Of a stretch of DNA of 64,000 nucleotides, positions 1-64,000 are shown piece after piece. Origin of the DNA: Sagittula sp. P11. GTDB lineage: Bacteria; Pseudomonadota; Alphaproteobacteria; Rhodobacterales; Rhodobacteraceae. The stretch spans positions 496,001 to 560,000 of the forward strand of contig NZ_CP021913.1 in the NCBI RefSeq assembly GCF_002814095.1, read 5' to 3'. Below the pieces are notes generated by a model that was not told the DNA's origin, ran no database searches, and saw nothing but the letters and a program-made list of their open reading frames with translations. Within the stretch, counting starts at the first letter, position 1. Each line of letters starts with the position of its first letter. The position numbers and the translations under genes are program-made.

Positions 1-1489
1 CCATGCCGATGCGCTGCATCTTGCCCGTCGCGCCCTTGGGGATCTCGTCGAGGATCACCACCCGCGCCGGCACCTTGAAGGCCGCCATCCGCTCCGTGGC
101 AAAGGCGCGGATCTCCGCCTCGTCCGCCGACATGCCCTCGCGCAGGACCACCGCCGCCGCGACCTCCTCGCCCAGCTTGGGGTGCGGGCAGGCGAAGGCC
201 ACGCATTGCGCCACCGCCGGGTGGTCCATCAGCACGCCGTCCACCTCCAGCGGCGACACCTTCTCGCCCCCGCGGTTGATGATCTCCTTCAGCCGCCCCG
301 TCAGGAACAGGTAGCCGTCGGCGTCGAAGGCACCCTGGTCGCCGGTGCGGAACCAGCGCCGGCCCTCCGCCTCGAAGAACGACTTCGCGTTGGCCTCCGG
401 GTTGCCCTCGTAGCCGGGCGTCACGTTCGGGCCCGAGATCACGACCTCGCCGGTGCCCTCTGTCAGCCGGTCCTCCGCCTCGTCGGCGATGGCCACCTGC
501 GGCCCGGCCGCGATCCCCACCGCGCCCGGCTTCTGCCGCGACAGCGGGTTGCAGCACATCTGGTGCGCAGCCTCGGTCATGCCGTAGGCCTCCACCACCG
601 GCGCGCCGAAGGTCTCCGCCAGCGCCGTCATGACCTGCGCCGGAAGCGAGGCCGAGGACGAGCGCAGGAAGCGCAGCGGCACCTCCGCGATGACTTCCGC
701 GTTGCGTTCCGCGCGCGACAGGATCGCCTGGTGCATGGTCGGCACAGCGGTGTACCAGGTGGGCCGCGCCTCCTTCATCATCGCGAAGAAGTTCAGCGCG
801 TTGAAGCCGCCGGTGCAGAAGATCGACGCCCCCGCCGCCAGCGAGGCCGAGACCGCCGCCACCAGCCCGTGGATGTGGAACAGCGGCATCACGTTCAGGC
901 AGCGGTCGCCCGGCTCCAGCGACAGCGAGGCCGCGATGTGACCGGCCGAGGCCGCCACGTTCGACTGCAAGAGCGGCACGATCTTCGGGCGCGAGGTGGT
1001 GCCGGAGGTGTGCAGGATCAGCGCCACGTCCTCCGCGCCGGGCATGTCACCCTCCGCCGGCGTGACCTCGCCCTCCGCCGTCAGCGCAAAGACCCCCGCC
1101 ACCGAAGGGTCCTCCGCCAGCCGCAGCACCGTCAGACCGAAGCGCCGCGCCGCCGCCAGCGCCGGCCCGTCATAACCCGCCTCGAGGATGATCGCCCGGG
1201 CCTTCAGGTCCTCGAGGTAGAAGGCGAACTCGTCCTCGCGGTAGGCCGGGTTCAGCGGCGCGGTGCAGGCCGCCTGCGCCACGGTGACAAAGGCCGCGGC
1301 CATCGCCGCCCCGTTCGGCAGCACGATGGCCACCCGGTCGGACGGCCCGACACCGGCGGCGCGCAGGTCCTCGCGCACCCGCTCCGTCAGCGCCCGGAGC
1401 CCGTCGTAATCCAGCCAGTCGCGGCCCGGCCCGCCGATCGCCGGCGCCTCGCCCGGATGTTTCGCCAAGAGCGCGTTGATGGTCGTCAT
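1..1489 (-). CDS. Oxalate--CoA ligase (oxalyl-CoA synthetase-like), 3' end cut by window edge
   Basis: ATP-dependent acyl-CoA synthetase of the ANL superfamily, about 496 residues visible; the stop codon lies left of the window. The ATP motif LHTSGTTSRPK sits near residue 160, AYGMTEAAHQM near 300, and the C-terminal hinge region carries GRLKEIINRGGEKVSP. The visible end GATGKMQRIG contains the conserved adenylation lysine. These segments, especially SGTTSRPK and MTEAAHQM, resemble the plant and yeast oxalyl-CoA synthetases AAE3/Pcs60 more than general FadD enzymes (remembered comparison). It lies 253 bases downstream of bhcD on the same strand. Oxalyl-CoA could be reduced elsewhere to glyoxylate, the entry metabolite of the neighbouring cycle. 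Alternative: malonyl-CoA or other short-chain acyl-CoA synthetase. Confidence 0.75.
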   Translation of the reverse strand, partial: MTTINALLAKHPGEAPAIGGPGRDWLDYDGLRALTERVREDLRAAGVGPSDRVAIVLPNGAAMAAAFVTVAQAACTAPLNPAYREDEFAFYLEDLKARAIILEAGYDGPALAAARRFGLTVLRLAEDPSVAGVFALTAEGEVTPAEGDMPGAEDVALILHTSGTTSRPKIVPLLQSNVAASAGHIAASLSLEPGDRCLNVMPLFHIHGLVAAVSASLAAGASIFCTGGFNALNFFAMMKEARPTWYTAVPTMHQAILSRAERNAEVIAEVPLRFLRSSSASLPAQVMTALAETFGAPVVEAYGMTEAAHQMCCNPLSRQKPGAVGIAAGPQVAIADEAEDRLTEGTGEVVISGPNVTPGYEGNPEANAKSFFEAEGRRWFRTGDQGAFDADGYLFLTGRLKEIINRGGEKVSPLEVDGVLMDHPAVAQCVAFACPHPKLGEEVAAAVVLREGMSADEAEIRAFATERMAAFKVPARVVILDEIPKGATGKMQRIGM

Positions 1490-1742
1490 GCCATCCTCCC
1501 CTTCCAAGTTCCCCGGCCGGTTCCGGCCCTTGCCCCCGTTCTAGCGGATCGCGCCCGCAAGAACAGGCCCCATCGCCCCGCCTGTACCGACGCGCCGCGC
1601 ACCGCCCGGTCCCGGGTGTCCGGACAGCCGCAAACCGAAGGGCGCAGCCCGAAAGCCCCGCCCCTCATCCGTCCGGCCCGGAAGCCCCAGTGCCTCCGGG
1701 CCTCTGGGCCTCTCTGCCCCTGCGCCTCCGCGCGCCCCCGGC

Positions 1743-2738
1743 CTACAGCACGACCCGCGCCGCCACGCCCTGCTCCTCCGCCAGCCGCGCCGCGACAGAG
1801 GCCACAGCGAGGTCCTGCAGCCCCACGCCCGTGCCGTCGAACAGGGTGATCTCCGCATCGGAGGTCCGGCCGGGGTGTGCCCCGTTGATCACCGCACCGA
1901 TGGGCGTGATGTCGCCCTCCGCCAGCAGCCCCGCCGCCACCGCGTGCTGCGCCTCGCCGATGCTGACCGATTGCGCCACCTCGTCGGCAAAGACCGTCGC
2001 CGCCGCCAGAAGCGCCGCGTCGACCTCCATCTTGCCCTTCGTGTCGGTGCCCATGCAGGCAACATGCGTGCCGGGCCGGATCCAGTCCCGCATCAAGAGC
2101 GGCTCGAAGGCCGATGTGATGGTGATGATCACATCCGCCTCCGCGCCCAGCGCCTCCGGCGTCACCGCCTCGAACGGCAGGCCGAGGCTCGCCGCCACCT
2201 CCGCCAGCTGCGGCAGCATCTCCGGGTGCGGGTTCCACGCCACGACCTTCTCGAAGGCGCGCTGCTCCGCCGCCGCCCGCAACTGGAAGGCCGACTGGTG
2301 CCCGGCGCCCACCATGCCCAGCACCTTCGCGTCCCGCCGTGCCAGATGCGCGATGGATACAGCCGAAGAGGCCGCCGTCCGCACCGCCGTCAGGTGGTTG
2401 CCGCCGACCAGCGCCGAAAGCCGCCCGGTATCCGGATCGAACAGGCAGACCGTCGACTGGTGGTTGGTCAGCCCGCGGCCAATGTTGCCCGGCCAGTAGC
2501 CCCCGGCCTTCACCCCCATCACCATGCCCGCCCGGTCGAACCCGGACTTGAAGCCGTAAAGCGCATCGGCATGCCCGATGGCCTCCCGCACCACCGGGAA
2601 ATTCCGCGCCTGACCCGAGGCCATGGCGGCAAACACCTCCTCGACGGCGGCAAAGGCCTCCGCCCGGCCCACCAGATCCCTGCAGACCTCCTCGCCCACG
2701 ATGAGCACCCCATCGCCCTGCTGCGGCGTATCCTTCAT
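1743..2738 (-). CDS. bhcD: Iminosuccinate reductase, beta-hydroxyaspartate cycle
   Basis: Ornithine cyclodeaminase/mu-crystallin family protein, 331 residues. In the beta-hydroxyaspartate cycle this family member reduces iminosuccinate to L-aspartate with NAD(P)H, regenerating the amino donor. The Rossmann nucleotide-binding loop GMVGAGHQSAFQLRA lies near residue 135, and the N-terminal half has the family's substrate region (GVKAGGYWPGN). The start was chosen at 2738 because an SD-like AGGAGGG precedes it. It is the last of four collinear bhc genes, separated from bhcC by about 280 bases that hold a hairpin-plus-tail repeat. Without the context it would be called only an ornithine cyclodeaminase family protein; the bhcABCD order makes the specific call strong. 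Confidence 0.87.
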   Translation of the reverse strand: MKDTPQQGDGVLIVGEEVCRDLVGRAEAFAAVEEVFAAMASGQARNFPVVREAIGHADALYGFKSGFDRAGMVMGVKAGGYWPGNIGRGLTNHQSTVCLFDPDTGRLSALVGGNHLTAVRTAASSAVSIAHLARRDAKVLGMVGAGHQSAFQLRAAAEQRAFEKVVAWNPHPEMLPQLAEVAASLGLPFEAVTPEALGAEADVIITITSAFEPLLMRDWIRPGTHVACMGTDTKGKMEVDAALLAAATVFADEVAQSVSIGEAQHAVAAGLLAEGDITPIGAVINGAHPGRTSDAEITLFDGTGVGLQDLAVASVAARLAEEQGVAARVVL

Positions 2739-2923
2739 GGCATCACCCTCCTGTCTCACCCGCCGGTTCCCCGGCCCTTCGTTCCCCGGCCGCCCCCGGC
2801 CACTGACCCCGCATCCGGCCACATCGCCAGCCGCCACCGGCCAGTCCCGGCACGCAACAGGCGCGGACACGCACCCCGCAACCGCGCCAGCCCGTCCCGG
2901 CCAGCCCAGACGCCGCCGCCGCC

Positions 2924-3000
2924 CCTTCATCTTGGCAAAAATACCTCCGGGGGGTCCGGGGGGCGGCGCCCCCCGGCGGACCGGGGCGCCCAAGGCGCCC
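2924..3000 (-). repeat. Hairpin-plus-tail intergenic repeat, copy 1
   Basis: Read on the minus strand, a GC hairpin (CCGGGGGGCG against CGCCCCCCGG, about 2956-2976) is followed by the tail GGTATTTTTG then CCAAGATGAAGG (2924-2945). It lies 20 bases after the bhcC stop, inside the bhc operon, and could act as a weak terminator or 3'-end stabiliser. Three more copies of the tail occur in this window, each after a different stem. Confidence 0.75.
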
Positions 3001-3019
3001 CGAAACCGCAGGCAAAGGC

Positions 3020-4183
3020 TCAGTACGCCTTGCCGCGCGCCGACACCGGCCAGAGCGTCTCGACCTTGCCCTTGCGCACGCCCACGTACCAGTCGTGCAC
3101 GTTGCAGGTCGGGTCGCAGTGCCCCGGCACCAGCCGCAGCCGGTCGTTCACCTTCAGCGCGCCCGCCGGGTCCGTCACCACGCCATGCTCGTCCGAGCAC
3201 TTCACGTATTCCACGTCGTCGCGCCCGAAGACCACCGGCAGACCCGAATCCACCGACTGCGCCTTCAGCCCGGCGTCGACGATGGCCTTGTCCGCCTTGG
3301 CGTGGCTCATCACGGAGGTCAGGATGAACAGCGCGTTCTCCCACTCGCCCCGGTCGATCCGCCGGCCGTCGGCGTCGAGGATGCGCCCGTAGTCCGCATC
3401 CATGAAGGCGTAGGACCCGCACTGCAGCTCGTTGTACACGCCCGAGGCCGTCTCGAAGTAATAGGACCCCGTGCCGCCACCGCCGACGATGTCGCAGCCG
3501 AGGCCCACGGAAGCCAGCCCCTCGACCGCCTCCTTCACCATGGCCACCGCCACGTCGATCTTCGCCTTCCGGTCGGCATAGGCGTCGAGATGCTGCATCG
3601 CGCCCTGGTAGGCCTGGATGCCGGCGAACTTCAGCCCCTCCGACCCGGCAATCGCCTGCGCGATCTCCACCACCTCGGATGTCGTCGTCACGCCGCAGCG
3701 CCCGGCGCCGCAGTCGATCTCCACGAGACACTCGATCTGCGTCCCGTGCCGCCGCGCCGCCGCCGAGAGGTCCTCGACGTTCGCAAGGTCGTCGACGCAG
3801 CACAGCACCCGCGCGCCCAGCTTGGGGATCTGCGCCATGCGGTCGATCTTCAGCGGGTCGCGCACCTGGTTCGACACCATCACGTCGCGGATGCCGCCGC
3901 GGGCAAAGACCTCCGCCTCGCTCACCTTCTGGCAGCAGACGCCGCAGGCGCCGCCCATCTCGATCTGCAGAAGCGCCACGTCCACCGACTTGTGCATCTT
4001 GCCATGCACCCGGTGCCGCATCCCGTGCGCCGCCGCGAACTCGCCCATCTTCCTCACGTTGCGCTCCAGCGCATCGAGGTCGAGCACGAGGCACGGCGTC
4101 TGGATCTGCGCCTCGTCCATGCCCGGCAGCGCCGGAATGTCGAACCCCACCTCGTAGTCGTCGAACGTCTTCATGTCCTTCAT
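3020..4183 (-). CDS. bhcC: beta-Hydroxyaspartate aldolase
   Basis: PLP-dependent aldolase of the D-threonine aldolase / alanine-racemase-fold family, 387 residues. It condenses glyoxylate and glycine to (2R,3S)-beta-hydroxyaspartate, the carbon-carbon bond-forming step of the cycle. Visible signatures are QTPCLVLDLDALE near residue 28, the PLP-lysine motif HGKMHK (Lys62 probable Schiff base), and the C-terminal metal site PGHCDPTCN typical of the divalent-cation-dependent members. The start at 4183 (MKDMKTF) has GGGAG about nine bases upstream; an in-frame ATG at 4210 would add nine residues. It sits between bhcB and bhcD. The family alone would allow D-threonine aldolase or 3-hydroxy-D-aspartate aldolase; the context decides. 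Confidence 0.88.
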   Translation of the reverse strand: MKDMKTFDDYEVGFDIPALPGMDEAQIQTPCLVLDLDALERNVRKMGEFAAAHGMRHRVHGKMHKSVDVALLQIEMGGACGVCCQKVSEAEVFARGGIRDVMVSNQVRDPLKIDRMAQIPKLGARVLCCVDDLANVEDLSAAARRHGTQIECLVEIDCGAGRCGVTTTSEVVEIAQAIAGSEGLKFAGIQAYQGAMQHLDAYADRKAKIDVAVAMVKEAVEGLASVGLGCDIVGGGGTGSYYFETASGVYNELQCGSYAFMDADYGRILDADGRRIDRGEWENALFILTSVMSHAKADKAIVDAGLKAQSVDSGLPVVFGRDDVEYVKCSDEHGVVTDPAGALKVNDRLRLVPGHCDPTCNVHDWYVGVRKGKVETLWPVSARGKAY

Positions 4184-4381
4184 CGCACCCGTCTCCCTCT
4201 GTTTCGTCATCCGCCGCGCTCGCGGCCTGTCTTGCCACCGGCCGCCCGCGCGGCCCTTTCGTCATCCGCCCGCGCCACCGGCCCGGACATCGTCCAGCCC
4301 AGCCGCCGGGCGCGACCTCCCGTAGGGTGGGCTTTCAGGCCACCCCTGCCCCGGCGTCCTTCAACCCCACCCCGGGACCCG

Positions 4382-5356
4382 TCACCCCGTCATCCACGGC
4401 AGGCGGTCCAGGTCGACGTTGCCGCCGGTCACGATCACACCCACGCGCTTGCCCGCGAACCGCGCGCGGTGTTTCAGAACCACCGCCAGCGCCACGGCAG
4501 AGGATGGCTCCATCACCACCCTCAGATGCTTCCACGCCAGCTTCATCGCGTCCACGATTTCCGCCTCGGTCGCGGTCGGAATGTCGGTCACGAAGCGCGA
4601 CACGAAATGCCATGTGTTTTCCTTGAGCGGCACCTTCAGCCCGTCCGCCACCGTGTCGGGCGCGTCGTCCGCGATGATCCGCCCGGCCTGCAGCGACCGC
4701 GCCGCGTCGTCGGCGTTCTGCGGCTCGGCGGCAAAGACCGCAACCTCCGGCGCGACATTGGACAGGGTCAGGCAGGTGCCCGAGATCATGCCGCCGCCGC
4801 CGATGGGCGCCACCACGGCCTCCAGCCCTTCCACCTGCTCCAGCAGTTCCATCGCGCAGGTCGCCTGCCCGCAGATCACCCGCGGGTCGTTGTAGGGGTG
4901 CACGAACTCGCCGCCCGTCGCCGCCTGCACTTCGGCAAAGACCGCCTCCCGCGAGGTGGTCGAGGGCTCGCATTCGGTGATCGTGCCGCCATAGCGCCGC
5001 ACCGCGTCCTTCTTGGCCTCCGGCGCAGTGCGCGGCATGACCACGTGGCAGGGAATGCCCCGCCGCCCCGCCGCCCACGACAGCGACAGCGCATGGTTGC
5101 CCGAGGAATGCGTGCACACCCCCTTCTCCGCCAGCGCCGCCTCCAGCCCGAAGACCGCATTGGTCGCGCCCCGCACCTTGAAGGCCCCGGCCTCCTGCAG
5201 GTTCTCGCACTTGAAGTGCAGCGCCGCCCCGGTCAGCGCGTCGAGGTAATCCGACCGCAGCACCGGCGTGCGGCGCACATGCGGGCCGATCCGCTCATGC
5301 GCTGCGCGCACGTCGTCGATCGTCAGGGCCGAGGCTTCGGTCATCGCATCCAGCAT
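4382..5356 (-). CDS. bhcB: beta-Hydroxyaspartate dehydratase
   Basis: Fold-type II PLP enzyme of the threonine dehydratase/serine racemase family, 324 residues. It removes water from beta-hydroxyaspartate to give iminosuccinate. The PLP lysine is in GAFKVRG (Lys60), the phosphate-binding loop GGGGM follows near residue 180, and the overall length matches catalytic-domain-only dehydratases without an ACT regulatory domain. The start at 5356 (MLDAMTEAS) is 14 bases after the bhcA stop; a second Met four codons in is also possible. About 200 bases separate it from bhcC. A generic threonine/serine dehydratase is the alternative, but the four-gene bhc order argues strongly for this role. Confidence 0.88.
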   Translation of the reverse strand: MLDAMTEASALTIDDVRAAHERIGPHVRRTPVLRSDYLDALTGAALHFKCENLQEAGAFKVRGATNAVFGLEAALAEKGVCTHSSGNHALSLSWAAGRRGIPCHVVMPRTAPEAKKDAVRRYGGTITECEPSTTSREAVFAEVQAATGGEFVHPYNDPRVICGQATCAMELLEQVEGLEAVVAPIGGGGMISGTCLTLSNVAPEVAVFAAEPQNADDAARSLQAGRIIADDAPDTVADGLKVPLKENTWHFVSRFVTDIPTATEAEIVDAMKLAWKHLRVVMEPSSAVALAVVLKHRARFAGKRVGVIVTGGNVDLDRLPWMTG

Positions 5357-5370
5357 CGCCGCCTCCCGCC

Positions 5371-6564
5371 TCAGGCCGCGTCGCGCAGGGCGCCCGCGCC
5401 CCGGCTCGACCGGTAATGCTCCTGCGCCGCCGCAATCCCGCTGCCCAGCCGCACCGGGTAGCCCAGGTCGGCCATCGCCATCTCCACCGTGGCCAGCCCC
5501 GACAGCACCATCACGTCGGTCAGCATGCCCAGGTGGCCGATGCGGAAGGCCTTGCCGTTCAATTGCCCCAGCCCGACGCCAAAGGACACGCCGTACGCCG
5601 TGTAGGCATGATCGGTCAGCGCGTTGCTGTCGAAGCCCTCCGGCACGCGCACCGCGCTCACCGTCGGCGAGCGAAGCTCGGGCGCGGCCGCGACCAGTTC
5701 CATCCCCCAGGCAGAGACGGCGCAGCGCACCCCCTCCGCCAGACGGACATGGCGGGCATAGACGTTCTCCAGCCCCTCCTCGAACAGCATGTCGAGCGAC
5801 TCGCGCATCCCGTAGATCAGCTGCAGCGGCGGCGTATAGGGAAAGCCGCCCCTGGCGTTGTTCGCCAGCATGTCGCGGAAATCGAAGTAGCAGCGCGGCA
5901 GGCGGGCCTGCTCCATCGCCGCCATCGCCTTCTTCGAGACGCAGGTGATCGCCATGCCGGCGGGCAGCATGAAGCCCTTCTGCGAGCCCGACACCGCCAC
6001 GTCCACGCCCCAGGCGTCGAAGTGGAACGGGACGGAGGCCAGCGAGGACACGCAGTCGACGAACATCATCGCCGGGTGGCGCGCGGCGTCCATCGCCCGG
6101 CGCACCGCGCCCACGTCCGACAGTACGCCCGTCGCGGTCTCGTTGTGGGTCACCAGCACGACCTTGATCTCGTGGCCCGTGTCGGCGCTCAGGATCTCCT
6201 CGAAGCGCGCGGCGGGCGCGCCTTCGCCCCAGGGCACGTCGATCACCTGCACGTCCAGCCCGAAACGCTGGCAGAGGTCGATCCACTTGTGGCTGAACAG
6301 CCCGTACCGCGCCACCAGCACCCTGTCGCCGGGCGAGAGCGTGTTGGCCACAGCCGCCTCCCACCCGCCGGTGCCGGAGCCGGGGAAGGTGATGACCTCC
6401 CCCTCGGTGGTGCCGAAGACCTTTTTCGTGTCCTCCAGCATCGGGCGGAACACCCCGGCGAAATCGGGGGCCCGGTGGTCCATCGTCTGCGCCAGCATTT
6501 TCGCGCGCAGACGGTCCGGCATGTTGGTCGGGCCGGGAATGAAAACGGGGTTCTGGTTGCTCAT
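5371..6564 (-). CDS. bhcA: L-aspartate--glyoxylate aminotransferase
   Basis: Class V aminotransferase related to alanine/serine--glyoxylate aminotransferases, 397 residues. It transfers the amino group of L-aspartate to glyoxylate, giving glycine and oxaloacetate, the net product of the cycle. Visible are the N-terminal substrate loop FIPGPTNMPDRL, the cofactor-binding Asp in MFVDCVSS (Asp170) and the PLP lysine in VSGSQKGFM (Lys196). The start at 6564 is preceded by an AGGAGAT SD. It is the first gene of the bhc operon, transcribed away from bhcR across a 235-base regulatory region. Alternative family names are serine--glyoxylate or alanine--glyoxylate aminotransferase. Confidence 0.9.
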   Translation of the reverse strand: MSNQNPVFIPGPTNMPDRLRAKMLAQTMDHRAPDFAGVFRPMLEDTKKVFGTTEGEVITFPGSGTGGWEAAVANTLSPGDRVLVARYGLFSHKWIDLCQRFGLDVQVIDVPWGEGAPAARFEEILSADTGHEIKVVLVTHNETATGVLSDVGAVRRAMDAARHPAMMFVDCVSSLASVPFHFDAWGVDVAVSGSQKGFMLPAGMAITCVSKKAMAAMEQARLPRCYFDFRDMLANNARGGFPYTPPLQLIYGMRESLDMLFEEGLENVYARHVRLAEGVRCAVSAWGMELVAAAPELRSPTVSAVRVPEGFDSNALTDHAYTAYGVSFGVGLGQLNGKAFRIGHLGMLTDVMVLSGLATVEMAMADLGYPVRLGSGIAAAQEHYRSSRGAGALRDAA

Positions 6565-6622
6565 GGGATCTCCTCCGGTCGGGCTCAGCATCCGCGATCC
6601 GCCCCGCGCTTGCAATTTTCTT

Positions 6623-6649
6623 GAAAAACATTTTCACTCAGCGGAAAAT
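6623..6649. promoter_or_regulatory. Candidate BhcR operator in the bhcA-bhcR divergent promoter
   Basis: Two overlapping inverted repeats lie in an A/T-rich patch between the divergent genes: GAAAA-aca-TTTTC (6623-6635) and ATTTTC-N8-GAAAAT (6630-6649). IclR-type proteins bind short palindromes in such positions. A short GGGGC-aa-GCCCC hairpin follows at 6651-6662. The symmetry is visible; the assignment to BhcR is inferred from position. Confidence 0.5.
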
Positions 6650-6799
6650 AGGGGCAAGCCCCTGTTCCGCCTCACGATTCCATTTCTCATTTTCCCGGAA
6701 CGCCGCAGCGCAGAGAGTTTTTCCGTCCCGCGAGCCCCCGCAAATGCCCCGGTCCGGACGCCCCGACCCGCCGTTCCAAGCCCCCGAAAGGAGCCGCCC

Positions 6800-7615
6800 A
6801 TGCCCCCCGAAAGACGCCCCCGCGGCCGCCCCAAGTCCGCCTTCAAGGAAAGCTCCGCCGGCGGGCTGCAGTCGCTCGACCGGGCGCTGATGCTGCTCTC
6901 GGCCGTGGCGCGCAGGCAGTCGGCCACGCTCTCGGACCTCGCGCGCGAGACCGACATCCCCACTGCCACCACCCACCGCATCCTCACGACCCTTCAGGCC
7001 CAGCGCTACACCGCCTTCGACGAGGAGCGGCAGGAATGGCGCGTGGGGATCGAGGCCTACCGCACCGGCCTCTCGTTCCTTGCCCGCACCTCCGTGGCCG
7101 AGGTCGGCCGCCCGGTCATGCGCCGCCTGATGGCCGACACCGGCGAAACCGCAAACCTCGCCGTGCCGGACGGGGCAGAGGTGGTCTTCATCGGGCAGGT
7201 CGAGACGCCGAACCCGATCCGCGCCTTCTTTCCGCCGGGCACGCGCACCTCCATGCATGCCTCCGGCACCGGCAAGGCGATCCTCGCCGCGCTGCGCCCC
7301 GACCGGCTGGCGCGGGTGATGGAACGCATCGCCTTCGACGCCTATACGCCCGGCACGCTGTCCACCGAAACGGCCCTGCGCGCCGACCTGTCGGAGACCG
7401 CGCGGCGCGGCTGGTCGCTCGACCTCGAGGAACGGCACCCCGGCATGTCCTGCATCGGCGCGGCGATCCGCGACGAACAGGGGGAGCCCTGCGCCGGCAT
7501 CTCCGTCTCCGGCCCCACGGCGCGCTTCTCGCCCGACCGGGTGGCGGAGCTGGGCACGGCGGTGCGCGAGGCGGCGCGCGAGATCACCGAACTGTCGGGC
7601 GGGCGCTGGGCCTGA
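6800..7615 (+). CDS. bhcR: IclR-family regulator of the beta-hydroxyaspartate cycle
   Basis: 271-residue IclR-type regulator: an N-terminal winged helix-turn-helix (about residues 20-80, with LQSLDRALMLLSAVA and TATTHRILTTL) and a C-terminal effector-binding domain including MHASGTGKAILAAL near residue 150. It is divergent from bhcA, the position of the regulator BhcR, whose published effector in Paracoccus is glyoxylate. The basic N-terminus RRPRGRPKSA is typical for the group. The start at 6800 follows an AAAGGAG SD. A hairpin-plus-tail repeat lies 30 bases after the stop. The identification rests on family plus context; ligand and target are known from homologues, not seen here. Confidence 0.87.
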   Translation: MPPERRPRGRPKSAFKESSAGGLQSLDRALMLLSAVARRQSATLSDLARETDIPTATTHRILTTLQAQRYTAFDEERQEWRVGIEAYRTGLSFLARTSVAEVGRPVMRRLMADTGETANLAVPDGAEVVFIGQVETPNPIRAFFPPGTRTSMHASGTGKAILAALRPDRLARVMERIAFDAYTPGTLSTETALRADLSETARRGWSLDLEERHPGMSCIGAAIRDEQGEPCAGISVSGPTARFSPDRVAELGTAVREAAREITELSGGRWA

Positions 7616-7647
7616 GCGGTCTCGGCGCGCTGCCGCGCGCCGATCCG

Positions 7648-7700
7648 CCGGGGGGCTCCGCCCCCCGGACCCCCCGGAGGTATTTGGGCCAAGATGAAGG
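7648..7700 (+). repeat. Hairpin-plus-tail intergenic repeat, copy 2
   Basis: Stem CCGGGGGG (7648-7655) with loop CTCCG and CCCCCCGG (7661-7668), then CCCCCGGAGGTATTT and the tail end GCCAAGATGAAGG up to 7700. It lies about 30 bases downstream of the bhcR stop on the coding strand, so it probably forms the 3' end or attenuator of the bhcR transcript. Confidence 0.75.
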
Positions 7701-7846
7701 GGGATCGGTGCGGGGCATCCGGGCGACGTGCCTGCGGCCGGTGGGGGGGCGGGCTGCCTGCGGCTTGGGCATTTCCTGTGGGGTGCTGCCGGCGCGGCGC
7801 GCGTGACGCTTGCCGTCACGGCGGGGAGTGTCCTAGGCTCCGCGCC

Positions 7847-8830
7847 ATGCAAGCCACGTTTTCCCGCCGCGACCTGATCGCCCCGACCCGCCTGCGCGCC
7901 CTGATGCAACGCTCCGACCTGCGCGGCGCGCTGCAGCTTGGCAGCCACTTCGCCGCCATCGCCCTGACCGGCACGCTGCTCTGGACCACCTGGGCAAGCC
8001 TCTGGTCGATCCCGCTCTTCATGGCGCACGGGGTGCTTCTGAACTTTCTCTACGCCGGGCAGCACGAGCTGTCGCATGACACCGTCTTCCGCACCCGGCG
8101 GCTGAACGAGGTCTTCGGGCGGCTGATCGGATTCCTGATGATCTACCCCCGCGATTTCGACAAGATCCAGCACTGGGCGCACCACCAGCACACCCAGAAC
8201 TGGGAGAAGGACGGCGAGCTGACGCGCGAACCCTACACGCTGAAGACCTACCTGTTGTGGTTCTGGGGCGTCACCTACTGGCAAAGCCGCGTCGCGCGGA
8301 TCGTGCGGTTCTCGCGCGGGATCGTGCTGGAACCCTACATCCGCCCCGAGCAGCACGCGCAGGTGATCCGCGAGGCGCGCATCCATGCCGCGCTTTATGC
8401 CGCCGTGGCCGTGCTGTCGCTTGTCACGCAAAGCTGGGCCGCCGTGCTCCTGTGGCTGGCGCCGATGGTGGTGATGAAGCCGGTCCACCAGCTGCAGAAC
8501 ACCATCGAGCATCTGGGCCTCAGCCACGAGGACAACATCCTCGAGAACACCCGCTCCACCCGCACCAACGCGGTGATGCGCTGGCTCTGCTGGCAGATGC
8601 CCTATCACACCGCGCACCACAGCTTCCCCGCCGTGCCCTTCTGGCAGCTGAAGGACCTCGACGGCGAGATGAAGAAGAACGGCGCCGCGCCGCACGCCAT
8701 GGGCTGGATCGAGTTCCAGGTGGAGGTGATCCGCAAGCTCTCGGCCAAGTCGGAGGCGGACTACCCCTATGACGAGGTCTGGATCGTGCCGCGCGGCAAC
8801 GGCACCAGCGCGCGGATCGAAGCGGCGTGA
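7847..8830 (+). CDS. Membrane fatty-acid desaturase family protein
   Basis: 327-residue integral-membrane di-iron enzyme of the fatty acid desaturase/hydroxylase superfamily. The three histidine clusters are visible: HELSHD (residues 73-78), HWAHHQH (109-115) and HTAHH (about 258-262), separated by hydrophobic stretches that would place the active site on the cytoplasmic face. The substrate cannot be read from sequence; this superfamily also includes beta-carotene ketolases, alkane hydroxylases and rhizobitoxine-type desaturases. A frame opens further upstream, but the Met at 7847 starts the recognisable protein. The stop overlaps the next gene's GTG start (GTGA), so the two are probably translationally coupled. 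Confidence 0.8.
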   Translation: MQATFSRRDLIAPTRLRALMQRSDLRGALQLGSHFAAIALTGTLLWTTWASLWSIPLFMAHGVLLNFLYAGQHELSHDTVFRTRRLNEVFGRLIGFLMIYPRDFDKIQHWAHHQHTQNWEKDGELTREPYTLKTYLLWFWGVTYWQSRVARIVRFSRGIVLEPYIRPEQHAQVIREARIHAALYAAVAVLSLVTQSWAAVLLWLAPMVVMKPVHQLQNTIEHLGLSHEDNILENTRSTRTNAVMRWLCWQMPYHTAHHSFPAVPFWQLKDLDGEMKKNGAAPHAMGWIEFQVEVIRKLSAKSEADYPYDEVWIVPRGNGTSARIEAA

Positions 8831-9654
8831 CGCTGCAGGTCTTCCAGTCGCTCTGGGCGATGTCTCCGCACGACCAGAGCGGCGAAACCCTGCCCTACGA
8901 CGCGATCTGCGGCATGGTGAAGGACGCGGGCTTTCACGGGCTGGCGATCGACCTCGGCGCCGCCGACGTGCAGACCGCCCACGACGTGCTGCCGCACATC
9001 CGCCACCACGGGCTGGTGCCGCTGATCGTGGCCTTCCCCCGATCGGTGTCCGCCCTGCGCGACACGCTGAAGATGGCGAAGGACTTCGGCTCGCCCTTCG
9101 TGAACCTCATCGGGCAGGTCTTTCCGCTGAGCACCGCGGGCGCCATCCCCGTGGTCCGCGCCTGGATCGAGATGTCGGAGGAGGAAGGCGTTCCCGTGCA
9201 GTTCGAGACGCATCGCAACTGCATCACCAACGACCTTTTCACCACGCTCGAACTGATCGACGCCGTACCGGAGATGCGGCTGTCCGGCGACCTGTCGCAT
9301 TACCTCGTGGACCGGGAATGGAAGCTGCCGCTGGGCGCCTTCGAACGCGGCCTCCTGACCCGCATCCTGCAGCGTTGCGACAGCTTCCAGGGCCGGGTCG
9401 CCAGCCGCCAGCAGATCCAGCTGCAGCTGGACTTCCCGCAGAACGCCAAGTGGCTGGAGCTGTTCACCGCGATCTGGCGCGAGGGCTTCGGCCATTACAA
9501 GGCCGTGCACCCCGAGACGCCGCTGACCTTCCTGTGCGAGCTTGGCCCGCCGGAATACGCGATGACCGACGCCACCGGGCGCGAGATGTCGAACCGCTGG
9601 CAGGAGGCGCTGCGGCTGAAGGCGCTGGCCGAGGGGCTCTGGGCGGAGGCCTGA
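8827..9654 (+). CDS. Xylose isomerase-like TIM-barrel (sugar phosphate isomerase/epimerase) protein
   Basis: 275-residue protein resembling the AP endonuclease 2 / xylose isomerase-like TIM-barrel superfamily. Supporting segments are the strand-end FHGLAIDLGAADV, the metal-ligand-like FETHRNCITND near residue 130 and LSGDLSHYLVD near 157, plus a final GPPEYAM region. The reaction is unknown. It starts at a GTG that overlaps the desaturase stop by four bases, so a joint role with that enzyme is likely, perhaps on a sugar- or hydroxy-acid-derived substrate. No transporter or regulator is attached. The family is called with moderate confidence only. Confidence 0.65.
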   Translation: MTLQVFQSLWAMSPHDQSGETLPYDAICGMVKDAGFHGLAIDLGAADVQTAHDVLPHIRHHGLVPLIVAFPRSVSALRDTLKMAKDFGSPFVNLIGQVFPLSTAGAIPVVRAWIEMSEEEGVPVQFETHRNCITNDLFTTLELIDAVPEMRLSGDLSHYLVDREWKLPLGAFERGLLTRILQRCDSFQGRVASRQQIQLQLDFPQNAKWLELFTAIWREGFGHYKAVHPETPLTFLCELGPPEYAMTDATGREMSNRWQEALRLKALAEGLWAEA

Positions 9655-10081
9655 GGGGCGGGCGGGGTGCCAAAGGTTAATCGCTGACAAAGGGTGAATG
9701 CCGAGCCTCTGCACAAAGGTTACCAACCGGCCGGAAACGGGGGCCGAACCGGCCGGTTTGCCCCATAACATCCGGTTAACCGGCGGCGGGCGGCGTTAAC
9801 CCCTTGTGGCGGGGCCGTTGCGCCGCTGCCAGATCTTGCGGCGCGCGCAGCCTTAAGCATCGGCCGCAGCCTGCACGTTTCATTCACAAAACCCGGTCGG
9901 AAGGGGTTCTCAACCCGGCTTGCCGCAGACGCATCGGCGCGGGCCGGGACCGCGGCCCGCAGTTCAGGAAATACTCGAAGTGTTTCCCTCAAGACATTGG
10001 ATAAAAACGATAAAGAAAACCTGAACGGCCCGCACCTCCGGTCACCTTTTCAGGCGACCGAAGACCGCAGCCAGTGCCGCC
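9655..10081. other. Convergent intergenic region, no gene recognised
   Basis: 427 bases between two convergent genes. It contains near-repeats of AAAGGTTA (about 9673 and 9715) and several GTTAA segments, but no clear terminator and no frame with a recognisable protein. Confidence 0.6.
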
Positions 10082-11749
10082 TTACCGCCCCGATTTCTGC
10101 GCTGCGGCGCGCATCTGCGAAAGAGTCACCCGCGGCGTCAGCGCCTCCTCGGAAATGTCGAGGTCGAGCACCGCGCCCGTCTCCGAGGCGAGCGCCCTGT
10201 CGAAGGCGGCGGCAAAGTCCTCCGTCCGGGACACCCGCTCTCCGTGGAAACCGTAGGACCGGGCCAGCGCCGCGAAGTCGGGCGAGACCATCGTGGTGCC
10301 CGACACACGCGCCGGGTAGTGGCGTTCCTGATGGGCGCGGATCGTGCCGTAGATGCCGTTGTTCAGGATCAGCACCACGGGCTGCGCCCCGGCCTGCGCG
10401 GCGGTGGCAAGCTCCTGGCTGGTCATCTGGAAATCGCCGTCCCCGGCAAAGCAGACCACGGTGCGGTCGGGGTGCGCGACCTTGGCCGCGATGGCCGCCG
10501 GCAGCCCGTAGCCCATGGCCCCGGACTGCGGCGCCAGCAGGCGCTGTGCCCCGCCGTAGCGGAAGAAATAGCCCGGCCACACAGCGAAGTTCCCCGCCCC
10601 GTTGGTCAGGATCGCGTCGTCCGGCAGGACCTCCGCCAGATGTGCCATGACCTTGCCCATGTCCACCGGCGAGGGCTGCTCCGGCAGCTCGAACCCCGCC
10701 TCGAAGGCCGCCCGCGCCTCTGCCCGCCAGGTGCCGTCGCGCGGCCCCAGCGGACCCGCCGCCACCAGCGCCTCCGCAAAGGCGGACGGGTCGGCATGGA
10801 CGCCCAGCGCGGGGCGGTAAACCTTGCCCAGTTCGCCGTCGCTGCCATGCACGTGGATCAGCGTCTGCTCCGGGTCCGGCACCTTCAGCAGCGTGTAGCC
10901 CCCGGTGGAATTTTCCCCGAATCTCAAGTTGATAGCGAGGATGACGTCGGCTTCTTGGATCAGCTTCCGGGTGGAGGGCCACATGCCCACACCGGAATGT
11001 CCGCAGAACGCCGGAGAGTGGTTGTCGAACATGTCGAGATAGCGGAAGACGGCCACCGCGGGGATGTCGTTCTCCTCCGCGAAGCGGCGCAGCGCGGCCT
11101 TGCCGGCCTCCGTCCAGTTGCTCCCCCCGAAGAACAGAAGCGGGCGTTTCGCGCCCTGCAGGATCTCGCGCGCCCTGGCCACCGCCGGGCCGGAGGGCGC
11201 AGGCGGCAGGATCTCGACCGGGCCTGAAATCGCGGGCGCGTCGGTTTCGGACGACAGCATGTCCTCCGGCAGGGCGATGACCACCGGACCGGGCCGCCCG
11301 GTCGTGGCCACGGTCCAGGCGCGCGACACGATCTCGGGAATGCGCTCGACCCGGTCGATCTCCACCGCCCATTTCGCCATGGTGCCATAGACCGCGGGGT
11401 AGTCGACCTCCTGGAAGGCCTCGCGCCCCATCATGTCGGTCGCCACCTGCCCCACGAACAGCAGCATCGGCGCGCTGTCCTGCCGGGCGGTGTGCACCCC
11501 GATGGAGGCATTGGTGGACCCCGGCCCGCGCGTCACCATGCAGATGCCGGGGGTGCCGGTCAGCTTGCCCCAGGCCGCCGCCATGAACCCCGCGCCGCCC
11601 TCGTTGCGGCACAGCACGTAGTCCAGCGCGCCTTCGGTATCGTGCAGCGCGTCGAGCACCGCGAGATAGCTCTCCCCCGGCACGCCGAACGCCTTGCGCG
11701 CGCCCAGTGCCACGAGGCACTCCACCAGAAGCCTGCCACCATGCCGCAT
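10082..11749 (-). CDS. Thiamine diphosphate-dependent enzyme (acetolactate synthase-like fold)
   Basis: 555-residue ThDP enzyme with the usual three-domain order: N-terminal Pyr domain with the activating glutamate in CRNEGGAGF (Glu50), a central nucleotide-binding-like domain, and a C-terminal PP domain with the metal/ThDP motif GDGDFQM...NNGIYG near residue 440. Because Glu50 is present it is not a typical glyoxylate carboligase, which has Val there. The reaction is unknown; decarboxylases, carboligases and lyases share this fold. It is the last gene of an ABC transporter-racemase operon, 78 bases after the racemase, so it probably acts on the imported compound or its keto-acid product. The start MRHGGRLL at 11749 is preferred over an upstream frame extension. 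Confidence 0.8.
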   Translation of the reverse strand: MRHGGRLLVECLVALGARKAFGVPGESYLAVLDALHDTEGALDYVLCRNEGGAGFMAAAWGKLTGTPGICMVTRGPGSTNASIGVHTARQDSAPMLLFVGQVATDMMGREAFQEVDYPAVYGTMAKWAVEIDRVERIPEIVSRAWTVATTGRPGPVVIALPEDMLSSETDAPAISGPVEILPPAPSGPAVARAREILQGAKRPLLFFGGSNWTEAGKAALRRFAEENDIPAVAVFRYLDMFDNHSPAFCGHSGVGMWPSTRKLIQEADVILAINLRFGENSTGGYTLLKVPDPEQTLIHVHGSDGELGKVYRPALGVHADPSAFAEALVAAGPLGPRDGTWRAEARAAFEAGFELPEQPSPVDMGKVMAHLAEVLPDDAILTNGAGNFAVWPGYFFRYGGAQRLLAPQSGAMGYGLPAAIAAKVAHPDRTVVCFAGDGDFQMTSQELATAAQAGAQPVVLILNNGIYGTIRAHQERHYPARVSGTTMVSPDFAALARSYGFHGERVSRTEDFAAAFDRALASETGAVLDLDISEEALTPRVTLSQMRAAAQKSGR

Positions 11750-11827
11750 GAAACCGCCCTCCCCGATCTGTTCCGGCGCCACCTTTGCCCGTCCGGAACC
11801 GGAGTGCAATCCCAATGGCTTATACGG

Positions 11828-12457
11828 TCAGGCGATCAGAGCGCGGGCCATACCGGTCGCGGCGCGCACACCGTCGACCAGGATCAGCCGGGTCTCCTTC
11901 TGCGCCCGCGCCATCAGCCCCACCATGCCGCCGCATCCCAGCGCCACGGCGCCCACGCCGTCCTCCGCTTCTGCGGCAAGGATCTCGTCGATGATCCGCG
12001 GTTCGGCCTTCTCGACCTCCAGCACCGGCACACCGCTCGCGCGGATCCGGCCCAGCGACGGGGCAAGGCCGTAGCTGGCGACGTTCTCCTCCAGCACCGG
12101 CACCGACACGTCGAGCGTCGTCACGACCGAGAACCGCCCGCCCACCGCCGCAGCCAGGTGATAGGCCGCCTGCCCGATCCCGATCACCGGACAGCGCGCC
12201 AGCTTCTGCGCCTCCGCTATCCCGGTGTCGTCGAAGCAGCCGATCAGGATCGCCTCCGCCCCGTCGCGGCAGGCCTTCTGCACCAGTTCCAGCATCGGCG
12301 GCACGGCGGCATCGCCATCCTCGCGCCCCTGGATCGACGGCGGCCCGCCGTGCGAGGTCCAGCCCTCCACCTTCATACGCCCCGCGACATCCTGCGCCAC
12401 GGCAGTCATCGCCTCGGTCATGAGGACGGTGGAATTGGGATTGATGAGGACGATCAT
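11828..12457 (-). CDS. Hydantoin / aspartate-glutamate racemase family protein
   Basis: 209-residue protein of the Asp/Glu/hydantoin racemase superfamily. The N-terminus MIVLINPNSTVLMTEAM matches hydantoin racemases, and the two catalytic cysteines are visible in LIGCFDDTG (about residue 73) and ALGCGGM (about residue 172). It overlaps the upstream permease gene by four bases and precedes the ThDP enzyme, so it is part of the transporter operon. Members interconvert enantiomers of hydantoins, amino acids or arylmalonate-type acids; the substrate here is unknown. The context suggests a step on an imported amino-acid-like or cyclic ureide compound. Confidence 0.8.
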   Translation of the reverse strand: MIVLINPNSTVLMTEAMTAVAQDVAGRMKVEGWTSHGGPPSIQGREDGDAAVPPMLELVQKACRDGAEAILIGCFDDTGIAEAQKLARCPVIGIGQAAYHLAAAVGGRFSVVTTLDVSVPVLEENVASYGLAPSLGRIRASGVPVLEVEKAEPRIIDEILAAEAEDGVGAVALGCGGMVGLMARAQKETRLILVDGVRAATGMARALIA

Positions 12458-13293
12458 ACCATCCCCTTGCCGGCATCCGACCCGGCCTTTGCCTTGCGGC
12501 GCGCGGTCAGCGTCACCAGCAGCAGGAAGACCCCGATCATCAGGAAGGAGAACACCGTCGTCAGCGTCCCCAGCGCATAGAGCACAGGCGTCGTGACGTT
12601 GGTCGTCATGCCGTAGATCTCCAGCGGCAGCGTGTTGTAGCTGCCCGCCGTCAGAAGCGTGCGCGCGAACTCGTCATAGCTCAGGGTGAAGCCGAAAAGC
12701 GCCACGCCGATCAGCGACGGCCCGATGATCGGCAGCACCACATGGCGGATGGTCTGCCACGGCGTCGCCCCGAGGTCGCGCGCCGCCTCCTCGTAGGATT
12801 TGTCGAAACGGTTGAAGACCGCGAACATGATCAGAAGGCCGAAGGGCAGCGTCCATGTCAGTTGCGACCCGAAGCCGGAGGACGCCCAGTGCACCTTCAT
12901 CCCCGACTGAGAGAACATCAGCCCGACCCCCAGCGAGACGAGGATCGACGGGATCACCAGCGAGGTGATGATCAGGTAGAACAGCAGCCCGGAGGCCGGG
13001 AACCGCGACCGGAAGGCCAGCCCGCCCATGACGGACACCACCACGGTCGTCACCATGACCATGAACCCCAGCGCAAAGGACCGCCGGAAGCTGCCCCATA
13101 TGTCGCCCACCGCCTGCTGCTCGAACAGGTCCTTGAACCAGTAGACCGACGTGCCGTTCATCGGGAAGGTCAGCCCGCCCTGCGGCCCCTGGAAGGACAG
13201 GATGGCGATGGTGATCGTCGGCCCGTAGAGGAACAGCAGGAACAGCCCGAAAAAGGCGGCAAGCACGTAGAAGGAGCGCGGACGCGGTTCCAT
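12454..13293 (-). CDS. ABC transporter permease, spermidine/putrescine type (PotC-like)
   Basis: 279-residue inner-membrane permease with about six hydrophobic helices and the EAA loop EEAARDLGATPWQTIRHVVLP near residue 175 that contacts the ATPase. It resembles PotC/YdcV. Gene order (ATPase, binding protein, PotB-like, PotC-like) is that of polyamine-type importers, a class that also carries opines, phosphonates and other cations or acids. It overlaps the racemase start by four bases, which ties transport to catabolism. Confidence 0.87.
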   Translation of the reverse strand: MEPRPRSFYVLAAFFGLFLLFLYGPTITIAILSFQGPQGGLTFPMNGTSVYWFKDLFEQQAVGDIWGSFRRSFALGFMVMVTTVVVSVMGGLAFRSRFPASGLLFYLIITSLVIPSILVSLGVGLMFSQSGMKVHWASSGFGSQLTWTLPFGLLIMFAVFNRFDKSYEEAARDLGATPWQTIRHVVLPIIGPSLIGVALFGFTLSYDEFARTLLTAGSYNTLPLEIYGMTTNVTTPVLYALGTLTTVFSFLMIGVFLLLVTLTARRKAKAGSDAGKGMV

Positions 13294-13413
13294 GGGTCAG
13301 GTCCTCCGGGACTTGGTCTGGGACAGGGGCTGGGGCTTGGACCGGGCCGCACGGGCCCGGCTCTCATGCGCCGCAATGGCGGGCGGCAAGGCCGGTGTCG
13401 GCAAAGGCATCGC

Positions 13414-14262
13414 TCAAAGCTCCTTCCGGATGTCGACGAACCGCAAAAGGATGCCGATCACCATCAGCACGGTCACCAGCAGGATCACGGCGGTGGCGGC
13501 GGCGCTCGGGTACTGCAGCAGCGCGATATCGTTGGAGATCAGCCGCCCGACGTTGGCCGACTGCGACCCCGACATGATCCGCACGGTGATGAAATCGCCC
13601 ATCACCAGCGTCACCACGAAGATCGTGCCGATCATGAAGCCGGGCTTGGTCAGCGGCACGATCACGTTCCACAGGATCTGCGGCCCCGAGGCACCGGCAT
13701 CCCGCGCCGCCTCGATCAGCGACCGGTCGATGCGCATCATCGTGTTGAAGATCGGCACCACCATGAACAGCGTATAAAGGTGCACGAAGGCCAGGATCAC
13801 CGCGAAGTCGGAAAACAGCAGCCACTCCACGGGCTGGTCGATCACCCCTATCGACAGAAGCGTCGAGTTGGCGATGCCGTTGCGCCCGAGGAAGGGAATC
13901 CACGAGATCATGCGGATGATGTTCGAGGTCCAGAACGGGATGGTGCACAGCAGGAACAGAACGATCTGCATGTTCTGGCTGCGCACGTGGAAGGCCAGGA
14001 AATATGCCACGGTAAAACCGATGGCCAGCGTGAACACCCAGGTGATCAGCGCGTATTTGAAGGTGTTCAGGAAGACCTTGTAGGTCACGGGCGAACCGAA
14101 GAGGAACTCGTAGTTCTCCAAGGAAAACGCCGGAATGACCGAGAACTCCGTCGCCCGCCAGAAGCTGACGACCACGATCATCAGGATCGGCAGCACGAGG
14201 AACACCAGCATCACCGCCGCCAGCGGCGACACCATCAGCAGGCTCTTGAGCGACTTCGGCAT
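13414..14262 (-). CDS. ABC transporter permease, spermidine/putrescine type (PotB-like)
   Basis: 282-residue permease with six predicted membrane helices and the EAA motif IEAARDAGASGPQILWNVIVPL near residue 180. It pairs with the PotC-like protein encoded 120 bases downstream. It starts 42 bases after the conserved tail of repeat copy 3, which separates it from the binding-protein gene and may lower expression of the membrane genes relative to the binding protein. Confidence 0.87.
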   Translation of the reverse strand: MPKSLKSLLMVSPLAAVMLVFLVLPILMIVVVSFWRATEFSVIPAFSLENYEFLFGSPVTYKVFLNTFKYALITWVFTLAIGFTVAYFLAFHVRSQNMQIVLFLLCTIPFWTSNIIRMISWIPFLGRNGIANSTLLSIGVIDQPVEWLLFSDFAVILAFVHLYTLFMVVPIFNTMMRIDRSLIEAARDAGASGPQILWNVIVPLTKPGFMIGTIFVVTLVMGDFITVRIMSGSQSANVGRLISNDIALLQYPSAAATAVILLVTVLMVIGILLRFVDIRKEL

Positions 14263-14304
14263 ACCGGTTTCTTCCCCTGTTTTCCCGGGCCCTGTCTTCC
14301 CGGA

Positions 14305-14375
14305 CCTTCATCTTGGCAAAAATACCCTCGGGGGGCCCCGCAGGGGCGGGGGCAGAGCCCCCTCGGCAGCATCCG
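14305..14375 (-). repeat. Hairpin-plus-tail intergenic repeat, copy 3
   Basis: Minus-strand reading gives a GC-rich stem region (about 14327-14375, CGAGGGGGC against GCCCCCCGAG with internal CCCC/GGGG pairs), then GGTATTTTTG and CCAAGATGAAGG (14305-14326). It lies downstream of the binding-protein gene and upstream of the PotB-like permease, a position where processing hairpins often set unequal expression. Confidence 0.72.
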
Positions 14376-14470
14376 CACAAGACCCCTGTCCGGACGATGC
14401 GATGGTCCGGGGGCGCCTGCCGCAGGCAGGCGCCCCCGCCGGTCGCCGCCCGCAGGGGCGGCGAAACCGT

Positions 14471-15727
14471 TTACGAGGCGATGAACTCGTTCCACTTGCG
14501 AACCATGTACTGGTTCTCGTCCATGACGGCATTCCAGCAGGCCACGGCACCCATGCGGTCCTCGAACGATCCGCCGTCGCGGATCTCCCCGGCCTGCGCC
14601 ATGACGTCGCCGAAGGGGTTGGTGATCGGCTCGGCCGCTTCCTTGCCCTCGAACCAGTAGCCCCACTCGTTCTCGGACATGTGGTCCTTGGAGGTCTCCG
14701 GCACCGCCGAGTAGTAGCCCTGGCGCATCAGGAACCCGCCGACCCAGCCGGAGAGATACCAGTTGATGTACTCGTAGGCCGCGTCCAGCTCGAGGCCCGA
14801 CAGCGACTTCGACAGGCCGATGCCGCCGCCCCAGGACCGGTAGCCTTCCTTCAGGGGCTGGTAGACGCAGGGGATGCCCTTCGACTTCACCGCGGTGATC
14901 GCCGGCGACCACATCGACTGGATCACCACCTCGCCAGAGGCCATCAGGTTCACGCTCTCGTCGAAGGACTTCCAGAAGGCGCGGAACTGGCCGTTCTGCT
15001 TCGCCTCGGTGAAGATCGCCATGGTCTTGTCGATCTCCTCGCGGGTCATGTTGCCCTTGTCGCCGTACTGGATCTCGCCCATGGCCTCGCAGACCATGGC
15101 CATGTCCATGATCCCGATCGACGAAATGTCAAGGATCGAGGCCTTGCCCTTGAACTCCGGGTTCAGCAGCTCGGCCCAGGTGTCGATGGGACGGCCGATC
15201 AGGTCGGGGCGGATGCCCAGCGTGTCGGCGTTGTAGATCGTCGGGATGAGCGTCATCCAGTTGGTCTGCTCGTCCGCGAAATCGGTGCCGTCCGGGCCGG
15301 TGGTGAAGCCCACGGTGTGCGGTGCCGTGCCCTGCCCGATCACGGATTCGGGCGTCAGCTTGCCGTCCTTGAAGATGCCGACGATCTTGTCGTAATTGGC
15401 GATCTTCGACACGTCCATCGCCTGCAGGTTCCCGGTCGGCCAGACCTTCTTGCAGATCCAGTACTCGATGTCGGCGATGTCGAAGCTGTCGGGCTGGGTC
15501 GCCGCGCGCTGCGTCACGCTGTCGGAATCGAGCGCCGTCATCTCGAGCGTGAAGCCAAGGTCTTCCTTCACCTTCTGCGCCACCTCGTTGAGGTTCGACA
15601 CGCCGGTGCCGAACTGGCGCAGCGTCACGTCCTTGATGTTCTGCGCCCAGATCATCGGTGCGCCAAGCGTGCTGGCCGCGGCGGCGGCCGTGCCGGTCTT
15701 CAGAAGCTGTCGTCTGGAAATGGTCAT
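14471..15727 (-). CDS. ABC transporter substrate-binding protein, polyamine type, Tat-exported
   Basis: 418-residue periplasmic binding protein of the PotD/PotF class. The N-terminus SRRQLLKTG is a twin-arginine motif followed by an Ala-rich hydrophobic stretch and a cleavage-like APMIWAQN near residue 28, so Tat export of a folded protein is likely. The mature part has the extracellular solute-binding organisation, including an ANYDKIVGIF region and an NWYLSGWVGGF segment near the end. It is encoded just after the ATPase gene (24-base gap). The ligand is unknown; racemase and ThDP enzyme neighbours argue for a catabolised nitrogen or keto compound rather than a plain polyamine. Confidence 0.85.
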   Translation of the reverse strand: MTISRRQLLKTGTAAAAASTLGAPMIWAQNIKDVTLRQFGTGVSNLNEVAQKVKEDLGFTLEMTALDSDSVTQRAATQPDSFDIADIEYWICKKVWPTGNLQAMDVSKIANYDKIVGIFKDGKLTPESVIGQGTAPHTVGFTTGPDGTDFADEQTNWMTLIPTIYNADTLGIRPDLIGRPIDTWAELLNPEFKGKASILDISSIGIMDMAMVCEAMGEIQYGDKGNMTREEIDKTMAIFTEAKQNGQFRAFWKSFDESVNLMASGEVVIQSMWSPAITAVKSKGIPCVYQPLKEGYRSWGGGIGLSKSLSGLELDAAYEYINWYLSGWVGGFLMRQGYYSAVPETSKDHMSENEWGYWFEGKEAAEPITNPFGDVMAQAGEIRDGGSFEDRMGAVACWNAVMDENQYMVRKWNEFIAS

Positions 15728-15751
15728 TCTGTTGGTCTCCCTATTGTCAGG

Positions 15752-16738
15752 TCAGGCCTGCAGCGGGTGCTGCTGGTCGTTTTCCCAGGTCAGGCCGACA
15801 GGCTCGCCCGGGTGTCTTGGTTGCGCGAAGTACAGCGCGTCGGGCAGGAGTGCGGTCACCTCCTGCTCCCCCGCCACGGCGGCGGTGACGTTCACATGTG
15901 TGCCCTGGTACTCGACCGCGGTGATCTGCGCGGGCATCCGTCCGGCGCCCGCATCGGTCATGCGCACTGCGTCCGAGCGCACGGCAACCTTGCCCTCGGG
16001 CAGCGCGATGACGTTGTGCCCGCCAAGGAAACGCGCGACGAAGGCGGTGCGCGGCGCGTTGAAGACGTCCCGCGCCGACCCGGCCTGCTCGATGACGGCG
16101 TTGTTCATGACAACGATCTCGTCGGCCAGCGCCAGCGCCTCGTCCTGCCCGTGGGTCACGTGGATGAAGGAAATCCCCAGCTCGCGTTGCAGCTTCTTCA
16201 GCTCTGCCCGCATGCGGATGCGCAGGAACGGGTCGAGCGCCGAGAGCGGCTCGTCCAGCAGCAGGACCTGCGGGCGGGTGATGAGCGCGCGGGCCAGCGC
16301 CACGCGCTGCTGCTGCCCGCCCGAAAGTTGGTCGGGAAAGCGGTCGGCCAGCCGCGACAGGTCGACAAGTTCCAGCATCTCGCCCGCGCGCTTCAGACGT
16401 TCGGGCCTGTCCACGCCCTTCATCTTCAGGCTGAAGGCGACGTTCTCGGCCACCGAGAGGTGCGGGAACAGCGCGTAGCTCTGGAACATCATCGCGGTGC
16501 CGCGCTTTGCCGGCGGCAGGTGGGACACGTCCGTTCCGCCCAGCACGATGGAGCCGTCCGACACCGTCTCGTGGCCCGCGATCATCCGCAGGGTCGAGCT
16601 CTTGCCGCAGCCCGACGGCCCCAGAAGGCAGGCGTAGGTGCCGGGCGCGAAATGGTGATTGATGGCATCCACCGCCACTGTCTCGCCGTAGCGCTTGGTC
16701 ACGTTCACCAGTTCCAGATCCTTGCCGGTCGCGCCCAT
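15752..16738 (-). CDS. ABC transporter ATP-binding protein, PotA-like
   Basis: 328-residue importer ATPase: Walker [10 protein letters not shown] near residue 39, signature LSGGQQQRVALARAL, Walker B LLLDEPLSALD, H-loop IHVTHGQDEAL, and a C-terminal TOBE-like domain (about residues 245-320). It is the first gene of a six-gene minus-strand operon that ends with the racemase and ThDP enzyme. Its promoter region is shared with the divergent GntR/FCD regulator and holds a perfect 10-base palindrome. Confidence 0.88.
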   Translation of the reverse strand: MGATGKDLELVNVTKRYGETVAVDAINHHFAPGTYACLLGPSGCGKSSTLRMIAGHETVSDGSIVLGGTDVSHLPPAKRGTAMMFQSYALFPHLSVAENVAFSLKMKGVDRPERLKRAGEMLELVDLSRLADRFPDQLSGGQQQRVALARALITRPQVLLLDEPLSALDPFLRIRMRAELKKLQRELGISFIHVTHGQDEALALADEIVVMNNAVIEQAGSARDVFNAPRTAFVARFLGGHNVIALPEGKVAVRSDAVRMTDAGAGRMPAQITAVEYQGTHVNVTAAVAGEQEVTALLPDALYFAQPRHPGEPVGLTWENDQQHPLQA

Positions 16739-16884
16739 GTCCGTCCCTCGTCCGTTATTGGGTCATCAGTGCGGCGAGACCCGTGATCGGGGAAGCATTC
16801 ACCCTGTCGGGGACGGGCATTTTCTTTTTCTGCCGCGAAATCAGGCTGACGGAAGGGGGCGCGGATCAGATATTGGGCACAAAG

Positions 16885-16894
16885 TTGTATACAA
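16885..16894. promoter_or_regulatory. Palindromic operator candidate for the GntR/FCD regulator
   Basis: Perfect palindrome TTGTATACAA in the divergent promoter region between the PotA-like gene and the GntR gene, with a second partial site CATACAAC at about 16910-16917. FCD-type GntR proteins bind sites built on T-N-G-T...A-C-N-A, which this matches. The position (73 bases before the regulator start) fits autoregulation and control of the transport operon. Confidence 0.6.
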
Positions 16895-16966
16895 TCACCA
16901 TTCCACACCCATACAACACCGGCGAATCTTGAGCACGTTCTCCCGACCTGCGACAACCGAGTCGCC

Positions 16967-17686
16967 ATGAACGCTGAATTCGAGAAAACACCATCGGGCG
17001 CCTCTGCCATGCAGCCCCGCCTGCCCCAGTCGGACCGCATCGCCGGTGCGCTGACGCTGGCCATCCACCAGCGGCGGCTGGAACCGGGCACCAAGCTGGG
17101 CGAGGACGAGCTGGCAGAGATCTACGGCGTGTCGCGCACGATCATCCGCGCCGCCCTGCAATCGCTTGCGCATCACCAGCTGGTCGAGATCAGGCGCAAC
17201 CGCGGCGCCTTCGTCGCGCAGCCCTCCACCCGCGAGGCGCACGAGGTCTTCGAGGCACGCGCCCTGCTGGAACCCTTCATGGCCCGGCGCGCGGCGCTGC
17301 GCATCACGGACGCGCACCTCGCAACGCTGGAACGGCATATCCATGAAGAGCACGCGGCGCTGGCCGATGGCGACCACGGCAAGGCCCTGCACCTCTCGGG
17401 ACAGTTCCATATCGAGATCGCCCGCATCGCCGACCATGGCACCATTGCGGATGTCATCACCGCGCTCATCGCCCGGTCGTCGCTGATCATCGCGCTCTAC
17501 TGGCGCCGCGAAAGCGCCCTGTGCGAGAAACACGCGCATCACGCGCTGCTCGACGCGCTGGCGAAGGGCGATGGCCCGCGGGCAGAGGAGTTGATGAAAA
17601 GCCACCTCGTCGACCTGCATTCGCAACTCGACCTGCGCGACCGTCAGGCCTCGTCGCGGTCCCTCAAAGAGGCATTGGCGCCGTGA
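16967..17686 (+). CDS. GntR-family transcriptional regulator, FCD subfamily
   Basis: 239-residue regulator with an N-terminal winged helix-turn-helix (about residues 20-85; ITHxx-type segment LGEDELAEIYGVSRTIIRAALQ) and an all-helical FCD effector domain. The domain's metal-binding His/Asp pattern is plausible in HISGQFHIEIARIADH-like segments (here LHLSGQFHIEIA) and CEKHAHHALLDAL. These proteins usually bind organic-acid ligands via a divalent metal. It is divergent from the six-gene transport and catabolic operon, which it probably controls. Its TGA overlaps a GTG start of the downstream acetyltransferase gene. Confidence 0.85.
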   Translation: MNAEFEKTPSGASAMQPRLPQSDRIAGALTLAIHQRRLEPGTKLGEDELAEIYGVSRTIIRAALQSLAHHQLVEIRRNRGAFVAQPSTREAHEVFEARALLEPFMARRAALRITDAHLATLERHIHEEHAALADGDHGKALHLSGQFHIEIARIADHGTIADVITALIARSSLIIALYWRRESALCEKHAHHALLDALAKGDGPRAEELMKSHLVDLHSQLDLRDRQASSRSLKEALAP

Positions 17687-18498
17687 AGATCAGAACGATG
17701 ACCGAGGGCGAGCTGGCGATGGTGCTGGACTGGGCACAGGCAGAGGGCTGGAACCCCGGCCTCGACGACGCCCCGGCCTTCCATGCCGCCGATCCCGGGG
17801 GTTTCTTCCTGGCGGAGATCGACGGCGCCCCGGTGGCAGCGATCTCGGTGGTGAACCACGACGACGCCCACGCCTTCCTCGGACTCTACATCTGCCGGCC
17901 GGAGTACCGCGGACAGGGCCACGGCTTTGCGCTGTGGCAGGCGGCGCTGGGACATGCAGGCGGCAGGACGGTCACGCTGGACGGCGTGGCCGAACAGCAG
18001 GCGAACTATGCCCGCTCCGGCTTTGTCTTCGCCGGACGCACCCTGCGCCATTGCCTTGAGGCCGTCCCGCAGGGGGACAGCACCGCGCGCCCCGCGCAGG
18101 CGGGGGACATGGCGGCGCTGATGCAGATGGACCGCGCCGCCTGCGGACACGCCCGCGACGGCTTTGCCAGGGCGTGGTTCGAGGGGACAGAGACGCGCCG
18201 GACTTGGGTCATCGGTCCCGAAGGGGCACCCGCCGCATTCGCGACCCATCGCCTCTGCCACTCCGGCACGAAGATCGGGCCGCTTCTTGCGCAGACGGAG
18301 GCAGAGGTCCGCACCCTGCTCTCCTGCGCGCCGCGCGGGCCGGTGTTCATCGACGTGCCGGAGGGGTCGGCGCTTGAGACTCTGGTCCGCACCATCGGGT
18401 TCGAGCCGGTCTTCCAGACCGCGCGGATGCACTGCGGCCCTGCCCCGCAAGGCACAGCGCCCGCCTATTACGCCGTCGCCACGCTGGAGCTTGGTTGA
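17683..18498 (+). CDS. GNAT-family N-acetyltransferase, two-domain
   Basis: 271 residues from a GTG that overlaps the regulator stop; a Met five codons in (17698) is the alternative start. The N-terminal GNAT domain shows the acetyl-CoA loop RPEYRGQGHGFALW near residue 75. The C-terminal half (about 125-270) looks like a second degenerate GNAT domain, as in the Acetyltransf_18 arrangement. Two-domain proteins of this type are widespread and mostly unassigned. Overlap with the GntR gene makes co-transcription likely. The substrate is unknown; it could modify an amine handled by the neighbouring transport system. Confidence 0.77.
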   Translation: MKIRTMTEGELAMVLDWAQAEGWNPGLDDAPAFHAADPGGFFLAEIDGAPVAAISVVNHDDAHAFLGLYICRPEYRGQGHGFALWQAALGHAGGRTVTLDGVAEQQANYARSGFVFAGRTLRHCLEAVPQGDSTARPAQAGDMAALMQMDRAACGHARDGFARAWFEGTETRRTWVIGPEGAPAAFATHRLCHSGTKIGPLLAQTEAEVRTLLSCAPRGPVFIDVPEGSALETLVRTIGFEPVFQTARMHCGPAPQGTAPAYYAVATLELG

Positions 18499-18501
18499 CG
18501 C

Positions 18502-20313
18502 TCAGCCCGCCTCCACCGTGAAGGTGATCGGCATGCCCGCCAGTGCGTCGGACAACCGTTCCACGTCACCTGCCGAGGTGGTGATGCGTGTCTCCAGGTT
18601 CGGGGCGACATCGACCTTGGCAACGATGCCCAGCCTCTCGGCGGCGGCGGCAATGGCCCAGCGGATCGCCTCCGCCCGGAGCGACGGCTTGAAGATCTTG
18701 CCTATGGGTGTCAGCGGCAGCGCCTCGACCACCGCGATGCGTTTCGGCAGCGCCACCGGGTCCTCTATCCGCTGCCCGAGGAAGGCGATCATCGCGGCCT
18801 CCGTCACCGCGCCGGTGACGAAGGCGACCGGCAGTTCGCCCGCGTAGGCGTCCGGCATCCCCACCGCGGCGGCATTCGTGACCTCCGGATGCGCCAGCAG
18901 GGCGTCCTCGATCATCTGCGGGTCGATGTTGTGCGCCCCGCGGATGATCATGTCCTTCTTGCGCCCGGTGACGAACAGGCGCCCCTCGGCATCCAGCCGT
19001 CCCAGGTCGCCCGACACCAGCCAGCCCTCCGGCAGGAAGGTGCCCGCGTTGCGCGACGGATCGGAGTAGCCCGCCGCGACGTTCGGTCCGCGTGTGGCAA
19101 CGATGCCGGTTTCGCCCCTGGGCAGGGGGCGCGCCGGATCTGCCTCACCCTCCGTCTCGCCAAGGATCGCCACTTCGGTGAACGGCAGGCGCAGCCCGCA
19201 GGACAGCGGCGTGCGCCCGCCGTGCACCGGCTCCACCGCGATGGCCCCGGCGCTTTCGGTCATCCCGAGGATGTTGCGCACCGGAACACCCGTGTGGCCT
19301 TCGACGGCCTCGGCCAGTTCCGTCGGCAGAGGCGAGCCGCCGGTCAGCAGCCAGCGGAGCGAGGAGATGTCGGCATTCACCGGCCGCGCCCTGAGGGCCG
19401 AGAGGACCGTGGGCACCGCCCCGATGACGGTAACCCCGAGCCGCTCCACCTGCCCCCAGATATCCGCCATGAAGGCCGGGTTGCGCATCCCCAGACGACC
19501 CGGCGCGACCAGCGTGCCCCCTGCCGACAGAACCGACAGGCCGTAGACGAAGGCGCCGGCGACATGGAACAACGGGAAGCCGTTCACCATCACGTCCGAC
19601 GGCGACAGATCGTGCATGACCGCGCAGGACCGGGCGACATGCGCCTCGTTCAGTCGGCTGTGACAGACCAGCTTGGGCTGCCCCGTGGTCCCGCCGGTGT
19701 GGTAGAAGGCGGCGATGGCACTCTCGTCGCCCGCAGGCGTCACCTCAGGCCCGCCCATGGCGATCAGCGTCTCGAACGTCCCGTCCGAGCCGGGACTGGC
19801 GTGATCGGCGTCACAGGCAAAGATCGGCAGGTCGATGCCCTCGGTGCGCAGGGCCGGGACAAGCTGCGCCCAGACCGCCATCTCGTCGCTCATCCCGGCA
19901 ATCACAACGGCCGCGGCGTCCGACGCGCGGATCAGGGCGGCCACGTGGTCGGGCTTCAGCATCGGATTGATCGGACAGGCGCGACCGGCCACCTGCGCGC
20001 CCCAGAGCGCCACCTGCCCTGACACGCTGTGCGGGGTCAGCAGGGCGACGGCGCGGTCGGGTGTGACCCCGTGCTGCCGGAAGAGCCGCGCCGCGCCCAT
20101 GATACGCCCGGCGAAGTCCGCATAGCTCACCACCTCGTCGCGCGACGGGTCCGCCGCATCGTGCAGGTAGCGGATCGCGGTGGCGCCCGGCTGCCGCTCC
20201 GCCTGCGCGCGCAGGATCTCCCACGGGCTGCGGTGCGGCAGGAAGGCCTCGAGACCAAGGGCCTCCAGCGCCTCCAGATCGGCAATCGTCCGGATGCGCC
20301 CCTGCCCTGTCAT
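18502..20313 (-). CDS. AMP-dependent acyl-CoA synthetase
   Basis: 603-residue ANL-superfamily ligase. The ATP/AMP motif is FYHTGGTTGQPK near residue 197; the hinge region contains SGDLGRLDAEGRLFVTGRKKDMIIRGAHNIDP; the terminal catalytic lysine is in TPIGKIFKP. It is longer than usual at the N-terminus (about 60 extra residues with IADLEALEALG). It is the last gene of the operon dctP-dctQ-dctM-ligase, with a 13-base gap after dctM, so it probably activates the organic acid imported by the TRAP system. The acid is unknown; aromatic, alicyclic or medium-chain carboxylates are all plausible. Confidence 0.83.
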   Translation of the reverse strand: MTGQGRIRTIADLEALEALGLEAFLPHRSPWEILRAQAERQPGATAIRYLHDAADPSRDEVVSYADFAGRIMGAARLFRQHGVTPDRAVALLTPHSVSGQVALWGAQVAGRACPINPMLKPDHVAALIRASDAAAVVIAGMSDEMAVWAQLVPALRTEGIDLPIFACDADHASPGSDGTFETLIAMGGPEVTPAGDESAIAAFYHTGGTTGQPKLVCHSRLNEAHVARSCAVMHDLSPSDVMVNGFPLFHVAGAFVYGLSVLSAGGTLVAPGRLGMRNPAFMADIWGQVERLGVTVIGAVPTVLSALRARPVNADISSLRWLLTGGSPLPTELAEAVEGHTGVPVRNILGMTESAGAIAVEPVHGGRTPLSCGLRLPFTEVAILGETEGEADPARPLPRGETGIVATRGPNVAAGYSDPSRNAGTFLPEGWLVSGDLGRLDAEGRLFVTGRKKDMIIRGAHNIDPQMIEDALLAHPEVTNAAAVGMPDAYAGELPVAFVTGAVTEAAMIAFLGQRIEDPVALPKRIAVVEALPLTPIGKIFKPSLRAEAIRWAIAAAAERLGIVAKVDVAPNLETRITTSAGDVERLSDALAGMPITFTVEAG

Positions 20314-20326
20314 CCCTGCCCCGCCA

Positions 20327-21619
20327 TCAGTTCATGCTGGCCGGCAGCGCCAGCACGATGAAGGGAAAGGCGATCAGCAGGGCCAGCCGCAGCACGTCCG
20401 CCACGACGAACGGCAGCACGCCCTTGAAGATCGTCGTCAGGCTGACCTTCTGCGCGATGGAGTTGATGACATAGACGTTCATCCCCACCGGCGGCGTGAT
20501 CAGACCCAGTTCCACGGTCATCACGATGATGATGCCGAACCAGATCGGGTCGAAGCCAAGCTGCTGGATCACCGGAAAGACGATGGGGATCATCAGGATG
20601 ATCATCGCCATCGCGTCGAGGAAACAGCCCATGACGAGGAACAGGAGCAGGATCAGCAGCAGCGTGCCATACTTGCCCGCCCCCAGCGTGGTGAGGAAAG
20701 AAGTCAGCTCCTGCGGGACCTGCGTAATCGCCAGGAAATAACCAAATAGCGTCGCCCCGATCAGCACCACGTAGATCGAGACGGAGGTGCGCAGCGCCTC
20801 CACAAGGCTGTCGAGCAGCGTGGTCATGGTCAGCTTGCGCCGGGCCAGGCCGATCAGCGCGGTCAGAAGTGCACCGACAGCGGCGGCTTCCGTCGCGGTG
20901 ACGATGCCGAAGTAGATCGACAGGATGACCGCGACGAACAGCAGGCCCACGGCCCAGACGCCCCTCAGCGCGGCCAGCCCCTCGGACAGGGTGAACTTGT
21001 CGGCGGCGGGCAGGTCGCGCCCGTACCACAGGCGCACGGTGGCCATGTACATCACCACGGCGAGGATGCCCGGAACCACCCCGGCGATGAACAGCTCGCC
21101 AATGTCCGTCTCCGTCATGAAGCCGTAGATCGCCAGCACCACGGAGGGCGGGATCAGGATGCCCACGGTGCCGCCTGCGGCGATGATGCCGGTGGCGGCG
21201 GCGTCCGAATAGCCCGCTTGCTTCATCTCCGGGTAGGCGATCTTGGTCATCGTGGCGGCGGTCGCCACCGACGATCCGCAGATCGCCGCAAAGCCGCCGC
21301 ATGCCCCGACAGAGGCAAGGCCAAGCCCGCCCTTGAACCCGCCCAGCCACGCCCGGCCCGCGCGGAACAGTTCCGACGACATGCCGGAGTTGGTGGCCAG
21401 CACCCCCATCAGCACGAAGAACGGGATGAGCGTCAGGTTGAAATCGGTGATGGTGGCGATGGGCGACTGCGACAGCAGGTTCAGCGCCGGACGCCAGCCC
21501 ACGACACCCGCGAAACCGCCGATGCCGACCAGCCCCATGGCGATCCCGATGGGCACCCGCACCGCCATCAGCCCGAAGAGGGCGACAAAGCCCAGCGTGG
21601 CGATCAGTTCACCGCTCAT
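20327..21619 (-). CDS. dctM: TRAP transporter large permease (DctM)
   Basis: 430-residue membrane protein with about a dozen hydrophobic segments and the DctM-type elements ATNSGMSSELFRAG near residue 76 and a C-terminal LITPPVGMNVYVINSIA region. It forms the Na+-coupled translocation channel of a TRAP importer with DctQ and the periplasmic DctP. The gene overlaps dctQ by 11 bases and is followed by an acyl-CoA ligase gene. Confidence 0.92.
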   Translation of the reverse strand: MSGELIATLGFVALFGLMAVRVPIGIAMGLVGIGGFAGVVGWRPALNLLSQSPIATITDFNLTLIPFFVLMGVLATNSGMSSELFRAGRAWLGGFKGGLGLASVGACGGFAAICGSSVATAATMTKIAYPEMKQAGYSDAAATGIIAAGGTVGILIPPSVVLAIYGFMTETDIGELFIAGVVPGILAVVMYMATVRLWYGRDLPAADKFTLSEGLAALRGVWAVGLLFVAVILSIYFGIVTATEAAAVGALLTALIGLARRKLTMTTLLDSLVEALRTSVSIYVVLIGATLFGYFLAITQVPQELTSFLTTLGAGKYGTLLLILLLFLVMGCFLDAMAMIILMIPIVFPVIQQLGFDPIWFGIIIVMTVELGLITPPVGMNVYVINSIAQKVSLTTIFKGVLPFVVADVLRLALLIAFPFIVLALPASMN

Positions 21620-22175
21620 TGTTGCGTTCCCCGACCGTCTGGTCCTTCAGAAGTTGTTCATCGATACCGTCGAACTCGCCCAGGTCGCTGCCAAAGCGCA
21701 CGATCCGCCAGAGCCGCACGGCCGTGGCGAAGAAGGCCGCGACGGTGCCCAGCCAGATGGCGCCGAAGAACGGCCAGTGCGGCAGGCGCAGGTCCATGGT
21801 GGCGTCCCCGCCCGACATCGCGGCCAGCGTCCGCTCACCGATCTTCCACACCAGAAGCGCGGTGAAGACCAGCAGCACGAACCAGGCAAAGCCGTTGACG
21901 GCCGTCCGTGCGCGCGGCGACAGCGCCTGAGCCAGCAGGTCCACCTTGATGTGGGTGCCGTGCCAGGCGACCGACGCCAGCCCCCAGGCCACGGCGACGC
22001 CCAGCACCAGCCGCGACAGGTCGAAGGCATCCGGAACCGGCCGTGCAAAGCCGTAGCGCCCGATGGCAGACGCCACGATCAGGATCGTGACCAGCCCGAG
22101 AACGATGCCTGCAATGCGTTCAATGACCGAGATGACCCGGCGGACCGGCCGCCCGGATGGATGACGTTCGTACAT
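21609..22175 (-). CDS. dctQ: TRAP transporter small permease (DctQ)
   Basis: 188-residue protein with four predicted helices and the DctQ-like segment VAWGLASVAWHGTHIKVDLL near the middle (about 65-85). It joins DctM to form the membrane unit. The C-terminus is charged (FGSDLGEFDGIDEQ). The gene lies 68 bases downstream of dctP, with a GC hairpin in the gap. Confidence 0.88.
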   Translation of the reverse strand: MYERHPSGRPVRRVISVIERIAGIVLGLVTILIVASAIGRYGFARPVPDAFDLSRLVLGVAVAWGLASVAWHGTHIKVDLLAQALSPRARTAVNGFAWFVLLVFTALLVWKIGERTLAAMSGGDATMDLRLPHWPFFGAIWLGTVAAFFATAVRLWRIVRFGSDLGEFDGIDEQLLKDQTVGERNNER

Positions 22176-22201
22176 GGGGTCTCCGGAGAAAAGGCTTGGC
22201 T

Positions 22202-22233
22202 GGGGCGGGCGCGCAGATGGAGCGCCCTGCCCC
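22202..22233 (-). terminator. Intercistronic hairpin after dctP
   Basis: GGGGCGGGCGC (22202-22212) pairs with GCGCCCTGCCCC (22222-22233) with a one-base bulge. It begins 11 bases after the dctP stop. There is no clear U-run on the minus strand, so 3'-end protection or partial termination is more likely than full termination. Confidence 0.6.
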
Positions 22234-22243
22234 GTCAGTCAGG

Positions 22244-23263
22244 TCAGTAGTCCGCGTCGTACTTCTGCAGCGCGGCCTTGTAGGCCTCGAGGATGGCATC
22301 GGCGTCGCCCCCCTTGGCAGAGACGGCCTGCTTCCACTCCTCGACCAGCGGCTGAGCGGCCTCGCGCCACGCCGCGACCTCTTCCTCGGTCGGGGTGTTG
22401 AAGGACTGGGTGTCGTCCGCCTTCAGCTTGTCCTTGGCGGCCATGTCGTCCTCGGCCCAGCCCGCCGACACCTTGCCCGACCATTCCGGCGTGCAGTGGG
22501 AGTCGATCACGGCCTTGTTCTCGTCCGAGAGGCCCTCGTAGCTGTTCTTGTTCATCACGAGGACCTGTGCGGACAGGTAGAACGGCATGTCGAGGTGAAC
22601 CGGCACTTCCTCGGTCAGCTTGAAGTCGTACATGGCGCCCCACGGGAAGGTCACGGCCTCCGCGGTGCCCTTGGACAGCGCTTCACGCACTTCCGGCGCG
22701 GGCACCTGCACGGGGCCGCCGCCCAGCAGAGAGATGAAGCGCGCGATGGTGGCATGAGCCGGGCGCACGTTCATGCCCTTAACCTGTTCCGGGCTGGTCA
22801 CAGGCACCTTGGAGTGGAAGGCACCCGGCGCGTGGGAATGCACGAAGCAGACCTTCACGTCCGACATCTCCGTCTCGGCGCCGTTCGCGAGGTACCACTC
22901 GTGGATGGCCTTGGTGCCGTTGACGTTGTCATCGGACATGAACGGCAGTTCGGTGGCGGAGTAGATCGGGAAACGGCCGGCGGTGTAGCCAGGGTTCACC
23001 CAAGCGAGATCGACGATGCCCTGCGCGGCCATGTCGTAGTGATCGGGCGCCTTGCCAAGCTGCTGCGCCGGGAAGACCTGGATCGCGATGCGACCCTCGG
23101 AGGCTTCCTGCACGGAGGCCACCCACGGGTCGACGCCCTTCGTGGCGGGCGCGATGGTCGGCGGAATCCAGTGCGACAGGCGCAGCGTGACTTCCTGGGC
23201 TTGCGCCGAAAGCGGACCCACGACGGCGAGAATCGCGGCAAGCGCGACGGACGTTCTTTTCAT
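22244..23263 (-). CDS. dctP: TRAP transporter substrate-binding protein (DctP)
   Basis: 339-residue periplasmic binding protein with a Sec signal peptide (MKRTSVALAAILAVVGPLSAQAQ, cleavage near residue 22; quoted in two parts in the family sense: charged start, hydrophobic core, AQA). The mature protein begins with the TRAP-type LRLSHWIPP and has the ligand-binding FPWGAMYDFKLTEEV region near residue 205. The ligand is probably an organic acid. The gene heads the operon dctP-dctQ-dctM-acyl-CoA ligase; its promoter must lie in the 180 bases upstream. Confidence 0.9.
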   Translation of the reverse strand: MKRTSVALAAILAVVGPLSAQAQEVTLRLSHWIPPTIAPATKGVDPWVASVQEASEGRIAIQVFPAQQLGKAPDHYDMAAQGIVDLAWVNPGYTAGRFPIYSATELPFMSDDNVNGTKAIHEWYLANGAETEMSDVKVCFVHSHAPGAFHSKVPVTSPEQVKGMNVRPAHATIARFISLLGGGPVQVPAPEVREALSKGTAEAVTFPWGAMYDFKLTEEVPVHLDMPFYLSAQVLVMNKNSYEGLSDENKAVIDSHCTPEWSGKVSAGWAEDDMAAKDKLKADDTQSFNTPTEEEVAAWREAAQPLVEEWKQAVSAKGGDADAILEAYKAALQKYDADY

Positions 23264-23446
23264 GATGTTCCTCCCTTGGGCCGGATTTCCCGTCCGGCCT
23301 CATGAAGGAATGCGTATCAAACGAAGGGCGAAAATCAAATAAAATGTTTACGAATGAACGAAACCGGGCGTGATCGGCAGCACCCCTCCGCCGCGTTCCA
23401 AGGGTCGCGTCAGGCGCAGGACCATAGCCCGCCAAGGCATTCGCAG

Positions 23447-24460
23447 TCAGATCGCCAGCCCCTCGGCGTCAAAGGCATGGACCTTGCCGGGCGCGAAATG
23501 CAGGCCCACCGGGTCGCCCGGGCTGCGCGCCGACTCGCCGTCCGTGCGCACGGTGATCCGCCCCGCATCGCCGCAGTCGACGATCAGGAAGGTGTCGGCG
23601 CCCAGATACTCGATCACGTCCACCGTCCCGTCCATGTGCCCGCCGCCGGGTTCCACCAGCGTGATGTGCTCGGGCCTGATGCCGATCTGCGCGGCCCGCG
23701 CGCCCTCGTCTATCCCGCGCGAGAGGCTGGCGGAAAAGACGTTCATCTTCGGGCTGCCGATGAACTGCGCGACGAACAGGTTCGCAGGGTGTTCGTACAG
23801 CTCCCGCGGGGCACCGATCTGCGCGATCCGCCCGCCTTCCAGCACCACGATCCGGTCGGCCAGCGTCATCGCCTCCACCTGGTCGTGGGTGACGTAGATC
23901 ATCGTGGCGCTCAGCGACTGGTGCAGCTTGGCGATCTCGTAGCGCATCTCGACCCGCAACGCGGCGTCGAGGTTGGACAGCGGCTCATCGAACAGGAACG
24001 CGGTCGGGTCGCGCACGATGGACCGGCCTATGGCCACCCGCTGCCGCTGCCCGCCTGACAGGTCCTTTGGCCGCCGGTGGAGATAGGCGTCCAGCTTCAG
24101 CACATCCGCCGCATGGTCGACCTTCGCCGCGATCTCCTCCTTCGGCACGCCCGCCGCCTTCAGCGAAAACCCCATGTTGTCGCGCACCGACATGTGCGGA
24201 TAAAGCGCGTAGCTCTGGAACACCATGGTCAGCCCGCGCTGCGAGGGCGCCTCGGCGGTGGCGTCGCGCCCGTCGATCAGGATCTGCCCGCGCGAGGTTT
24301 CCTCCAGCCCCGCGATCATCCTGAGCAGGGTCGACTTCCCGCAGCCCGAGGGGCCTACGAAGATGATGAACTCGCCCTCCTCGATGGCGAGGTCCACGCC
24401 TTTGATGACCTGCACGTTGCCGAACCATTTCTCGACGGCCTTCAGCTCTATGCTTGCCAT
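23447..24460 (-). CDS. ABC transporter ATP-binding protein, carbohydrate type (UgpC/MsmK-like)
   Basis: 337-residue ATPase of the CUT1 sugar importers: Walker [10 protein letters not shown] near residue 36, [15 protein letters not shown], Walker [12 protein letters not shown], and a C-terminal MalK-like regulatory region ([10 protein letters not shown] near 245). It is the last gene of a five-gene operon and overlaps the hydrolase gene by 13 bases. It energises the two permeases encoded upstream. Confidence 0.88.
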
Positions 24461-25704
24461 GGGAATCCTTTCGCAGTCGGTGTGGCCCAGGCCAGCCAGG
24501 TGGCCGCGGTCCAGGTGAAATCTCGCCCGCCCGCAGGCGACGCGTCGCGCGGGTCGAAATACTCGGCAAACCCGCCGGTCGAAATCATGCTCCGCGTGGT
24601 GTCACAGAGCGCGGTGGCGCGGCCGTCGTGGCCCGCGTCGCGCAGCCCGAGGGCGATCAGCCAGTTCATCATTGCCCAGACCGGCCCCCGCCAGTAGCGC
24701 TTCGGCTCGAACCCCGGCTGCTGCGGGTCCGCCGAAGGCACGCCGTAGGGCAAGACCCCGGCGATCCGGTCGAAGTGGTCCAGCATCCGTTCGGGCCTGA
24801 CACCCGCGTACCAGTTCAGGAAGGACGCGTTGGAGATTACGCCGGAGTGCTTGCCCGCCCGCATGTCGAAGGTGTCGTAGGCGCCGATCTCCGCATTCCA
24901 CAGCCGTTCCGATCCGGCTTCGATGGCGGCGATCCAGCCCTCGATCTCTGCCGTCTCCGCCCCGAACCGCTGCGCCAGGGCCAGGAGGTCCCGGTTGGCG
25001 CGCAGCAGGGTGAAGGTCATCGTCGGATCGGCCACCCGGAAGGGAGAGACCTCCCGCAGGTGCGCCTCGTCCCAGCCGCAGTCGTGCCCCAGCTTCACCA
25101 GCGTCAGGTAGCGGTCGTAGTCCCAGCGGCGCGGGCGTTCGTCCTCGGCCACATGGGTGGTGTCGCGCCGGTAGTAGGCGTCGAGGTTGGCGGGCTCGAT
25201 GGCGGCAAAGGCCGCGTCCCAGTCCGGAGAATTGTCGCGCCCCGTCTCCCAAGGGTGGCTGACACAGATCGCGCCCTTCTCCCCCCGCCAGTCGAAGAAC
25301 CATCGGTGCCAGTCGGTGAGCGGGCCGACCATCTCCTTCGCCCGATCCGCGGCCGAGGGGTCCAGATCGGCCAGGTACCGGATGAAGGTCGCGGCGATGG
25401 GCGGCTGCGATATCCCCGAGGACGGCACAGGACCAACCCCACCCCAGACGTCCGGGCCCGGGAAATACGTGGGCTCCACCTTGTGGAACAGGATGTGCGG
25501 AACCATGCCGTTCGGCCACTGTCCAGACAGCAGCGTCTCCACCTCCTGCCAGGCGCGGTCGGTGTCGAAGGTGGCGAACCCCATGGCGGCAAAGACGCTG
25601 TCCCAGTTCCACTGGTAGGGATAAAGCCCCGCCGTGGGCACGGTGTACCCGCCCCGGTCGTTGCCCTGCAGGATGCGGCGCGCGGTGGCGTCGAGGTCGG
25701 TCAT
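24448..25704 (-). CDS. GH63-like glycoside hydrolase (MGH1/glucosylglycerate hydrolase type), cytoplasmic
   Basis: 418-residue (alpha/alpha)6-barrel hydrolase without a signal peptide. Motifs shared with GH63-like mannosylglycerate/glucosylglycerate hydrolases are YQWNWDSVF (residues 29-37), [14 protein letters not shown] near 153, [13 protein letters not shown] near 325, and FAEYFDP near 384. An Asp in the DNSPDWD segment and the Glu of AEYF are the likely general acid and base. It sits inside a sugar ABC operon, so it probably cleaves the imported solute in the cytoplasm; marine osmolytes such as glucosylglycerate or mannosylglycerate are attractive candidates. An amylo-alpha-1,6-glucosidase-like or trehalase-like role is the alternative. 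The start MTDLDATA at 25704 is chosen for its fit to the family. Confidence 0.75.
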
Positions 25705-25762
25705 GCCGCCCCCCTCATTCCGGTCACGCACCCCGCACCCCATATGCCCCGATGCACACCGC

Positions 25763-26977
25763 TCATCCCTTCACGCTCCCCGCCGTCAGGCCCTTGGTCA
25801 TGAACCGCTCCAGCCCGAGGAACAGCGCCATGATCGGCACCGTGGCGATCACCGATCCGGCCATCAGGTGCTGGCGCGGGATCTCCGACGAATTGAGCGA
25901 GGCGATGCCGCGTGTCAGCGTGAACTTCGACGGATCGTCGAGCAGCATGAAGGCCAGCAGGAACTCGTTCCACGCGATCATGAAGACATAGAGCGACACG
26001 GAGGCCAGCGCCGGCAGCGACAGCGGCAGGGTGATCTTCCAGATCACCATCAGCCGCGACAGCCCGTCCATCAGCCCGGCCTCCTCGATCTCCGCCGGCA
26101 GACCGCGGAAGTAGCCCTGCAGCATGTAGAGCGCCACGGGAATGGTCGTGACCGGGTAGATCATCACGATCCCGGCGATGGAGTTCCTGAGCCCGGTCAT
26201 GGAAAAGGCGATGTAGATCGGCAGCGCCAGAACGATCATCGGCACCATGTAGATCAGCAGGATCGAGCGCGAAAACATCGCCCGCCCTGCGAACCTCAGC
26301 CGCGCCACCGCGTAGGCGCCGGGAATGGCGAAGGCCAGCGTGATCAACACCGTCAGCACCGAGATGTAGAACGAGGTCCAGAGGTAACGGCCGAAGTTGA
26401 AGTCCCGGATCAGCTCCACATAGGACCGGAACAGCCCCCAGCCCTGCGACAGGTCGATGGAGAAGTCGAGCGGGTTGGCGATCAGCTCCGCCTGGTTCTT
26501 CAGCGAGGTCATCACCATCACGTAGAACGGAATGACCACGATGGCGGTGAAGAAGACGTAGCCGAACCCCATCAGCGCCCGGATCACCGCCCCCTCGAAC
26601 TGGTGCCGTGTCAGCGCGCCCGCGGGCAGCCCGTCAAGGTAGCGCACCAGCGGAATGCCCGTGGCCCCCGCCCCGAAAATCAGCGCCGCCGCCCGCAGGC
26701 CCATTGCCGTGTCCTCGCCGAACCGCAGCGCGCCCACTCCCACGGCCGCCAGCGCCAGCGCCGCCGCCAGCGCCGCGCCGTCGGTCAGCCAGCGGTTCTG
26801 CCAACGCACGGCCACCAGCCCGGCAATCGCGCCCACCAGCACCGCGCCCGAGCCCGAGGGCCGCACGCTTTCTCCGGTGGCAAAGCTCATGACCACGGCC
26901 ACGGTGATGAAGGCCACCACCGCCCAGAGCGCGCCCAGAAGCGCGCCGGTCACGTATCCGACCCTCAACGCCTTCAT
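25763..26977 (-). CDS. Sugar ABC transporter permease (MalG-like) with N-terminal membrane extension
   Basis: 404 residues, about 120 longer than usual MalG-type permeases. Residues 130-404 form the normal domain, with EIEEAGLMDGLSRLMVIWKITLPL as EAA loop near residue 297. Residues 1-115 form an extra module with about four hydrophobic helices (for example GALLGALWAVVAFITVAVVM and AALAAALALAAVGVGAL). The function of that module is unknown. Its SD sequence (AAGGAG, revcomp of 26985-26990) is part of the conserved tail of repeat copy 4, seven bases before the start. It pairs with the MalF-like permease encoded just upstream. Confidence 0.85.
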   Translation of the reverse strand: MKALRVGYVTGALLGALWAVVAFITVAVVMSFATGESVRPSGSGAVLVGAIAGLVAVRWQNRWLTDGAALAAALALAAVGVGALRFGEDTAMGLRAAALIFGAGATGIPLVRYLDGLPAGALTRHQFEGAVIRALMGFGYVFFTAIVVIPFYVMVMTSLKNQAELIANPLDFSIDLSQGWGLFRSYVELIRDFNFGRYLWTSFYISVLTVLITLAFAIPGAYAVARLRFAGRAMFSRSILLIYMVPMIVLALPIYIAFSMTGLRNSIAGIVMIYPVTTIPVALYMLQGYFRGLPAEIEEAGLMDGLSRLMVIWKITLPLSLPALASVSLYVFMIAWNEFLLAFMLLDDPSKFTLTRGIASLNSSEIPRQHLMAGSVIATVPIMALFLGLERFMTKGLTAGSVKG

Positions 26978-26986
26978 GCGCCCGCT

Positions 26987-27044
26987 CCTTCATCTTGGCA
27001 GAAATACCTGAAAGGCGCCGCAGGCGCCCGGGGCGCAGCCCCGC
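26987..27044 (-). repeat. Hairpin-plus-tail intergenic repeat, copy 4
   Basis: Two stems on the minus strand, GGCGCC-tgc-GGCGCC (27014-27028) and CGGGGC-tg-CGCCCCG-like (about 27029-27044), are followed by GGTATTTCTG then CCAAGATGAAGG (26987-27008). The tail's AAGGAG doubles as the ribosome-binding site of the next gene. It lies directly after the MalF-like permease gene. Confidence 0.72.
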
Positions 27045-27056
27045 CTGTTGCGCAGC

Positions 27057-28304
27057 TCATAACCCTTCCTCCCGGCTGATGAACTTGAAGAAGAAGACCG
27101 AGAAGATCAGCAGGCAGCCGAAGACCACCACCGCCACCGCAGCGCCCGCCCCGATGTTCGACAGGGCAAAGGCCTGCTCGTAGACGTTCACCGTCAGGGT
27201 CCGCGTGCCCGCGTTGCCGCCCGTCAGCAGGAAGATGTCGTCGAACTTGTTGAAGGTCCAGATGAAGCGCAGCAGGAACAGCACGCTCAGGATGCCCAGA
27301 AGCATCGGCAGCGAAAGGTACCAGAACTGCTGGAAGGGCGAGGCCCCGTCCATCTCGGCGGCCTCGTACATGTCGCTGTCGATCGACTGCATGCGCGCCA
27401 GGATGAACAGGAAGGACAGCGGGAAATACCGCCAGACCTCGAAGGCGGTGACCATGATCAGCGCCAGGGGTTTCTGCCCGAAGAAGTTGATCGACTGCTC
27501 GGTCACGCCCATCTGCACCAGAAGCGCGTTGGCCGAACCCGAGAACGGGTCGAAGAGCAGGATCCACGCAAAGGCGACGGCGATCACCGGCGCCACGTAG
27601 GGAAAGAGGTAGAGCCCCCGCAACAGCCCCTGTCCCTTGAACGAATGGTTCAGAAGCTGCGCCGCGAAGAGTCCCATCACCAGCGCACCGATGGTGCCGA
27701 AGACGGTGTAGAACAGCGTGACGCCAAAGACCGACAGGAACTCCTCGCCGTCGAAGACGCGGGCGAAGTTCTCCAGCGTGAAATTGCCCGATGTCAGCAC
27801 CGATTGCGCCCGGCCGGTCATCACCGGGTCGGTCTCTTCGATGTCGGTTTCCTGCGCGAGGAAATCGGCGGAGACGGTCACCGGGATCTCCAGCCGCTCG
27901 CTGTAGCCGCCCTCCCAGTCGCCCAGGTCGCAGAAGAAGTCGGCCCCCTCCAGCGTGCAGCGCGGATCGAGGTCGCCGATAACGGTCAGCCCGTCCGGCC
28001 ATGTGTCGGTCAGCGTGACGCCGGTGATCGACTGGTCCTGAGAGGAATTCCGCAGGCGGTAGCGCACAGTGGCCTCATCACCCGCGGCCTCGGGCTTGCC
28101 GCGCAGGTCCTCGCGGATGACCACTTCGGGCGCCCGCAGGTCGCCCAGTTCCACGGGTTTGAAGCTGATCCAGAACACCGCCAGAAGCGGCAGGACGACC
28201 ACCGCCGCAACGGCGAAGAGCGTCGGAAACAGGAGCGACCACGCCAGCCGCGCCTCGCGCCGGGCGAGCGGGCCGGTTCCGGTCGGCGGAATCGCCTGTG
28301 ACAT
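27057..28304 (-). CDS. Sugar ABC transporter permease (MalF-like) with DUF11-like periplasmic insert
   Basis: 415-residue permease. TM1 lies at about residues 22-46, and the normal permease core starts near residue 170 and has the loop MYEAAEMDGASPFQQFWYLSLP (EAA) near 315. Residues about 55-165 form an inserted extracytoplasmic domain. The segment VRYRLRNSS and SITGVTLTDTWPDGLTVIG has the pattern of DUF11/CARDB-like immunoglobulin folds, and Cys116 and Cys125 could form a disulfide. MalF of E. coli also has a large periplasmic loop (P2) that touches the binding protein, but at a different place and with a different fold. Start MSQAIPP at 28304 is favoured; an in-frame Met lies upstream at 28343. 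Confidence 0.83.
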   Translation of the reverse strand: MSQAIPPTGTGPLARREARLAWSLLFPTLFAVAAVVVLPLLAVFWISFKPVELGDLRAPEVVIREDLRGKPEAAGDEATVRYRLRNSSQDQSITGVTLTDTWPDGLTVIGDLDPRCTLEGADFFCDLGDWEGGYSERLEIPVTVSADFLAQETDIEETDPVMTGRAQSVLTSGNFTLENFARVFDGEEFLSVFGVTLFYTVFGTIGALVMGLFAAQLLNHSFKGQGLLRGLYLFPYVAPVIAVAFAWILLFDPFSGSANALLVQMGVTEQSINFFGQKPLALIMVTAFEVWRYFPLSFLFILARMQSIDSDMYEAAEMDGASPFQQFWYLSLPMLLGILSVLFLLRFIWTFNKFDDIFLLTGGNAGTRTLTVNVYEQAFALSNIGAGAAVAVVVFGCLLIFSVFFFKFISREEGL

Positions 28305-28326
28305 GGCCGTGATCCTCCGTGGCGCA

Positions 28327-28355
28327 GGCGGGCGGACCATCATGGCCCGCCCGCC
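28327..28355 (-). terminator. Intercistronic hairpin after the sugar-binding protein gene
   Basis: GGCGGGCGGACC (28327-28338) pairs with GGCCCGCCCGCC (28344-28355) with a single mismatch and a five-base loop. It starts eight bases after the binding-protein stop and precedes the MalF-like gene. No U-run follows, so it fits mRNA stabilisation or attenuation. Confidence 0.65.
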
Positions 28356-28362
28356 CGTGACG

Positions 28363-29709
28363 TCATTCGATCTTCGAAAGCTCGTCGTTCATCGCCGCAA
28401 CGGCGTCGGCCACCTCAATCTGGCCGTCGATGTACTGCCGCACGATCCGGTTGATCGCCTGGCTGTTGATCATCTTCGAGGCCAGCGCCAGCTGCCCCTC
28501 GGTCACCCCCCAGCGCTGCGCCACGTCGAGGCCGCTGACGATCTCGTCGATCTTCGACTGGTCGTAGAGGTCCCCGAGCGGCGCCTTGCGGTCGACGCCC
28601 ACCGGCAGCTCGGCCCATGCCTTCTGGAAGGCAGTCGGGTCGTCGGCGGTGCCGCGGCGGGTCGGGAATTTGCCCTCCGGCGCGATGGCCAGCGTCTGGG
28701 TGTAGCCCTGGTCCATCGAATAGGCGACGAACTCCTCCGCGATGTCGGTGTCCGCGTCGGAGGTGATCCCGAAGTACCGCATGTCGCCCCAGGCCGCGCC
28801 GTCCGGGTTGGACGGACCGGCAAAGGTCGTCACGATCCCGGTCTTAGACGCCAGCTCGGGCGAGGTCGGGTCGTCGTTGATCGTCGGCGGGGCACTGTCG
28901 CGCAGGCCAGCCAGCTCATCGAGGATGAAGGGCGACCAGATGATCATCGCCGCGTTGCCCGAGAAATAGAGCGAGCGCGACTGGTCCCAGTAGAGGTCAC
29001 CCGGCGGCGAGGCGTCGGCCAGTTTCTTGTAGAACTCCAGCACCTCGGTGGTTTTCGCCTCGTCGAGCGGCGCGAAACCGTCCTCCCCAACCGGCGTCAC
29101 GCCGTTGGCGAGGAAGACATGCTCCAGCACCTGGCTCATGAAGGGCTCGTCGACCTTGGTGGCGGCGACGAAACCGTACATCTCGGGCGGGTTGTGCAGC
29201 TTGTCCAGCGCGGCCTCGACCGCGGCGTAGGTGGTCGGCGCTTCCAGCCCTGCCTCGTCGAACAGGTCCTTGCGGTAGAGGATCATCTGCGTCCAGCCGT
29301 CCACGGGGACCGCCGCGTAGCCCTCCCCGAAGGCGGCCATCTTCAGGGCACCCTCGGCAAAGGTGTCCTCGCCCAGGTCCTCGATCACGTCGGTCGCGGC
29401 CTCGGGGTCGAGGATGCCTTCCTCCGCCCAGGGCAGGGACCATTGCAATGTGTGGTAGATCACGTCCGGCAGGTCACCCGCCGCAAAAGCCGCCGTCGCC
29501 CGTGTGCCGAGGTCGCTCTCTTCGACCGGGATGACCTCGACCTCGTTGCCGGTCGCCTCGGTGAAGTCGGCGGCCATCTGTTCCTGCCGGGCCAGCCGTT
29601 CGGGCTGCGTTTCTGTCGTCCAGAACCGTATCGTGTCGGCCTGCGCCGCACCCGCGATTGTCAGCGCAAGCGCCGTCCCGGCCAGCAGCCGGGCTTTGTT
29701 CGTCGCCAT
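28363..29709 (-). CDS. Sugar ABC transporter substrate-binding protein
   Basis: 448-residue extracellular solute-binding protein (family 1 type). The signal peptide ends near residue 24 (ALALTIAGAAQA), followed by the mature start DTIRFWTTETQPERL. The remaining segments (FAAGDLPDVIYHTLQW, WTQMILYRKDLFDEAGL, GNAAMIIWSP) are typical for CUT1 binding proteins. It heads the operon of two permeases, a GH63-like hydrolase and an ATPase. The mature protein is acidic. Ligand: probably a small glycoside such as a glucosyl- or mannosyl-glycerate, inferred from the hydrolase only. Confidence 0.87.
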   Translation of the reverse strand: MATNKARLLAGTALALTIAGAAQADTIRFWTTETQPERLARQEQMAADFTEATGNEVEVIPVEESDLGTRATAAFAAGDLPDVIYHTLQWSLPWAEEGILDPEAATDVIEDLGEDTFAEGALKMAAFGEGYAAVPVDGWTQMILYRKDLFDEAGLEAPTTYAAVEAALDKLHNPPEMYGFVAATKVDEPFMSQVLEHVFLANGVTPVGEDGFAPLDEAKTTEVLEFYKKLADASPPGDLYWDQSRSLYFSGNAAMIIWSPFILDELAGLRDSAPPTINDDPTSPELASKTGIVTTFAGPSNPDGAAWGDMRYFGITSDADTDIAEEFVAYSMDQGYTQTLAIAPEGKFPTRRGTADDPTAFQKAWAELPVGVDRKAPLGDLYDQSKIDEIVSGLDVAQRWGVTEGQLALASKMINSQAINRIVRQYIDGQIEVADAVAAMNDELSKIE

Positions 29710-30056
29710 GGTATCCTCCTGTTGAACACGGGAGGCATCGTGCGGGGCAAGGCGCCCCTCCGGACCTTCTGGCCGGCTTGCCGCGCGGGCACCTCGCGGT
29801 GTCCGGCAGCCGTGGCTTTGTGCGCGAAATGCTGCACTGCCACATTTATCACTTCGAAAATCGACAACGATTCCCTCCCCCTGCAAGGTTGAGTTAACGC
29901 GCACGACAAGCCAAGTTTAAATAAAAGGCACTTTGTGAACGCCGGTTTCCGGCTGTCGGGGCGGTTTCGGACGCCCGGCACTGCTTTCCAGAAGTCAAAA
30001 AAGAACCCGGCGCGGGTGGCGCCGGGTTCGGAGTTGCGCAGGCTCGTGGCTCTGGT
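29710..30056. other. Intergenic region with sugar-operon promoter zone and tctA terminator
   Basis: 347 bases between the tctA stop and the sugar-binding protein start. Apart from the terminator at 29995-30028, no gene or clear operator was found. An A/T-richer patch (29840-29940) is the likely promoter zone. Confidence 0.55.
29995..30028 (-). terminator. Rho-independent terminator after tctA
   Basis: Perfect 10-base stem AACCCGGCGC (30004-30013) / GCGCCGGGTT (30019-30028) with loop GGGTG, followed on the minus strand by CTTTTTTG. It begins 29 bases after the tctA stop and closes the tctCBA transcript. Confidence 0.9.
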
Positions 30057-31595
30057 TCAGTCGCGGAGCGACCCTTCTTCGTCGCCCTGCCGCCGCATCC
30101 CGGCCTTGACCCGCGCGCCGATGATCAGCGGCAGGATGAACCCGACGATGGCAACCGTCCAGAGACCGATGGCAAGCGGGCTGTCGATCAGCGTCCACCA
30201 GTTGCCGTTGTCGATGGTGATGGCACGGCGCAGGTTGTTCTCCATCGCGTTGCCCAGCAGCGTGCCGAGGATGATGGGCACCAGCGGCACGTCGAACTTG
30301 CGCAGCACCCAGCCCATGACGCCGAAGCCGATCATCACCATCAGGTCGAAAGACGACCCGGAGATGCCGTAGATCCCGACAAAGCTGACCATCGCCACGA
30401 TGGGCATCAGGATGCGCGACGGGATCATCAGCACGCGGGTAAAGATGCCGACCATCGGGATGTTCATCGCCAGCAGCATGAAGTTCGCGATGAAGAGCGC
30501 CGCGATCAGGCCCCAGACCACGTCCGGGTTCTGGGTGAACAGCAGCGGTCCGGGCGTGATGTTGAGCGCCAGGAGCACCGCCAGCAGGACCGCGGTCGTG
30601 CCGGAGCCGGGCACGCCAAGCGCCAGCATCGGCACCAGCGCCCCGCCTGCGGCGGCGTTGTTGCCCGCCTCGGGGGCCGCGACACCGCGCGGGTCGCCCT
30701 TGCCGAAGGTGCCTTCCTTGTCGACCAGCCGCTTTTCGAACGAATACGAGATGAACGACCCCAGCGAGGCCCCTGCCCCCGGCAGCACCCCGGCGAGGAA
30801 GCCCAGGAACGAGGTCCGCAGCATCGTGGGTATGCACTGCTTGATCATCGACATCGGCGGGTAGAGTTTGCCGATCTTCAGCTTGGTCTCGTCCGCGTCC
30901 GCCCCGCCGTGGCGGTGTTCGAGGAAGATGAAGACCTCGGACAGCGCGAACAGGCCCACGATGGCCACGAGGAAGTCGAGACCGTCATAAAGGTGCACCT
31001 CGCCGAAGGTGAAGCGCGGCACGCCGGTCTGGGTGTCGACGCCGATCATCGCAAGGCCAAGCCCCAGTGCCGCGGCAAAGGCCGATTTCGCCTGGTTGGT
31101 GGAGGACACGCCGCCGAGCGTCATGAACGCAAGGGCGAAGAGGGCAAAGTACTCCGCCGGGCCGAAGAGCAGCGCGATCTTCACCAGCTGCGGCGCGAGG
31201 AAGATCAGCCCCCAGGTCGCAAAGAACGCGCCGACAAAGGAAGCAATTCCCGAAAGCGAGAGAGCTTCGCCGGCGAGCCCCTTCTTGGCCATGGGATGCC
31301 CGTCGAGACAGGTCATCATCGCCGGTTCGTCCCCCGGGATGTTCAGCAGGATCGACGAGATGCGCCCGCCGTACATCGCGCCGTAGTAGACGGACGTAAG
31401 CAGGATCAGCGAGGGCGTGGCGCCCAGGCCGAGCGTGAATGCCAACGGGATCAGGATCGCCACGCCGTTCGACGGGCCGAGGCCGGGCAGCGCGCCCATG
31501 ATCGTGCCGAGGAAACAGCCCAGCAGCGCCAGCAGGATGTTCTGCCACGTCAATGCGATGGCAAAGCCGTCGGCGAGATTGGAAAAGGTCTCCAT
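30057..31595 (-). CDS. tctA: Tripartite tricarboxylate transporter, large permease (TctA)
   Basis: 512-residue membrane protein with about 11-12 helices. The TctA signature region GTIMGALPGLGPSNGVAILIPL lies near residue 30 and the segment LGVPGSGTTAVLLAVLLALN near 325 is the mirrored family motif. It forms the ion-coupled channel of a Tct importer for citrate-like or other carboxylates. It is the last gene of tctC-tctB-tctA, starting three bases after the tctB stop, and is followed by a strong terminator. Confidence 0.93.
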   Translation of the reverse strand: METFSNLADGFAIALTWQNILLALLGCFLGTIMGALPGLGPSNGVAILIPLAFTLGLGATPSLILLTSVYYGAMYGGRISSILLNIPGDEPAMMTCLDGHPMAKKGLAGEALSLSGIASFVGAFFATWGLIFLAPQLVKIALLFGPAEYFALFALAFMTLGGVSSTNQAKSAFAAALGLGLAMIGVDTQTGVPRFTFGEVHLYDGLDFLVAIVGLFALSEVFIFLEHRHGGADADETKLKIGKLYPPMSMIKQCIPTMLRTSFLGFLAGVLPGAGASLGSFISYSFEKRLVDKEGTFGKGDPRGVAAPEAGNNAAAGGALVPMLALGVPGSGTTAVLLAVLLALNITPGPLLFTQNPDVVWGLIAALFIANFMLLAMNIPMVGIFTRVLMIPSRILMPIVAMVSFVGIYGISGSSFDLMVMIGFGVMGWVLRKFDVPLVPIILGTLLGNAMENNLRRAITIDNGNWWTLIDSPLAIGLWTVAIVGFILPLIIGARVKAGMRRQGDEEGSLRD

Positions 31596-31598
31596 GGT

Positions 31599-32030
31599 TC
31601 AGAACCCCCAGGGGCCGCGTGCGAGGGAGAGGCCCAGCACGAGGTGGAAGATGACGTAGATGCCGACCGAAGTGCCGACGCCGGTCAGCACGGCCTCGAC
31701 CGGACCGGAGCCAAGGCGCCACGCGAGGTATCCTGCGGCAAAGGCGGTGGCGAGGACGAAGCCCGCGACGGGCAGCAACTCGGCGTAAAGGATCATCACG
31801 ACGATGGCGGCGCCGATCTCGACCAGGCGGCCAAGCGCGGGCCATTGCGGTTCGGGATCGGGACGGAAGGCTATCACGGCGCTCGAAATGCCGAGGATGG
31901 CGGCAATGATCAGGGGGAAGGCCTTGGGACCCACGGCATCGGAGAGAAAGCTTTCCTCGATATACAGCGCCGAAATGGCGAAACCGATGGCGAGGAGAAT
32001 GCCGAAGACCCCGAAGATGCGATCACTCAT
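31599..32030 (-). CDS. tctB: Tripartite tricarboxylate transporter, small permease (TctB)
   Basis: 143-residue protein with four hydrophobic helices, including VFGILLAIGFAISALYIEESF at the start and FVLATAFAAGYLAWRLGSG near residue 95. Sequence conservation in TctB is low, so the call depends on length, topology and its position between tctC and tctA. Confidence 0.87.
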   Translation of the reverse strand: MSDRIFGVFGILLAIGFAISALYIEESFLSDAVGPKAFPLIIAAILGISSAVIAFRPDPEPQWPALGRLVEIGAAIVVMILYAELLPVAGFVLATAFAAGYLAWRLGSGPVEAVLTGVGTSVGIYVIFHLVLGLSLARGPWGF

Positions 32031-32074
32031 GGGGATCTCCAGTTCGGGATGTCAGGGGGTATCGGGTAAGGATC

Positions 32075-32100
32075 GGGCGCCGCCTCGTGCGGCGGCGCCC
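32075..32100 (-). terminator. Intercistronic hairpin after tctC
   Basis: Perfect 10-base stem GGGCGCCGCC (32075-32084) / GGCGGCGCCC (32091-32100) with a six-base loop, 23 bases after the tctC stop and 44 bases before the tctB start. It has no U-run. Confidence 0.7.
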
Positions 32101-32123
32101 TGTAGAAAGCGCGCGGGGGACGC

Positions 32124-33098
32124 TTACTTGATGATGCCGATTTCCTTGGAGATCGACTGGATCTTGGCCACGGATTCCTCGACGAAGGCCTGGAAGTCAG
32201 CACCCTGCAGGTCTAGCGGCGCGAGGCCGTTGGTCTCCATCACGGCTTTCCATTCGTCGGAGGCATAGAGCTCGCCGATCTTGGAAACCCATGCGTCATA
32301 TGCCTCGTCCGACATGCCGCCCGGAGCGTAGAAGCCGCGCCAGTTGGCACCGATGGCGTCGACGCCCTGCTCTTTCGCGGTCGGCATCTCGGAGAATTCG
32401 CCACCCAGACGCTCGGGCGCGAGGACCGCGATCACCTTGATGTCGCCGGAGTCGACAAAGCCCTTCGCTTCGGAGATGTCGCCGGTGAAGGCCTGGACAG
32501 AGCCCGCCAGAAGCTGGGTCACCGCCTCGCCACCGCCGTCGAAGGCGATGTACTTGATCGAACGCACGTCATCGATGCCATAGGCGTTGGCCGCGATCAG
32601 GACCTTCAGGTGGTCCCAGCCGCCCACGGCCGACCCGCCCGCCACGGAGATCGTGGTCGGATCCGCCTTGATCTGGTCGAGCAGCGCGGGGAGCGTGTCG
32701 ATCTCGGAGTCGGCGGCGACGGCGATCACGCCGTAATCCGCTCCGACCGACGCGAGCCAGCGCACCTGGTCCATTGTGTTGCCCGGATACGCGCCCTGCG
32801 CGAGGCGGGTCGCGGTGGCCGAGGATGCCGCGACGATCAGGTCGTTGCTGTCGTTACGCTTGTTCACCACTTCGGCGTAGGCCACGCCACCGCCGCCACC
32901 GGCGAGGTTGACGACCTGCATGGTCTTGTCGATCAGGCCAAGGTCCTGCAGCGACTTGCCTACCTGACGGCAGGTGAAGTCCCAGCCACCACCCGGGTTG
33001 GCCGGTGCGATACATTCAGGGTTTTCCTGCGCGCTGGCGGCAAGGGCGGATACGCCCACGAGTGCCGCGGCCACGACGAGCCGGGTTGCTTTGATCAT
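32124..33098 (-). CDS. tctC: Tripartite tricarboxylate transporter, periplasmic binding protein (TctC)
   Basis: 324-residue periplasmic binding protein with a Sec signal peptide (cleavage near residue 22, ALAASA-QE). The mature start ENPECIAPANPGGGWDFTCR is the classic Bug/TctC ligand-binding loop, and YAEVVNKRNDSNDLIV and GGSAVGGWDHL follow. It is the first gene of tctCBA and is transcribed divergently from the two-component system over 185 bases, the usual arrangement for TctD/TctE control. The carboxylate ligand cannot be read from the sequence. Confidence 0.92.
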   Translation of the reverse strand: MIKATRLVVAAALVGVSALAASAQENPECIAPANPGGGWDFTCRQVGKSLQDLGLIDKTMQVVNLAGGGGGVAYAEVVNKRNDSNDLIVAASSATATRLAQGAYPGNTMDQVRWLASVGADYGVIAVAADSEIDTLPALLDQIKADPTTISVAGGSAVGGWDHLKVLIAANAYGIDDVRSIKYIAFDGGGEAVTQLLAGSVQAFTGDISEAKGFVDSGDIKVIAVLAPERLGGEFSEMPTAKEQGVDAIGANWRGFYAPGGMSDEAYDAWVSKIGELYASDEWKAVMETNGLAPLDLQGADFQAFVEESVAKIQSISKEIGIIK

Positions 33099-33283
33099 GT
33101 CATTTTCCTCCACATTGGCAGCCGCGAGAGGCGACTGCCCGACATTCCCCGTAGTCACGACTGCCTTTGCAGCCTCCCTCGTTACGGGTTAGACAAAGGA
33201 CGTAGCGAAGGAAGCTGTCGTGAAGCTGTCAAAGGCCGGAAAGCGGCGCGGAATTCGGCAGAAATGAAAGGGACGTCCCGGAC

Positions 33284-33955
33284 ATGCGGGTGCTGATGGT
33301 CGAAGACGCCACGGACCTTGCCGAAGGGGTCATCGCGCGCCTGAGCCAGGCCGGCATCGTGGGCGACCATGCAGTCGACCTCGAAGGCGCACGCGACCAC
33401 CGGGCCGTCCAGACGTACGATGCCGTGATCCTCGACATCAACCTGCCGGACGGCTCCGGACTGGCGCTGCTGCGCGAGATGCGGGCAGGCGGCGACCGGA
33501 CGCCTGTGCTGATGCTCACGGCGCTCGGAACGGTGGACGACCGGGTCGACGCGCTGGACATCGGCGCCGACGACTACCTCGTGAAACCCTTCGAACAACG
33601 CGAACTGGAGGCGCGGCTGCGGGCCATCGTCCGGCGCGAGACGGGGCCGAAGGCCGACCTTATCCAGCTTGCGAACCTCGGTTTCTCGCCGTCCGAAATG
33701 ACCGCGACCATCGGCGACCGCAGGCTCGACCTGACACGGCGCGAAGCGACCGTGCTGGCCACATTCCTGCGGCATCCCGGTCAGGTCCTGTGCAAGCAGC
33801 GCCTCTACGACTCGCTCTTCGGGTTCGACGACGCGGACGTCGGGATCAACGCCATCGAGTTGTATGTCGCCCGGCTGCGCAAGAAGCTGACCGGCAGCGG
33901 CGTGTCGATCTCGACCCAGCGCGGCGTCGGCTATCGGATCGGGACGGATGATTGA
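33284..33955 (+). CDS. Two-component response regulator, OmpR family (TctD-like)
   Basis: 223-residue regulator: receiver domain with acidic pair Glu7-Asp8, phospho-acceptor Asp51 (VILDINLPDGSG) and the conserved Lys of YLVKPFE near residue 101, then a winged-helix DNA-binding domain with LDLTRREATVLATFLRHPG and ELYVARLRKKL. It overlaps the kinase gene by eight bases and faces tctC, which it probably activates when the kinase senses the substrate. Confidence 0.9.
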   Translation: MRVLMVEDATDLAEGVIARLSQAGIVGDHAVDLEGARDHRAVQTYDAVILDINLPDGSGLALLREMRAGGDRTPVLMLTALGTVDDRVDALDIGADDYLVKPFEQRELEARLRAIVRRETGPKADLIQLANLGFSPSEMTATIGDRRLDLTRREATVLATFLRHPGQVLCKQRLYDSLFGFDDADVGINAIELYVARLRKKLTGSGVSISTQRGVGYRIGTDD

Positions 33956-35348
33956 CCTGCACCGCCCGATCCGCAGCCTGACCGGCCGCGTACTGTCCGC
34001 GGTCATCCTGCTGCTGCTGCTGGGTGGCATGCTGGTCTCGGTCTGGACGTGGATCAACGGTCGCTCGGCGGCGCGGCAGACCTACGACCGCCTGCTGCTG
34101 GGCGCGGCGAACGACATCGCGGAATCGATCCGCATCCAGGACGGCAAGGCTGTGGTGGACCTGCCCGTCTCCGCCTTCGAGCTGCTGGCCCAGGCACCCG
34201 ACGACCGAATCCACTACGACGTGCGCGGCCCCGACGGGCAACTCGTGACCGGCCTCTCCGACAGGTTCGAGCCGTCGGAAAGCTCGGATCGTGCCGCGCT
34301 CCTTCAGTTCTTCGACGACCGCATGCAGGGCGAGGCCGCGCGCTTTGTCCGTGTCGTCCGCCGCTTTGCCGAGCGCGACTTTTCCGGCAACGTGTCTGTC
34401 ACCGTGGGGCAGACGCTCTCGGCACGGCAGGCGATGACGCTGGATCTTGCACTAGACGCGCTGGTGCCGCTGGCCTTTGCCGGGATCGCGCTGCTGGTCA
34501 TCGCCTGGTTTGCCGTCCGCTCGGCCGTGCGGCCGCTGGAGGCACTGGCCTCCGACCTCGCGCGCCGCGACCCCTACGACCTGACGCCGATGCCGGTAGA
34601 GGGGCGTCCGCAGGAACTGCGCGTGATGCTGGAGTCCCTCAACCGTTTCATGCAGCGCCTCGACAAGCAGATCGACGGGATGCGTAACCTGATCTCTGAC
34701 ACGGCGCACCAGTTGCGCACGCCCGTCGCCGCGATCCGGGTGCAGGCAGAGACCATGGCGCGCGACGGCACACCGCCCAGCCGTCCGCTTGTCATGCTGC
34801 TGGCGCGGACGCGGTCGCTGGGCGACCTGCTGGACCAACTGTTGTCCCGGGCCATGGTCATCCACCGCGGCGACAGCGTGCCCCGCGTGGCCTTCGACCT
34901 GCGCGAGGTGGCGCTGGACCTGATCGAGCGGCGCGACCACGAACTTCTCTCCCCGGGGGCGGAGGTCCGGCTGGCCATCGGAGAGGACCCCGTGATCGCC
35001 GTGGCGGACCCTTTTTCCGTGGGTCAGGCGGCGAAGAACCTCCTGTCGAACGCGCTGAAACATGGCAAGCCGCCAGTGACCGTCGGCACCGAACTCAGCG
35101 GGGCAGAGGCCGTGATCTGGGTGGAAGACACCGGCACCGGCCCGCACGAAGCGGTCATCGCCTCCCTCGGCGCGCGCTTCGAACGGACCAAGACATCGCG
35201 GGAGGACAGCGTGGGCCTTGGCCTTTCCATCGTGGCCGCCGTGGCGACGGCCTCCGGCGGGCGGGTGGACATGAGTCGCACCGATCAAGGGTTCCGCGTG
35301 GCGCTTGTCCTGCCCGCAGACGACACCGCGCGGGAGGATCCGGCGTGA
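33948..35348 (+). CDS. Sensor histidine kinase (TctE-like)
   Basis: 466-residue membrane kinase. TM1 lies near residues 14-34; a periplasmic sensor region follows (about 35-160, 2CSK_N-like); TM2 lies near 170-190; then a HAMP-like linker, the H-box SDTAHQLRTPVAAI with phospho-acceptor His254, and an ATPase domain with N-box NLLSNALKHGK and G-box VGLGLSIVAAVA. The stop overlaps the GTG of the next gene, a periplasmic binding protein, so all three proteins are probably made together. Confidence 0.9.
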   Translation: MIDLHRPIRSLTGRVLSAVILLLLLGGMLVSVWTWINGRSAARQTYDRLLLGAANDIAESIRIQDGKAVVDLPVSAFELLAQAPDDRIHYDVRGPDGQLVTGLSDRFEPSESSDRAALLQFFDDRMQGEAARFVRVVRRFAERDFSGNVSVTVGQTLSARQAMTLDLALDALVPLAFAGIALLVIAWFAVRSAVRPLEALASDLARRDPYDLTPMPVEGRPQELRVMLESLNRFMQRLDKQIDGMRNLISDTAHQLRTPVAAIRVQAETMARDGTPPSRPLVMLLARTRSLGDLLDQLLSRAMVIHRGDSVPRVAFDLREVALDLIERRDHELLSPGAEVRLAIGEDPVIAVADPFSVGQAAKNLLSNALKHGKPPVTVGTELSGAEAVIWVEDTGTGPHEAVIASLGARFERTKTSREDSVGLGLSIVAAVATASGGRVDMSRTDQGFRVALVLPADDTAREDPA

Positions 35349-36382
35349 CGCGCTTGCTCTGCCTCATCCTGATGTGCGCTCTGCTCCCCCGGGCCGGGGC
35401 CGCTCAGGAAGACCGGACCACCTTCGGCACCGGGGCAAGTCGTCTGGACGTCCGATCGACGACGGACATCGACATCATCCGGCCCGTGATGGAGCGGTTC
35501 GTGGAGGCCAATCCCGATCTCTCGGTGAACTACGAACAGTGGGGCTCCAATAACCTGTTCCGCAACACCCGCGACGCCTGCGCGGGCAGGATCCCCGCCG
35601 CCGACGCGGTCCTGTCCTCAGGCGTGCATCAGCTTGTCTGGCTGGTGAACGCCGCCTGCGGACACACCTATCGGTCAGAGAGCACCGCCGCCCTGCCCGC
35701 CTCCCGCCGGTGGCGCGACGAGCTTTGGGGCATCACCGAGGAACCGGCGGTCATCATCTACAACCTCGACGCGTTCAAGGGGGACGACGTGCCGCGCAGC
35801 CGGTTCGCCCTGCTCGACATGATGCGCAACCGCCCCGACCTCCTGCAGCGGCGCATCGCGACCTACGACATCGCGGCCTCCGGGCTTGGCTATCTCTTCG
35901 CCCATGCCGACAGCCTCGAGGCCACGACCTTCGGCGCCATGCTTGAAGGGTTCGCCCGCGTGCAGGCCGTGGCCACCTGCTGCTCGTCCGAGATCATCGA
36001 CGCTGTGGCGGAGGGGCGGTTCCTGATCGCCTACAACGTCCTCGGGTCCTACGTCGCCAGCGACAGCACGCCCAACGTGGGCGTGATCCAGCCGGAGGAT
36101 TACACCCTGATCCTGTCGCGCGGTTTCATGATCCCGCGCACCGCGCCCAACAAGGCCGCCGCCGTGCGTCTGCTGGACTTCCTGCTGTCGCCGCAGGCGC
36201 GCGACGCCCTGCGCGCCGCCGGGCTGGTGATGGAGCATGACCCGTCCGAGACCGCGCTGCTGCAAAGCGCCCGCCGCCCGATCCCCCTGTCGCCGCCGCT
36301 GCTGGTGGCGCTGGACCAGCAGCGGCGCGAGACCCTGCTTTCGCTCTGGCAGGGCGCGTTCAACCTCGGCGTTCTGCCATAG
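35345..36382 (+). CDS. Orphan periplasmic binding protein (iron/AfuA-type fold) coupled to the two-component system
   Basis: 345 residues from a GTG start overlapping the kinase stop (GTGA). A signal peptide ends near residue 20 (RAGAAQ). The mature part resembles ABC binding proteins of the AfuA/family 1 class: VMERFVEANPDLSVNYE, WGITEEPAVIIYNLDAF, FLIAYNVLGSYV. It has several Cys (for example CC near residue 213) and no permease or ATPase next to it. The coupling suggests an accessory sensor that presents a ligand to the kinase's periplasmic domain, not a transporter part. Alternative: binding component for permeases elsewhere. Confidence 0.77.
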   Translation: MTRLLCLILMCALLPRAGAAQEDRTTFGTGASRLDVRSTTDIDIIRPVMERFVEANPDLSVNYEQWGSNNLFRNTRDACAGRIPAADAVLSSGVHQLVWLVNAACGHTYRSESTAALPASRRWRDELWGITEEPAVIIYNLDAFKGDDVPRSRFALLDMMRNRPDLLQRRIATYDIAASGLGYLFAHADSLEATTFGAMLEGFARVQAVATCCSSEIIDAVAEGRFLIAYNVLGSYVASDSTPNVGVIQPEDYTLILSRGFMIPRTAPNKAAAVRLLDFLLSPQARDALRAAGLVMEHDPSETALLQSARRPIPLSPPLLVALDQQRRETLLSLWQGAFNLGVLP

Positions 36383-36385
36383 GAA

Positions 36386-36409
36386 AAGGGCGGCCCCTGG
36401 ACCGCCCTT
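36386..36409. terminator. Bidirectional terminator hairpin
   Basis: AAGGGCGG (36386-36393) / CCGCCCTT (36402-36409) with an eight-base loop, between two convergent genes. A-rich and T-rich flanks on either side allow termination from both directions. Confidence 0.75.
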
Positions 36410-36429
36410 CCCTGTCGTGTCTGCCGCAG

Positions 36430-37221
36430 TCAGTGGCCGATGATCTGGCTCAGGAACTGCTTGGTGCGTTCGCTCTGCGGATTGTTGAAGAAGCGCGTCG
36501 GTTCGTTCTGTTCGACGATCTGGCCGTCGGCCATGAAGATCACGCGGTTCGCCACCGCCTGCGCAAAGCCCATCTCGTGGGTCACGCAGAGCATGGTCAT
36601 CCCCTCCTCGGCCAGTTCGATCATGGTGTCGAGCACCTCCTTGATCATCTCCGGGTCGAGCGCCGAGGTCGGTTCGTCGAACAGCATGATGCGCGGCTTC
36701 ATGCAGAGCGAGCGGGCGATGGCCACACGCTGCTGCTGACCGCCCGAAAGCTGCCCGGGGTACTTGCCCGCCTGATCGGGGATCTTGACCTTGTGCAGGA
36801 AGTGCATGGCGGTCTCGATGGCCTCTTTCTTCGGCGTCTTGCGGACGTGGATCGGGGCCAGCGTGCAGTTCTCGAGGATCGTCAGATGCGGGAAGAGATT
36901 GAAGTGCTGGAAGCACATGCCGACCTCGGACCGGATCTTGTCGATGTTCTTGAGATCGGACGTCAGCCGGGTGCCGTCCACCACGATGGAGCCCTTCTGG
37001 TGTTCCTCGAGCGCGTTGATGCAGCGGATCAGCGTGGACTTGCCGGACCCGGAGGGCCCGCAGATCACGATCCGCTCGCCGCGGAAGACCGTCAGGTCGA
37101 TGTCGCGCAGGACGTGGAACTGGCCGTACCACTTGTTCATGCCGCGGATCTCGATGGCCACCTCGTCGGAGACTTCCAGCTTCCTGGCCGCCGGGGCCTC
37201 CATTGTCATTGGTTCTGTCAT
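36430..37221 (-). CDS. aapP: General L-amino acid ABC transporter, ATP-binding protein
   Basis: 263-residue polar amino-acid importer ATPase: Walker A GPSGSGKST near residue 55, LSGGQQQRVAIARSL, Walker B IMLFDEPTSALDPEM, and the amino-acid-type ending EPTRFFNNPQSERTKQFLSQI. It is the last gene of aapJQMP, with a 10-base gap after aapM. The family also includes GlnQ/GltL; the four-gene order with two long permeases identifies Aap/Bzt. Confidence 0.9.
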   Translation of the reverse strand: MTEPMTMEAPAARKLEVSDEVAIEIRGMNKWYGQFHVLRDIDLTVFRGERIVICGPSGSGKSTLIRCINALEEHQKGSIVVDGTRLTSDLKNIDKIRSEVGMCFQHFNLFPHLTILENCTLAPIHVRKTPKKEAIETAMHFLHKVKIPDQAGKYPGQLSGGQQQRVAIARSLCMKPRIMLFDEPTSALDPEMIKEVLDTMIELAEEGMTMLCVTHEMGFAQAVANRVIFMADGQIVEQNEPTRFFNNPQSERTKQFLSQIIGH

Positions 37222-37231
37222 GATGTGTTCC

Positions 37232-38617
37232 TCAGCGGTTCGAGCGGTCGAGCTTGCGTTCCATGTGGACCGAGTACCGGGACATGCCGAAGCAGAAGAC
37301 CCAGTAGATCAGCGCGATGGTGAGATAGCCGGTATAGGCCGTCGTGGGCGTGGACCATTCGGGGTCCTTCAGGGTGTTGTTCAGGATGCCCAGCAGGTCG
37401 AAGATCGAGATGATCAGCACCAGCGTGGTGTCCTTGAACAGGCCGATGAAGGTGTTCACGATCCCCGGGATCACCGTGGTCAGCGCCTGCGGCATGATGA
37501 TCAGCCGCATCTGCTGCCAGAAACTCAGCCCCAGCGACATGCCGCCTTCGTACTGGCCCTTCGGAATGGCCTGAAGACCGCCCCGGATGACCTCTGCCAT
37601 GTAGGCGGAGGCAAACAGCACCACGCCGATCATGGCGCGCAGCAGCTTGTTGAAGTCCACCCCCGGTTCGAGGAAGTAGGGCAGCATCGCCGAGGCGAAG
37701 AACAGCACCGAAATCAGCGGGATGCCCCGCACCACTTCGATGAAGATCACCGAGGTGTACTTGATGATCGGTGCGTTCGACCGCCGACCGAGTGCCAGCA
37801 GCATCCCCACCGGCAGCGAGATCACGATACCGAAGATCGCCACCACCAGCGTGATGGTCAGGCCGCCCCACTTGTTGGTCTCGACCACTTCGGTGCCGAG
37901 CGCCAGGTCGATGGCCATGGTCACCAGCGGCAACCCGCCCCAAAGCGCCAGCCCGCTCGCCGCGATCAGCAGCGCCGGAGCGAAGGCCGACCCCACGTCC
38001 CCGAAGCGTCCGGAATTGGCCAGCCACCATGCGGCGAAGATCACCGCCGCCAGAACCAGCGGGAACCATGCACCGGCAAAGATGTGGCCGAGGTCGCCAT
38101 CTTCCTCGACCGGCATGCCGTTGAGCAGGACGAAGGCGATGACCGGAAACCCGGTCAGCATGAAGGCCGCCACCTTGCCGCGATGCGGCAGCGGGAAGAT
38201 CAGCCACGCGATGCCGACCGCAAGGATCAGCATCGACAGCTTCACCCGCCAGACGTTTTCCTCCGGGTAGAAGCCGAACATGAACTGGTACCACTTCGCC
38301 TGGACGAACGGCCAGCAGGCCCCGGTCGGATTGACGAAGCAGGCCTCGCGCTTCAGCCCCTCCGGGTCGGAGAAGGTCGCATTGAAGACGGCGAAGTCCA
38401 GCAGCGTCCAAGTCATCCACACCAGCGAATACGCGGCGAAGACGGTGATCAGGATCATCATGACCGAGCCCACGGCCTTGCCGGGGCTGGTGAAGTCCGA
38501 CATCGAGGCGAAGATGTTCCGCCACAGCCAGCCGCGCAGACCGACCTCGGTCGGCGGAGCGGGCAGAACGGGCGCTTCGTGGGTGCGGACCCAGTGATCT
38601 GTTTCGTGTTCTTGCAT
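37232..38617 (-). CDS. aapM: General L-amino acid ABC transporter, permease
   Basis: 461-residue permease, the long Aap/Bzt type with extra N-terminal helices (TM1 near residue 48) and a periplasmic stretch. The permease core holds YMAEVIRGGLQAIPKGQYEGGMSLG (EAA-like loop, near residue 335). It pairs with AapQ; the gene begins 13 bases after the aapQ stop. Confidence 0.9.
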   Translation of the reverse strand: MQEHETDHWVRTHEAPVLPAPPTEVGLRGWLWRNIFASMSDFTSPGKAVGSVMMILITVFAAYSLVWMTWTLLDFAVFNATFSDPEGLKREACFVNPTGACWPFVQAKWYQFMFGFYPEENVWRVKLSMLILAVGIAWLIFPLPHRGKVAAFMLTGFPVIAFVLLNGMPVEEDGDLGHIFAGAWFPLVLAAVIFAAWWLANSGRFGDVGSAFAPALLIAASGLALWGGLPLVTMAIDLALGTEVVETNKWGGLTITLVVAIFGIVISLPVGMLLALGRRSNAPIIKYTSVIFIEVVRGIPLISVLFFASAMLPYFLEPGVDFNKLLRAMIGVVLFASAYMAEVIRGGLQAIPKGQYEGGMSLGLSFWQQMRLIIMPQALTTVIPGIVNTFIGLFKDTTLVLIISIFDLLGILNNTLKDPEWSTPTTAYTGYLTIALIYWVFCFGMSRYSVHMERKLDRSNR

Positions 38618-38630
38618 CAGATCGTCCCCC

Positions 38631-39884
38631 TTACCGTTCGACCAGCGCGACGCGGTTGTTGAACCAGTTCATGAAGGCCGACGTCAGCAGCGAGATCGTG
38701 AGGTACACGAGGATCACCACGGCGATGATCTCGATCGCGCGTCCCACCTGGTTCAGGATCGTGCCCGCGAAGGCCGCGACCAGTTCCGGGTAGCCGATGG
38801 CGGCCGCCAGAGAGCTGTTCTTGGTCAGGTTCAGGTACTGCGAGGTCAGCGGCGGCACGATCACGCGGAACGCCTGCGGCAGAACCACCTTGCGCATCGT
38901 CAGGCCGTCCGGCAGACCCAGCGCGCCTGCGGCCTCGGACTGGCCCTCCGGCACGGCCTGGATCCCGGCGCGGACGATTTCCGCGATGAAGGCCGCCGTA
39001 TAGGTGAAGAGCGCGAGGAAGAGCGCCATGAACTCCGGCGCGATGTAGCTGCCGACACCCATCTCGAAGCCCTGGCGGAAGATCGGCCCCTCGGTCACGT
39101 AGTTCGGCCACTCGATGGTGACCGGGCGCCCGGAGACCAGGTAGACCAGCGTCGGGACGACGACGATCAGGCCCAGCGTCACAAGGAGGACCGGGGACGG
39201 CTGACCCGTCTTGTCCTGCCTCTTCTTGGCCCATCTGGCGTAGGCCCAGGCCCCGACGCATGCGGCGATGAAGGCCACCAGCGTGAAGATGAACCCGTCC
39301 TCGACGATGGGGAACGGACCGTAGATGCCCTTCGCGTCGAACTGGAGCAGGCCGGGCACGAGCGTGTAGTAGACGCCGCGCTCGGAGGGCGCCACGATCC
39401 GCATCACCGCCGTCCAGAAGAAGATCTGGAGCAGCAGAGGCACGTTGCGCAGAAGCTCGATGTAGACGGTCGCAAAGCCGCGCAGCACGAAGTTGCTCGA
39501 CAGCCGGAAGATCCCGAGCAGGAAGCCCCAGATCGTCGCAAAGAAGATGCCGGCAATCGCCACGATCAGCGTGTTGGCGATGGACAGGAGGAACACGTCG
39601 AAGATCGTGCTCTGCCCCGGTTCGTAATCCAGAAGCCAGGTCCCGAAGGTGGTCAGGATCTGGATGTCGGACGGCCTGTCGAAGAAGTCGAAGCCGAATT
39701 CCTTGTTCTGATCGGCCAGGTTCTGCGCGGCGTTCTGCAGCGCAAGCCAGATCAGCCCGATGATGATGAGGGCGAGCACGCCCTGGAAGAAAAGCGATCT
39801 CGCGCGGCTGTCGAAGACCAGCGCCGCAAGACCCCTGCGTTCCTCTGTCCCCTGCTGGCCGTCGCTGTCGGTCACAGATGTCAT
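38631..39884 (-). CDS. aapQ: General L-amino acid ABC transporter, permease
   Basis: 417-residue permease with the HisM/GlnP-type core. Visible elements are FIAEIVRAGIQAVPEGQSEAAGALG (coupling loop near residue 297) and FVLRGFATVYIELLRNVPLLLQ near residue 132. It has about eight helices, longer than simple HisM proteins, as usual for Aap/Bzt. It lies between aapJ and aapM, with a strong hairpin in the gap from aapJ. Confidence 0.9.
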   Translation of the reverse strand: MTSVTDSDGQQGTEERRGLAALVFDSRARSLFFQGVLALIIIGLIWLALQNAAQNLADQNKEFGFDFFDRPSDIQILTTFGTWLLDYEPGQSTIFDVFLLSIANTLIVAIAGIFFATIWGFLLGIFRLSSNFVLRGFATVYIELLRNVPLLLQIFFWTAVMRIVAPSERGVYYTLVPGLLQFDAKGIYGPFPIVEDGFIFTLVAFIAACVGAWAYARWAKKRQDKTGQPSPVLLVTLGLIVVVPTLVYLVSGRPVTIEWPNYVTEGPIFRQGFEMGVGSYIAPEFMALFLALFTYTAAFIAEIVRAGIQAVPEGQSEAAGALGLPDGLTMRKVVLPQAFRVIVPPLTSQYLNLTKNSSLAAAIGYPELVAAFAGTILNQVGRAIEIIAVVILVYLTISLLTSAFMNWFNNRVALVER

Positions 39885-39908
39885 GGATGTTCCCCGCTTG
39901 TTTTATTG

Positions 39909-39942
39909 GAAAAGGGGCAGAGGCATGCCTCCGCCCCTTTCC
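39909..39942 (-). terminator. Intercistronic hairpin between aapJ and aapQ
   Basis: GGAAAAGGGGCAGAGGCA pairs with TGCCTCCGCCCCTTTCC with one bulge and one G-U-type mismatch, giving a stem of about 16 pairs and almost no loop. It lies about 65 bases after the aapJ stop and 25 before the aapQ start; U-rich bases are only in the stem end. Confidence 0.7.
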
Positions 39943-40007
39943 GTTCTTGATGGGTCGCGGTTCAGTTCAGGCCGGTCGGTGGACGACCGGCCGTTCGCCT
40001 CGTCCGA

Positions 40008-41021
40008 TCAGCGGATCGGCGGTGCGTACATGAAGCCGCCGTTGTTCCACAGGTTGTTCACGCCGCGGTCCAGCTTCAGCGGGGTGTCGGGGCCGACGTT
40101 GCGCTCGTACATCTCGCCGTAGTTGCCGACCTGCTCGACGGCCTTCTTGATGAAGTCCGCTTCGAGGCCGAGCGACGCGCCGTAGTTGTTGTCGCCAACA
40201 CCCAGGATGCGCTGCACGGACGGGTTCTCGGAGCTCATCATCTCTTCGACGTTCTCGGAGGTGATGCCGTACTCTTCGGCTTCGATCACGCCGAACAGCA
40301 CCCACTTGGCGATCTTCATCCACTGCTCGTCACCGGCGCGGACGGACGGCCCGAGCGGCTCCTTCGAGATGGTTTCCGGCAGCACGACGTGCGCTTCCGG
40401 ATCCGCCAGCTTCAGACGCTCTGCGGCCACACCCGAACGGTCGGTGGTGAAGACGTCGCAACGGCCGGCGCCGTAGGCTGCGATCACCTCGTCCGAGTTC
40501 TCCAGCGCGACCAGTTCGAAGGTCATGTCGTGCTGCTGGAAGTAGTCGGTGATGTTCAGCTCGGTGGTGGTGCCGGTGTTGGTGCAGATGGTCGCGCCAT
40601 CCAGTTCCAGCGCCGATTTGATGCCCAGACCGGCCGGAACCATCATGCCCTGGCCGTCGTAGTAGTTCACGCCGACGAAGGTGATGCCGAGGTCGGTGTC
40701 ACGGGTGATGGTCCAGGTGGTGTTGCGCGACAGCACGTCGATCTCGCCGGAGGACAGCGCTGTGAAGCGGTCCTTCGCGGAGAGCGAGACATACTCGACG
40801 GCATTCGCATCGCCCAGAACCGCAGCGGCCAGCGCCTTGCAGTAGTCGACGTCGATGCCGGTCCATTCGCCCGCGTCGTTGGTGGCAGAGAAGCCCGGAA
40901 GGCCTTGGCTCACGCCGCATTTCAGAGAGCCTGCTGCCTTCACGTCGTCGAGCGTGGCAGCGCCGGCGGCACCGGCGGCCATGGCTGTTGCGACAGCGAC
41001 GGTCATCAGTTTGGTTTTCAT
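40008..41021 (-). CDS. aapJ: General L-amino acid ABC transporter, periplasmic binding protein
   Basis: 337-residue periplasmic binding protein with a Sec signal peptide (cleavage near residue 21, AGAAGAA-T). The mature N-terminus LDDVKAAGSLKCGVSQGLPGFS and the segment WTGIDVDYCKALAAAVLGDA are diagnostic of AapJ/BztA, as is TTELNITDYFQQHDMTFE. Two Cys in the first half may pair. It heads aapJQMP; its promoter lies in the 500-base region upstream. Confidence 0.92.
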   Translation of the reverse strand: MKTKLMTVAVATAMAAGAAGAATLDDVKAAGSLKCGVSQGLPGFSATNDAGEWTGIDVDYCKALAAAVLGDANAVEYVSLSAKDRFTALSSGEIDVLSRNTTWTITRDTDLGITFVGVNYYDGQGMMVPAGLGIKSALELDGATICTNTGTTTELNITDYFQQHDMTFELVALENSDEVIAAYGAGRCDVFTTDRSGVAAERLKLADPEAHVVLPETISKEPLGPSVRAGDEQWMKIAKWVLFGVIEAEEYGITSENVEEMMSSENPSVQRILGVGDNNYGASLGLEADFIKKAVEQVGNYGEMYERNVGPDTPLKLDRGVNNLWNNGGFMYAPPIR

Positions 41022-41522
41022 GTGGTCCTCGCTTGTTGGATTGTCGATGCATGCCCCGTTAGCCGGGGATCGGTCTTTGAAGGTTTTCCTTTGCCCCGGT
41101 TTCCGGTCACCGAACGGCCACGTGCAGCACAGCCAAAGACGGCTTGCGACACGGCCCGCTCACGGCGGTTTGGAAGCGGAGTTTCGATCTGCATCATCAA
41201 AATCGGTAAACCATTTGACTGCCGGGTGTAAATTGCAACTTGTTTCATCGCGGGGAGCGCAACTGGTGGAACCCGTCTGCGGATTTCAAGTACCCCCTGC
41301 AGTATGTTGATTTTATTTGTAAAATAACGCGGCACCGCGAATGGCCATCCAATCGGACTTGTTCACGAGCATGAGAATATGATCATTTTTTCATCACGGA
41401 GGCGCATTTACAGGATTTAACAGTGTACTATTAAGCCCTATTCCGGTCGCAATTGCGCGCAAAGCAACCTTGGGTTGAATCCGGATTCGACCGCGAAAAA
41501 TGCTAACGGTAACAGGGCTGTC
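41022..41522. other. Intergenic region upstream of aapJ
   Basis: 501 bases, noticeably more A/T-rich at 41200-41460 than the rest of the window. It must contain the aapJ promoter and the 3' end of the glpK-dehydrogenase transcript. No gene, clear operator or strong terminator was recognised. Confidence 0.55.
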
Positions 41523-42640
41523 TCAGGCCGCAGATCCGAGAACGGAAACCAGTTGCGGTACAGTCAGTTGGACCGGGTTCCCCTTCATGGAGGAGGACTG
41601 CAGCGACTCCTCGACCACCGCCTCCGCATCGAAGGTGCCAAGGCCCGGGAAATCCGTTCCCGACATCAAATCGCGCAACAGGTCCGGAGCGGTTTCGCCC
41701 GGTCGCCCCATGCCACGCGCCACCATCTCGTCGACCTCGTCGAAGCGCCCGGTGTCTAGACCCGCAGCCAGGCAGGCCTCCCGGTTGACCTTCAGCACAG
41801 GAGGCAGGAGCCGCGCGCATATAGCTCCGTGCGGCGCCTTCGTACATCCGCCCAACACGCCGGCCAGCCCGTGCACCGCGCCCAATCCAGCGTTCGCGAG
41901 GGCAATGCCGCTCAGATGAGCAGCGACAAGCATCGTCTGTCGGGCATCCGGGTCTTCTCCCTTCGAAAGGCGGGACAAGGCTCCTGCCGCCAACGGGATG
42001 GCCGCGCGGCACAGGACATCGGTTTCGGGTGTGGCCCTGATGGACACGAACGCCTCGATCAGTTGCGTCAGCGCGTCCATGCCGGTGCTCAGCGTGACCG
42101 GCCATGGCGCCCCGTCCGTCAGATCGGCGTCGAGCACCGCCAGCCCCGGCACCATGCGCGGATCGCGCAGGCTGACTTTGCGGCGGTGGTCCGGCACGTC
42201 GATCACCGCGTTCTTCGTGGCCTCGGCGCCGGTGCCCGCCGTGGTGGGGACCGCGATCAGCGGCAAGGGAGGCTCGGCCAGCGGTTGCCCGGCACCGACC
42301 ACTTCGAGATGGTCGAGAACCCCGGCCGGCGCGGGCACCAGTGCCGCCAAGGCCTTGCCCAAGTCGATGACCGAACCGCCGCCGATCGCCACCACGATCC
42401 CCGCCCCCGACTCGCGCAACTCGGAGACCAGTGCCTCGACCAGTGGCAGAGACGGTTCGCCCGTTGCGATCACCGGAAACACCGGCCGGCCCGCCGCCAT
42501 CAGTTCCGCGAGCAGCACGTCGACCCAGGGCACCGACTGCCCGCGCACGACGATGATGGCGCCCCGCAGCGGCGTGACGGCCTCGAGTACCGCACTGCGG
42601 CTCCCGCGGCCCGAGACGGTTCTGGCCGGGACGATCAGGC

Positions 42641-42644
<4 letters not shown>
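41523..42644 (-). CDS. Iron-type alcohol dehydrogenase family protein
   Basis: 373 residues if read from a TTG at 42644 that overlaps the glpK stop (TTGA); a longer frame opens inside glpK but is unlikely. Fe-ADH signatures are [13 protein letters not shown] near residue 88 and [17 protein letters not shown] near 132. In the metal site, [11 protein letters not shown] has Asp but Gln where FucO has His; the two later His (VHGLAG and APHGA, 14 apart) are kept. The Gln form may be a normal subfamily variant. Being translationally coupled to glycerol kinase suggests a polyol, glyceraldehyde or other short-chain substrate. The exact reaction is unknown. Confidence 0.78.
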
Positions 42645-44134
<1,490 letters not shown>

Positions 44135-44443
44135 GGAACCTCGCTGTTCATTGGGGCGGGGCGGCCGCAGCCGGACCCGTCATTTCCGCCAGAAGACAGG
44201 CCTTGGCCCCGGAAATCAAGGGATGCAGGCCGGAACCTGTCACACAGGCCGTGTGGCGCCGGAGGCCGGGAACGCGCCTCGCCCTGCCCCGGCGGTCCAA
44301 TCGCCCGGTGGCCTTTGGCGGACCCGGCATCTTGCAATCGCGCCACGCGGGGTGCAGCCTGCGACCAACCTGATCCCGGCCCATGACCCTGCCCGCCACC
44401 GGCGGCGCAGGCCATTTTGCGCCCTGCCAAGAAAGTTCGTCCC
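44135..44443. other. Divergent promoter region between glpK and the dehydratase gene
   Basis: 309 bases between divergent starts. No operator palindrome or small gene was recognised. Confidence 0.5.
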
Positions 44444-45349
44444 ATGATCGACCCCAGCGCGCTGCGCGACATCATCCGCTCCGGTCTCCTGTCCTTCCCG
44501 GTCACGCCGTTCGACGCGGACGACGCCTTCAACCCCAAAGCCTTTGCTGCGCATCTCGAGTGGCTGGCGCCGCATCCGATCGCCGGGCTGATCGTTGCCG
44601 GCGGCACCGGAGAGATGTTCTCCCTTACCCCGTCCGAGATCGTGGAGGTCGTCCGCACCGCCCGCGCGGCACAGCCAAACGATCCCATCATCGCGGGTTG
44701 CGGCTATGGCACACGGATGGCCTGCGACCTCGCCCGCGAGATCGAGGCGGCGGGCGGCGACGGGATCCTCTTGCTGCCGCACTACCTGATCGGTGCGCCG
44801 CAGGACGGGATCGAGGCGCACATCCGCGCCGTCTGCAAGGCGACGCGCATGGGAGTGATCGTCTACAATCGCGGTCAGTCGGTGGTGTCGGCAGAGACGC
44901 TGGCGCGGCTGGCCGAGGACTGCCCCAACCTGATCGGCTTCAAGGACGGGACCGGCGACATAGACACGGTCAAGCGCATCACCGTCGGGCTGGGCGACAG
45001 GCTGGCCTACATCGGCGGCATGCCCACGCATGAACTCTTTGCGCAGGCCTATCGCGGCGCGGGCGTGGACACCTATTCCTCTGCCGTCTTCAATTTCGTC
45101 CCCGAGACCGCACTGAAGTTTCACAACGCGTTTGTTTCAGGCGACGATGCCACCTGCGAGGCGATGCTGCGCGACTTCTACTATCCGTTCGCCAGGGTCC
45201 GCGACCGCAAGACCGGTTATGCCGTATCCGCGATCAAGGCGGGCGTCGCCCTGCGCGGGTTCGAAACGGGACCTGTCCGGTCTCCGCTCACAGACCTGAC
45301 GGGCGAAGAACGCGAGATGCTGCGCGCCGTCATCGGCGACCGGACCTGA
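44444..45349 (+). CDS. kdgD: 5-Dehydro-4-deoxyglucarate dehydratase
   Basis: 301-residue DapA-superfamily (alpha/beta)8 lyase. It dehydrates and decarboxylates 5-keto-4-deoxy-glucarate to alpha-ketoglutarate semialdehyde in glucarate/galactarate/uronate catabolism. The first segment LLSFPVTPFDADDAFN, the phosphate-like GGTGEMFSLT, the Tyr in VIVYNRG and the Schiff-base Lys in GFKDGTGD (about residue 170) match KdgD. The Met at 44444 starts the conserved protein; an in-frame Met at 44417 would add nine residues. No other uronate genes are adjacent, so it is isolated from its pathway. Confidence 0.88.
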   Translation: MIDPSALRDIIRSGLLSFPVTPFDADDAFNPKAFAAHLEWLAPHPIAGLIVAGGTGEMFSLTPSEIVEVVRTARAAQPNDPIIAGCGYGTRMACDLAREIEAAGGDGILLLPHYLIGAPQDGIEAHIRAVCKATRMGVIVYNRGQSVVSAETLARLAEDCPNLIGFKDGTGDIDTVKRITVGLGDRLAYIGGMPTHELFAQAYRGAGVDTYSSAVFNFVPETALKFHNAFVSGDDATCEAMLRDFYYPFARVRDRKTGYAVSAIKAGVALRGFETGPVRSPLTDLTGEEREMLRAVIGDRT

Positions 45350-45373
45350 GCGGCGATGCGGTGGCCCCGGACC

Positions 45374-45892
45374 TCACAGCTTCATGTACATGTAGGTCGT
45401 CGGATGTAGCGCGCGGCCATCGGGATCGAAGGCGAAGTCGGGGATGACCCCGGCCACCTCGAACCCGACCGAGGCATAAAGCGGCTCTGCCCGGTCGCCG
45501 GTCCGGGTGTCGAGCGTCACAAGCGTCTTCTTCCGCGCCCGGGCTTCCTCCAGCGCCGCCAGCATGAGCTTGCGCCCGATGCCCTGACGGCGGCTGCCGG
45601 GATGCACGATCATCTTCGCGATCTCGGCCCGGTGCGGCTGGTTCGGGGGCATGGCGATCAACAGTTGCACGGTCCCCACCACCTCGCCATCCTTCAGCGC
45701 GCCGAACAGGACGCGCCCCCCGGCAGCCACGTCCGGGAAGACCGAGGTCTCGAACCAGCGCGCGCCCTCCTGTGCCGTGAAGGGCTGCATGAAGCTGATG
45801 GCCGCCCCGTCGGTCACGCTGTCGGCCAGCACACGCCCCAGCCCGGAGGCGTACCGATGCATTTCCGTTATCTTGACGATCTCCAGTGTCAC
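45374..45892 (-). CDS. GNAT-family N-acetyltransferase
   Basis: 172-residue single-domain acetyltransferase with the acetyl-CoA loop VHPGSRRQGIGRKLMLAAL near residue 95 and the C-terminal LYASVGFEVAG strand-turn. It starts 11 bases after the stop of the XRE-cupin regulator, so the two are probably one transcript, divergent from the methyltransferase operon. The substrate is unknown; an amine made or taken up in the neighbouring pathway is possible, as some GNATs detoxify amines. Family membership is secure. Confidence 0.82.
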   Translation of the reverse strand: MTLEIVKITEMHRYASGLGRVLADSVTDGAAISFMQPFTAQEGARWFETSVFPDVAAGGRVLFGALKDGEVVGTVQLLIAMPPNQPHRAEIAKMIVHPGSRRQGIGRKLMLAALEEARARKKTLVTLDTRTGDRAEPLYASVGFEVAGVIPDFAFDPDGRALHPTTYMYMKL

Positions 45893-45903
45893 GGTCGTCT
45901 GTC

Positions 45904-46464
45904 CTATCTGATGCAGAGGATGTACCGGGCGCCCTCTTCCCCGGCTTCGAAAAGCGTCGCTCCGTAAAGCGCGTAGCGCAGGCAGTCCCGGGGGCGCAGG
46001 TCATGCGCCTCCCCCCCGACCGTCAGCCTCAACCGCCCTTCGAGCAGGACGAGGTGATGCTCCTGCCCCGCCACGGACGGGCTGTCGTAGGAAATCCGTG
46101 CGGACGGCTTCAACGTGCCTTCGATCACCTCGAAACTCAGCGCCCCGGTGCGCGGAGAAACGACGCGGCGCGTGAACCCGGCCTCCGCGTCCGTCCAGAC
46201 CGTCTGCATCTCTCCCTTGACCAGCGGCACGAAGACATCGTCGAGCGGCGCGATCAGGCGGGAGATCGGTACCGAAAAGGCGGTGGCCAGCTTGCCCAGC
46301 GTCTCGGCGGTCGGGCTGGCCTCGGCGTTCTCGATCCGCGACAGCGTGGCCCGGCTGACGCCCGAACGCGCTTCGAGGTCGTTCAGGGTCATCCCGCGGT
46401 CCACCCGCATGGACTTCAGGTGCGAGGCGAGGCTGACCGAGTCGGATTGAAGCGTGATTCCCAT
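45904..46464 (-). CDS. XRE-family regulator with C-terminal cupin domain
   Basis: 186 residues from the Met at 46464; an upstream Met at 46500 would add 12. The N-terminal HTH (about 10-65) has RVDRGMTLNDLEARSGVSRATLSRIENAE-type features (quoted pieces: MTLNDLEARSGVS, LSRIENAEASPT). The C-terminal cupin (about 105-180) has GQEHHLVLLEGRLRLTVGG. HTH-cupin proteins such as PuuR or EutR-like controls often respond to amines or amino acids. It is divergent from the aminotransferase-decarboxylase-methyltransferase operon over a 530-base gap and is the best candidate for its regulator. Confidence 0.84.
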   Translation of the reverse strand: MGITLQSDSVSLASHLKSMRVDRGMTLNDLEARSGVSRATLSRIENAEASPTAETLGKLATAFSVPISRLIAPLDDVFVPLVKGEMQTVWTDAEAGFTRRVVSPRTGALSFEVIEGTLKPSARISYDSPSVAGQEHHLVLLEGRLRLTVGGEAHDLRPRDCLRYALYGATLFEAGEEGARYILCIR

Positions 46465-46994
46465 ATTCGGGACAATTCCCAAATCTGATGAATGCGTCAA
46501 TCGGGAAGTTGCGCCGGTTCACCAAACTCTGCGTTCGCGCAGCAAGCGGCGGCGTGGAACGTGGTCCCGGCAGTTCGGCATATGCGGGAAAAAGACACAG
46601 GGAATTGGACCCGCTGCGTATCCTGATCCGCGCCGACGGGGCAATTCCTGCCTAAAGATCGTGCAGGAGCGTGGATATTGCGGCCAATCGGGCCGCTTGC
46701 CGAAAAACCTTGGCGCGGCGGGTTCAGTTCTCGCCTCAGACGGGTAGTCTGGACGCACGGCAGGAAGGCCCGCGCGGGACACTGATCCCGCACATGAGAG
46801 GCCTCCCTTGCAGCGGTGACACGCGCGGCACGCCTTTCGGCACCCGGCCCGCGCAATGCAGCGAAGACGCGAACGCGCGCCTGCGGAACCGCATCACAGC
46901 GAAGAGGCCGCTCAAGGCCGACGATGGAACGAGGCGGTCCGGCAGGGCCGGCGAGAGGGCGTTCGCGCGCCCCAACGAGAGGCGAAACCGCACC
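46465..46994. promoter_or_regulatory. Divergent control region between XRE-cupin regulator and the DMSP-type operon
   Basis: 530 bases with the presumed promoters of both transcription units. An inverted repeat GGGA-caat-TCCC (46469-46480) overlaps the region just ahead of the regulator start, with ATTCCC repeated at 46457-46462, and could be an autoregulatory operator. A long frame is open upstream of 46995, but its translation is Arg/Gly-rich and unlike any protein known to me, so it is left out. Confidence 0.45.
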
Positions 46995-48416
46995 ATGGAG
47001 ACACTGGCCCATTCACTGTCCGAAACGGAGACCGCCGAGACGATACCGGCAGAGACGGCCTCCGAGGCCGACGCACGCCACGTCCTGCATCCCTGGGCCG
47101 ATCTGAGCGGGTTGGGCGAACAGACCTCACTGGTGATCAGCCAGGCGAAGGGCGTGCGCGTCCGCGACAGTTCTGGCAAGACTTACCTCGACGCGATCGG
47201 CGGCATGTGGTGCATGACGCTGGGCTACGGACGCGAGGAGCTGGCGGAGGCAATGGCCGATCAGGCCCGCCGCATGGCCTATTATACACCCTTCGGCGAT
47301 CTTTCGAGCGAACCCGCCGCACGGCTGGCCGAACGGCTCTCGCAGCTTGCGCCCGGCGACCTGAACCGCGTGCATTTCACCACCTGCGGCTCGACCGCGG
47401 TGGAATCCGCGATCCGCATCGCGCATTACCACTTCGCTGCACAGGGACGGCCCGAAAAGCGGCATGTCCTGTCGCGCATCAACGCCTACCACGGCGGCAC
47501 CTACCTGACGCAGTCGCTATCCGGCAAGGACGCAGACCGCACGCATTTCCAGTACGAGACCGACTTCGTCCACCACCTGTCCAGCCCGGGACACGACGCA
47601 GACCGCTCGAACCTGTCCGGCGCGGAAAAGCTTCAGGAGCTCCTGGACGAGATGGAGGCAAAGATCGCCCGCATCGGTGCCGACAAGATCGCCTGTTTCA
47701 TCGCGGAGCCTATCCTCGCCTCGGGCGGCGTGCTGACCCCGCCCGAGGGCTATCAGAAGGCCACCTTCGATCTCTGCCGGAAGCACGACATCCTCTATAT
47801 CTCGGACGAGGTGGTGACCGGCTTCGGACGTCTGGGGCACTTCTTCGCGTCCGAGGCCCGCTTCGGCATCCAGCCCGACATGATCATCACCGCGAAGGGC
47901 CTGACCTCCGGCTACCAGCCGCTTGGTGCCGTGCTGATCTCCGACCGGATTTCCGACGCGTTGGCCGAGGCCGCGCCCAAGGACAAGCCGGTCTTTTCCA
48001 ACGGGTTCACCTATTCCGGTCATCCGGTGGCCTGCGCCGTGGCGCTCGCCAACATCGAGATCATGGAGCAGGAGGACATCTGCGGCCACGTGCGCGACGT
48101 CGGCCCCTACTTCATCCAGCGGCTGCGCGAACTGCGCGACAATCCCATCGTCTACACGGTGCGCGGCGATCACCTGATGGCCTGCGTCGAATGCTGGACC
48201 GGAGAAGAGGCCGGCCCCAACGCCGCCAACATCGCGCTTGCCCAGAAGGTCGACGCCTATTGCCAGGAGGCCGGCCTGCTGGTGCGCCCCTACGAGAACC
48301 TCTGCATACTGTCGCCGCCGCTGATCATCGACCGGCCAGATATCGACCGCATCATCGCGACACTGTCGGACGCCCTTGCACAGGCCAGGGCCGACCTCGC
48401 CGCGGGCGACATTTGA
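46995..48416 (+). CDS. Class III aminotransferase, candidate DMSP-amine aminotransferase
   Basis: 473-residue fold-type I, class III (omega-) aminotransferase. The N-terminal HPWADLSGL is typical of omega-amino-acid and polyamine transaminases; the PLP site is formed by GSTAVESAIR near residue 132, Asp271 (LYISDEVVTGFGRLG) and Lys301 (ITAKGLTSGYQPLGA). Such enzymes deaminate terminal amines to aldehydes. It is the first gene of an operon with a TusA-like protein, an ODC/DapDC-type decarboxylase and an MmtN-type methyltransferase, so turning DMSP-amine into DMSP-aldehyde is the expected role. SD GAGAGG lies 12 bases before the start. Alternative: beta-alanine or putrescine transaminase. The substrate is inferred from context only. 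Confidence 0.8.
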   Translation: METLAHSLSETETAETIPAETASEADARHVLHPWADLSGLGEQTSLVISQAKGVRVRDSSGKTYLDAIGGMWCMTLGYGREELAEAMADQARRMAYYTPFGDLSSEPAARLAERLSQLAPGDLNRVHFTTCGSTAVESAIRIAHYHFAAQGRPEKRHVLSRINAYHGGTYLTQSLSGKDADRTHFQYETDFVHHLSSPGHDADRSNLSGAEKLQELLDEMEAKIARIGADKIACFIAEPILASGGVLTPPEGYQKATFDLCRKHDILYISDEVVTGFGRLGHFFASEARFGIQPDMIITAKGLTSGYQPLGAVLISDRISDALAEAAPKDKPVFSNGFTYSGHPVACAVALANIEIMEQEDICGHVRDVGPYFIQRLRELRDNPIVYTVRGDHLMACVECWTGEEAGPNAANIALAQKVDAYCQEAGLLVRPYENLCILSPPLIIDRPDIDRIIATLSDALAQARADLAAGDI

Positions 48417-48474
48417 GACGGCCACCCCTCATTTCCATCGCGGCCCGTGCCGCACAACGTATCAGGGACACCAC

Positions 48475-48753
48475 ATGACACAACAACCGACCAGCTTCAT
48501 CGATTGCCGTGGCCTCTCCGCTCCGCTGACCGTTCTCCGCATCAAGCAGGCCGTCGTCGGCCGCAGCGACTGCGGGCTGCCGCTGGACGTGCTTGTCGAT
48601 GGCGATTTCACCGACAGCGACCGGGTGACCGCCTGCCTGACCGGCGAAAGCACCGACATCCGCCTGCTCTATTCCTCGCCCGACCTGCGCGAATTCGCCC
48701 TCGTGGCCGCGGCCTCCGCGAAAGGACCCGAGCAGAGCGCGACGCATGTCTGA
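48475..48753 (+). CDS. TusA/SirA-like small protein lacking the catalytic cysteine
   Basis: 92-residue protein with the TusA-family opening IDCRGLSAPLTVLRIKQAV (residues 9-27). In sulfur-carrying TusA/YeeD proteins the motif is RGL-x-CP, and the Cys accepts persulfide; here that position is Ala16 (SAP), so sulfur transfer by the normal route should not occur. The later DVLVDGDFTDSDRVTACL fits the second half of the fold. It lies 58 bases after the aminotransferase gene and overlaps the decarboxylase gene by eight bases, so it is probably co-produced. The role is unknown: perhaps a partner or regulatory subunit of one of the enzymes. Confidence 0.7.
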   Translation: MTQQPTSFIDCRGLSAPLTVLRIKQAVVGRSDCGLPLDVLVDGDFTDSDRVTACLTGESTDIRLLYSSPDLREFALVAAASAKGPEQSATHV

Positions 48754-50014
48754 AACCACCGTTGCGACACCCGCGACCGGGGCAACCACGAAGACAGCGG
48801 CGCGCCCCGCCCCGTGGTGGCAGCGCGAGGACCTGGCCTACCGTCACGGGCGCCTGCACCTCGGGACCGCAGACCTTGACGCGCTGGCCCGCAAGACCGG
48901 CACGCCTGCCTACGTGATCCGGGCGCCGCGGGTGATCGACAAGCTGCGCAGCCTGCACCGGGCGATGGACGCGGCCCTTGCGCCCGCCGGTCTGGGCCAC
49001 CGCTTCTACTACGCGATCAAAGCCAACCGCACCCCGCAGTATCTGTCCTACCTCGCGGCGCAGGACCTGTGCGGGGCCGACATCTGCTCGCCGGAAGAGC
49101 TGCTGCATGCCTTGTCCTGCGGCTTTCGTGAAGAGGACATCTCCTTCACCGGAACGTCGCTCGGCACGGAGGACATCGCCTTCCTGTCCCGCTTCGACGC
49201 GATCAACGTGAACTTCGACAGCCTGTCGGCCCTGCGGAAGTACGCGCGCGCCTGCCCGGGACGAAAGGTCGGCCTGCGCATCAACCCGGATCGCGGCATC
49301 GGCTACGGCGGCAGCGACATGCTGCAATACAGCGGGATCGAGGCGACGAAGTTCGGCATCTACCTCGACCGCCTGCCCGAGGCCATCGCCATCGCAGAGG
49401 AGCACGGCCTGCAGATCACCCGCCTGCATTTCCACGCGGGCTGCGGCTATCTCGACCGGGAGATGGAGCAGTTCGCCGCGGTGCTCGACGCCAGCCGCGC
49501 CTTCATCGACCGACTGCCCGGCCTGACCGAGGTGAACATCGGCGGCGGCCTCGGCGTGCCGCATCGCTCGGGCGACGCCCCGCTGGACCTGAACCGCTGG
49601 GCCGCGACCATCGCTCAGGCGTATGGCGGCTACGACTTCACCGTGGCTGTGGAGCCGGGCGATTTCCTGATCAAGGACGCGGGCGTCCTGTTGACCCGCG
49701 TGACCTATCGCGAACGCCGCAAGGAGGTCGAGTTCCTCGGCCTCGACGCCGGGTTCAACCTCGCCATGGAGCCGGCCTTCTACGGCCTGCCGTGCGAGCC
49801 GGTGCCCGCCGTGCCGCGGAGCGCGCCCGAAGGACGGTTCACCGTGGTCGGCAACGTCAACGAGGCCCTGGACAAATGGGCCGTCGACCACACAATGCCC
49901 GCCCCCGAAGAGGAGGACGTGATCGTGCTGCTGAACTCCGGGGGATACGCCGCCTCCATGCGGTCGGACCACTGCCTGCGCGGCGCGGCCCGCACGGTTC
50001 TCTTGCTCGAATGA
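48746..50014 (+). CDS. PLP-dependent decarboxylase (ODC/DapDC fold), candidate S-methylmethionine decarboxylase
   Basis: 422-residue fold-type III decarboxylase: PLP lysine Lys92 in FYYAIKANR, His in RLHFHAGCG near residue 232, Gly-rich NIGGGLGVPH, then the second domain. Two positions differ from family rules: the EPGR motif reads VEPGDFLIKDAG (Asp for Arg), and the C-terminal substrate motif, CDGLD in ornithine decarboxylase, reads NEALD (Asn for the conserved Cys, Glu beside it). More acidic groups could suit a cationic sulfonium substrate. The neighbouring methyltransferase and aminotransferase support decarboxylation of S-methylmethionine to DMSP-amine. Alternative: an ornithine- or diaminopimelate-type decarboxylase with divergent specificity. 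Confidence 0.8.
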   Translation: MSETTVATPATGATTKTAARPAPWWQREDLAYRHGRLHLGTADLDALARKTGTPAYVIRAPRVIDKLRSLHRAMDAALAPAGLGHRFYYAIKANRTPQYLSYLAAQDLCGADICSPEELLHALSCGFREEDISFTGTSLGTEDIAFLSRFDAINVNFDSLSALRKYARACPGRKVGLRINPDRGIGYGGSDMLQYSGIEATKFGIYLDRLPEAIAIAEEHGLQITRLHFHAGCGYLDREMEQFAAVLDASRAFIDRLPGLTEVNIGGGLGVPHRSGDAPLDLNRWAATIAQAYGGYDFTVAVEPGDFLIKDAGVLLTRVTYRERRKEVEFLGLDAGFNLAMEPAFYGLPCEPVPAVPRSAPEGRFTVVGNVNEALDKWAVDHTMPAPEEEDVIVLLNSGGYAASMRSDHCLRGAARTVLLLE

Positions 50015-50069
50015 TCCGGCGCGGCGCCGTCCCGGCCCCGTGCACCACGACGAAGCTACGGAAAAGCCC

Positions 50070-50990
50070 ATGATCGACACAGACTTGTCCGGCGCCCGTC
50101 AGGTGTCGGAAACGGACACCGGCGTCACACCGCATTCACCGGAGTACGCCTTCGACCCGTCCGATCCGTGGACGCAGACCTTTCAGATCGCGCTGGAGCG
50201 TGCCGGGCTCGAGGACAGGACCGTCTACGAGGTGGGCATGGGCACCGGCGTCAACGCGGCCTTCCTGTTGCGGATGTGCGGTGCCAAACGTGTCGCGGGC
50301 AGCGACCTCGACCCGCGCATGGCCGCGCTGGCCGAACGCAACGTCGGCAGCCTAGCCCCGCAGGAGGCCCACCGGTTCCATCCCATCGAGGGCGCGGTCA
50401 GCCTGATCGACGCCCCCGCCGCCCTGAGCGAGGTGCAGAAGGCGGATGTGGTCATCGGGTGTCTGCCGCAGGTGGCCGATCCCGGCGACCCGCGCTTCGG
50501 CGCCTTCCGCAAGGCCAGCAAGACCGACCTGCCCGACGGCGCCGACGTGCAGGAGGACGACCACATCGCCCACTACTATCCGTGGAGCGCCTTCGAGGAC
50601 TTCCCCTTCAATGCCGTGGGTCTTGGTCTGAACGAGGCGCTGCTTCGCCGGCTGCGGTCCTGCGCCCCCTCTGCCGACGTGATCCTGAACTTCGGCGCAC
50701 GCATCGGCGTGCCGGTTCTTTTCGACCTCTTCGCGGCCAACGGCTATCGTCCTGAGAAACTGCACGCCCAGATCGTCAGGCAGCACGCCGGGACGGACAT
50801 CTCCTTCTTTGTCGCGCTCGAACGGTCGCTGGGCGGCACCGGGTTCGACAAGGACTTTGCCTGCGCCTTCTACACCGACGCAGGGGGCAAGGCGCATATC
50901 TCCGCGACCGAAGCCCAGGCACTGATCGAAGCGGACCCGGACGCGGCAATATATCACGAGGTCTGCACGATCCGGGGCCGGCCCGCCTGA
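50070..50990 (+). CDS. mmtN: Methionine S-methyltransferase (MmtN-type)
   Basis: 306-residue SAM-dependent methyltransferase. SAM motif I is YEVGMGTGVN (residues 53-62). Three further segments match, from memory, the N-terminal methyltransferase domain of plant methionine S-methyltransferase: IGCLPQ (129-134; plant VGCIPQ), AVGLGLNEAL (182-191; plant FGLGLIARA) and HAGTDISFFVALE (239-251; plant ADTDISALVEIE). It should make S-methyl-L-methionine, the first step of the methylation route to DMSP in bacteria and plants. A GTG at 50040 could extend the start by ten residues; the ATG at 50070 with GGAAAAG ahead is preferred. It is the last gene of the four-gene operon, 55 bases after the decarboxylase. 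Confidence 0.82.
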   Translation: MIDTDLSGARQVSETDTGVTPHSPEYAFDPSDPWTQTFQIALERAGLEDRTVYEVGMGTGVNAAFLLRMCGAKRVAGSDLDPRMAALAERNVGSLAPQEAHRFHPIEGAVSLIDAPAALSEVQKADVVIGCLPQVADPGDPRFGAFRKASKTDLPDGADVQEDDHIAHYYPWSAFEDFPFNAVGLGLNEALLRRLRSCAPSADVILNFGARIGVPVLFDLFAANGYRPEKLHAQIVRQHAGTDISFFVALERSLGGTGFDKDFACAFYTDAGGKAHISATEAQALIEADPDAAIYHEVCTIRGRPA

Positions 50991-51045
50991 TCGGCGCGCA
51001 TAGCCGGGAGGGACCGTGGCCATGCGTCCGGCGCACTCCGCCGCG

Positions 51046-52119
51046 TCAGTCCTGCCTCGGCCGCGGAAACACCCGCCCGTCGAACAGGAGCCGCGCCGTC
51101 CTGACGGAGCCGCCCCGGAACCCATCCTCGACCGAGCCTTGCAGCAGGACCTGCGTCACGCCGGACGGATGGCCGATGCGGAACCTGCCATCCGGTGCCG
51201 GGCGCGCCATGGCCTGAGCCGGTGTGCCTGCGATCATGCAGGCCGTTGCCACGGTCTGGGCCGCGAACACCCCGATGCTTGCATGACAGCGGTGCGGAAT
51301 GAAGGACCGCGTGTCTATGGTGGCCCCCGAAGCCGAGGGCGACACCAGCGTCATCTTCGGCACGCTCTTCGATGCCACGTCACCGAGGTTCATCATGGGG
51401 CCAGCCTTCAGCCGGATCGCCTCAAGCCGCGCCTTGAGGCCTTGGTTTTCGTCCAGTTCCGCGCGTGTTTCGGCCCCCGTGATCCCCAGTGCCTCCGCCT
51501 ACAGGATCACGCAGGGCATCCCGTTGTCGATCAGCGTGCAGGCCACGCTGTCGATGTGGTCGACGGCGCGGCCGGTTGGCAGCAGGCACCCGCACATCGA
51601 CCCGGCCACATCCCCGAACATCAGCCGGACCGGGGCGTGCCTGCCCGGCACGCCGTCGATCTGCGCCTCTCCGGCGTAGTTGACCCGCCTTTCCGGAGTC
51701 GTGACGAAGGCCGTCGCCGTCTCGCCCGTGTTGACCATGTGGATGCGGACCGGTGTCTCATCTCCCGCCACGGCGACCAGCCCGCGTTCGATAGCCGCCG
51801 GTCCGACGCCCGCAAGGATGTTCCCGCAGCCCTGCGCGTCGCTGACCACCGCCCGGTCCACGAAGACCTGCAGGAACAGGTAGTCGACATCGGCATCCGC
51901 GCGCGATGACGGCGACAGGACCGCGACCTTGGAGTTCAGCGGATCGCCCCCGCCGATGCCGTCGATCTGGGCCGGGTCCGGCGACCCCATGATCCGCAGC
52001 AACAGGTCGTCCCGCTCAGCCGTCCCGCGCGGCAGGTCCTTCGCCAGGAAATACGCGCCCTTCGACGTCCCGCCCCGCATCCACAGGCAGGGAATGCCGC
52101 GGCTTTCGTCCATCCTCAT
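51046..52119 (-). pseudogene. galD: 4-Oxalomesaconate tautomerase (PrpF family), interrupted by an amber codon
   Basis: A single open frame of 358 codons would run from 52119 to 51046 if not for one in-frame TAG (revcomp of 51499-51501). The first 206 residues have PrpF-family motifs (CLWMRGGTSKGAYFL, IDGIGGGDPLNSKVAVL, QGCGNILAGVG); after the stop the same frame continues without shift into normal family sequence (MMNLGDVASKSVPKM, HRCHASIGVFAAQT). A CAG-to-TAG change is the simplest explanation. PrpF/GalD enzymes isomerise double bonds in unsaturated tricarboxylates; here 4-oxalomesaconate is expected from the galB, aldolase and dioxygenase genes upstream in the same operon. Read-through, suppression or a sequencing error remain possible. 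Confidence 0.8.
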
Positions 52120-52156
52120 GCCGGCCCCGTTGGCCCGGATCGCGATGCTCTCGCCA

Positions 52157-52828
52157 TCAGACGTATTTCAGCCCCTTCTCCGCAAGCCGCCCCCGCATGT
52201 CGTAGAGGTCGAGCCCGCATTCCCCCGCCGCCAGCCGCGCGCGCTTGTCCTCCTCCGCCGCAAGGCGGGCGCGGGCCTTTTCGAGCACATCCGGGGCCGA
52301 GGCACGCGGCACAACGCAGACGCCGTCGTCATCCGCGACGATCACGTCCCCCGCCTCGATCGACTGTCCCGCGCAGACGATCGGCACGTTGACTGAACCC
52401 AGCGTCTCCTTGACAGTGCCCTCGGCCGAGACCGCCTTCGACCAGACCGGAAATCCCATGGCGGCCAGGTCGCGTACGTCGCGCACGCCCGCCTCGATCA
52501 CCAGGCCCCGGCAGCCGCGCGCCATGGCCGAGGTCGCCAGCAGGTCCCCGAAATAGCCGTTGTCGCAGGGTGATGTGGGCGCCAGCACCAGGACGTCCCC
52601 CTCCTGCAGTTGTTCGATGGCCACGTGCAGCATCCAGTTGTCGCCCGGCGGCGCGCTGATGGTGACGGCAGAGCCCGCGATCTGCGCGCCCGGCCAGATG
52701 GGCCGCATGTACGGACGCAGACACCCCTTGCGGCCCTGCGCCTCGTGCACCGTCGCGACACCCGCCGCCCCCAGCGCCGCGATCACCTCGGCCGAGGCGC
52801 GTTCGATATTCTGTCTGACAATGTTCAT
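52157..52828 (-). CDS. galC: RraA-like 4-carboxy-4-hydroxy-2-oxoadipate aldolase/oxaloacetate decarboxylase
   Basis: 223-residue protein of the class II pyruvate aldolase RraA-like family. Typical elements are [15 protein letters not shown] near residue 25, the substrate-loop [42 protein letters not shown] (metal/active loop) and GVRDVRDL with the conserved Arg-Asp. These enzymes split 4-carboxy-4-hydroxy-2-oxoadipate into pyruvate and oxaloacetate, the last step of gallate and protocatechuate 4,5-cleavage. It is encoded between the dioxygenase and the tautomerase. Start MNIVRQ at 52828. RNase-E-inhibitor-type RraA is less likely given the catabolic context. Confidence 0.82.
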
Positions 52829-52921
52829 CGCGGTCTCCCTTCGTATCGCATTGCTGCCCGGCACGCCCCGCAAGTCCCGGTCAACGACACCCGCTCCCTG
52901 CTGTCCCGTCGCATTCCGCCT

Positions 52922-53890
52922 TCACTGCCCCTGTCGCTTCACCGGCGGGGTGCCGTGGGTGTGGAAGGTGTCGATGGTCTTCAGCCCCCAGGCCTGACCC
53001 TTCCTGCGGTCGGCTTCGGTCCACCTCACCGGCTCCCAGTCCGGGGCGAGAATCAGTCGGGCGCCCGCATTGGCCAGTTCCACCCGGTTGCCCGCAGGTT
53101 CCCAGACATAAAGGAAGAACGTCCCCTGTATGGCATGCTTGTGCGGCCCGGTCTCGATGTGGACGCCGTTCTGCAGGAAAATGTCGGCGGCGCGCAGGAT
53201 GTCCTCCCGCTGGTCGGTGGCGTAGGTCACGTGATGCAGGCGCCCGTCGCCGCCGCCGTGCTCTTCCGTGCAGGCAAGGTCGTAGGTCTTGTTGTTCACC
53301 GTGAACCAGCATCCGCCGATCCGGCCGTTGTCGAGTTGGATGTACTCCGTCACCCGGGCGCCGAGGCAGGTCTGCATGAAGTCCCTGAAGGCGGCCACGT
53401 CCGCGGCCAGCAGGTTCACGTGGTCGATGCGGCGCGGCGCGGCCCCGGTGAAGGCACTGGCGGTGTTCTTCAGCACCGGACGGTCGGCGTCATCCGTCGG
53501 GACGTAGCGCCGCGTCTCGTAGTAGAGCTCGAAGACATGGCCGAACGGATCTTCGAAGCGGAAGGCGGACCCGTGGCCCATGTCGCCCTCGACCCAGCCC
53601 TGCGTCCTGTAACCGGACGCCTCGATTGCCGCGACCCTCCGCGCCAGCGCCTCCGGCGAGGCACAGCGATAGCCGATATGGCCGACGCCGGTGGTCTCCG
53701 CCCGGGTCAGTTTCAGCGAGTGGAATTCGTAGTCGTCCCATGCCCGGAGGTAGGCGGAAGTTGCGTCCACACCCGACAGCTTCAGCCCGTAGACCCGGGT
53801 GAAGAAGTCGAGGCTCTCGTCGTATCTGTCGGTCAGCATCTCGACGTGGCCAAGGTGGGCGACATCGAACACCGGCTGCGTGATGGTCAT
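52922..53890 (-). CDS. VOC-family extradiol ring-cleavage dioxygenase
   Basis: 322-residue type I extradiol dioxygenase (catechol 2,3-dioxygenase family) with two vicinal-oxygen-chelate domains: residues 5-130 (AHLGHVEMLTD, FRFEDPFGHVFELYYE) and 150-285 (RRIDHVNLLAADV, LHHVTYATD, GNRVELAN). The Fe(II) ligands are expected in the second domain: His of RIDHVNL, His of LHHVTYA and Glu of NRVELAN. The neighbours are genes for the 4-oxalomesaconate branch, whose usual dioxygenase (GalA/LigAB) is of the unrelated type II class, so this may be a different entry enzyme. Its substrate is unknown. Confidence 0.83.
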   Translation of the reverse strand: MTITQPVFDVAHLGHVEMLTDRYDESLDFFTRVYGLKLSGVDATSAYLRAWDDYEFHSLKLTRAETTGVGHIGYRCASPEALARRVAAIEASGYRTQGWVEGDMGHGSAFRFEDPFGHVFELYYETRRYVPTDDADRPVLKNTASAFTGAAPRRIDHVNLLAADVAAFRDFMQTCLGARVTEYIQLDNGRIGGCWFTVNNKTYDLACTEEHGGGDGRLHHVTYATDQREDILRAADIFLQNGVHIETGPHKHAIQGTFFLYVWEPAGNRVELANAGARLILAPDWEPVRWTEADRRKGQAWGLKTIDTFHTHGTPPVKRQGQ

Positions 53891-53907
53891 GGCGGGTGTC
53901 TCTCCTG

Positions 53908-54642
53908 TCACAGGCTGTCCACGCAGCGCGGGAAGATGCTCTGGAACCCTTCGGCATAGCGGCAATCCCGCCCGCCCGACTGGCCGCCGGAGTTGCGCTT
54001 GAAGTGGTTGGCCCGCTGCTCGGCCACCCGCGTGTAGTAGGCCCACAGGTGTTCCTGCCCCTCCATGCACTCGATGGCGGCGCGCTTTCTGTCCCAGACC
54101 GGCGTGATGTCGAGGAAGGTGTCCGGCTTCCAGCCCATCTGCTCCGTCTGGTGCGGCTCGAACAGGTAAAGCTGCGGCGCCCTCAGAACCTTTGCGCCCG
54201 GATCGTGGCCCCAGGCCTGCGCGATCATCCGGCATTCCAGGACCGCCTGCGTCGTGTTCATGTGATCGGTGTTGTACGGATCGTATTGCGAATGGCTCAG
54301 CATGAAGGACGGCTGCACGCGGCGGATCACGTCGACGATCTTCATCTTGTTGTCTTTCGACAGGTCGAGCGGGTAGTCCCCGAGGTCGAGGCAGACGAGA
54401 TCATGCACCCCCAGCGCGTCTGCCGCGGCCTCTGCCTCCGTCCGGCGCACCGCCTTCACCCTGTCGAGGGTCATCCCCTCCTGCTTCCAGAGCTTGGCAC
54501 TTTCGCCGCGCTCCCCGAAAGACAGGCACAGCACCGTGACCTCGACGCCCTGCGCGGCATGCAGCGCGATGGCACCCCCGCAGCGCCAGACAAAATCCGC
54601 GGCATGCGCCGAAACGACAAGCGCCGTCCTGTTTCCCGCCAT
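53908..54642 (-). CDS. galB: 4-Oxalomesaconate hydratase (PIG-L/LmbE family)
   Basis: 244-residue zinc-dependent PIG-L/LmbE-family protein. Ordinary deacetylases of this family have AHPDDE near the start; here it is SAHAADFVWRCGG (residues 11-23), the form found in GalB of Pseudomonas putida as I recall it. VLCLSFGERGESAKLW, SHSQYDPYNTDH, FEPHQTEQMGW and GQEHLWAYYTRVA also match GalB. It hydrates 4-oxalomesaconate to 4-carboxy-4-hydroxy-2-oxoadipate. It is the first gene of the operon galB-dioxygenase-aldolase-tautomerase, divergent from the SLAC1-type gene. Confidence 0.88.
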   Translation of the reverse strand: MAGNRTALVVSAHAADFVWRCGGAIALHAAQGVEVTVLCLSFGERGESAKLWKQEGMTLDRVKAVRRTEAEAAADALGVHDLVCLDLGDYPLDLSKDNKMKIVDVIRRVQPSFMLSHSQYDPYNTDHMNTTQAVLECRMIAQAWGHDPGAKVLRAPQLYLFEPHQTEQMGWKPDTFLDITPVWDRKRAAIECMEGQEHLWAYYTRVAEQRANHFKRNSGGQSGGRDCRYAEGFQSIFPRCVDSL

Positions 54643-54886
54643 CGGGTGTCTCCTCCACCTCGGGACATGGTCCAGCCGTGCCGGCCCGACGCCCCCTCTC
54701 CGCGAGTCACGCTAATCCAGCCGCCGCCCGAACGCACGCGTCTTGGCAATGCATCTGAATGGCAGGAACGGCCCGGCAGGCGCGGCATCCTTGCAAAGCC
54801 GCCCCCACGGGGGGTCCCTTGATCCACGTCAACGCGCCGCGCCCAAATATATTCCAAATGCAAAATGCATATTCGGGAGACGGATC

Positions 54887-55882
54887 ATGACGGACAACGC
54901 CACACCACAGCTGCACGGTACGCCCCATGGCAGCACACGGCTCGAGAACCTGCCCGTGACCTTCTTCGCCAGTGTCATGGGCCTCGCCGGTGTCGCGCTG
55001 TCCCTGCACCTTGCCGAGACGCGCTTCGGCTGGGGTCACATGGCCAGCCGGGCCGCCCTCGCCCTGACCATCGCGGTCTTCATCGGCGTGACCCTCGCCT
55101 ATGCGCTGAAAGCCCTGCGCCATCCCGGCGCCGTCGGCGAAGAGTGGCACCACCCTGTCAAGCTCGCCTTCTTCCCGGCAATTTCCATTTCCCTGCTGCT
55201 GATGGCAACCGCCCTGCGCCCCGAGGCCCCGGCCGCGGCCCTCGCCCTCTGGTTGCCGGGCGTGGCACTTCAGGGCGCGCTGACGCTGGCGGTCATATCG
55301 GGCTGGATCGGCCGCCGTCCCTTCCAGCCGATGCACATCTCTCCGGCCTGGTTCATCCCGGCGGTGGGCAACGTGGTTGTGCCGGTTGCGGGCGTGCCCA
55401 TGGGCTTCCCCGAAATCTCCTGGATGTTCTTCTCGGTCGGTGTGATCTTCTGGCTCGTGCTGCTGACGCTGGTCATGAACCGGCTGACCTTCCACGACCC
55501 GCTGCCCGGCCGCCTGCTGCCGACGCTGGTCATCCTGATCGCACCTCCGGCGGTCGGCTTCCTCGCCTGGCTGCAATTGAACGGAGGCGTGCTCGATGCC
55601 TTCGCCCGGGTCCTCTACAACGCCGCCCTCTGGTTCGCCGCCATTGCCCTGATACAGGTGAAAGGCGTGCTGCGCATTCCCTTCGCCCTGTCCTTCTGGG
55701 CGCTGAGCTTCCCCGTCGCCGCGCTGACCCTCGCCACCATGCGCTACGCCGACCTGAGCGGCTCGATCGTGCATGACCGGGCCGGCACCTCGCTGCTGTG
55801 CGTGCTTCTGGTGGTGGTTGCCGCCCTCGTGTTCCGCACGATCAAGGCCATCGCCCGCTCCGAAATCTGCCTGCCGGAATGA
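54887..55882 (+). CDS. SLAC1/TehA-family anion channel
   Basis: 331-residue membrane protein with about ten helices in the voltage-dependent anion channel/tellurite resistance (TDT) family. Typical are NLPVTFFASVMGLAGVALSL near residue 23, the tight repeats of helix pairs, SPAWFIPAVGNVVVPVAG near 155 and FWALSFPVAALTLAT near 275. Family members conduct chloride, nitrate or organic acids and confer tellurite tolerance (TehA). A gating Phe cannot be fixed by eye. The 244-base gap to galB holds an A/T-rich patch with ATGC-aaaat-GCAT (about 54858-54870) directly before the start. No functional link to the neighbours is evident. Confidence 0.85.
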   Translation: MTDNATPQLHGTPHGSTRLENLPVTFFASVMGLAGVALSLHLAETRFGWGHMASRAALALTIAVFIGVTLAYALKALRHPGAVGEEWHHPVKLAFFPAISISLLLMATALRPEAPAAALALWLPGVALQGALTLAVISGWIGRRPFQPMHISPAWFIPAVGNVVVPVAGVPMGFPEISWMFFSVGVIFWLVLLTLVMNRLTFHDPLPGRLLPTLVILIAPPAVGFLAWLQLNGGVLDAFARVLYNAALWFAAIALIQVKGVLRIPFALSFWALSFPVAALTLATMRYADLSGSIVHDRAGTSLLCVLLVVVAALVFRTIKAIARSEICLPE

Positions 55883-56198
55883 GCCTTCCGCGCGCGGGTA
55901 CACATGAAGGTGGCGGCAAGTTGCAGTCTGCCGGGTGCTTGTACTCTTGGTGACTTGGCGGCGTTCCTCTCGCGCGCCTTGGTCGCGGCGTCTGAAGAAA
56001 ACACTCCCGACATGCAGACGGGCAGCCAGCTTCGCACCATCGAGGAAATGCAAAAGGCCATCTTTGCCCACGTTTCGACGGAGTTTTCCCGGTGCATGAC
56101 GGCCCAGGCGCCCCACCGTTACGGCATCAATTGGAACCTGACCAAAGACAGACAAAAAGCCCTTGTTTCCCCTTCCCGGGACCTCTAAACGGGTCGGC
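55883..56198. other. Intergenic region between SLAC1-type gene and tRNA-Ser
   Basis: 316 bases. Two overlapping frames of about 95-117 codons are open on opposite strands, but neither has a recognisable protein, a convincing SD or typical codon use. The tRNA promoter should lie at its right end. Confidence 0.5.
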
Positions 56199-56288
56199 GG
56201 AGACGTGGCCGAGTGGTCGAAGGCGCTCCCCTGCTAAGGGAGTAGGCGGGAAACCGTCTCGAGGGTTCGAATCCCTTCGTCTCCGCCA
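56199..56288 (+). tRNA. tRNA-Ser (anticodon GCU)
   Basis: Class II tRNA with acceptor stem GGAGACG / CGTCTCC, D-loop region GGCCGAGTGGTCGAAGG, anticodon stem CTCCC/GGGAG with anticodon GCT at 56233-56235, a long variable arm (AGGCGGGAAACCGTCTC region), T-arm GGGTTCGAATCCC, discriminator G and encoded CCA at 56286-56288. It reads AGC and AGU codons. Confidence 0.97.
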
Positions 56289-56633
56289 CCCACACAAATT
56301 CCCCCTTTAATACAGGGGTTTCTTGGTACCTTGGCGAACCATTTCGTCAGTGCGCTAGTGTCTTGATCGCCGAACGCTCTACACTAGACGCGTAATTGAA
56401 TCTTGAAGCATTCGTTCGTCTCCGCTCCGCTAAGAGCTAGGGAAGCGAACCGGAAAACCCGCGTTTCGCACCCTATGGTTGTCAGCAAGCAGACCAGACG
56501 GTTCCTTTCGGGCGGCGGCAACTTGCCGTCGGCGAGCCTGTTCCCAGTTGTCATGGAACCAATCCGCGCTGATCCGGTTGTCGTCATGGTTGAGACGAAT
56601 GGATCGTGAAACCGCCCTTCGAGAAAGCCTCCG
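56289..56633. other. A/T-richer region downstream of tRNA-Ser
   Basis: 345 bases, lower in GC than the surroundings at its left end. It holds a weak terminator-like hairpin CCCCT-ttaatac-AGGGG followed by TTTCTT (56302-56324) for the tRNA and a seven-base inverted repeat CTAGTGT/ACACTAG (56355-56361 and 56381-56387). A 68-codon frame at 56403-56609 has no recognised similarity. No integrase or copy of the tRNA end is present. Confidence 0.5.
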
Positions 56634-58253
56634 ATGACCCATGTTCCTCCGCTTCAGGCGTTGCGCTCCGCGCGTGCCGTCCCGCTCGCGCCCGCAAGGC
56701 GCCCGAGCGTCGCGCTCGTGGGCGGCGGGCCCACGACGCTCTATGCGCTGCAGGTCCTGTCGGAGCACGACGTGCCCTTCGATATCCATGTCTTCGAGAA
56801 GGACGGCCATGTGGGGCCGGGCATGCCGTACCGCGAAGGCATCAACCATCCGCAGATGCTGGCGAACATCGGCGGACGGGAACTGCCGCCGCTGCTGGAG
56901 CCGCTGCACGACTGGCTCACCAGATGCGACGCGGAGGCGTTGCAGGCCATGGGGATCGACCGTGCCGAGATCGGGCCGGACGCATTCTATCCGCGCGTGG
57001 TGCTCGGCCGCTATTTCACCGCACAACTGGCAGGCCTCGTGGCGCGGGCGCGGTCAAAGGGACACGCGGTGACCTTGCGGGCGCGGCACAGGGTTCTGGA
57101 TATCAGGCCGGAGCGAGAGATCGCGATAGAATGGGAGTCGCCGTCCGGACGCGACAGTGCAACCTTCGATCATGTGGTGCTGGCAACCGGCCACCACTGG
57201 CGAAGCGACGTTACCGATCTGGGCATCCGGATGCAAAGGCCCTGGCCCGTCGAAGATCTTCGGCGGTTCATCGGGGAGAGCGTCGCGATCCTCGGCACTT
57301 CGCTGACGGCGATAGATGCGGCGGTGGCGCTGGCAGGGTTCCATGGCCGGTTCGTGGAGGACGGGAGCGCCGCGCGCTGGGAGACGAACGGTCCGGCAGA
57401 GGGGTTCCACCTGACGATGATGTCCCGCAAAGGACTGCTGCCGCCCGCGGACTGGTACTACACCCTGCCCCTGCCCGAGCTGGCGAATCTAACTGGCAAG
57501 GCGGCGCAGCGCGCCATTGCGGCGGGCGCCGACGGGCTTCTGGACCGCTGCCATGAGCTGCTGGTCAGGGATCTGGAGAGTATCGACAGCGCGCTGGCAA
57601 AGAGGCTGCAACTGTTCTGCCTCGACGGTCTGGCGGAGCGTTTCTTTGCCGATCGCATGGACCTGGATACTTGGGAAGCCACGCGGCTCGACCTCGAGAT
57701 CGCCGAGGCGGACCGTGGCCAACACAGGGCCGATCCCTGGCGCATGGCCCTGCTCAGGGCGCACGAGGTGCTGGAAGAGGTCATCCCCCACATGACGGAA
57801 GCGGACCGGGAGCGGCTGAACCGGGAACTGACACCGATCTTCACCGATTGTTATGCCTCGGTCCCGCATCGCTCTGTCCGGCGGATGATGGCCCTGCATG
57901 AAGCCGGGGTGCTGGACGTGGTGCGCCTGAACGCGGACTACCATATGGCCGACCATGGCCGGGGTGTAGAGATCACGCATGCGTCGGGCAAATTACAGGT
58001 CGCCGGGGTGATCGACGCGCGCGGGCAGCAGTCGGCGGATCTGGTTTCGCTCTTCCCCGGCCTCGCGGCGCAGGCATCCGAATTGTCGTTCGACCCGGTG
58101 TCCTGCGCGGTCACTTTGCCGGAGGACTGTCAGGGGACGCTCACCTGCGTCTCCATCCCGGTTCTGCTGCCGACCGATCCCTTCGTGCAAGGTCTGGAAC
58201 GCGCCCGCGATCTTGGCCACATGGCGGCGCGACGTATCGTGGCATCGGTCTGA
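56634..58253 (+). CDS. FAD/NAD(P)-binding protein (PF13454-like)
   Basis: 539-residue flavoprotein-like protein. The dinucleotide-binding loop VALVGGGPTTLYALQVL is at about residues 26-42, followed by GPGMPYREGINHPQMLANI, the typical pattern of the FAD-NAD(P)-binding family that includes HpnW-like and siderophore-associated oxidoreductases. A second nucleotide-binding segment VAILGTSLTAIDAAVAL is near residue 217. The C-terminal end has IDARGQ and PTDPFVQGLERARDLGH. The reaction is unknown; members have been tied to hydroxylation or thiol metabolism without firm assignments. It is monocistronic, followed by the convergent aldehyde dehydrogenase. Confidence 0.77.
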   Translation: MTHVPPLQALRSARAVPLAPARRPSVALVGGGPTTLYALQVLSEHDVPFDIHVFEKDGHVGPGMPYREGINHPQMLANIGGRELPPLLEPLHDWLTRCDAEALQAMGIDRAEIGPDAFYPRVVLGRYFTAQLAGLVARARSKGHAVTLRARHRVLDIRPEREIAIEWESPSGRDSATFDHVVLATGHHWRSDVTDLGIRMQRPWPVEDLRRFIGESVAILGTSLTAIDAAVALAGFHGRFVEDGSAARWETNGPAEGFHLTMMSRKGLLPPADWYYTLPLPELANLTGKAAQRAIAAGADGLLDRCHELLVRDLESIDSALAKRLQLFCLDGLAERFFADRMDLDTWEATRLDLEIAEADRGQHRADPWRMALLRAHEVLEEVIPHMTEADRERLNRELTPIFTDCYASVPHRSVRRMMALHEAGVLDVVRLNADYHMADHGRGVEITHASGKLQVAGVIDARGQQSADLVSLFPGLAAQASELSFDPVSCAVTLPEDCQGTLTCVSIPVLLPTDPFVQGLERARDLGHMAARRIVASV

Positions 58254-58405
58254 TCCCAGCCATTGAAAGCCGAGGGCCATACGCGCCGGACATGCGCCGC
58301 CTGTCAGAGGCGGCAGCCGTCCCCGATGTTCGGAAGGCAAGAAACGGGGACAATATCTTCGTGAGCGTCGCGGCTGCCCCATCCATGCGACTGCGCAATC
58401 GAAAA

Positions 58406-58428
58406 GCGGGGGCCGAAACGGCCCCCGC
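58406..58428 (-). terminator. Rho-independent terminator of the aldehyde dehydrogenase gene
   Basis: Stem GCGGGGGCC (58406-58414) / GGCCCCCGC (58420-58428) with loop GAAAC. On the minus strand it is followed by TTTTCG, seven bases after the stop codon of the dehydrogenase gene. Confidence 0.88.
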
Positions 58429-58434
58429 ATCGCT

Positions 58435-59832
58435 TCAACCCGGCAGGGTCACGGCCTTGGCATTGATGAACTCCATCATGCCGAAGCCACCATGCTCGCG
58501 GCCGTAGCCGCTGTCCTTGACGCCGCCGAACGGCATCTCGGGCGTGGCGAGGTTGAACTGGTTGATGAACACCATCCCGGTGTCGAACCGCGTCTTTGCA
58601 AGCTCCAGCGCACGGTCCTCGTCACGGCTGAAGATCCCGCCGCCGAGGCCGAAACGGCTGTCGTTTGCAATCCGCATGGCGTCCTCGTCGTCCTTCGCAC
58701 GGATCACGGAGGCAACCGGGCCGAACAGCTCCTCGTCATAAGCGGGCTGGCCAGGCTCGACATCGGTCAGCACCGTGGCTGGGTAGTAGTATCCCTTGCC
58801 TTCAGGCAGTTTGCCGCCTGCTGCGATCCTCGCGCCCTTGGCCACGCTTTTCTCCACCTGGTCGTGCAGCGTCTCGCGCAGGTCCTTGCGGGCCATCGGG
58901 CCAAGGTCGGTGTCCTCGGCGGTGGGCTCGCCCAAGGTCACGTCGGCCATGGCCTTCACGTAGGCGTGGACAAAAGCGTCATAGACCTTGTCCGTGACGA
59001 CGAAGCGCTTGGCGTTCACGCAGGTCTGGCCGTTGTTGTAGATCCGGCCCGCGACACAGGTCTTCACCGCGAGGTCGATGTCGGCGTCTTCCAGCACCAG
59101 GTAGGCGTCGTTGGACCCCAGCTCCATCACGGTCTTCTTCAGGTGCTCGCCGGCCTTTGCGGCGATGATGCTGCCGGACTTGGCACTGCCTGTCATAGTC
59201 ACACCGCGCACCAGCTTGTGTCCGATCAACTCGTCCGACTGGTCGTGGTCGATCAGCATCACCGTGAAGAGGTTCTTGGGCAGGCCCGCCTCTTCGAAGA
59301 TGTCGCGCAGCATCAGGCCCGATCCGGTGCAGATCTCGGCGTGTTTCAGCACCACGCCGTTGCCGGCCATCAGGTTCGCGATGGCGTAGCGCACCGCCTG
59401 GTAGGCCGGGAAGTTCCACGGCTGAATGCCATAGATCACGCCGATGGGCGCCTTGGTGATGACACCCCTGCGACCGTCCTGCAGGCTGCGTTCCTCGTCA
59501 GCCAGCACGTCGGGGCCGTTCTCGGCAGTCCAGTCGCAGATCGCCGCACAGAGGTCGATCTCGTCGTGGCTGTCCGTCAAGCGCTTGCCCATCTCGCGGG
59601 TCATCAGTCTGGCGAACTCTTCCTTGCGGTCGCGCAGCTTCTGGCCGATGGCCTTCAGAACCTCGGCGCGCTCCTTGTGAGACTTGAGCCGCCAGTCCGT
59701 GAAGGACTCGTGGCAGGCTTCCAGCGCCGCGACCATCTCGTCGTTGCTCATCATCTGGTAGGTCTCGATGACCTCTTCCGTCGCCGGGTTGGTGGTGGTG
59801 AGTGTGCGCTCCGGGCTGTGGGAGTCTTTCAT
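58435..59832 (-). CDS. NAD(P)-dependent aldehyde dehydrogenase (succinate-semialdehyde dehydrogenase type)
   Basis: 465-residue aldehyde dehydrogenase. The catalytic Glu is in VMELGSNDAYLV near residue 237 and the nucleophilic Cys in NNGQTCVNAKR near residue 271; PWNFPAYQAVRYAIANLMAGN and TMTGSAKSGSIIA form the cofactor site. The closest general type is GabD/succinate semialdehyde dehydrogenase; it lacks any fusion. It stands alone with its own terminator. Because the DMSP-type operon at 47-51 kb ends at an aldehyde without a dehydrogenase, this gene, 7.4 kb away, is a candidate for the last oxidation, but that is inference only; a housekeeping GABA role is equally possible. Confidence 0.88.
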   Translation of the reverse strand: MKDSHSPERTLTTTNPATEEVIETYQMMSNDEMVAALEACHESFTDWRLKSHKERAEVLKAIGQKLRDRKEEFARLMTREMGKRLTDSHDEIDLCAAICDWTAENGPDVLADEERSLQDGRRGVITKAPIGVIYGIQPWNFPAYQAVRYAIANLMAGNGVVLKHAEICTGSGLMLRDIFEEAGLPKNLFTVMLIDHDQSDELIGHKLVRGVTMTGSAKSGSIIAAKAGEHLKKTVMELGSNDAYLVLEDADIDLAVKTCVAGRIYNNGQTCVNAKRFVVTDKVYDAFVHAYVKAMADVTLGEPTAEDTDLGPMARKDLRETLHDQVEKSVAKGARIAAGGKLPEGKGYYYPATVLTDVEPGQPAYDEELFGPVASVIRAKDDEDAMRIANDSRFGLGGGIFSRDEDRALELAKTRFDTGMVFINQFNLATPEMPFGGVKDSGYGREHGGFGMMEFINAKAVTLPG

Positions 59833-60245
59833 CTCGTGTCCTTTCGCATAAGCTTCGGAAAGAAAACGTGTCCCGAAGGCCGTCGTTCCTCCCCGAACCG
59901 GCCTTACGTCCGGGCACCCCGGGGTTTTGACGCAGACGTGATGCCGGGTGTGCGAGACGGGAGCGGTTCGAGGAAATGGCCGCGGGACACGTTCATCGGC
60001 GAAACGACCAGCCTCCTGTCCCGCGAGGTCATTCCCGACGACATGCTTGTCCGGCGCGTGAATCTCCCGCGCCGGCCGAGACGGAAGGCAGGTACGCAGA
60101 GACCTTCACCGCCACCTTCGGCTGAGCGGTTCCAGAAGGCGCCCTCAACGCATCCTCCCACAAGGCGCTGCCACCCGCGTGCTTTCCATTCCCCCCGGCA
60201 CGGGGTAGGCATCGCCAATCTTCACGGACCCGGGACACTGGTATC
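59833..60245. other. Divergent intergenic region
   Basis: 413 bases between the aldehyde dehydrogenase and yaeQ starts. It should hold both promoters. One antisense frame of 104 codons (59904-60218) has no recognisable protein; nothing else was identified. Confidence 0.5.
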
Positions 60246-60791
60246 ATGGCGCTGAACGCCACCATCTACAAAGTCGAGCTGTCCGTGTCGGACATGGACC
60301 GCCACTACTACGAGACCCACAAGCTGACCATTGCCCGCCATCCATCCGAGACGGATGAACGGCTGATGCTCCGCCTTGTCGCCTTCGCGCTGAATGCGCA
60401 TGAGCACCTCGAGATGACCAAGGGGCTCTCGACAGATGATGAGCCGGACATCTGGCAGAAGAGCCTGAGCGGCGAGATCGACCTCTGGGTGGCGCTCGGC
60501 CTGCCGAGCGAGAAGGTGATCCGCCAGTCCTGCAACAAGTCGGGCAGGATGGTCGTCTATCCCTACGGCGGCCGCGCGGCAGAGATCTGGTGGGACAAGG
60601 TCAAGGGCAGCACCACGCGCTTCGACAACCTCGAGGTCACGGCCTTCCCGGAAGCCGAAGCCAAGGCCCTGGCCGCGCTTGCCAGCCGGGCGATGAAGAT
60701 CCAGGTCAACATCCAGGATGGCGAGGTGATGGTCAGCGTCGACGACCAGATCGCCTACATCACCCCGGTGACTTGGAAGAGCGTTTCGTAG
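60246..60791 (+). CDS. yaeQ: YaeQ family protein
   Basis: 181-residue protein of the YaeQ family, whose fold resembles PD-(D/E)XK nucleases. Family-typical segments are the start MALNATIYKVELSVSDMDRHYY, LTIARHPSETDERLMLRLVAFAL and a GEIDLWVALGLPSEKVIRQSCNK segment near residue 75, and VYPYGGRAAEIWW near 100. The possible nuclease triad would be in the E-I-D-LW and KV segments. The cellular role is poorly known; it was once proposed to help suppress RfaH loss in E. coli. It is a single gene with no functional neighbours. Confidence 0.88.
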   Translation: MALNATIYKVELSVSDMDRHYYETHKLTIARHPSETDERLMLRLVAFALNAHEHLEMTKGLSTDDEPDIWQKSLSGEIDLWVALGLPSEKVIRQSCNKSGRMVVYPYGGRAAEIWWDKVKGSTTRFDNLEVTAFPEAEAKALAALASRAMKIQVNIQDGEVMVSVDDQIAYITPVTWKSVS

Positions 60792-60883
60792 CGGGGCATT
60801 GCCTGCGCCGGAAACGCATTCGGATCCGGACGCGGGTTTGCCTGTAGGCGCGACCAAGTTCCGAGCCGGCCCAATCGCAGGGG

Positions 60884-62095
60884 CTATGCGGCAGGAACGC
60901 TCACTTCGCCCGACCGCCTCTCCTTCATGCCAGAGACGACGTTCTCCGTAAGGGCACGGAGCGGCGGCGCATCCCCGGCGGCCCCGAACAGCGTCATGTC
61001 GGCGGGCATGAGGCAGGCCAGGCGTTCGGTTTCGTCAAGGGCCGAAAAATCCTCCAGCAGGCGTGAGGCCAGCTTGCGGGCGGCTGCGACCTCTCCCGCG
61101 CGAACGAGGCGCCGCAATCTCGACAACAGCACCCGCCTGCGCCATCGGCGGCGCACCCTTCGGAACATGTCGCGTGCCGGGGCGCGGTGCCGTGATGTGA
61201 TCGCTGCGGTGGCCACGGCTGCAAGGCCCGCCAGTCCCCAGAAGGCCCAGCCCGGTGACCCGATGGGTTGCCAGCCGGACGCGGCGTTCGCGCTGAAGCT
61301 GGCATATCCGATGGGCGACGCGGGGATCGTTGCCGACCGCGCGGTACGCTTGCCGGTATCGAACCAAGGCAGGGTGATCGCCGGAATGACGCCCGGTTCA
61401 CCCGTGACGGGCCGCAGTTTCCATGTCCAGACGACCGTGGACACCGGCCCTTCCGGCGTGACCTGGAAGTTACGCTCCTCCGGCGGGGTGAAGCTGATGA
61501 GCCACGGCTGCCTGAGGGTCGGCTGCGGGGGCATCATCTCCGGCGTGGCGCCGAAGGCGCGCAGCACGACGCGGCGCGTGGCCCCCTGCCCGTCCGCCAG
61601 CTGCGCCGGATCGACATCCCAGCTGTCCGACACCTCGAGCGTGCGGAGCGGCAGCCAATCATCCCCGACACCGGAAGGTTTCGGCTGCACCGTGAGGGTG
61701 ACGGGCTCTGACCGGACGAGGATGTCCTGGCGCCCGCCATCCGCGCCGAGGACCTGCAAAGCATGGGTGATCGGCAGTATCTCCAGCGCGCCCGCCCTGC
61801 GCGGGTAGAAGGCGATCCGCCGCTCGAACACCCGCGCCGTCAGCCCGTCGACGCGCTCGTCGGTCCATCGGTCCATCCCGAGCCGCACCCAGTCGAAATC
61901 GCTCATTGGGCGCAGCTTCACCTCTTCGCGGGTGATGCTCTGCCGGTAGGTGCCGCGCAGGGTGGCAAGGACCATCTCACCCTCAAACGGGGCGGTGTCG
62001 CGCGGATCGAGGATCAGTTCGAGCCGGGGCGCGTCGCGATCCTGGGCAAAGGCGGGCAAGGCAGTCAGCAGCAACAGGAACAGCCATCTCACCAT
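60884..62095 (-). CDS. BatD-like membrane-anchored periplasmic protein
   Basis: 403 residues with a signal peptide (cleavage near residue 18, ALPAFA-Q), a long periplasmic beta-rich region (about 20-275) and one membrane helix near 285-300 (GWAFWGLAGLAAVATAA), then a basic cytoplasmic tail with RRVRRRWRRRVLLSRLRRL. The plan and its place after two VWA proteins and a TPR-like protein are those of BatD in the Bacteroides aerotolerance (Bat) operon. The exact role of Bat proteins is unclear: proposed chaperone-like complexes with a MoxR ATPase. MxaA-like proteins of methanol dehydrogenase clusters are the alternative. Confidence 0.72.
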   Translation of the reverse strand: MVRWLFLLLLTALPAFAQDRDAPRLELILDPRDTAPFEGEMVLATLRGTYRQSITREEVKLRPMSDFDWVRLGMDRWTDERVDGLTARVFERRIAFYPRRAGALEILPITHALQVLGADGGRQDILVRSEPVTLTVQPKPSGVGDDWLPLRTLEVSDSWDVDPAQLADGQGATRRVVLRAFGATPEMMPPQPTLRQPWLISFTPPEERNFQVTPEGPVSTVVWTWKLRPVTGEPGVIPAITLPWFDTGKRTARSATIPASPIGYASFSANAASGWQPIGSPGWAFWGLAGLAAVATAAITSRHRAPARDMFRRVRRRWRRRVLLSRLRRLVRAGEVAAARKLASRLLEDFSALDETERLACLMPADMTLFGAAGDAPPLRALTENVVSGMKERRSGEVSVPAA

Positions 62096-62736
62096 CTCTC
62101 GGCCTCCTCCTCGTGGGCCTCGCCCTCGGTCACGCGGCGGTCCATCTCGGCGGCGAGCCGGGCCTTGAGGTAGGCGCCGGGGGCATCTTCGAGCGTGTCG
62201 AGCCAGGCGCCATCGGCGGCCGCCGTGCGTTCGCTTTCGACCGGGCGCCTGTTGGACTCGCGCTGCGGATCGACCGCGCGTTTCAGGATCGACTGGTCCG
62301 GTGCGTCGGGATCGAAGGGCGCGGTGCCGACGCCGGCCTCCGCCAGCATAGCCTCGATCCGCCCGTGCCCCATGGCCTCGCCGATGACCGGGGGCACCAG
62401 GGCGTTCACCGTGTCGCGGTTGTGGCGCGCCTCGGCATCGTAGCGGTCGCCGAACAGCACCGCGTCGAAATAGGCCACCGACAGCGCGTAGTCCCCGGTC
62501 GCCGCCAGCGTCAGCCCCCGGTCGTAGGTGGCACTGCGCCCAATGGCTGCAAAGGCCGCATCGGCCTCCGCGAAACGTCCGGCGTCATAGAGCACGGCGG
62601 CCCGGGCCTCGGGGTCGCCGATGGCCGGGACCGCCAGCGCCGGAAACCCCGCGCGCCACACGAGCTTGCCCCAGGCCCCGGGACCGGCGGCGAGGGCGCA
62701 GGCGATGGCCGCGGCTGTCACGTAGCGCAGCCTCAT
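62089..62736 (-). CDS. BatC-like TPR-region protein
   Basis: 215 residues, starting MRLRYVTAAAIACALAAG (signal or membrane anchor), then a helical region with tetratricopeptide-like phasing (AVLYDAGRFAEADAAFAAIGRSATYDRGLTLAATGDYALSVAYF, quoted only in its key pieces YDAGRFAEADAAF and LAATGDYALSVAYF). It overlaps the BatB stop by four bases (ATGA) and the BatD start by seven. BatC in other bacteria links the VWA proteins to the complex. The charged C-terminus (VTEGEAHEEEAERW) is unusual. Confidence 0.7.
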   Translation of the reverse strand: MRLRYVTAAAIACALAAGPGAWGKLVWRAGFPALAVPAIGDPEARAAVLYDAGRFAEADAAFAAIGRSATYDRGLTLAATGDYALSVAYFDAVLFGDRYDAEARHNRDTVNALVPPVIGEAMGHGRIEAMLAEAGVGTAPFDPDAPDQSILKRAVDPQRESNRRPVESERTAAADGAWLDTLEDAPGAYLKARLAAEMDRRVTEGEAHEEEAERW

Positions 62737-63662
62737 GTCTGCCGCCGCCGGAACAGGAGCGCCAGCGGAACCAGCGCCAGCGCGGCCAGCCACGGCCCGA
62801 GATCGCGGTACTGCAGGGCGCGCAGGTCGGGAACATCGCGCTGCGGGTCGCGCCGTTCGGGCAACAGGGTGCCCAGAGCGCTCAGCTCGGTCGCTTCGAC
62901 CATCCGCCCCCCGCCCGCCTTTGCAACGGCGGCGAGCGTTCCGGGGGCGGCGGCGGGCATGCCGTAGGGGGCCGCGTCCTGCGGGACGAAGATGGCAGAC
63001 ACACGCACGCGCTCGGCCGCCAACTGGCGGGCGATGTCCACCGCTTCCGGCCCCATGCCGCCACCGTCGGAGACGATGACCACATCGGGCGCCATGGCCC
63101 CGGCGTCCTGCAGGGCGCCCCTCGCCATGATCAGCGCGCGGTCGGGACGGCTGCCGCCCACGGGCATCGTCGCGCTGTCGGCCACCGCGATCAGGCCCCG
63201 CACGACACCGGGGTCCTCGGCGGGAACGCTGGCAAGGAAACTCTCTCCGGCATAGACGATCAGGCCGGTGGGCCGGTCGCCTTCGAGGTCGACGAGGCGG
63301 GCGAGGGCAGCCTGCGCATCGTCGAAGCCGCCGCCCTCGGTCACAGACGGCGACAGGTCGAGCAGGATCATCAGCGTGTTGGTGTTGCGCAGCACGGGCG
63401 CTTGGCTGTCACGGCTGGCCGGCCCCGCCAGCCCGGCGCAGATTAACGCCAAGGCGATCGCCAAAAGCCAGGGGTCGGCGCCGACACGGGGGGCAGAGAC
63501 CCAGCCGCGCCCGCGCATGGCGTCCAGCAGGTCGGCGTCGACCACGGCGCGCCACGCGGCCATCCCATCGGCCCGGCGCGCCATCAGCACCCCGGCGGCC
63601 AGCGCCAGCGGGAGACCGATCAGCCACAGCGGACGGAGCAGGATGAACTCCGGCCCGGTCAC
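62733..63662 (-). CDS. BatB-like von Willebrand factor A domain protein
   Basis: 309 residues from a GTG at 63662 overlapping the upstream gene's TGA. Two N-terminal helices (about 5-25 and 55-75) precede a VWA domain with MIDAS motif DLSPS (ILLDLSPSVTEGG, near residue 100), the Thr-containing DRPTGLIVYAGESF loop and VVIVSDGGGMG. A C-terminal helix ends in LALLFRRRQT. The membrane-anchored periplasmic/cytoplasmic VWA plan is the standard BatA/BatB one. An upstream in-frame Met (63746) would lie inside BatA and is rejected. Confidence 0.8.
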   Translation of the reverse strand: MTGPEFILLRPLWLIGLPLALAAGVLMARRADGMAAWRAVVDADLLDAMRGRGWVSAPRVGADPWLLAIALALICAGLAGPASRDSQAPVLRNTNTLMILLDLSPSVTEGGGFDDAQAALARLVDLEGDRPTGLIVYAGESFLASVPAEDPGVVRGLIAVADSATMPVGGSRPDRALIMARGALQDAGAMAPDVVIVSDGGGMGPEAVDIARQLAAERVRVSAIFVPQDAAPYGMPAAAPGTLAAVAKAGGGRMVEATELSALGTLLPERRDPQRDVPDLRALQYRDLGPWLAALALVPLALLFRRRQT

Positions 63663-64000
63663 GCCGTTTCCCTCGCGTGGAGACCCATGGCGACCCCGAG
63701 GCACAGCGCCGCCAAAGCGGCCAGCCACGGCCAATATGACCGCCACGTTCGCACCGGCGGCATGGCCGCAAGGCTCGGCTCCAGTTGGTCGATGGCGGCG
63801 GTCACGGCCTCCAGATCGTCGGTGGTGCGGACGCGGAAGGTCTCTCCGCCCGCGGCCTCCGCGATGCGGCGCAGGGTTTCGGCGTCCACGGCATCGCGGG
63901 CTTTCGGATCGTCCGCCAGGTCGGCCGGCCCCAAAGCTATGGTGTAGACCCGCATCCCGAGGTTCCGCGCCGCCTGCGCCGCGGCCACCGGATCGACCAT
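63659..64000 (-). CDS. BatA-like VWA protein, C-terminal part (N-terminus beyond window)
   Basis: 113 residues visible, running off the right edge; the Met at 64000 is internal. The visible part covers the end of a VWA domain (ARNLGMRVYTIALGP, ETLRRIAEAAGGETFRVRTTDDLEAV) and a C-terminal helix (YWPWLAALAALCLGVAMGL). It is the partner of the next gene; upstream genes (MoxR ATPase, DUF58 protein) are expected outside the window. No MIDAS motif is visible because it is cut off. Confidence 0.75.
   Translation of the reverse strand: MVDPVAAAQAARNLGMRVYTIALGPADLADDPKARDAVDAETLRRIAEAAGGETFRVRTTDDLEAVTAAIDQLEPSLAAMPPVRTWRSYWPWLAALAALCLGVAMGLHARETA

Follow-up and report, generated by a model that had tools for sequence, protein, structure and literature searches.

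Gene organisation of the locus

The window, a stretch of 64,000 nucleotides from Sagittula sp. P11, encodes a CUT1-type sugar ABC permease of 415 residues with a DUF11 insert (permease F; 27057..28304, minus strand, assigned by translation and Pfam). The preliminary description had placed the gene at these positions, which proved correct, and its strand is the minus one: the plus strand of 27057-28304 is interrupted by stops, and reading from 28304 to 27057 gives the 415-residue open reading frame. A second possible start is found at an in-frame ATG upstream, at 28343. The first transmembrane helix (TM1) covers about residues 20-48 (28161..28247, minus), as judged from a model helix spanning residues 12-48, at low confidence there, and from hydropathy, which peaks at 28-46. 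It is followed by the insert, residues 50-177 (27774..28157, minus), within which Pfam, fold prediction and alignment place the DUF11/Ig-like domain proper at about 58-166, and then by the BPD_transp_1 core, matched by Pfam at residues 208-406 (27087..27683, minus).

The core has its top PDB sequence match in SugA of the SugABC-LpqY type (8ja7_A, E 3.3e-27), and the top NCBIfam match of permease F is to the UgpA type (E 2.7e-28), under that family's cut-off. In the 11 PDB sequence matches of permease F the best stretch runs from residue 170 onward, leaving the insert unmatched, and of the 27 places in the genome that match the protein, the other 26 start at query residue 160 or later. A further variation was seen in the distant orthologues L037, L152, L154, L155, L166 and L168, where some 13-14 extra residues follow the INFFG/INFLG segment of the core; this addition is missing from the permease F of the window.

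The neighbouring genes supply the remaining parts of an importer. On one side lies an extracellular solute-binding protein (SBP; 28363..29709, minus; Pfam, with the start taken at the ATG of MATNKARLL), and on the other a MalG-like permease G of 404 residues (25763..26977, minus; Pfam and NCBIfam), an MGH1-like glycoside hydrolase of the glucosyl-/mannosylglycerate hydrolase type (24448..25704, minus; Pfam and NCBIfam, start at a chosen ATG) and a MalK/UgpC-type ATPase with a TOBE domain (23447..24460, minus; Pfam and NCBIfam). The BPD_transp_1 core, the paired permease, the SBP_bac_1 protein and the MalK-type ATPase with TOBE together identify a CUT1 importer. This arrangement, running from the SBP through permease F, permease G and the hydrolase to the ATPase, is kept in 65 of 80 named loci; nine others have the four transporter genes and no labelled hydrolase, and six are cut or read differently. 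When counting is restricted to the 93 operons with enough DNA and all four transporter genes readable, the window not being counted, the hydrolase is also present in 83. The stretches 30057-33158 and 21609-23263 of the window (both minus) look, from their translations, like subunits of tripartite tricarboxylate (Tct) and TRAP transporters.

At its N-terminus permease G is extended by some 124 mostly hydrophobic residues (1-124; 26606..26977, minus; from alignment and hydropathy), which are poorly conserved, with a mean identity of 36% to the window. A permease G of at least 370 residues accompanies the insert in 93 of 93 readable operons, compared with 273-320 residues in six insert-less loci, and the linker of the insert beside TM1 (P50, L53, D55, L56, R57) is among the best conserved parts. 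Both observations would suit an insert that acts mainly as a structural brace, touching the membrane or the longer permease G and steadying the heterodimer or its gating, without binding the SBP specifically. We nevertheless consider such a brace rather unlikely: both modules come from one ancestor, so that finding them together may count as one event only, the mostly hydrophobic extension would offer few periplasmic surfaces, and the partial correlation between the insert and the extension in the mirror-tree test described below is -0.003.

Probable substrate of the importer

The operon hydrolase scores 353 bits against Thermus TTHA0978 (2z07), which we take to be a mannosylglycerate hydrolase (a passage names Tt8MgH), and 218 bits against the mycobacterial glucosylglycerate hydrolase MhGgH. 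For the family model of glucosylglycerate hydrolase (NCBIfam NF047898), which has an equivalog cut-off of 550 bits, the window hydrolase reaches 313 bits and the Maritalea enzyme 327, both under the cut-off, so the sugar could be glucosyl- or mannosylglycerate. Both compounds are made by phytoplankton. The accessible portion of a study of MhGgH names 13 catalytic and substrate-contact residues (PMC6608630), and the operon hydrolase retains 13 of these 13 active-site residues. From this, and from the neighbouring genes described next, there is a strong case that the cargo of the importer is probably glucosylglycerate and/or mannosylglycerate.

The surroundings of the operon vary from locus to locus. 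A LacI-type regulator is found in the available flanks of 77 of 99 operons and a glycerate kinase in those of five; in the window, tblastn at E ≤ 1e-10 identified neither. In two of the 99 loci (L166:1604-3304 and L208:1-1275) we found a sucrose-phosphorylase-like GH13 protein with both the PYELN and the TETN motif, the two motifs given for glucosylglycerate phosphorylase in the accessible part of PMC10608839. The GH13 protein of L166 matches the sucrose phosphorylase family below its cut-off; beside it, no hydrolase of the usual type is labelled. Among the titles listed in open-access literature searches there was no paper on a glucosylglycerate or mannosylglycerate importer of this kind, and a report on Ruegeria transporters makes no mention of glucosylglycerol or mannosylglycerate (PMC10130141). 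If the assignment holds, it names a likely glucosyl-/mannosylglycerate importer for marine alphaproteobacteria.

Sequence identity and predicted fold of the insert

From the letters of the DNA, the preliminary description had recognised between TM1 and the rest of the permease about 110 extra residues resembling DUF11, with two close cysteines. DUF11 (PF01345) is indeed matched at residues 67-158 of permease F with 27.6 bits, above the curated gathering cut-off of 24.6, and the insert alone scores 31.1 bits; with the predicted Ig-like sandwich, this bears out the domain assignment. The insert is also the one DUF11 match of the window genome at E ≤ 0.001 (E 1.6e-6), and 34 of 41 selected inserts, the window's among them, match DUF11 alone at E ≤ 0.1. 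As to its length, the extra segment is present as described but slightly longer, the loop from TM1 to the core (residues 49-176) measuring 123-129 residues in 150 insert-bearing rows (149 full-length loci and the window, redundancy kept) versus 12-18 in 21 insert-less relatives.

The two close cysteines are Cys116 and Cys125 (27930..27959, minus), a probable hairpin disulfide kept in 150 of the 150 full-length rows; a similar pair follows 21 of 68 ordinary DUF11-like motifs, which were collected with a simple pattern from the loci of other proteins. Since the insert follows TM1 it should be periplasmic, and a cysteine pair would fit an oxidising compartment. The case is a strong one that the insert lies on the periplasmic side and that Cys116 and Cys125 form a disulfide bracing it.

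The insert has the Pfam match and the N and D..P motifs in common with the DUF11 (PF01345) copies of surface and adhesin proteins, but it differs from them in being a single copy within a membrane transporter. Among the phylum matches listed, most other DUF11 domains belong to long frames, of which many have 1000 to 11000 residues, and by analogy the insert might attach to the envelope, whether to peptidoglycan, to a partner in the outer membrane or to some other envelope protein, as a surface DUF11 might. We hold this to be highly improbable, given that Pfam assigns permease F no peptidoglycan-binding family and that the conserved operon consists of transport and catabolic genes only, and we found nothing in favour of docking to peptidoglycan.

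Structure prediction of the insert alone, from 50 sequences, returned a beta sandwich of eight strands and three short helices (mean pLDDT 90.4, pTM 0.79), a confident, though predicted, counterpart of the Ig sandwich that had been proposed. In the full-length model, residues 61-150 reach a pLDDT of 84-90 per block of ten; the membrane part of that model is poor (mean pLDDT 63.3), and for this reason only the insert was used. For the insert, Foldseek ranks a fibrillar-adhesin CLIPPER domain first (E 3.7e-4); after it come cellulose-binding modules, integrin alpha chains and chains from Sec61-TRAP complexes. Superposition with VIA-align gave Z 9.3 and 2.8 Å over 106 residues for the CLIPPER domain (9ifr), Z 9.4 and 2.4 Å over 98 residues for a Sec61-TRAP complex chain (8rjc_6); several proteins unrelated to one another reached a Z of about 9 to 10. 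The modelled fold of the insert is Ig-like, and its structural matches point to no single function. Three weak PDB profile matches between the insert and YicC (best E 0.078) were dismissed as chance.

Distribution and origin of the insert

Genes related to permease F were sought in genome samples that overlap in part and include the window genome. Full-length relatives occur in 32 of 149 genomes of the family at E ≤ 1e-60; in the order sample, 45 of 149 genomes match at E ≤ 1e-45, and in the phylum sample 24 of 398 match at E ≤ 1e-40, the match spanning the full length in 16 genomes and the core alone in eight. A profile of the insert finds 10 of 385 class genomes, always within a permease F-type gene, one of these genomes having a second, weak match in a frame of 3202 residues. 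That frame lies at L184, and a part of it bears a slight resemblance to the permease insert (E 1.4e-4). Low-scoring DUF11 matches in 10 genomes were considered as further permeases and rejected, their frames, of 781 to 2004 residues, being of the wrong size. No relative was found in a scan of viral contigs. Named carriers include Celeribacter, Salipiger, Ruegeria, Yoonia, Maritalea, Thalassospira and Paroceanicella. The insertion is therefore real and conserved across many marine alphaproteobacteria, beyond one genome.

In total 170 loci were compared, of which 149 are full-length with the insert and 21 are core-only. In a tree of 42 permease cores, the 20 insert-bearing ones form one clade (support 99/88), which adjoins Nonomuraea and, next, a haloarchaeon paired with a proteobacterium, none of them having the insert; the 21 insert-less loci fall outside this clade or on long branches. 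This supports a single gain of the insert.

Across 111 orthologues the mean identity to the window is 53% for the insert versus 86% for the core, which makes the insert the fast-evolving part of permease F. Such divergence would be expected of a tolerated, nearly functionless passenger; against this, the insert is lost from none of the 150 full-length rows (selected for being full-length) nor from the orthologue L202, which is 44% identical, its cysteines are invariant, and R83, R85, N86 and S88 are nearly so. That the insert is such a passenger therefore seems very unlikely.

Comparison with the P2 domain of MalF

The preliminary description had further proposed that the insert is an analogue of the MalF P2 loop, not homologous to it, which may dock the binding protein or the peptidoglycan. 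The location agrees well: ENFARVF, from residue 178 of permease F, aligns with KNFTRVF of MalF, from residue 262, directly after P2 (Pfam span 100-260), so that E. coli MalF P2 (PF14785) and the insert sit in corresponding periplasmic loops of subunits of one type, just before the NF-RVF segment. A relation by sequence was sought and not found, an hhalign comparison of 41 inserts with 17 P2 sequences giving a probability of 0.1%, and PF14785 finding no match on permease F at E ≤ 1 and none in the window genome; in the phylum, P2 is matched in 17 of 299 genomes, 16 of them above the cut-off. The two also differ in size, the MalF loop having 169 residues versus 128 for the window permease F in the same alignment columns, and in their surroundings: the extra N-terminal helices of the maltose system (PF20872) belong to MalF itself, whereas here the extra N-terminal region belongs to permease G.

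With the insert alone, MalF chains are absent from the 50 structural matches listed and could still stand lower down; with the whole permease MalF chains come out best, and VIA-align puts them mostly on the core. In the core tree the MalF branch lies away from the insert clade, on a long branch of unsure placement. Neither a non-Ig fold nor an ordinary P2 loop was encountered at the level of sequence, and since the loop is the same and a relation undetectable, the two domains appear to have entered it separately. Of the proposed analogy, the shared loop and the lack of detectable sequence homology stand, and docking of the SBP is plausible, although the mirror-tree test reported below was negative on this point. 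To the preliminary description the present analysis adds the conserved operon, the probable substrate, the longer permease G and the arginine strip treated next.

A conserved arginine strip and the proposed role of the insert

The second strand of the insert reads V-R-Y-R-L-R-N. By alternation, V80, Y82 and L84 would face inward and R81, R83 and R85 outward, forming an arginine strip (28050..28064, minus) that stands out by its conservation against DUF11 motifs. Arginine or lysine occupies the R81 site in 102 of 150 rows versus 4 of the 68 ordinary motifs, the R83 site in 149 versus 3, the R85 site in 146 versus 6, and both the R83 and R85 sites in 145 versus 1, the 150 rows being kin and their counts therefore not independent. 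The remainder of the insert has diverged widely among orthologues; that charges should be kept in a strip while the domain around them evolves fast suggests that they meet a partner. The SBP is the obvious candidate, because a segment of P2 in MalF is stated to contact MalE directly (PMC3150292).

An alternative partner for the strip would be the substrate itself. Carbohydrate-binding modules are the second and third Foldseek matches of the insert (3ndy_E, 6qfs_B), the strip is conserved in a domain with a mean net charge of -9, and the inferred substrate is an acid; on this reading the insert would be an accessory low-affinity site or sensor for an anionic osmolyte, with the arginines turned towards the carboxylate of the glycerate. 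A shared sandwich fold is uninformative on function, however, Ig-like domains with quite other roles scoring equally, and we judge osmolyte binding to be quite unlikely.

We favour, with somewhat better than even confidence, the view that the insert is an arm, acquired independently, onto which the free SBP of an osmolyte importer would dock in the periplasm. Permease F would supply half of the membrane channel in the CUT1 ABC importer, and its DUF11 Ig-like domain, set into the first loop on the periplasmic side and stabilised by the probable disulfide, would work like the P2 arm of MalF with no detectable kinship to it, reaching into the periplasm and holding or positioning the soluble SBP above the channel, possibly with the outward arginine strip as the contact face. 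A contact between insert and SBP can be proposed with moderate confidence, and the strip as its face with weak confidence. In MalF, too, the arm may move about, as P2 rotates towards the membrane in molecular dynamics (PMC3150292). Coevolution was assessed by a mirror-tree test, using partial correlations of distances over 56 non-redundant operons and 300 shuffles. For insert and SBP the partial correlation is 0.067, a value reached by 76 of 300 shuffles, and it is exceeded by those of the insert with the permease G core (0.102) and the cytoplasmic ATPase (0.186). The orthologues are so close that the power of the test is low, and it lends the docking view no support. A comparison with six outgroup SBPs yielded 10 acidic and 5 basic positions that are specific to the SBPs of the ingroup, a list that we do not count as evidence.

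Among the papers listed in open-access literature searches, we found none on a DUF11-bearing permease and no description of such an insertion, for which docking is the most likely role, if an unproven one. If docking is true, the insert provides an independent test of the purpose of the MalF P2 arm, and two unrelated domains doing the same job in the same loop would suggest that some importers recurrently need to capture a free SBP.

How the binding proteins are anchored may bear on when such an arm was gained. The SBP of the window has a Sec-type signal, read by eye, and no cysteine at all, hence no lipobox. In 91 of 93 insert operons the first 45 residues of the SBP give no match to the lipobox pattern, and the two that do match have it within the signal region, probably by chance. 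In comparison, the SBP appears to be lipid-anchored in both of the closest insert-less relatives that are named. In Nonomuraea, the nearest (core 45% identical), where a related hydrolase (34% identical) lies nearby, the start region of the SBP has a lipobox-like LTAC, read by eye, the AASC flagged by the scripted search preceding the likely start; in the haloarchaeal Haladaptatus the SBP has LAGC. These two loci hint at, and fit, an arm gained at the time when the SBP turned into a free periplasmic protein. Taken more broadly, and only tentatively, MalF-type permeases could offer in their first periplasmic loop a site where unrelated SBP-capture arms insert independently, DUF11 having been captured when the lipid-anchored SBP of a Gram-positive-like or archaeal-like ancestor became free, and the arginine strip having become the contact face. 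Three proteobacterial loci (L171, L220 and L221) have neither the insert nor a lipobox match in their SBP, so such an arm is not obligatory.
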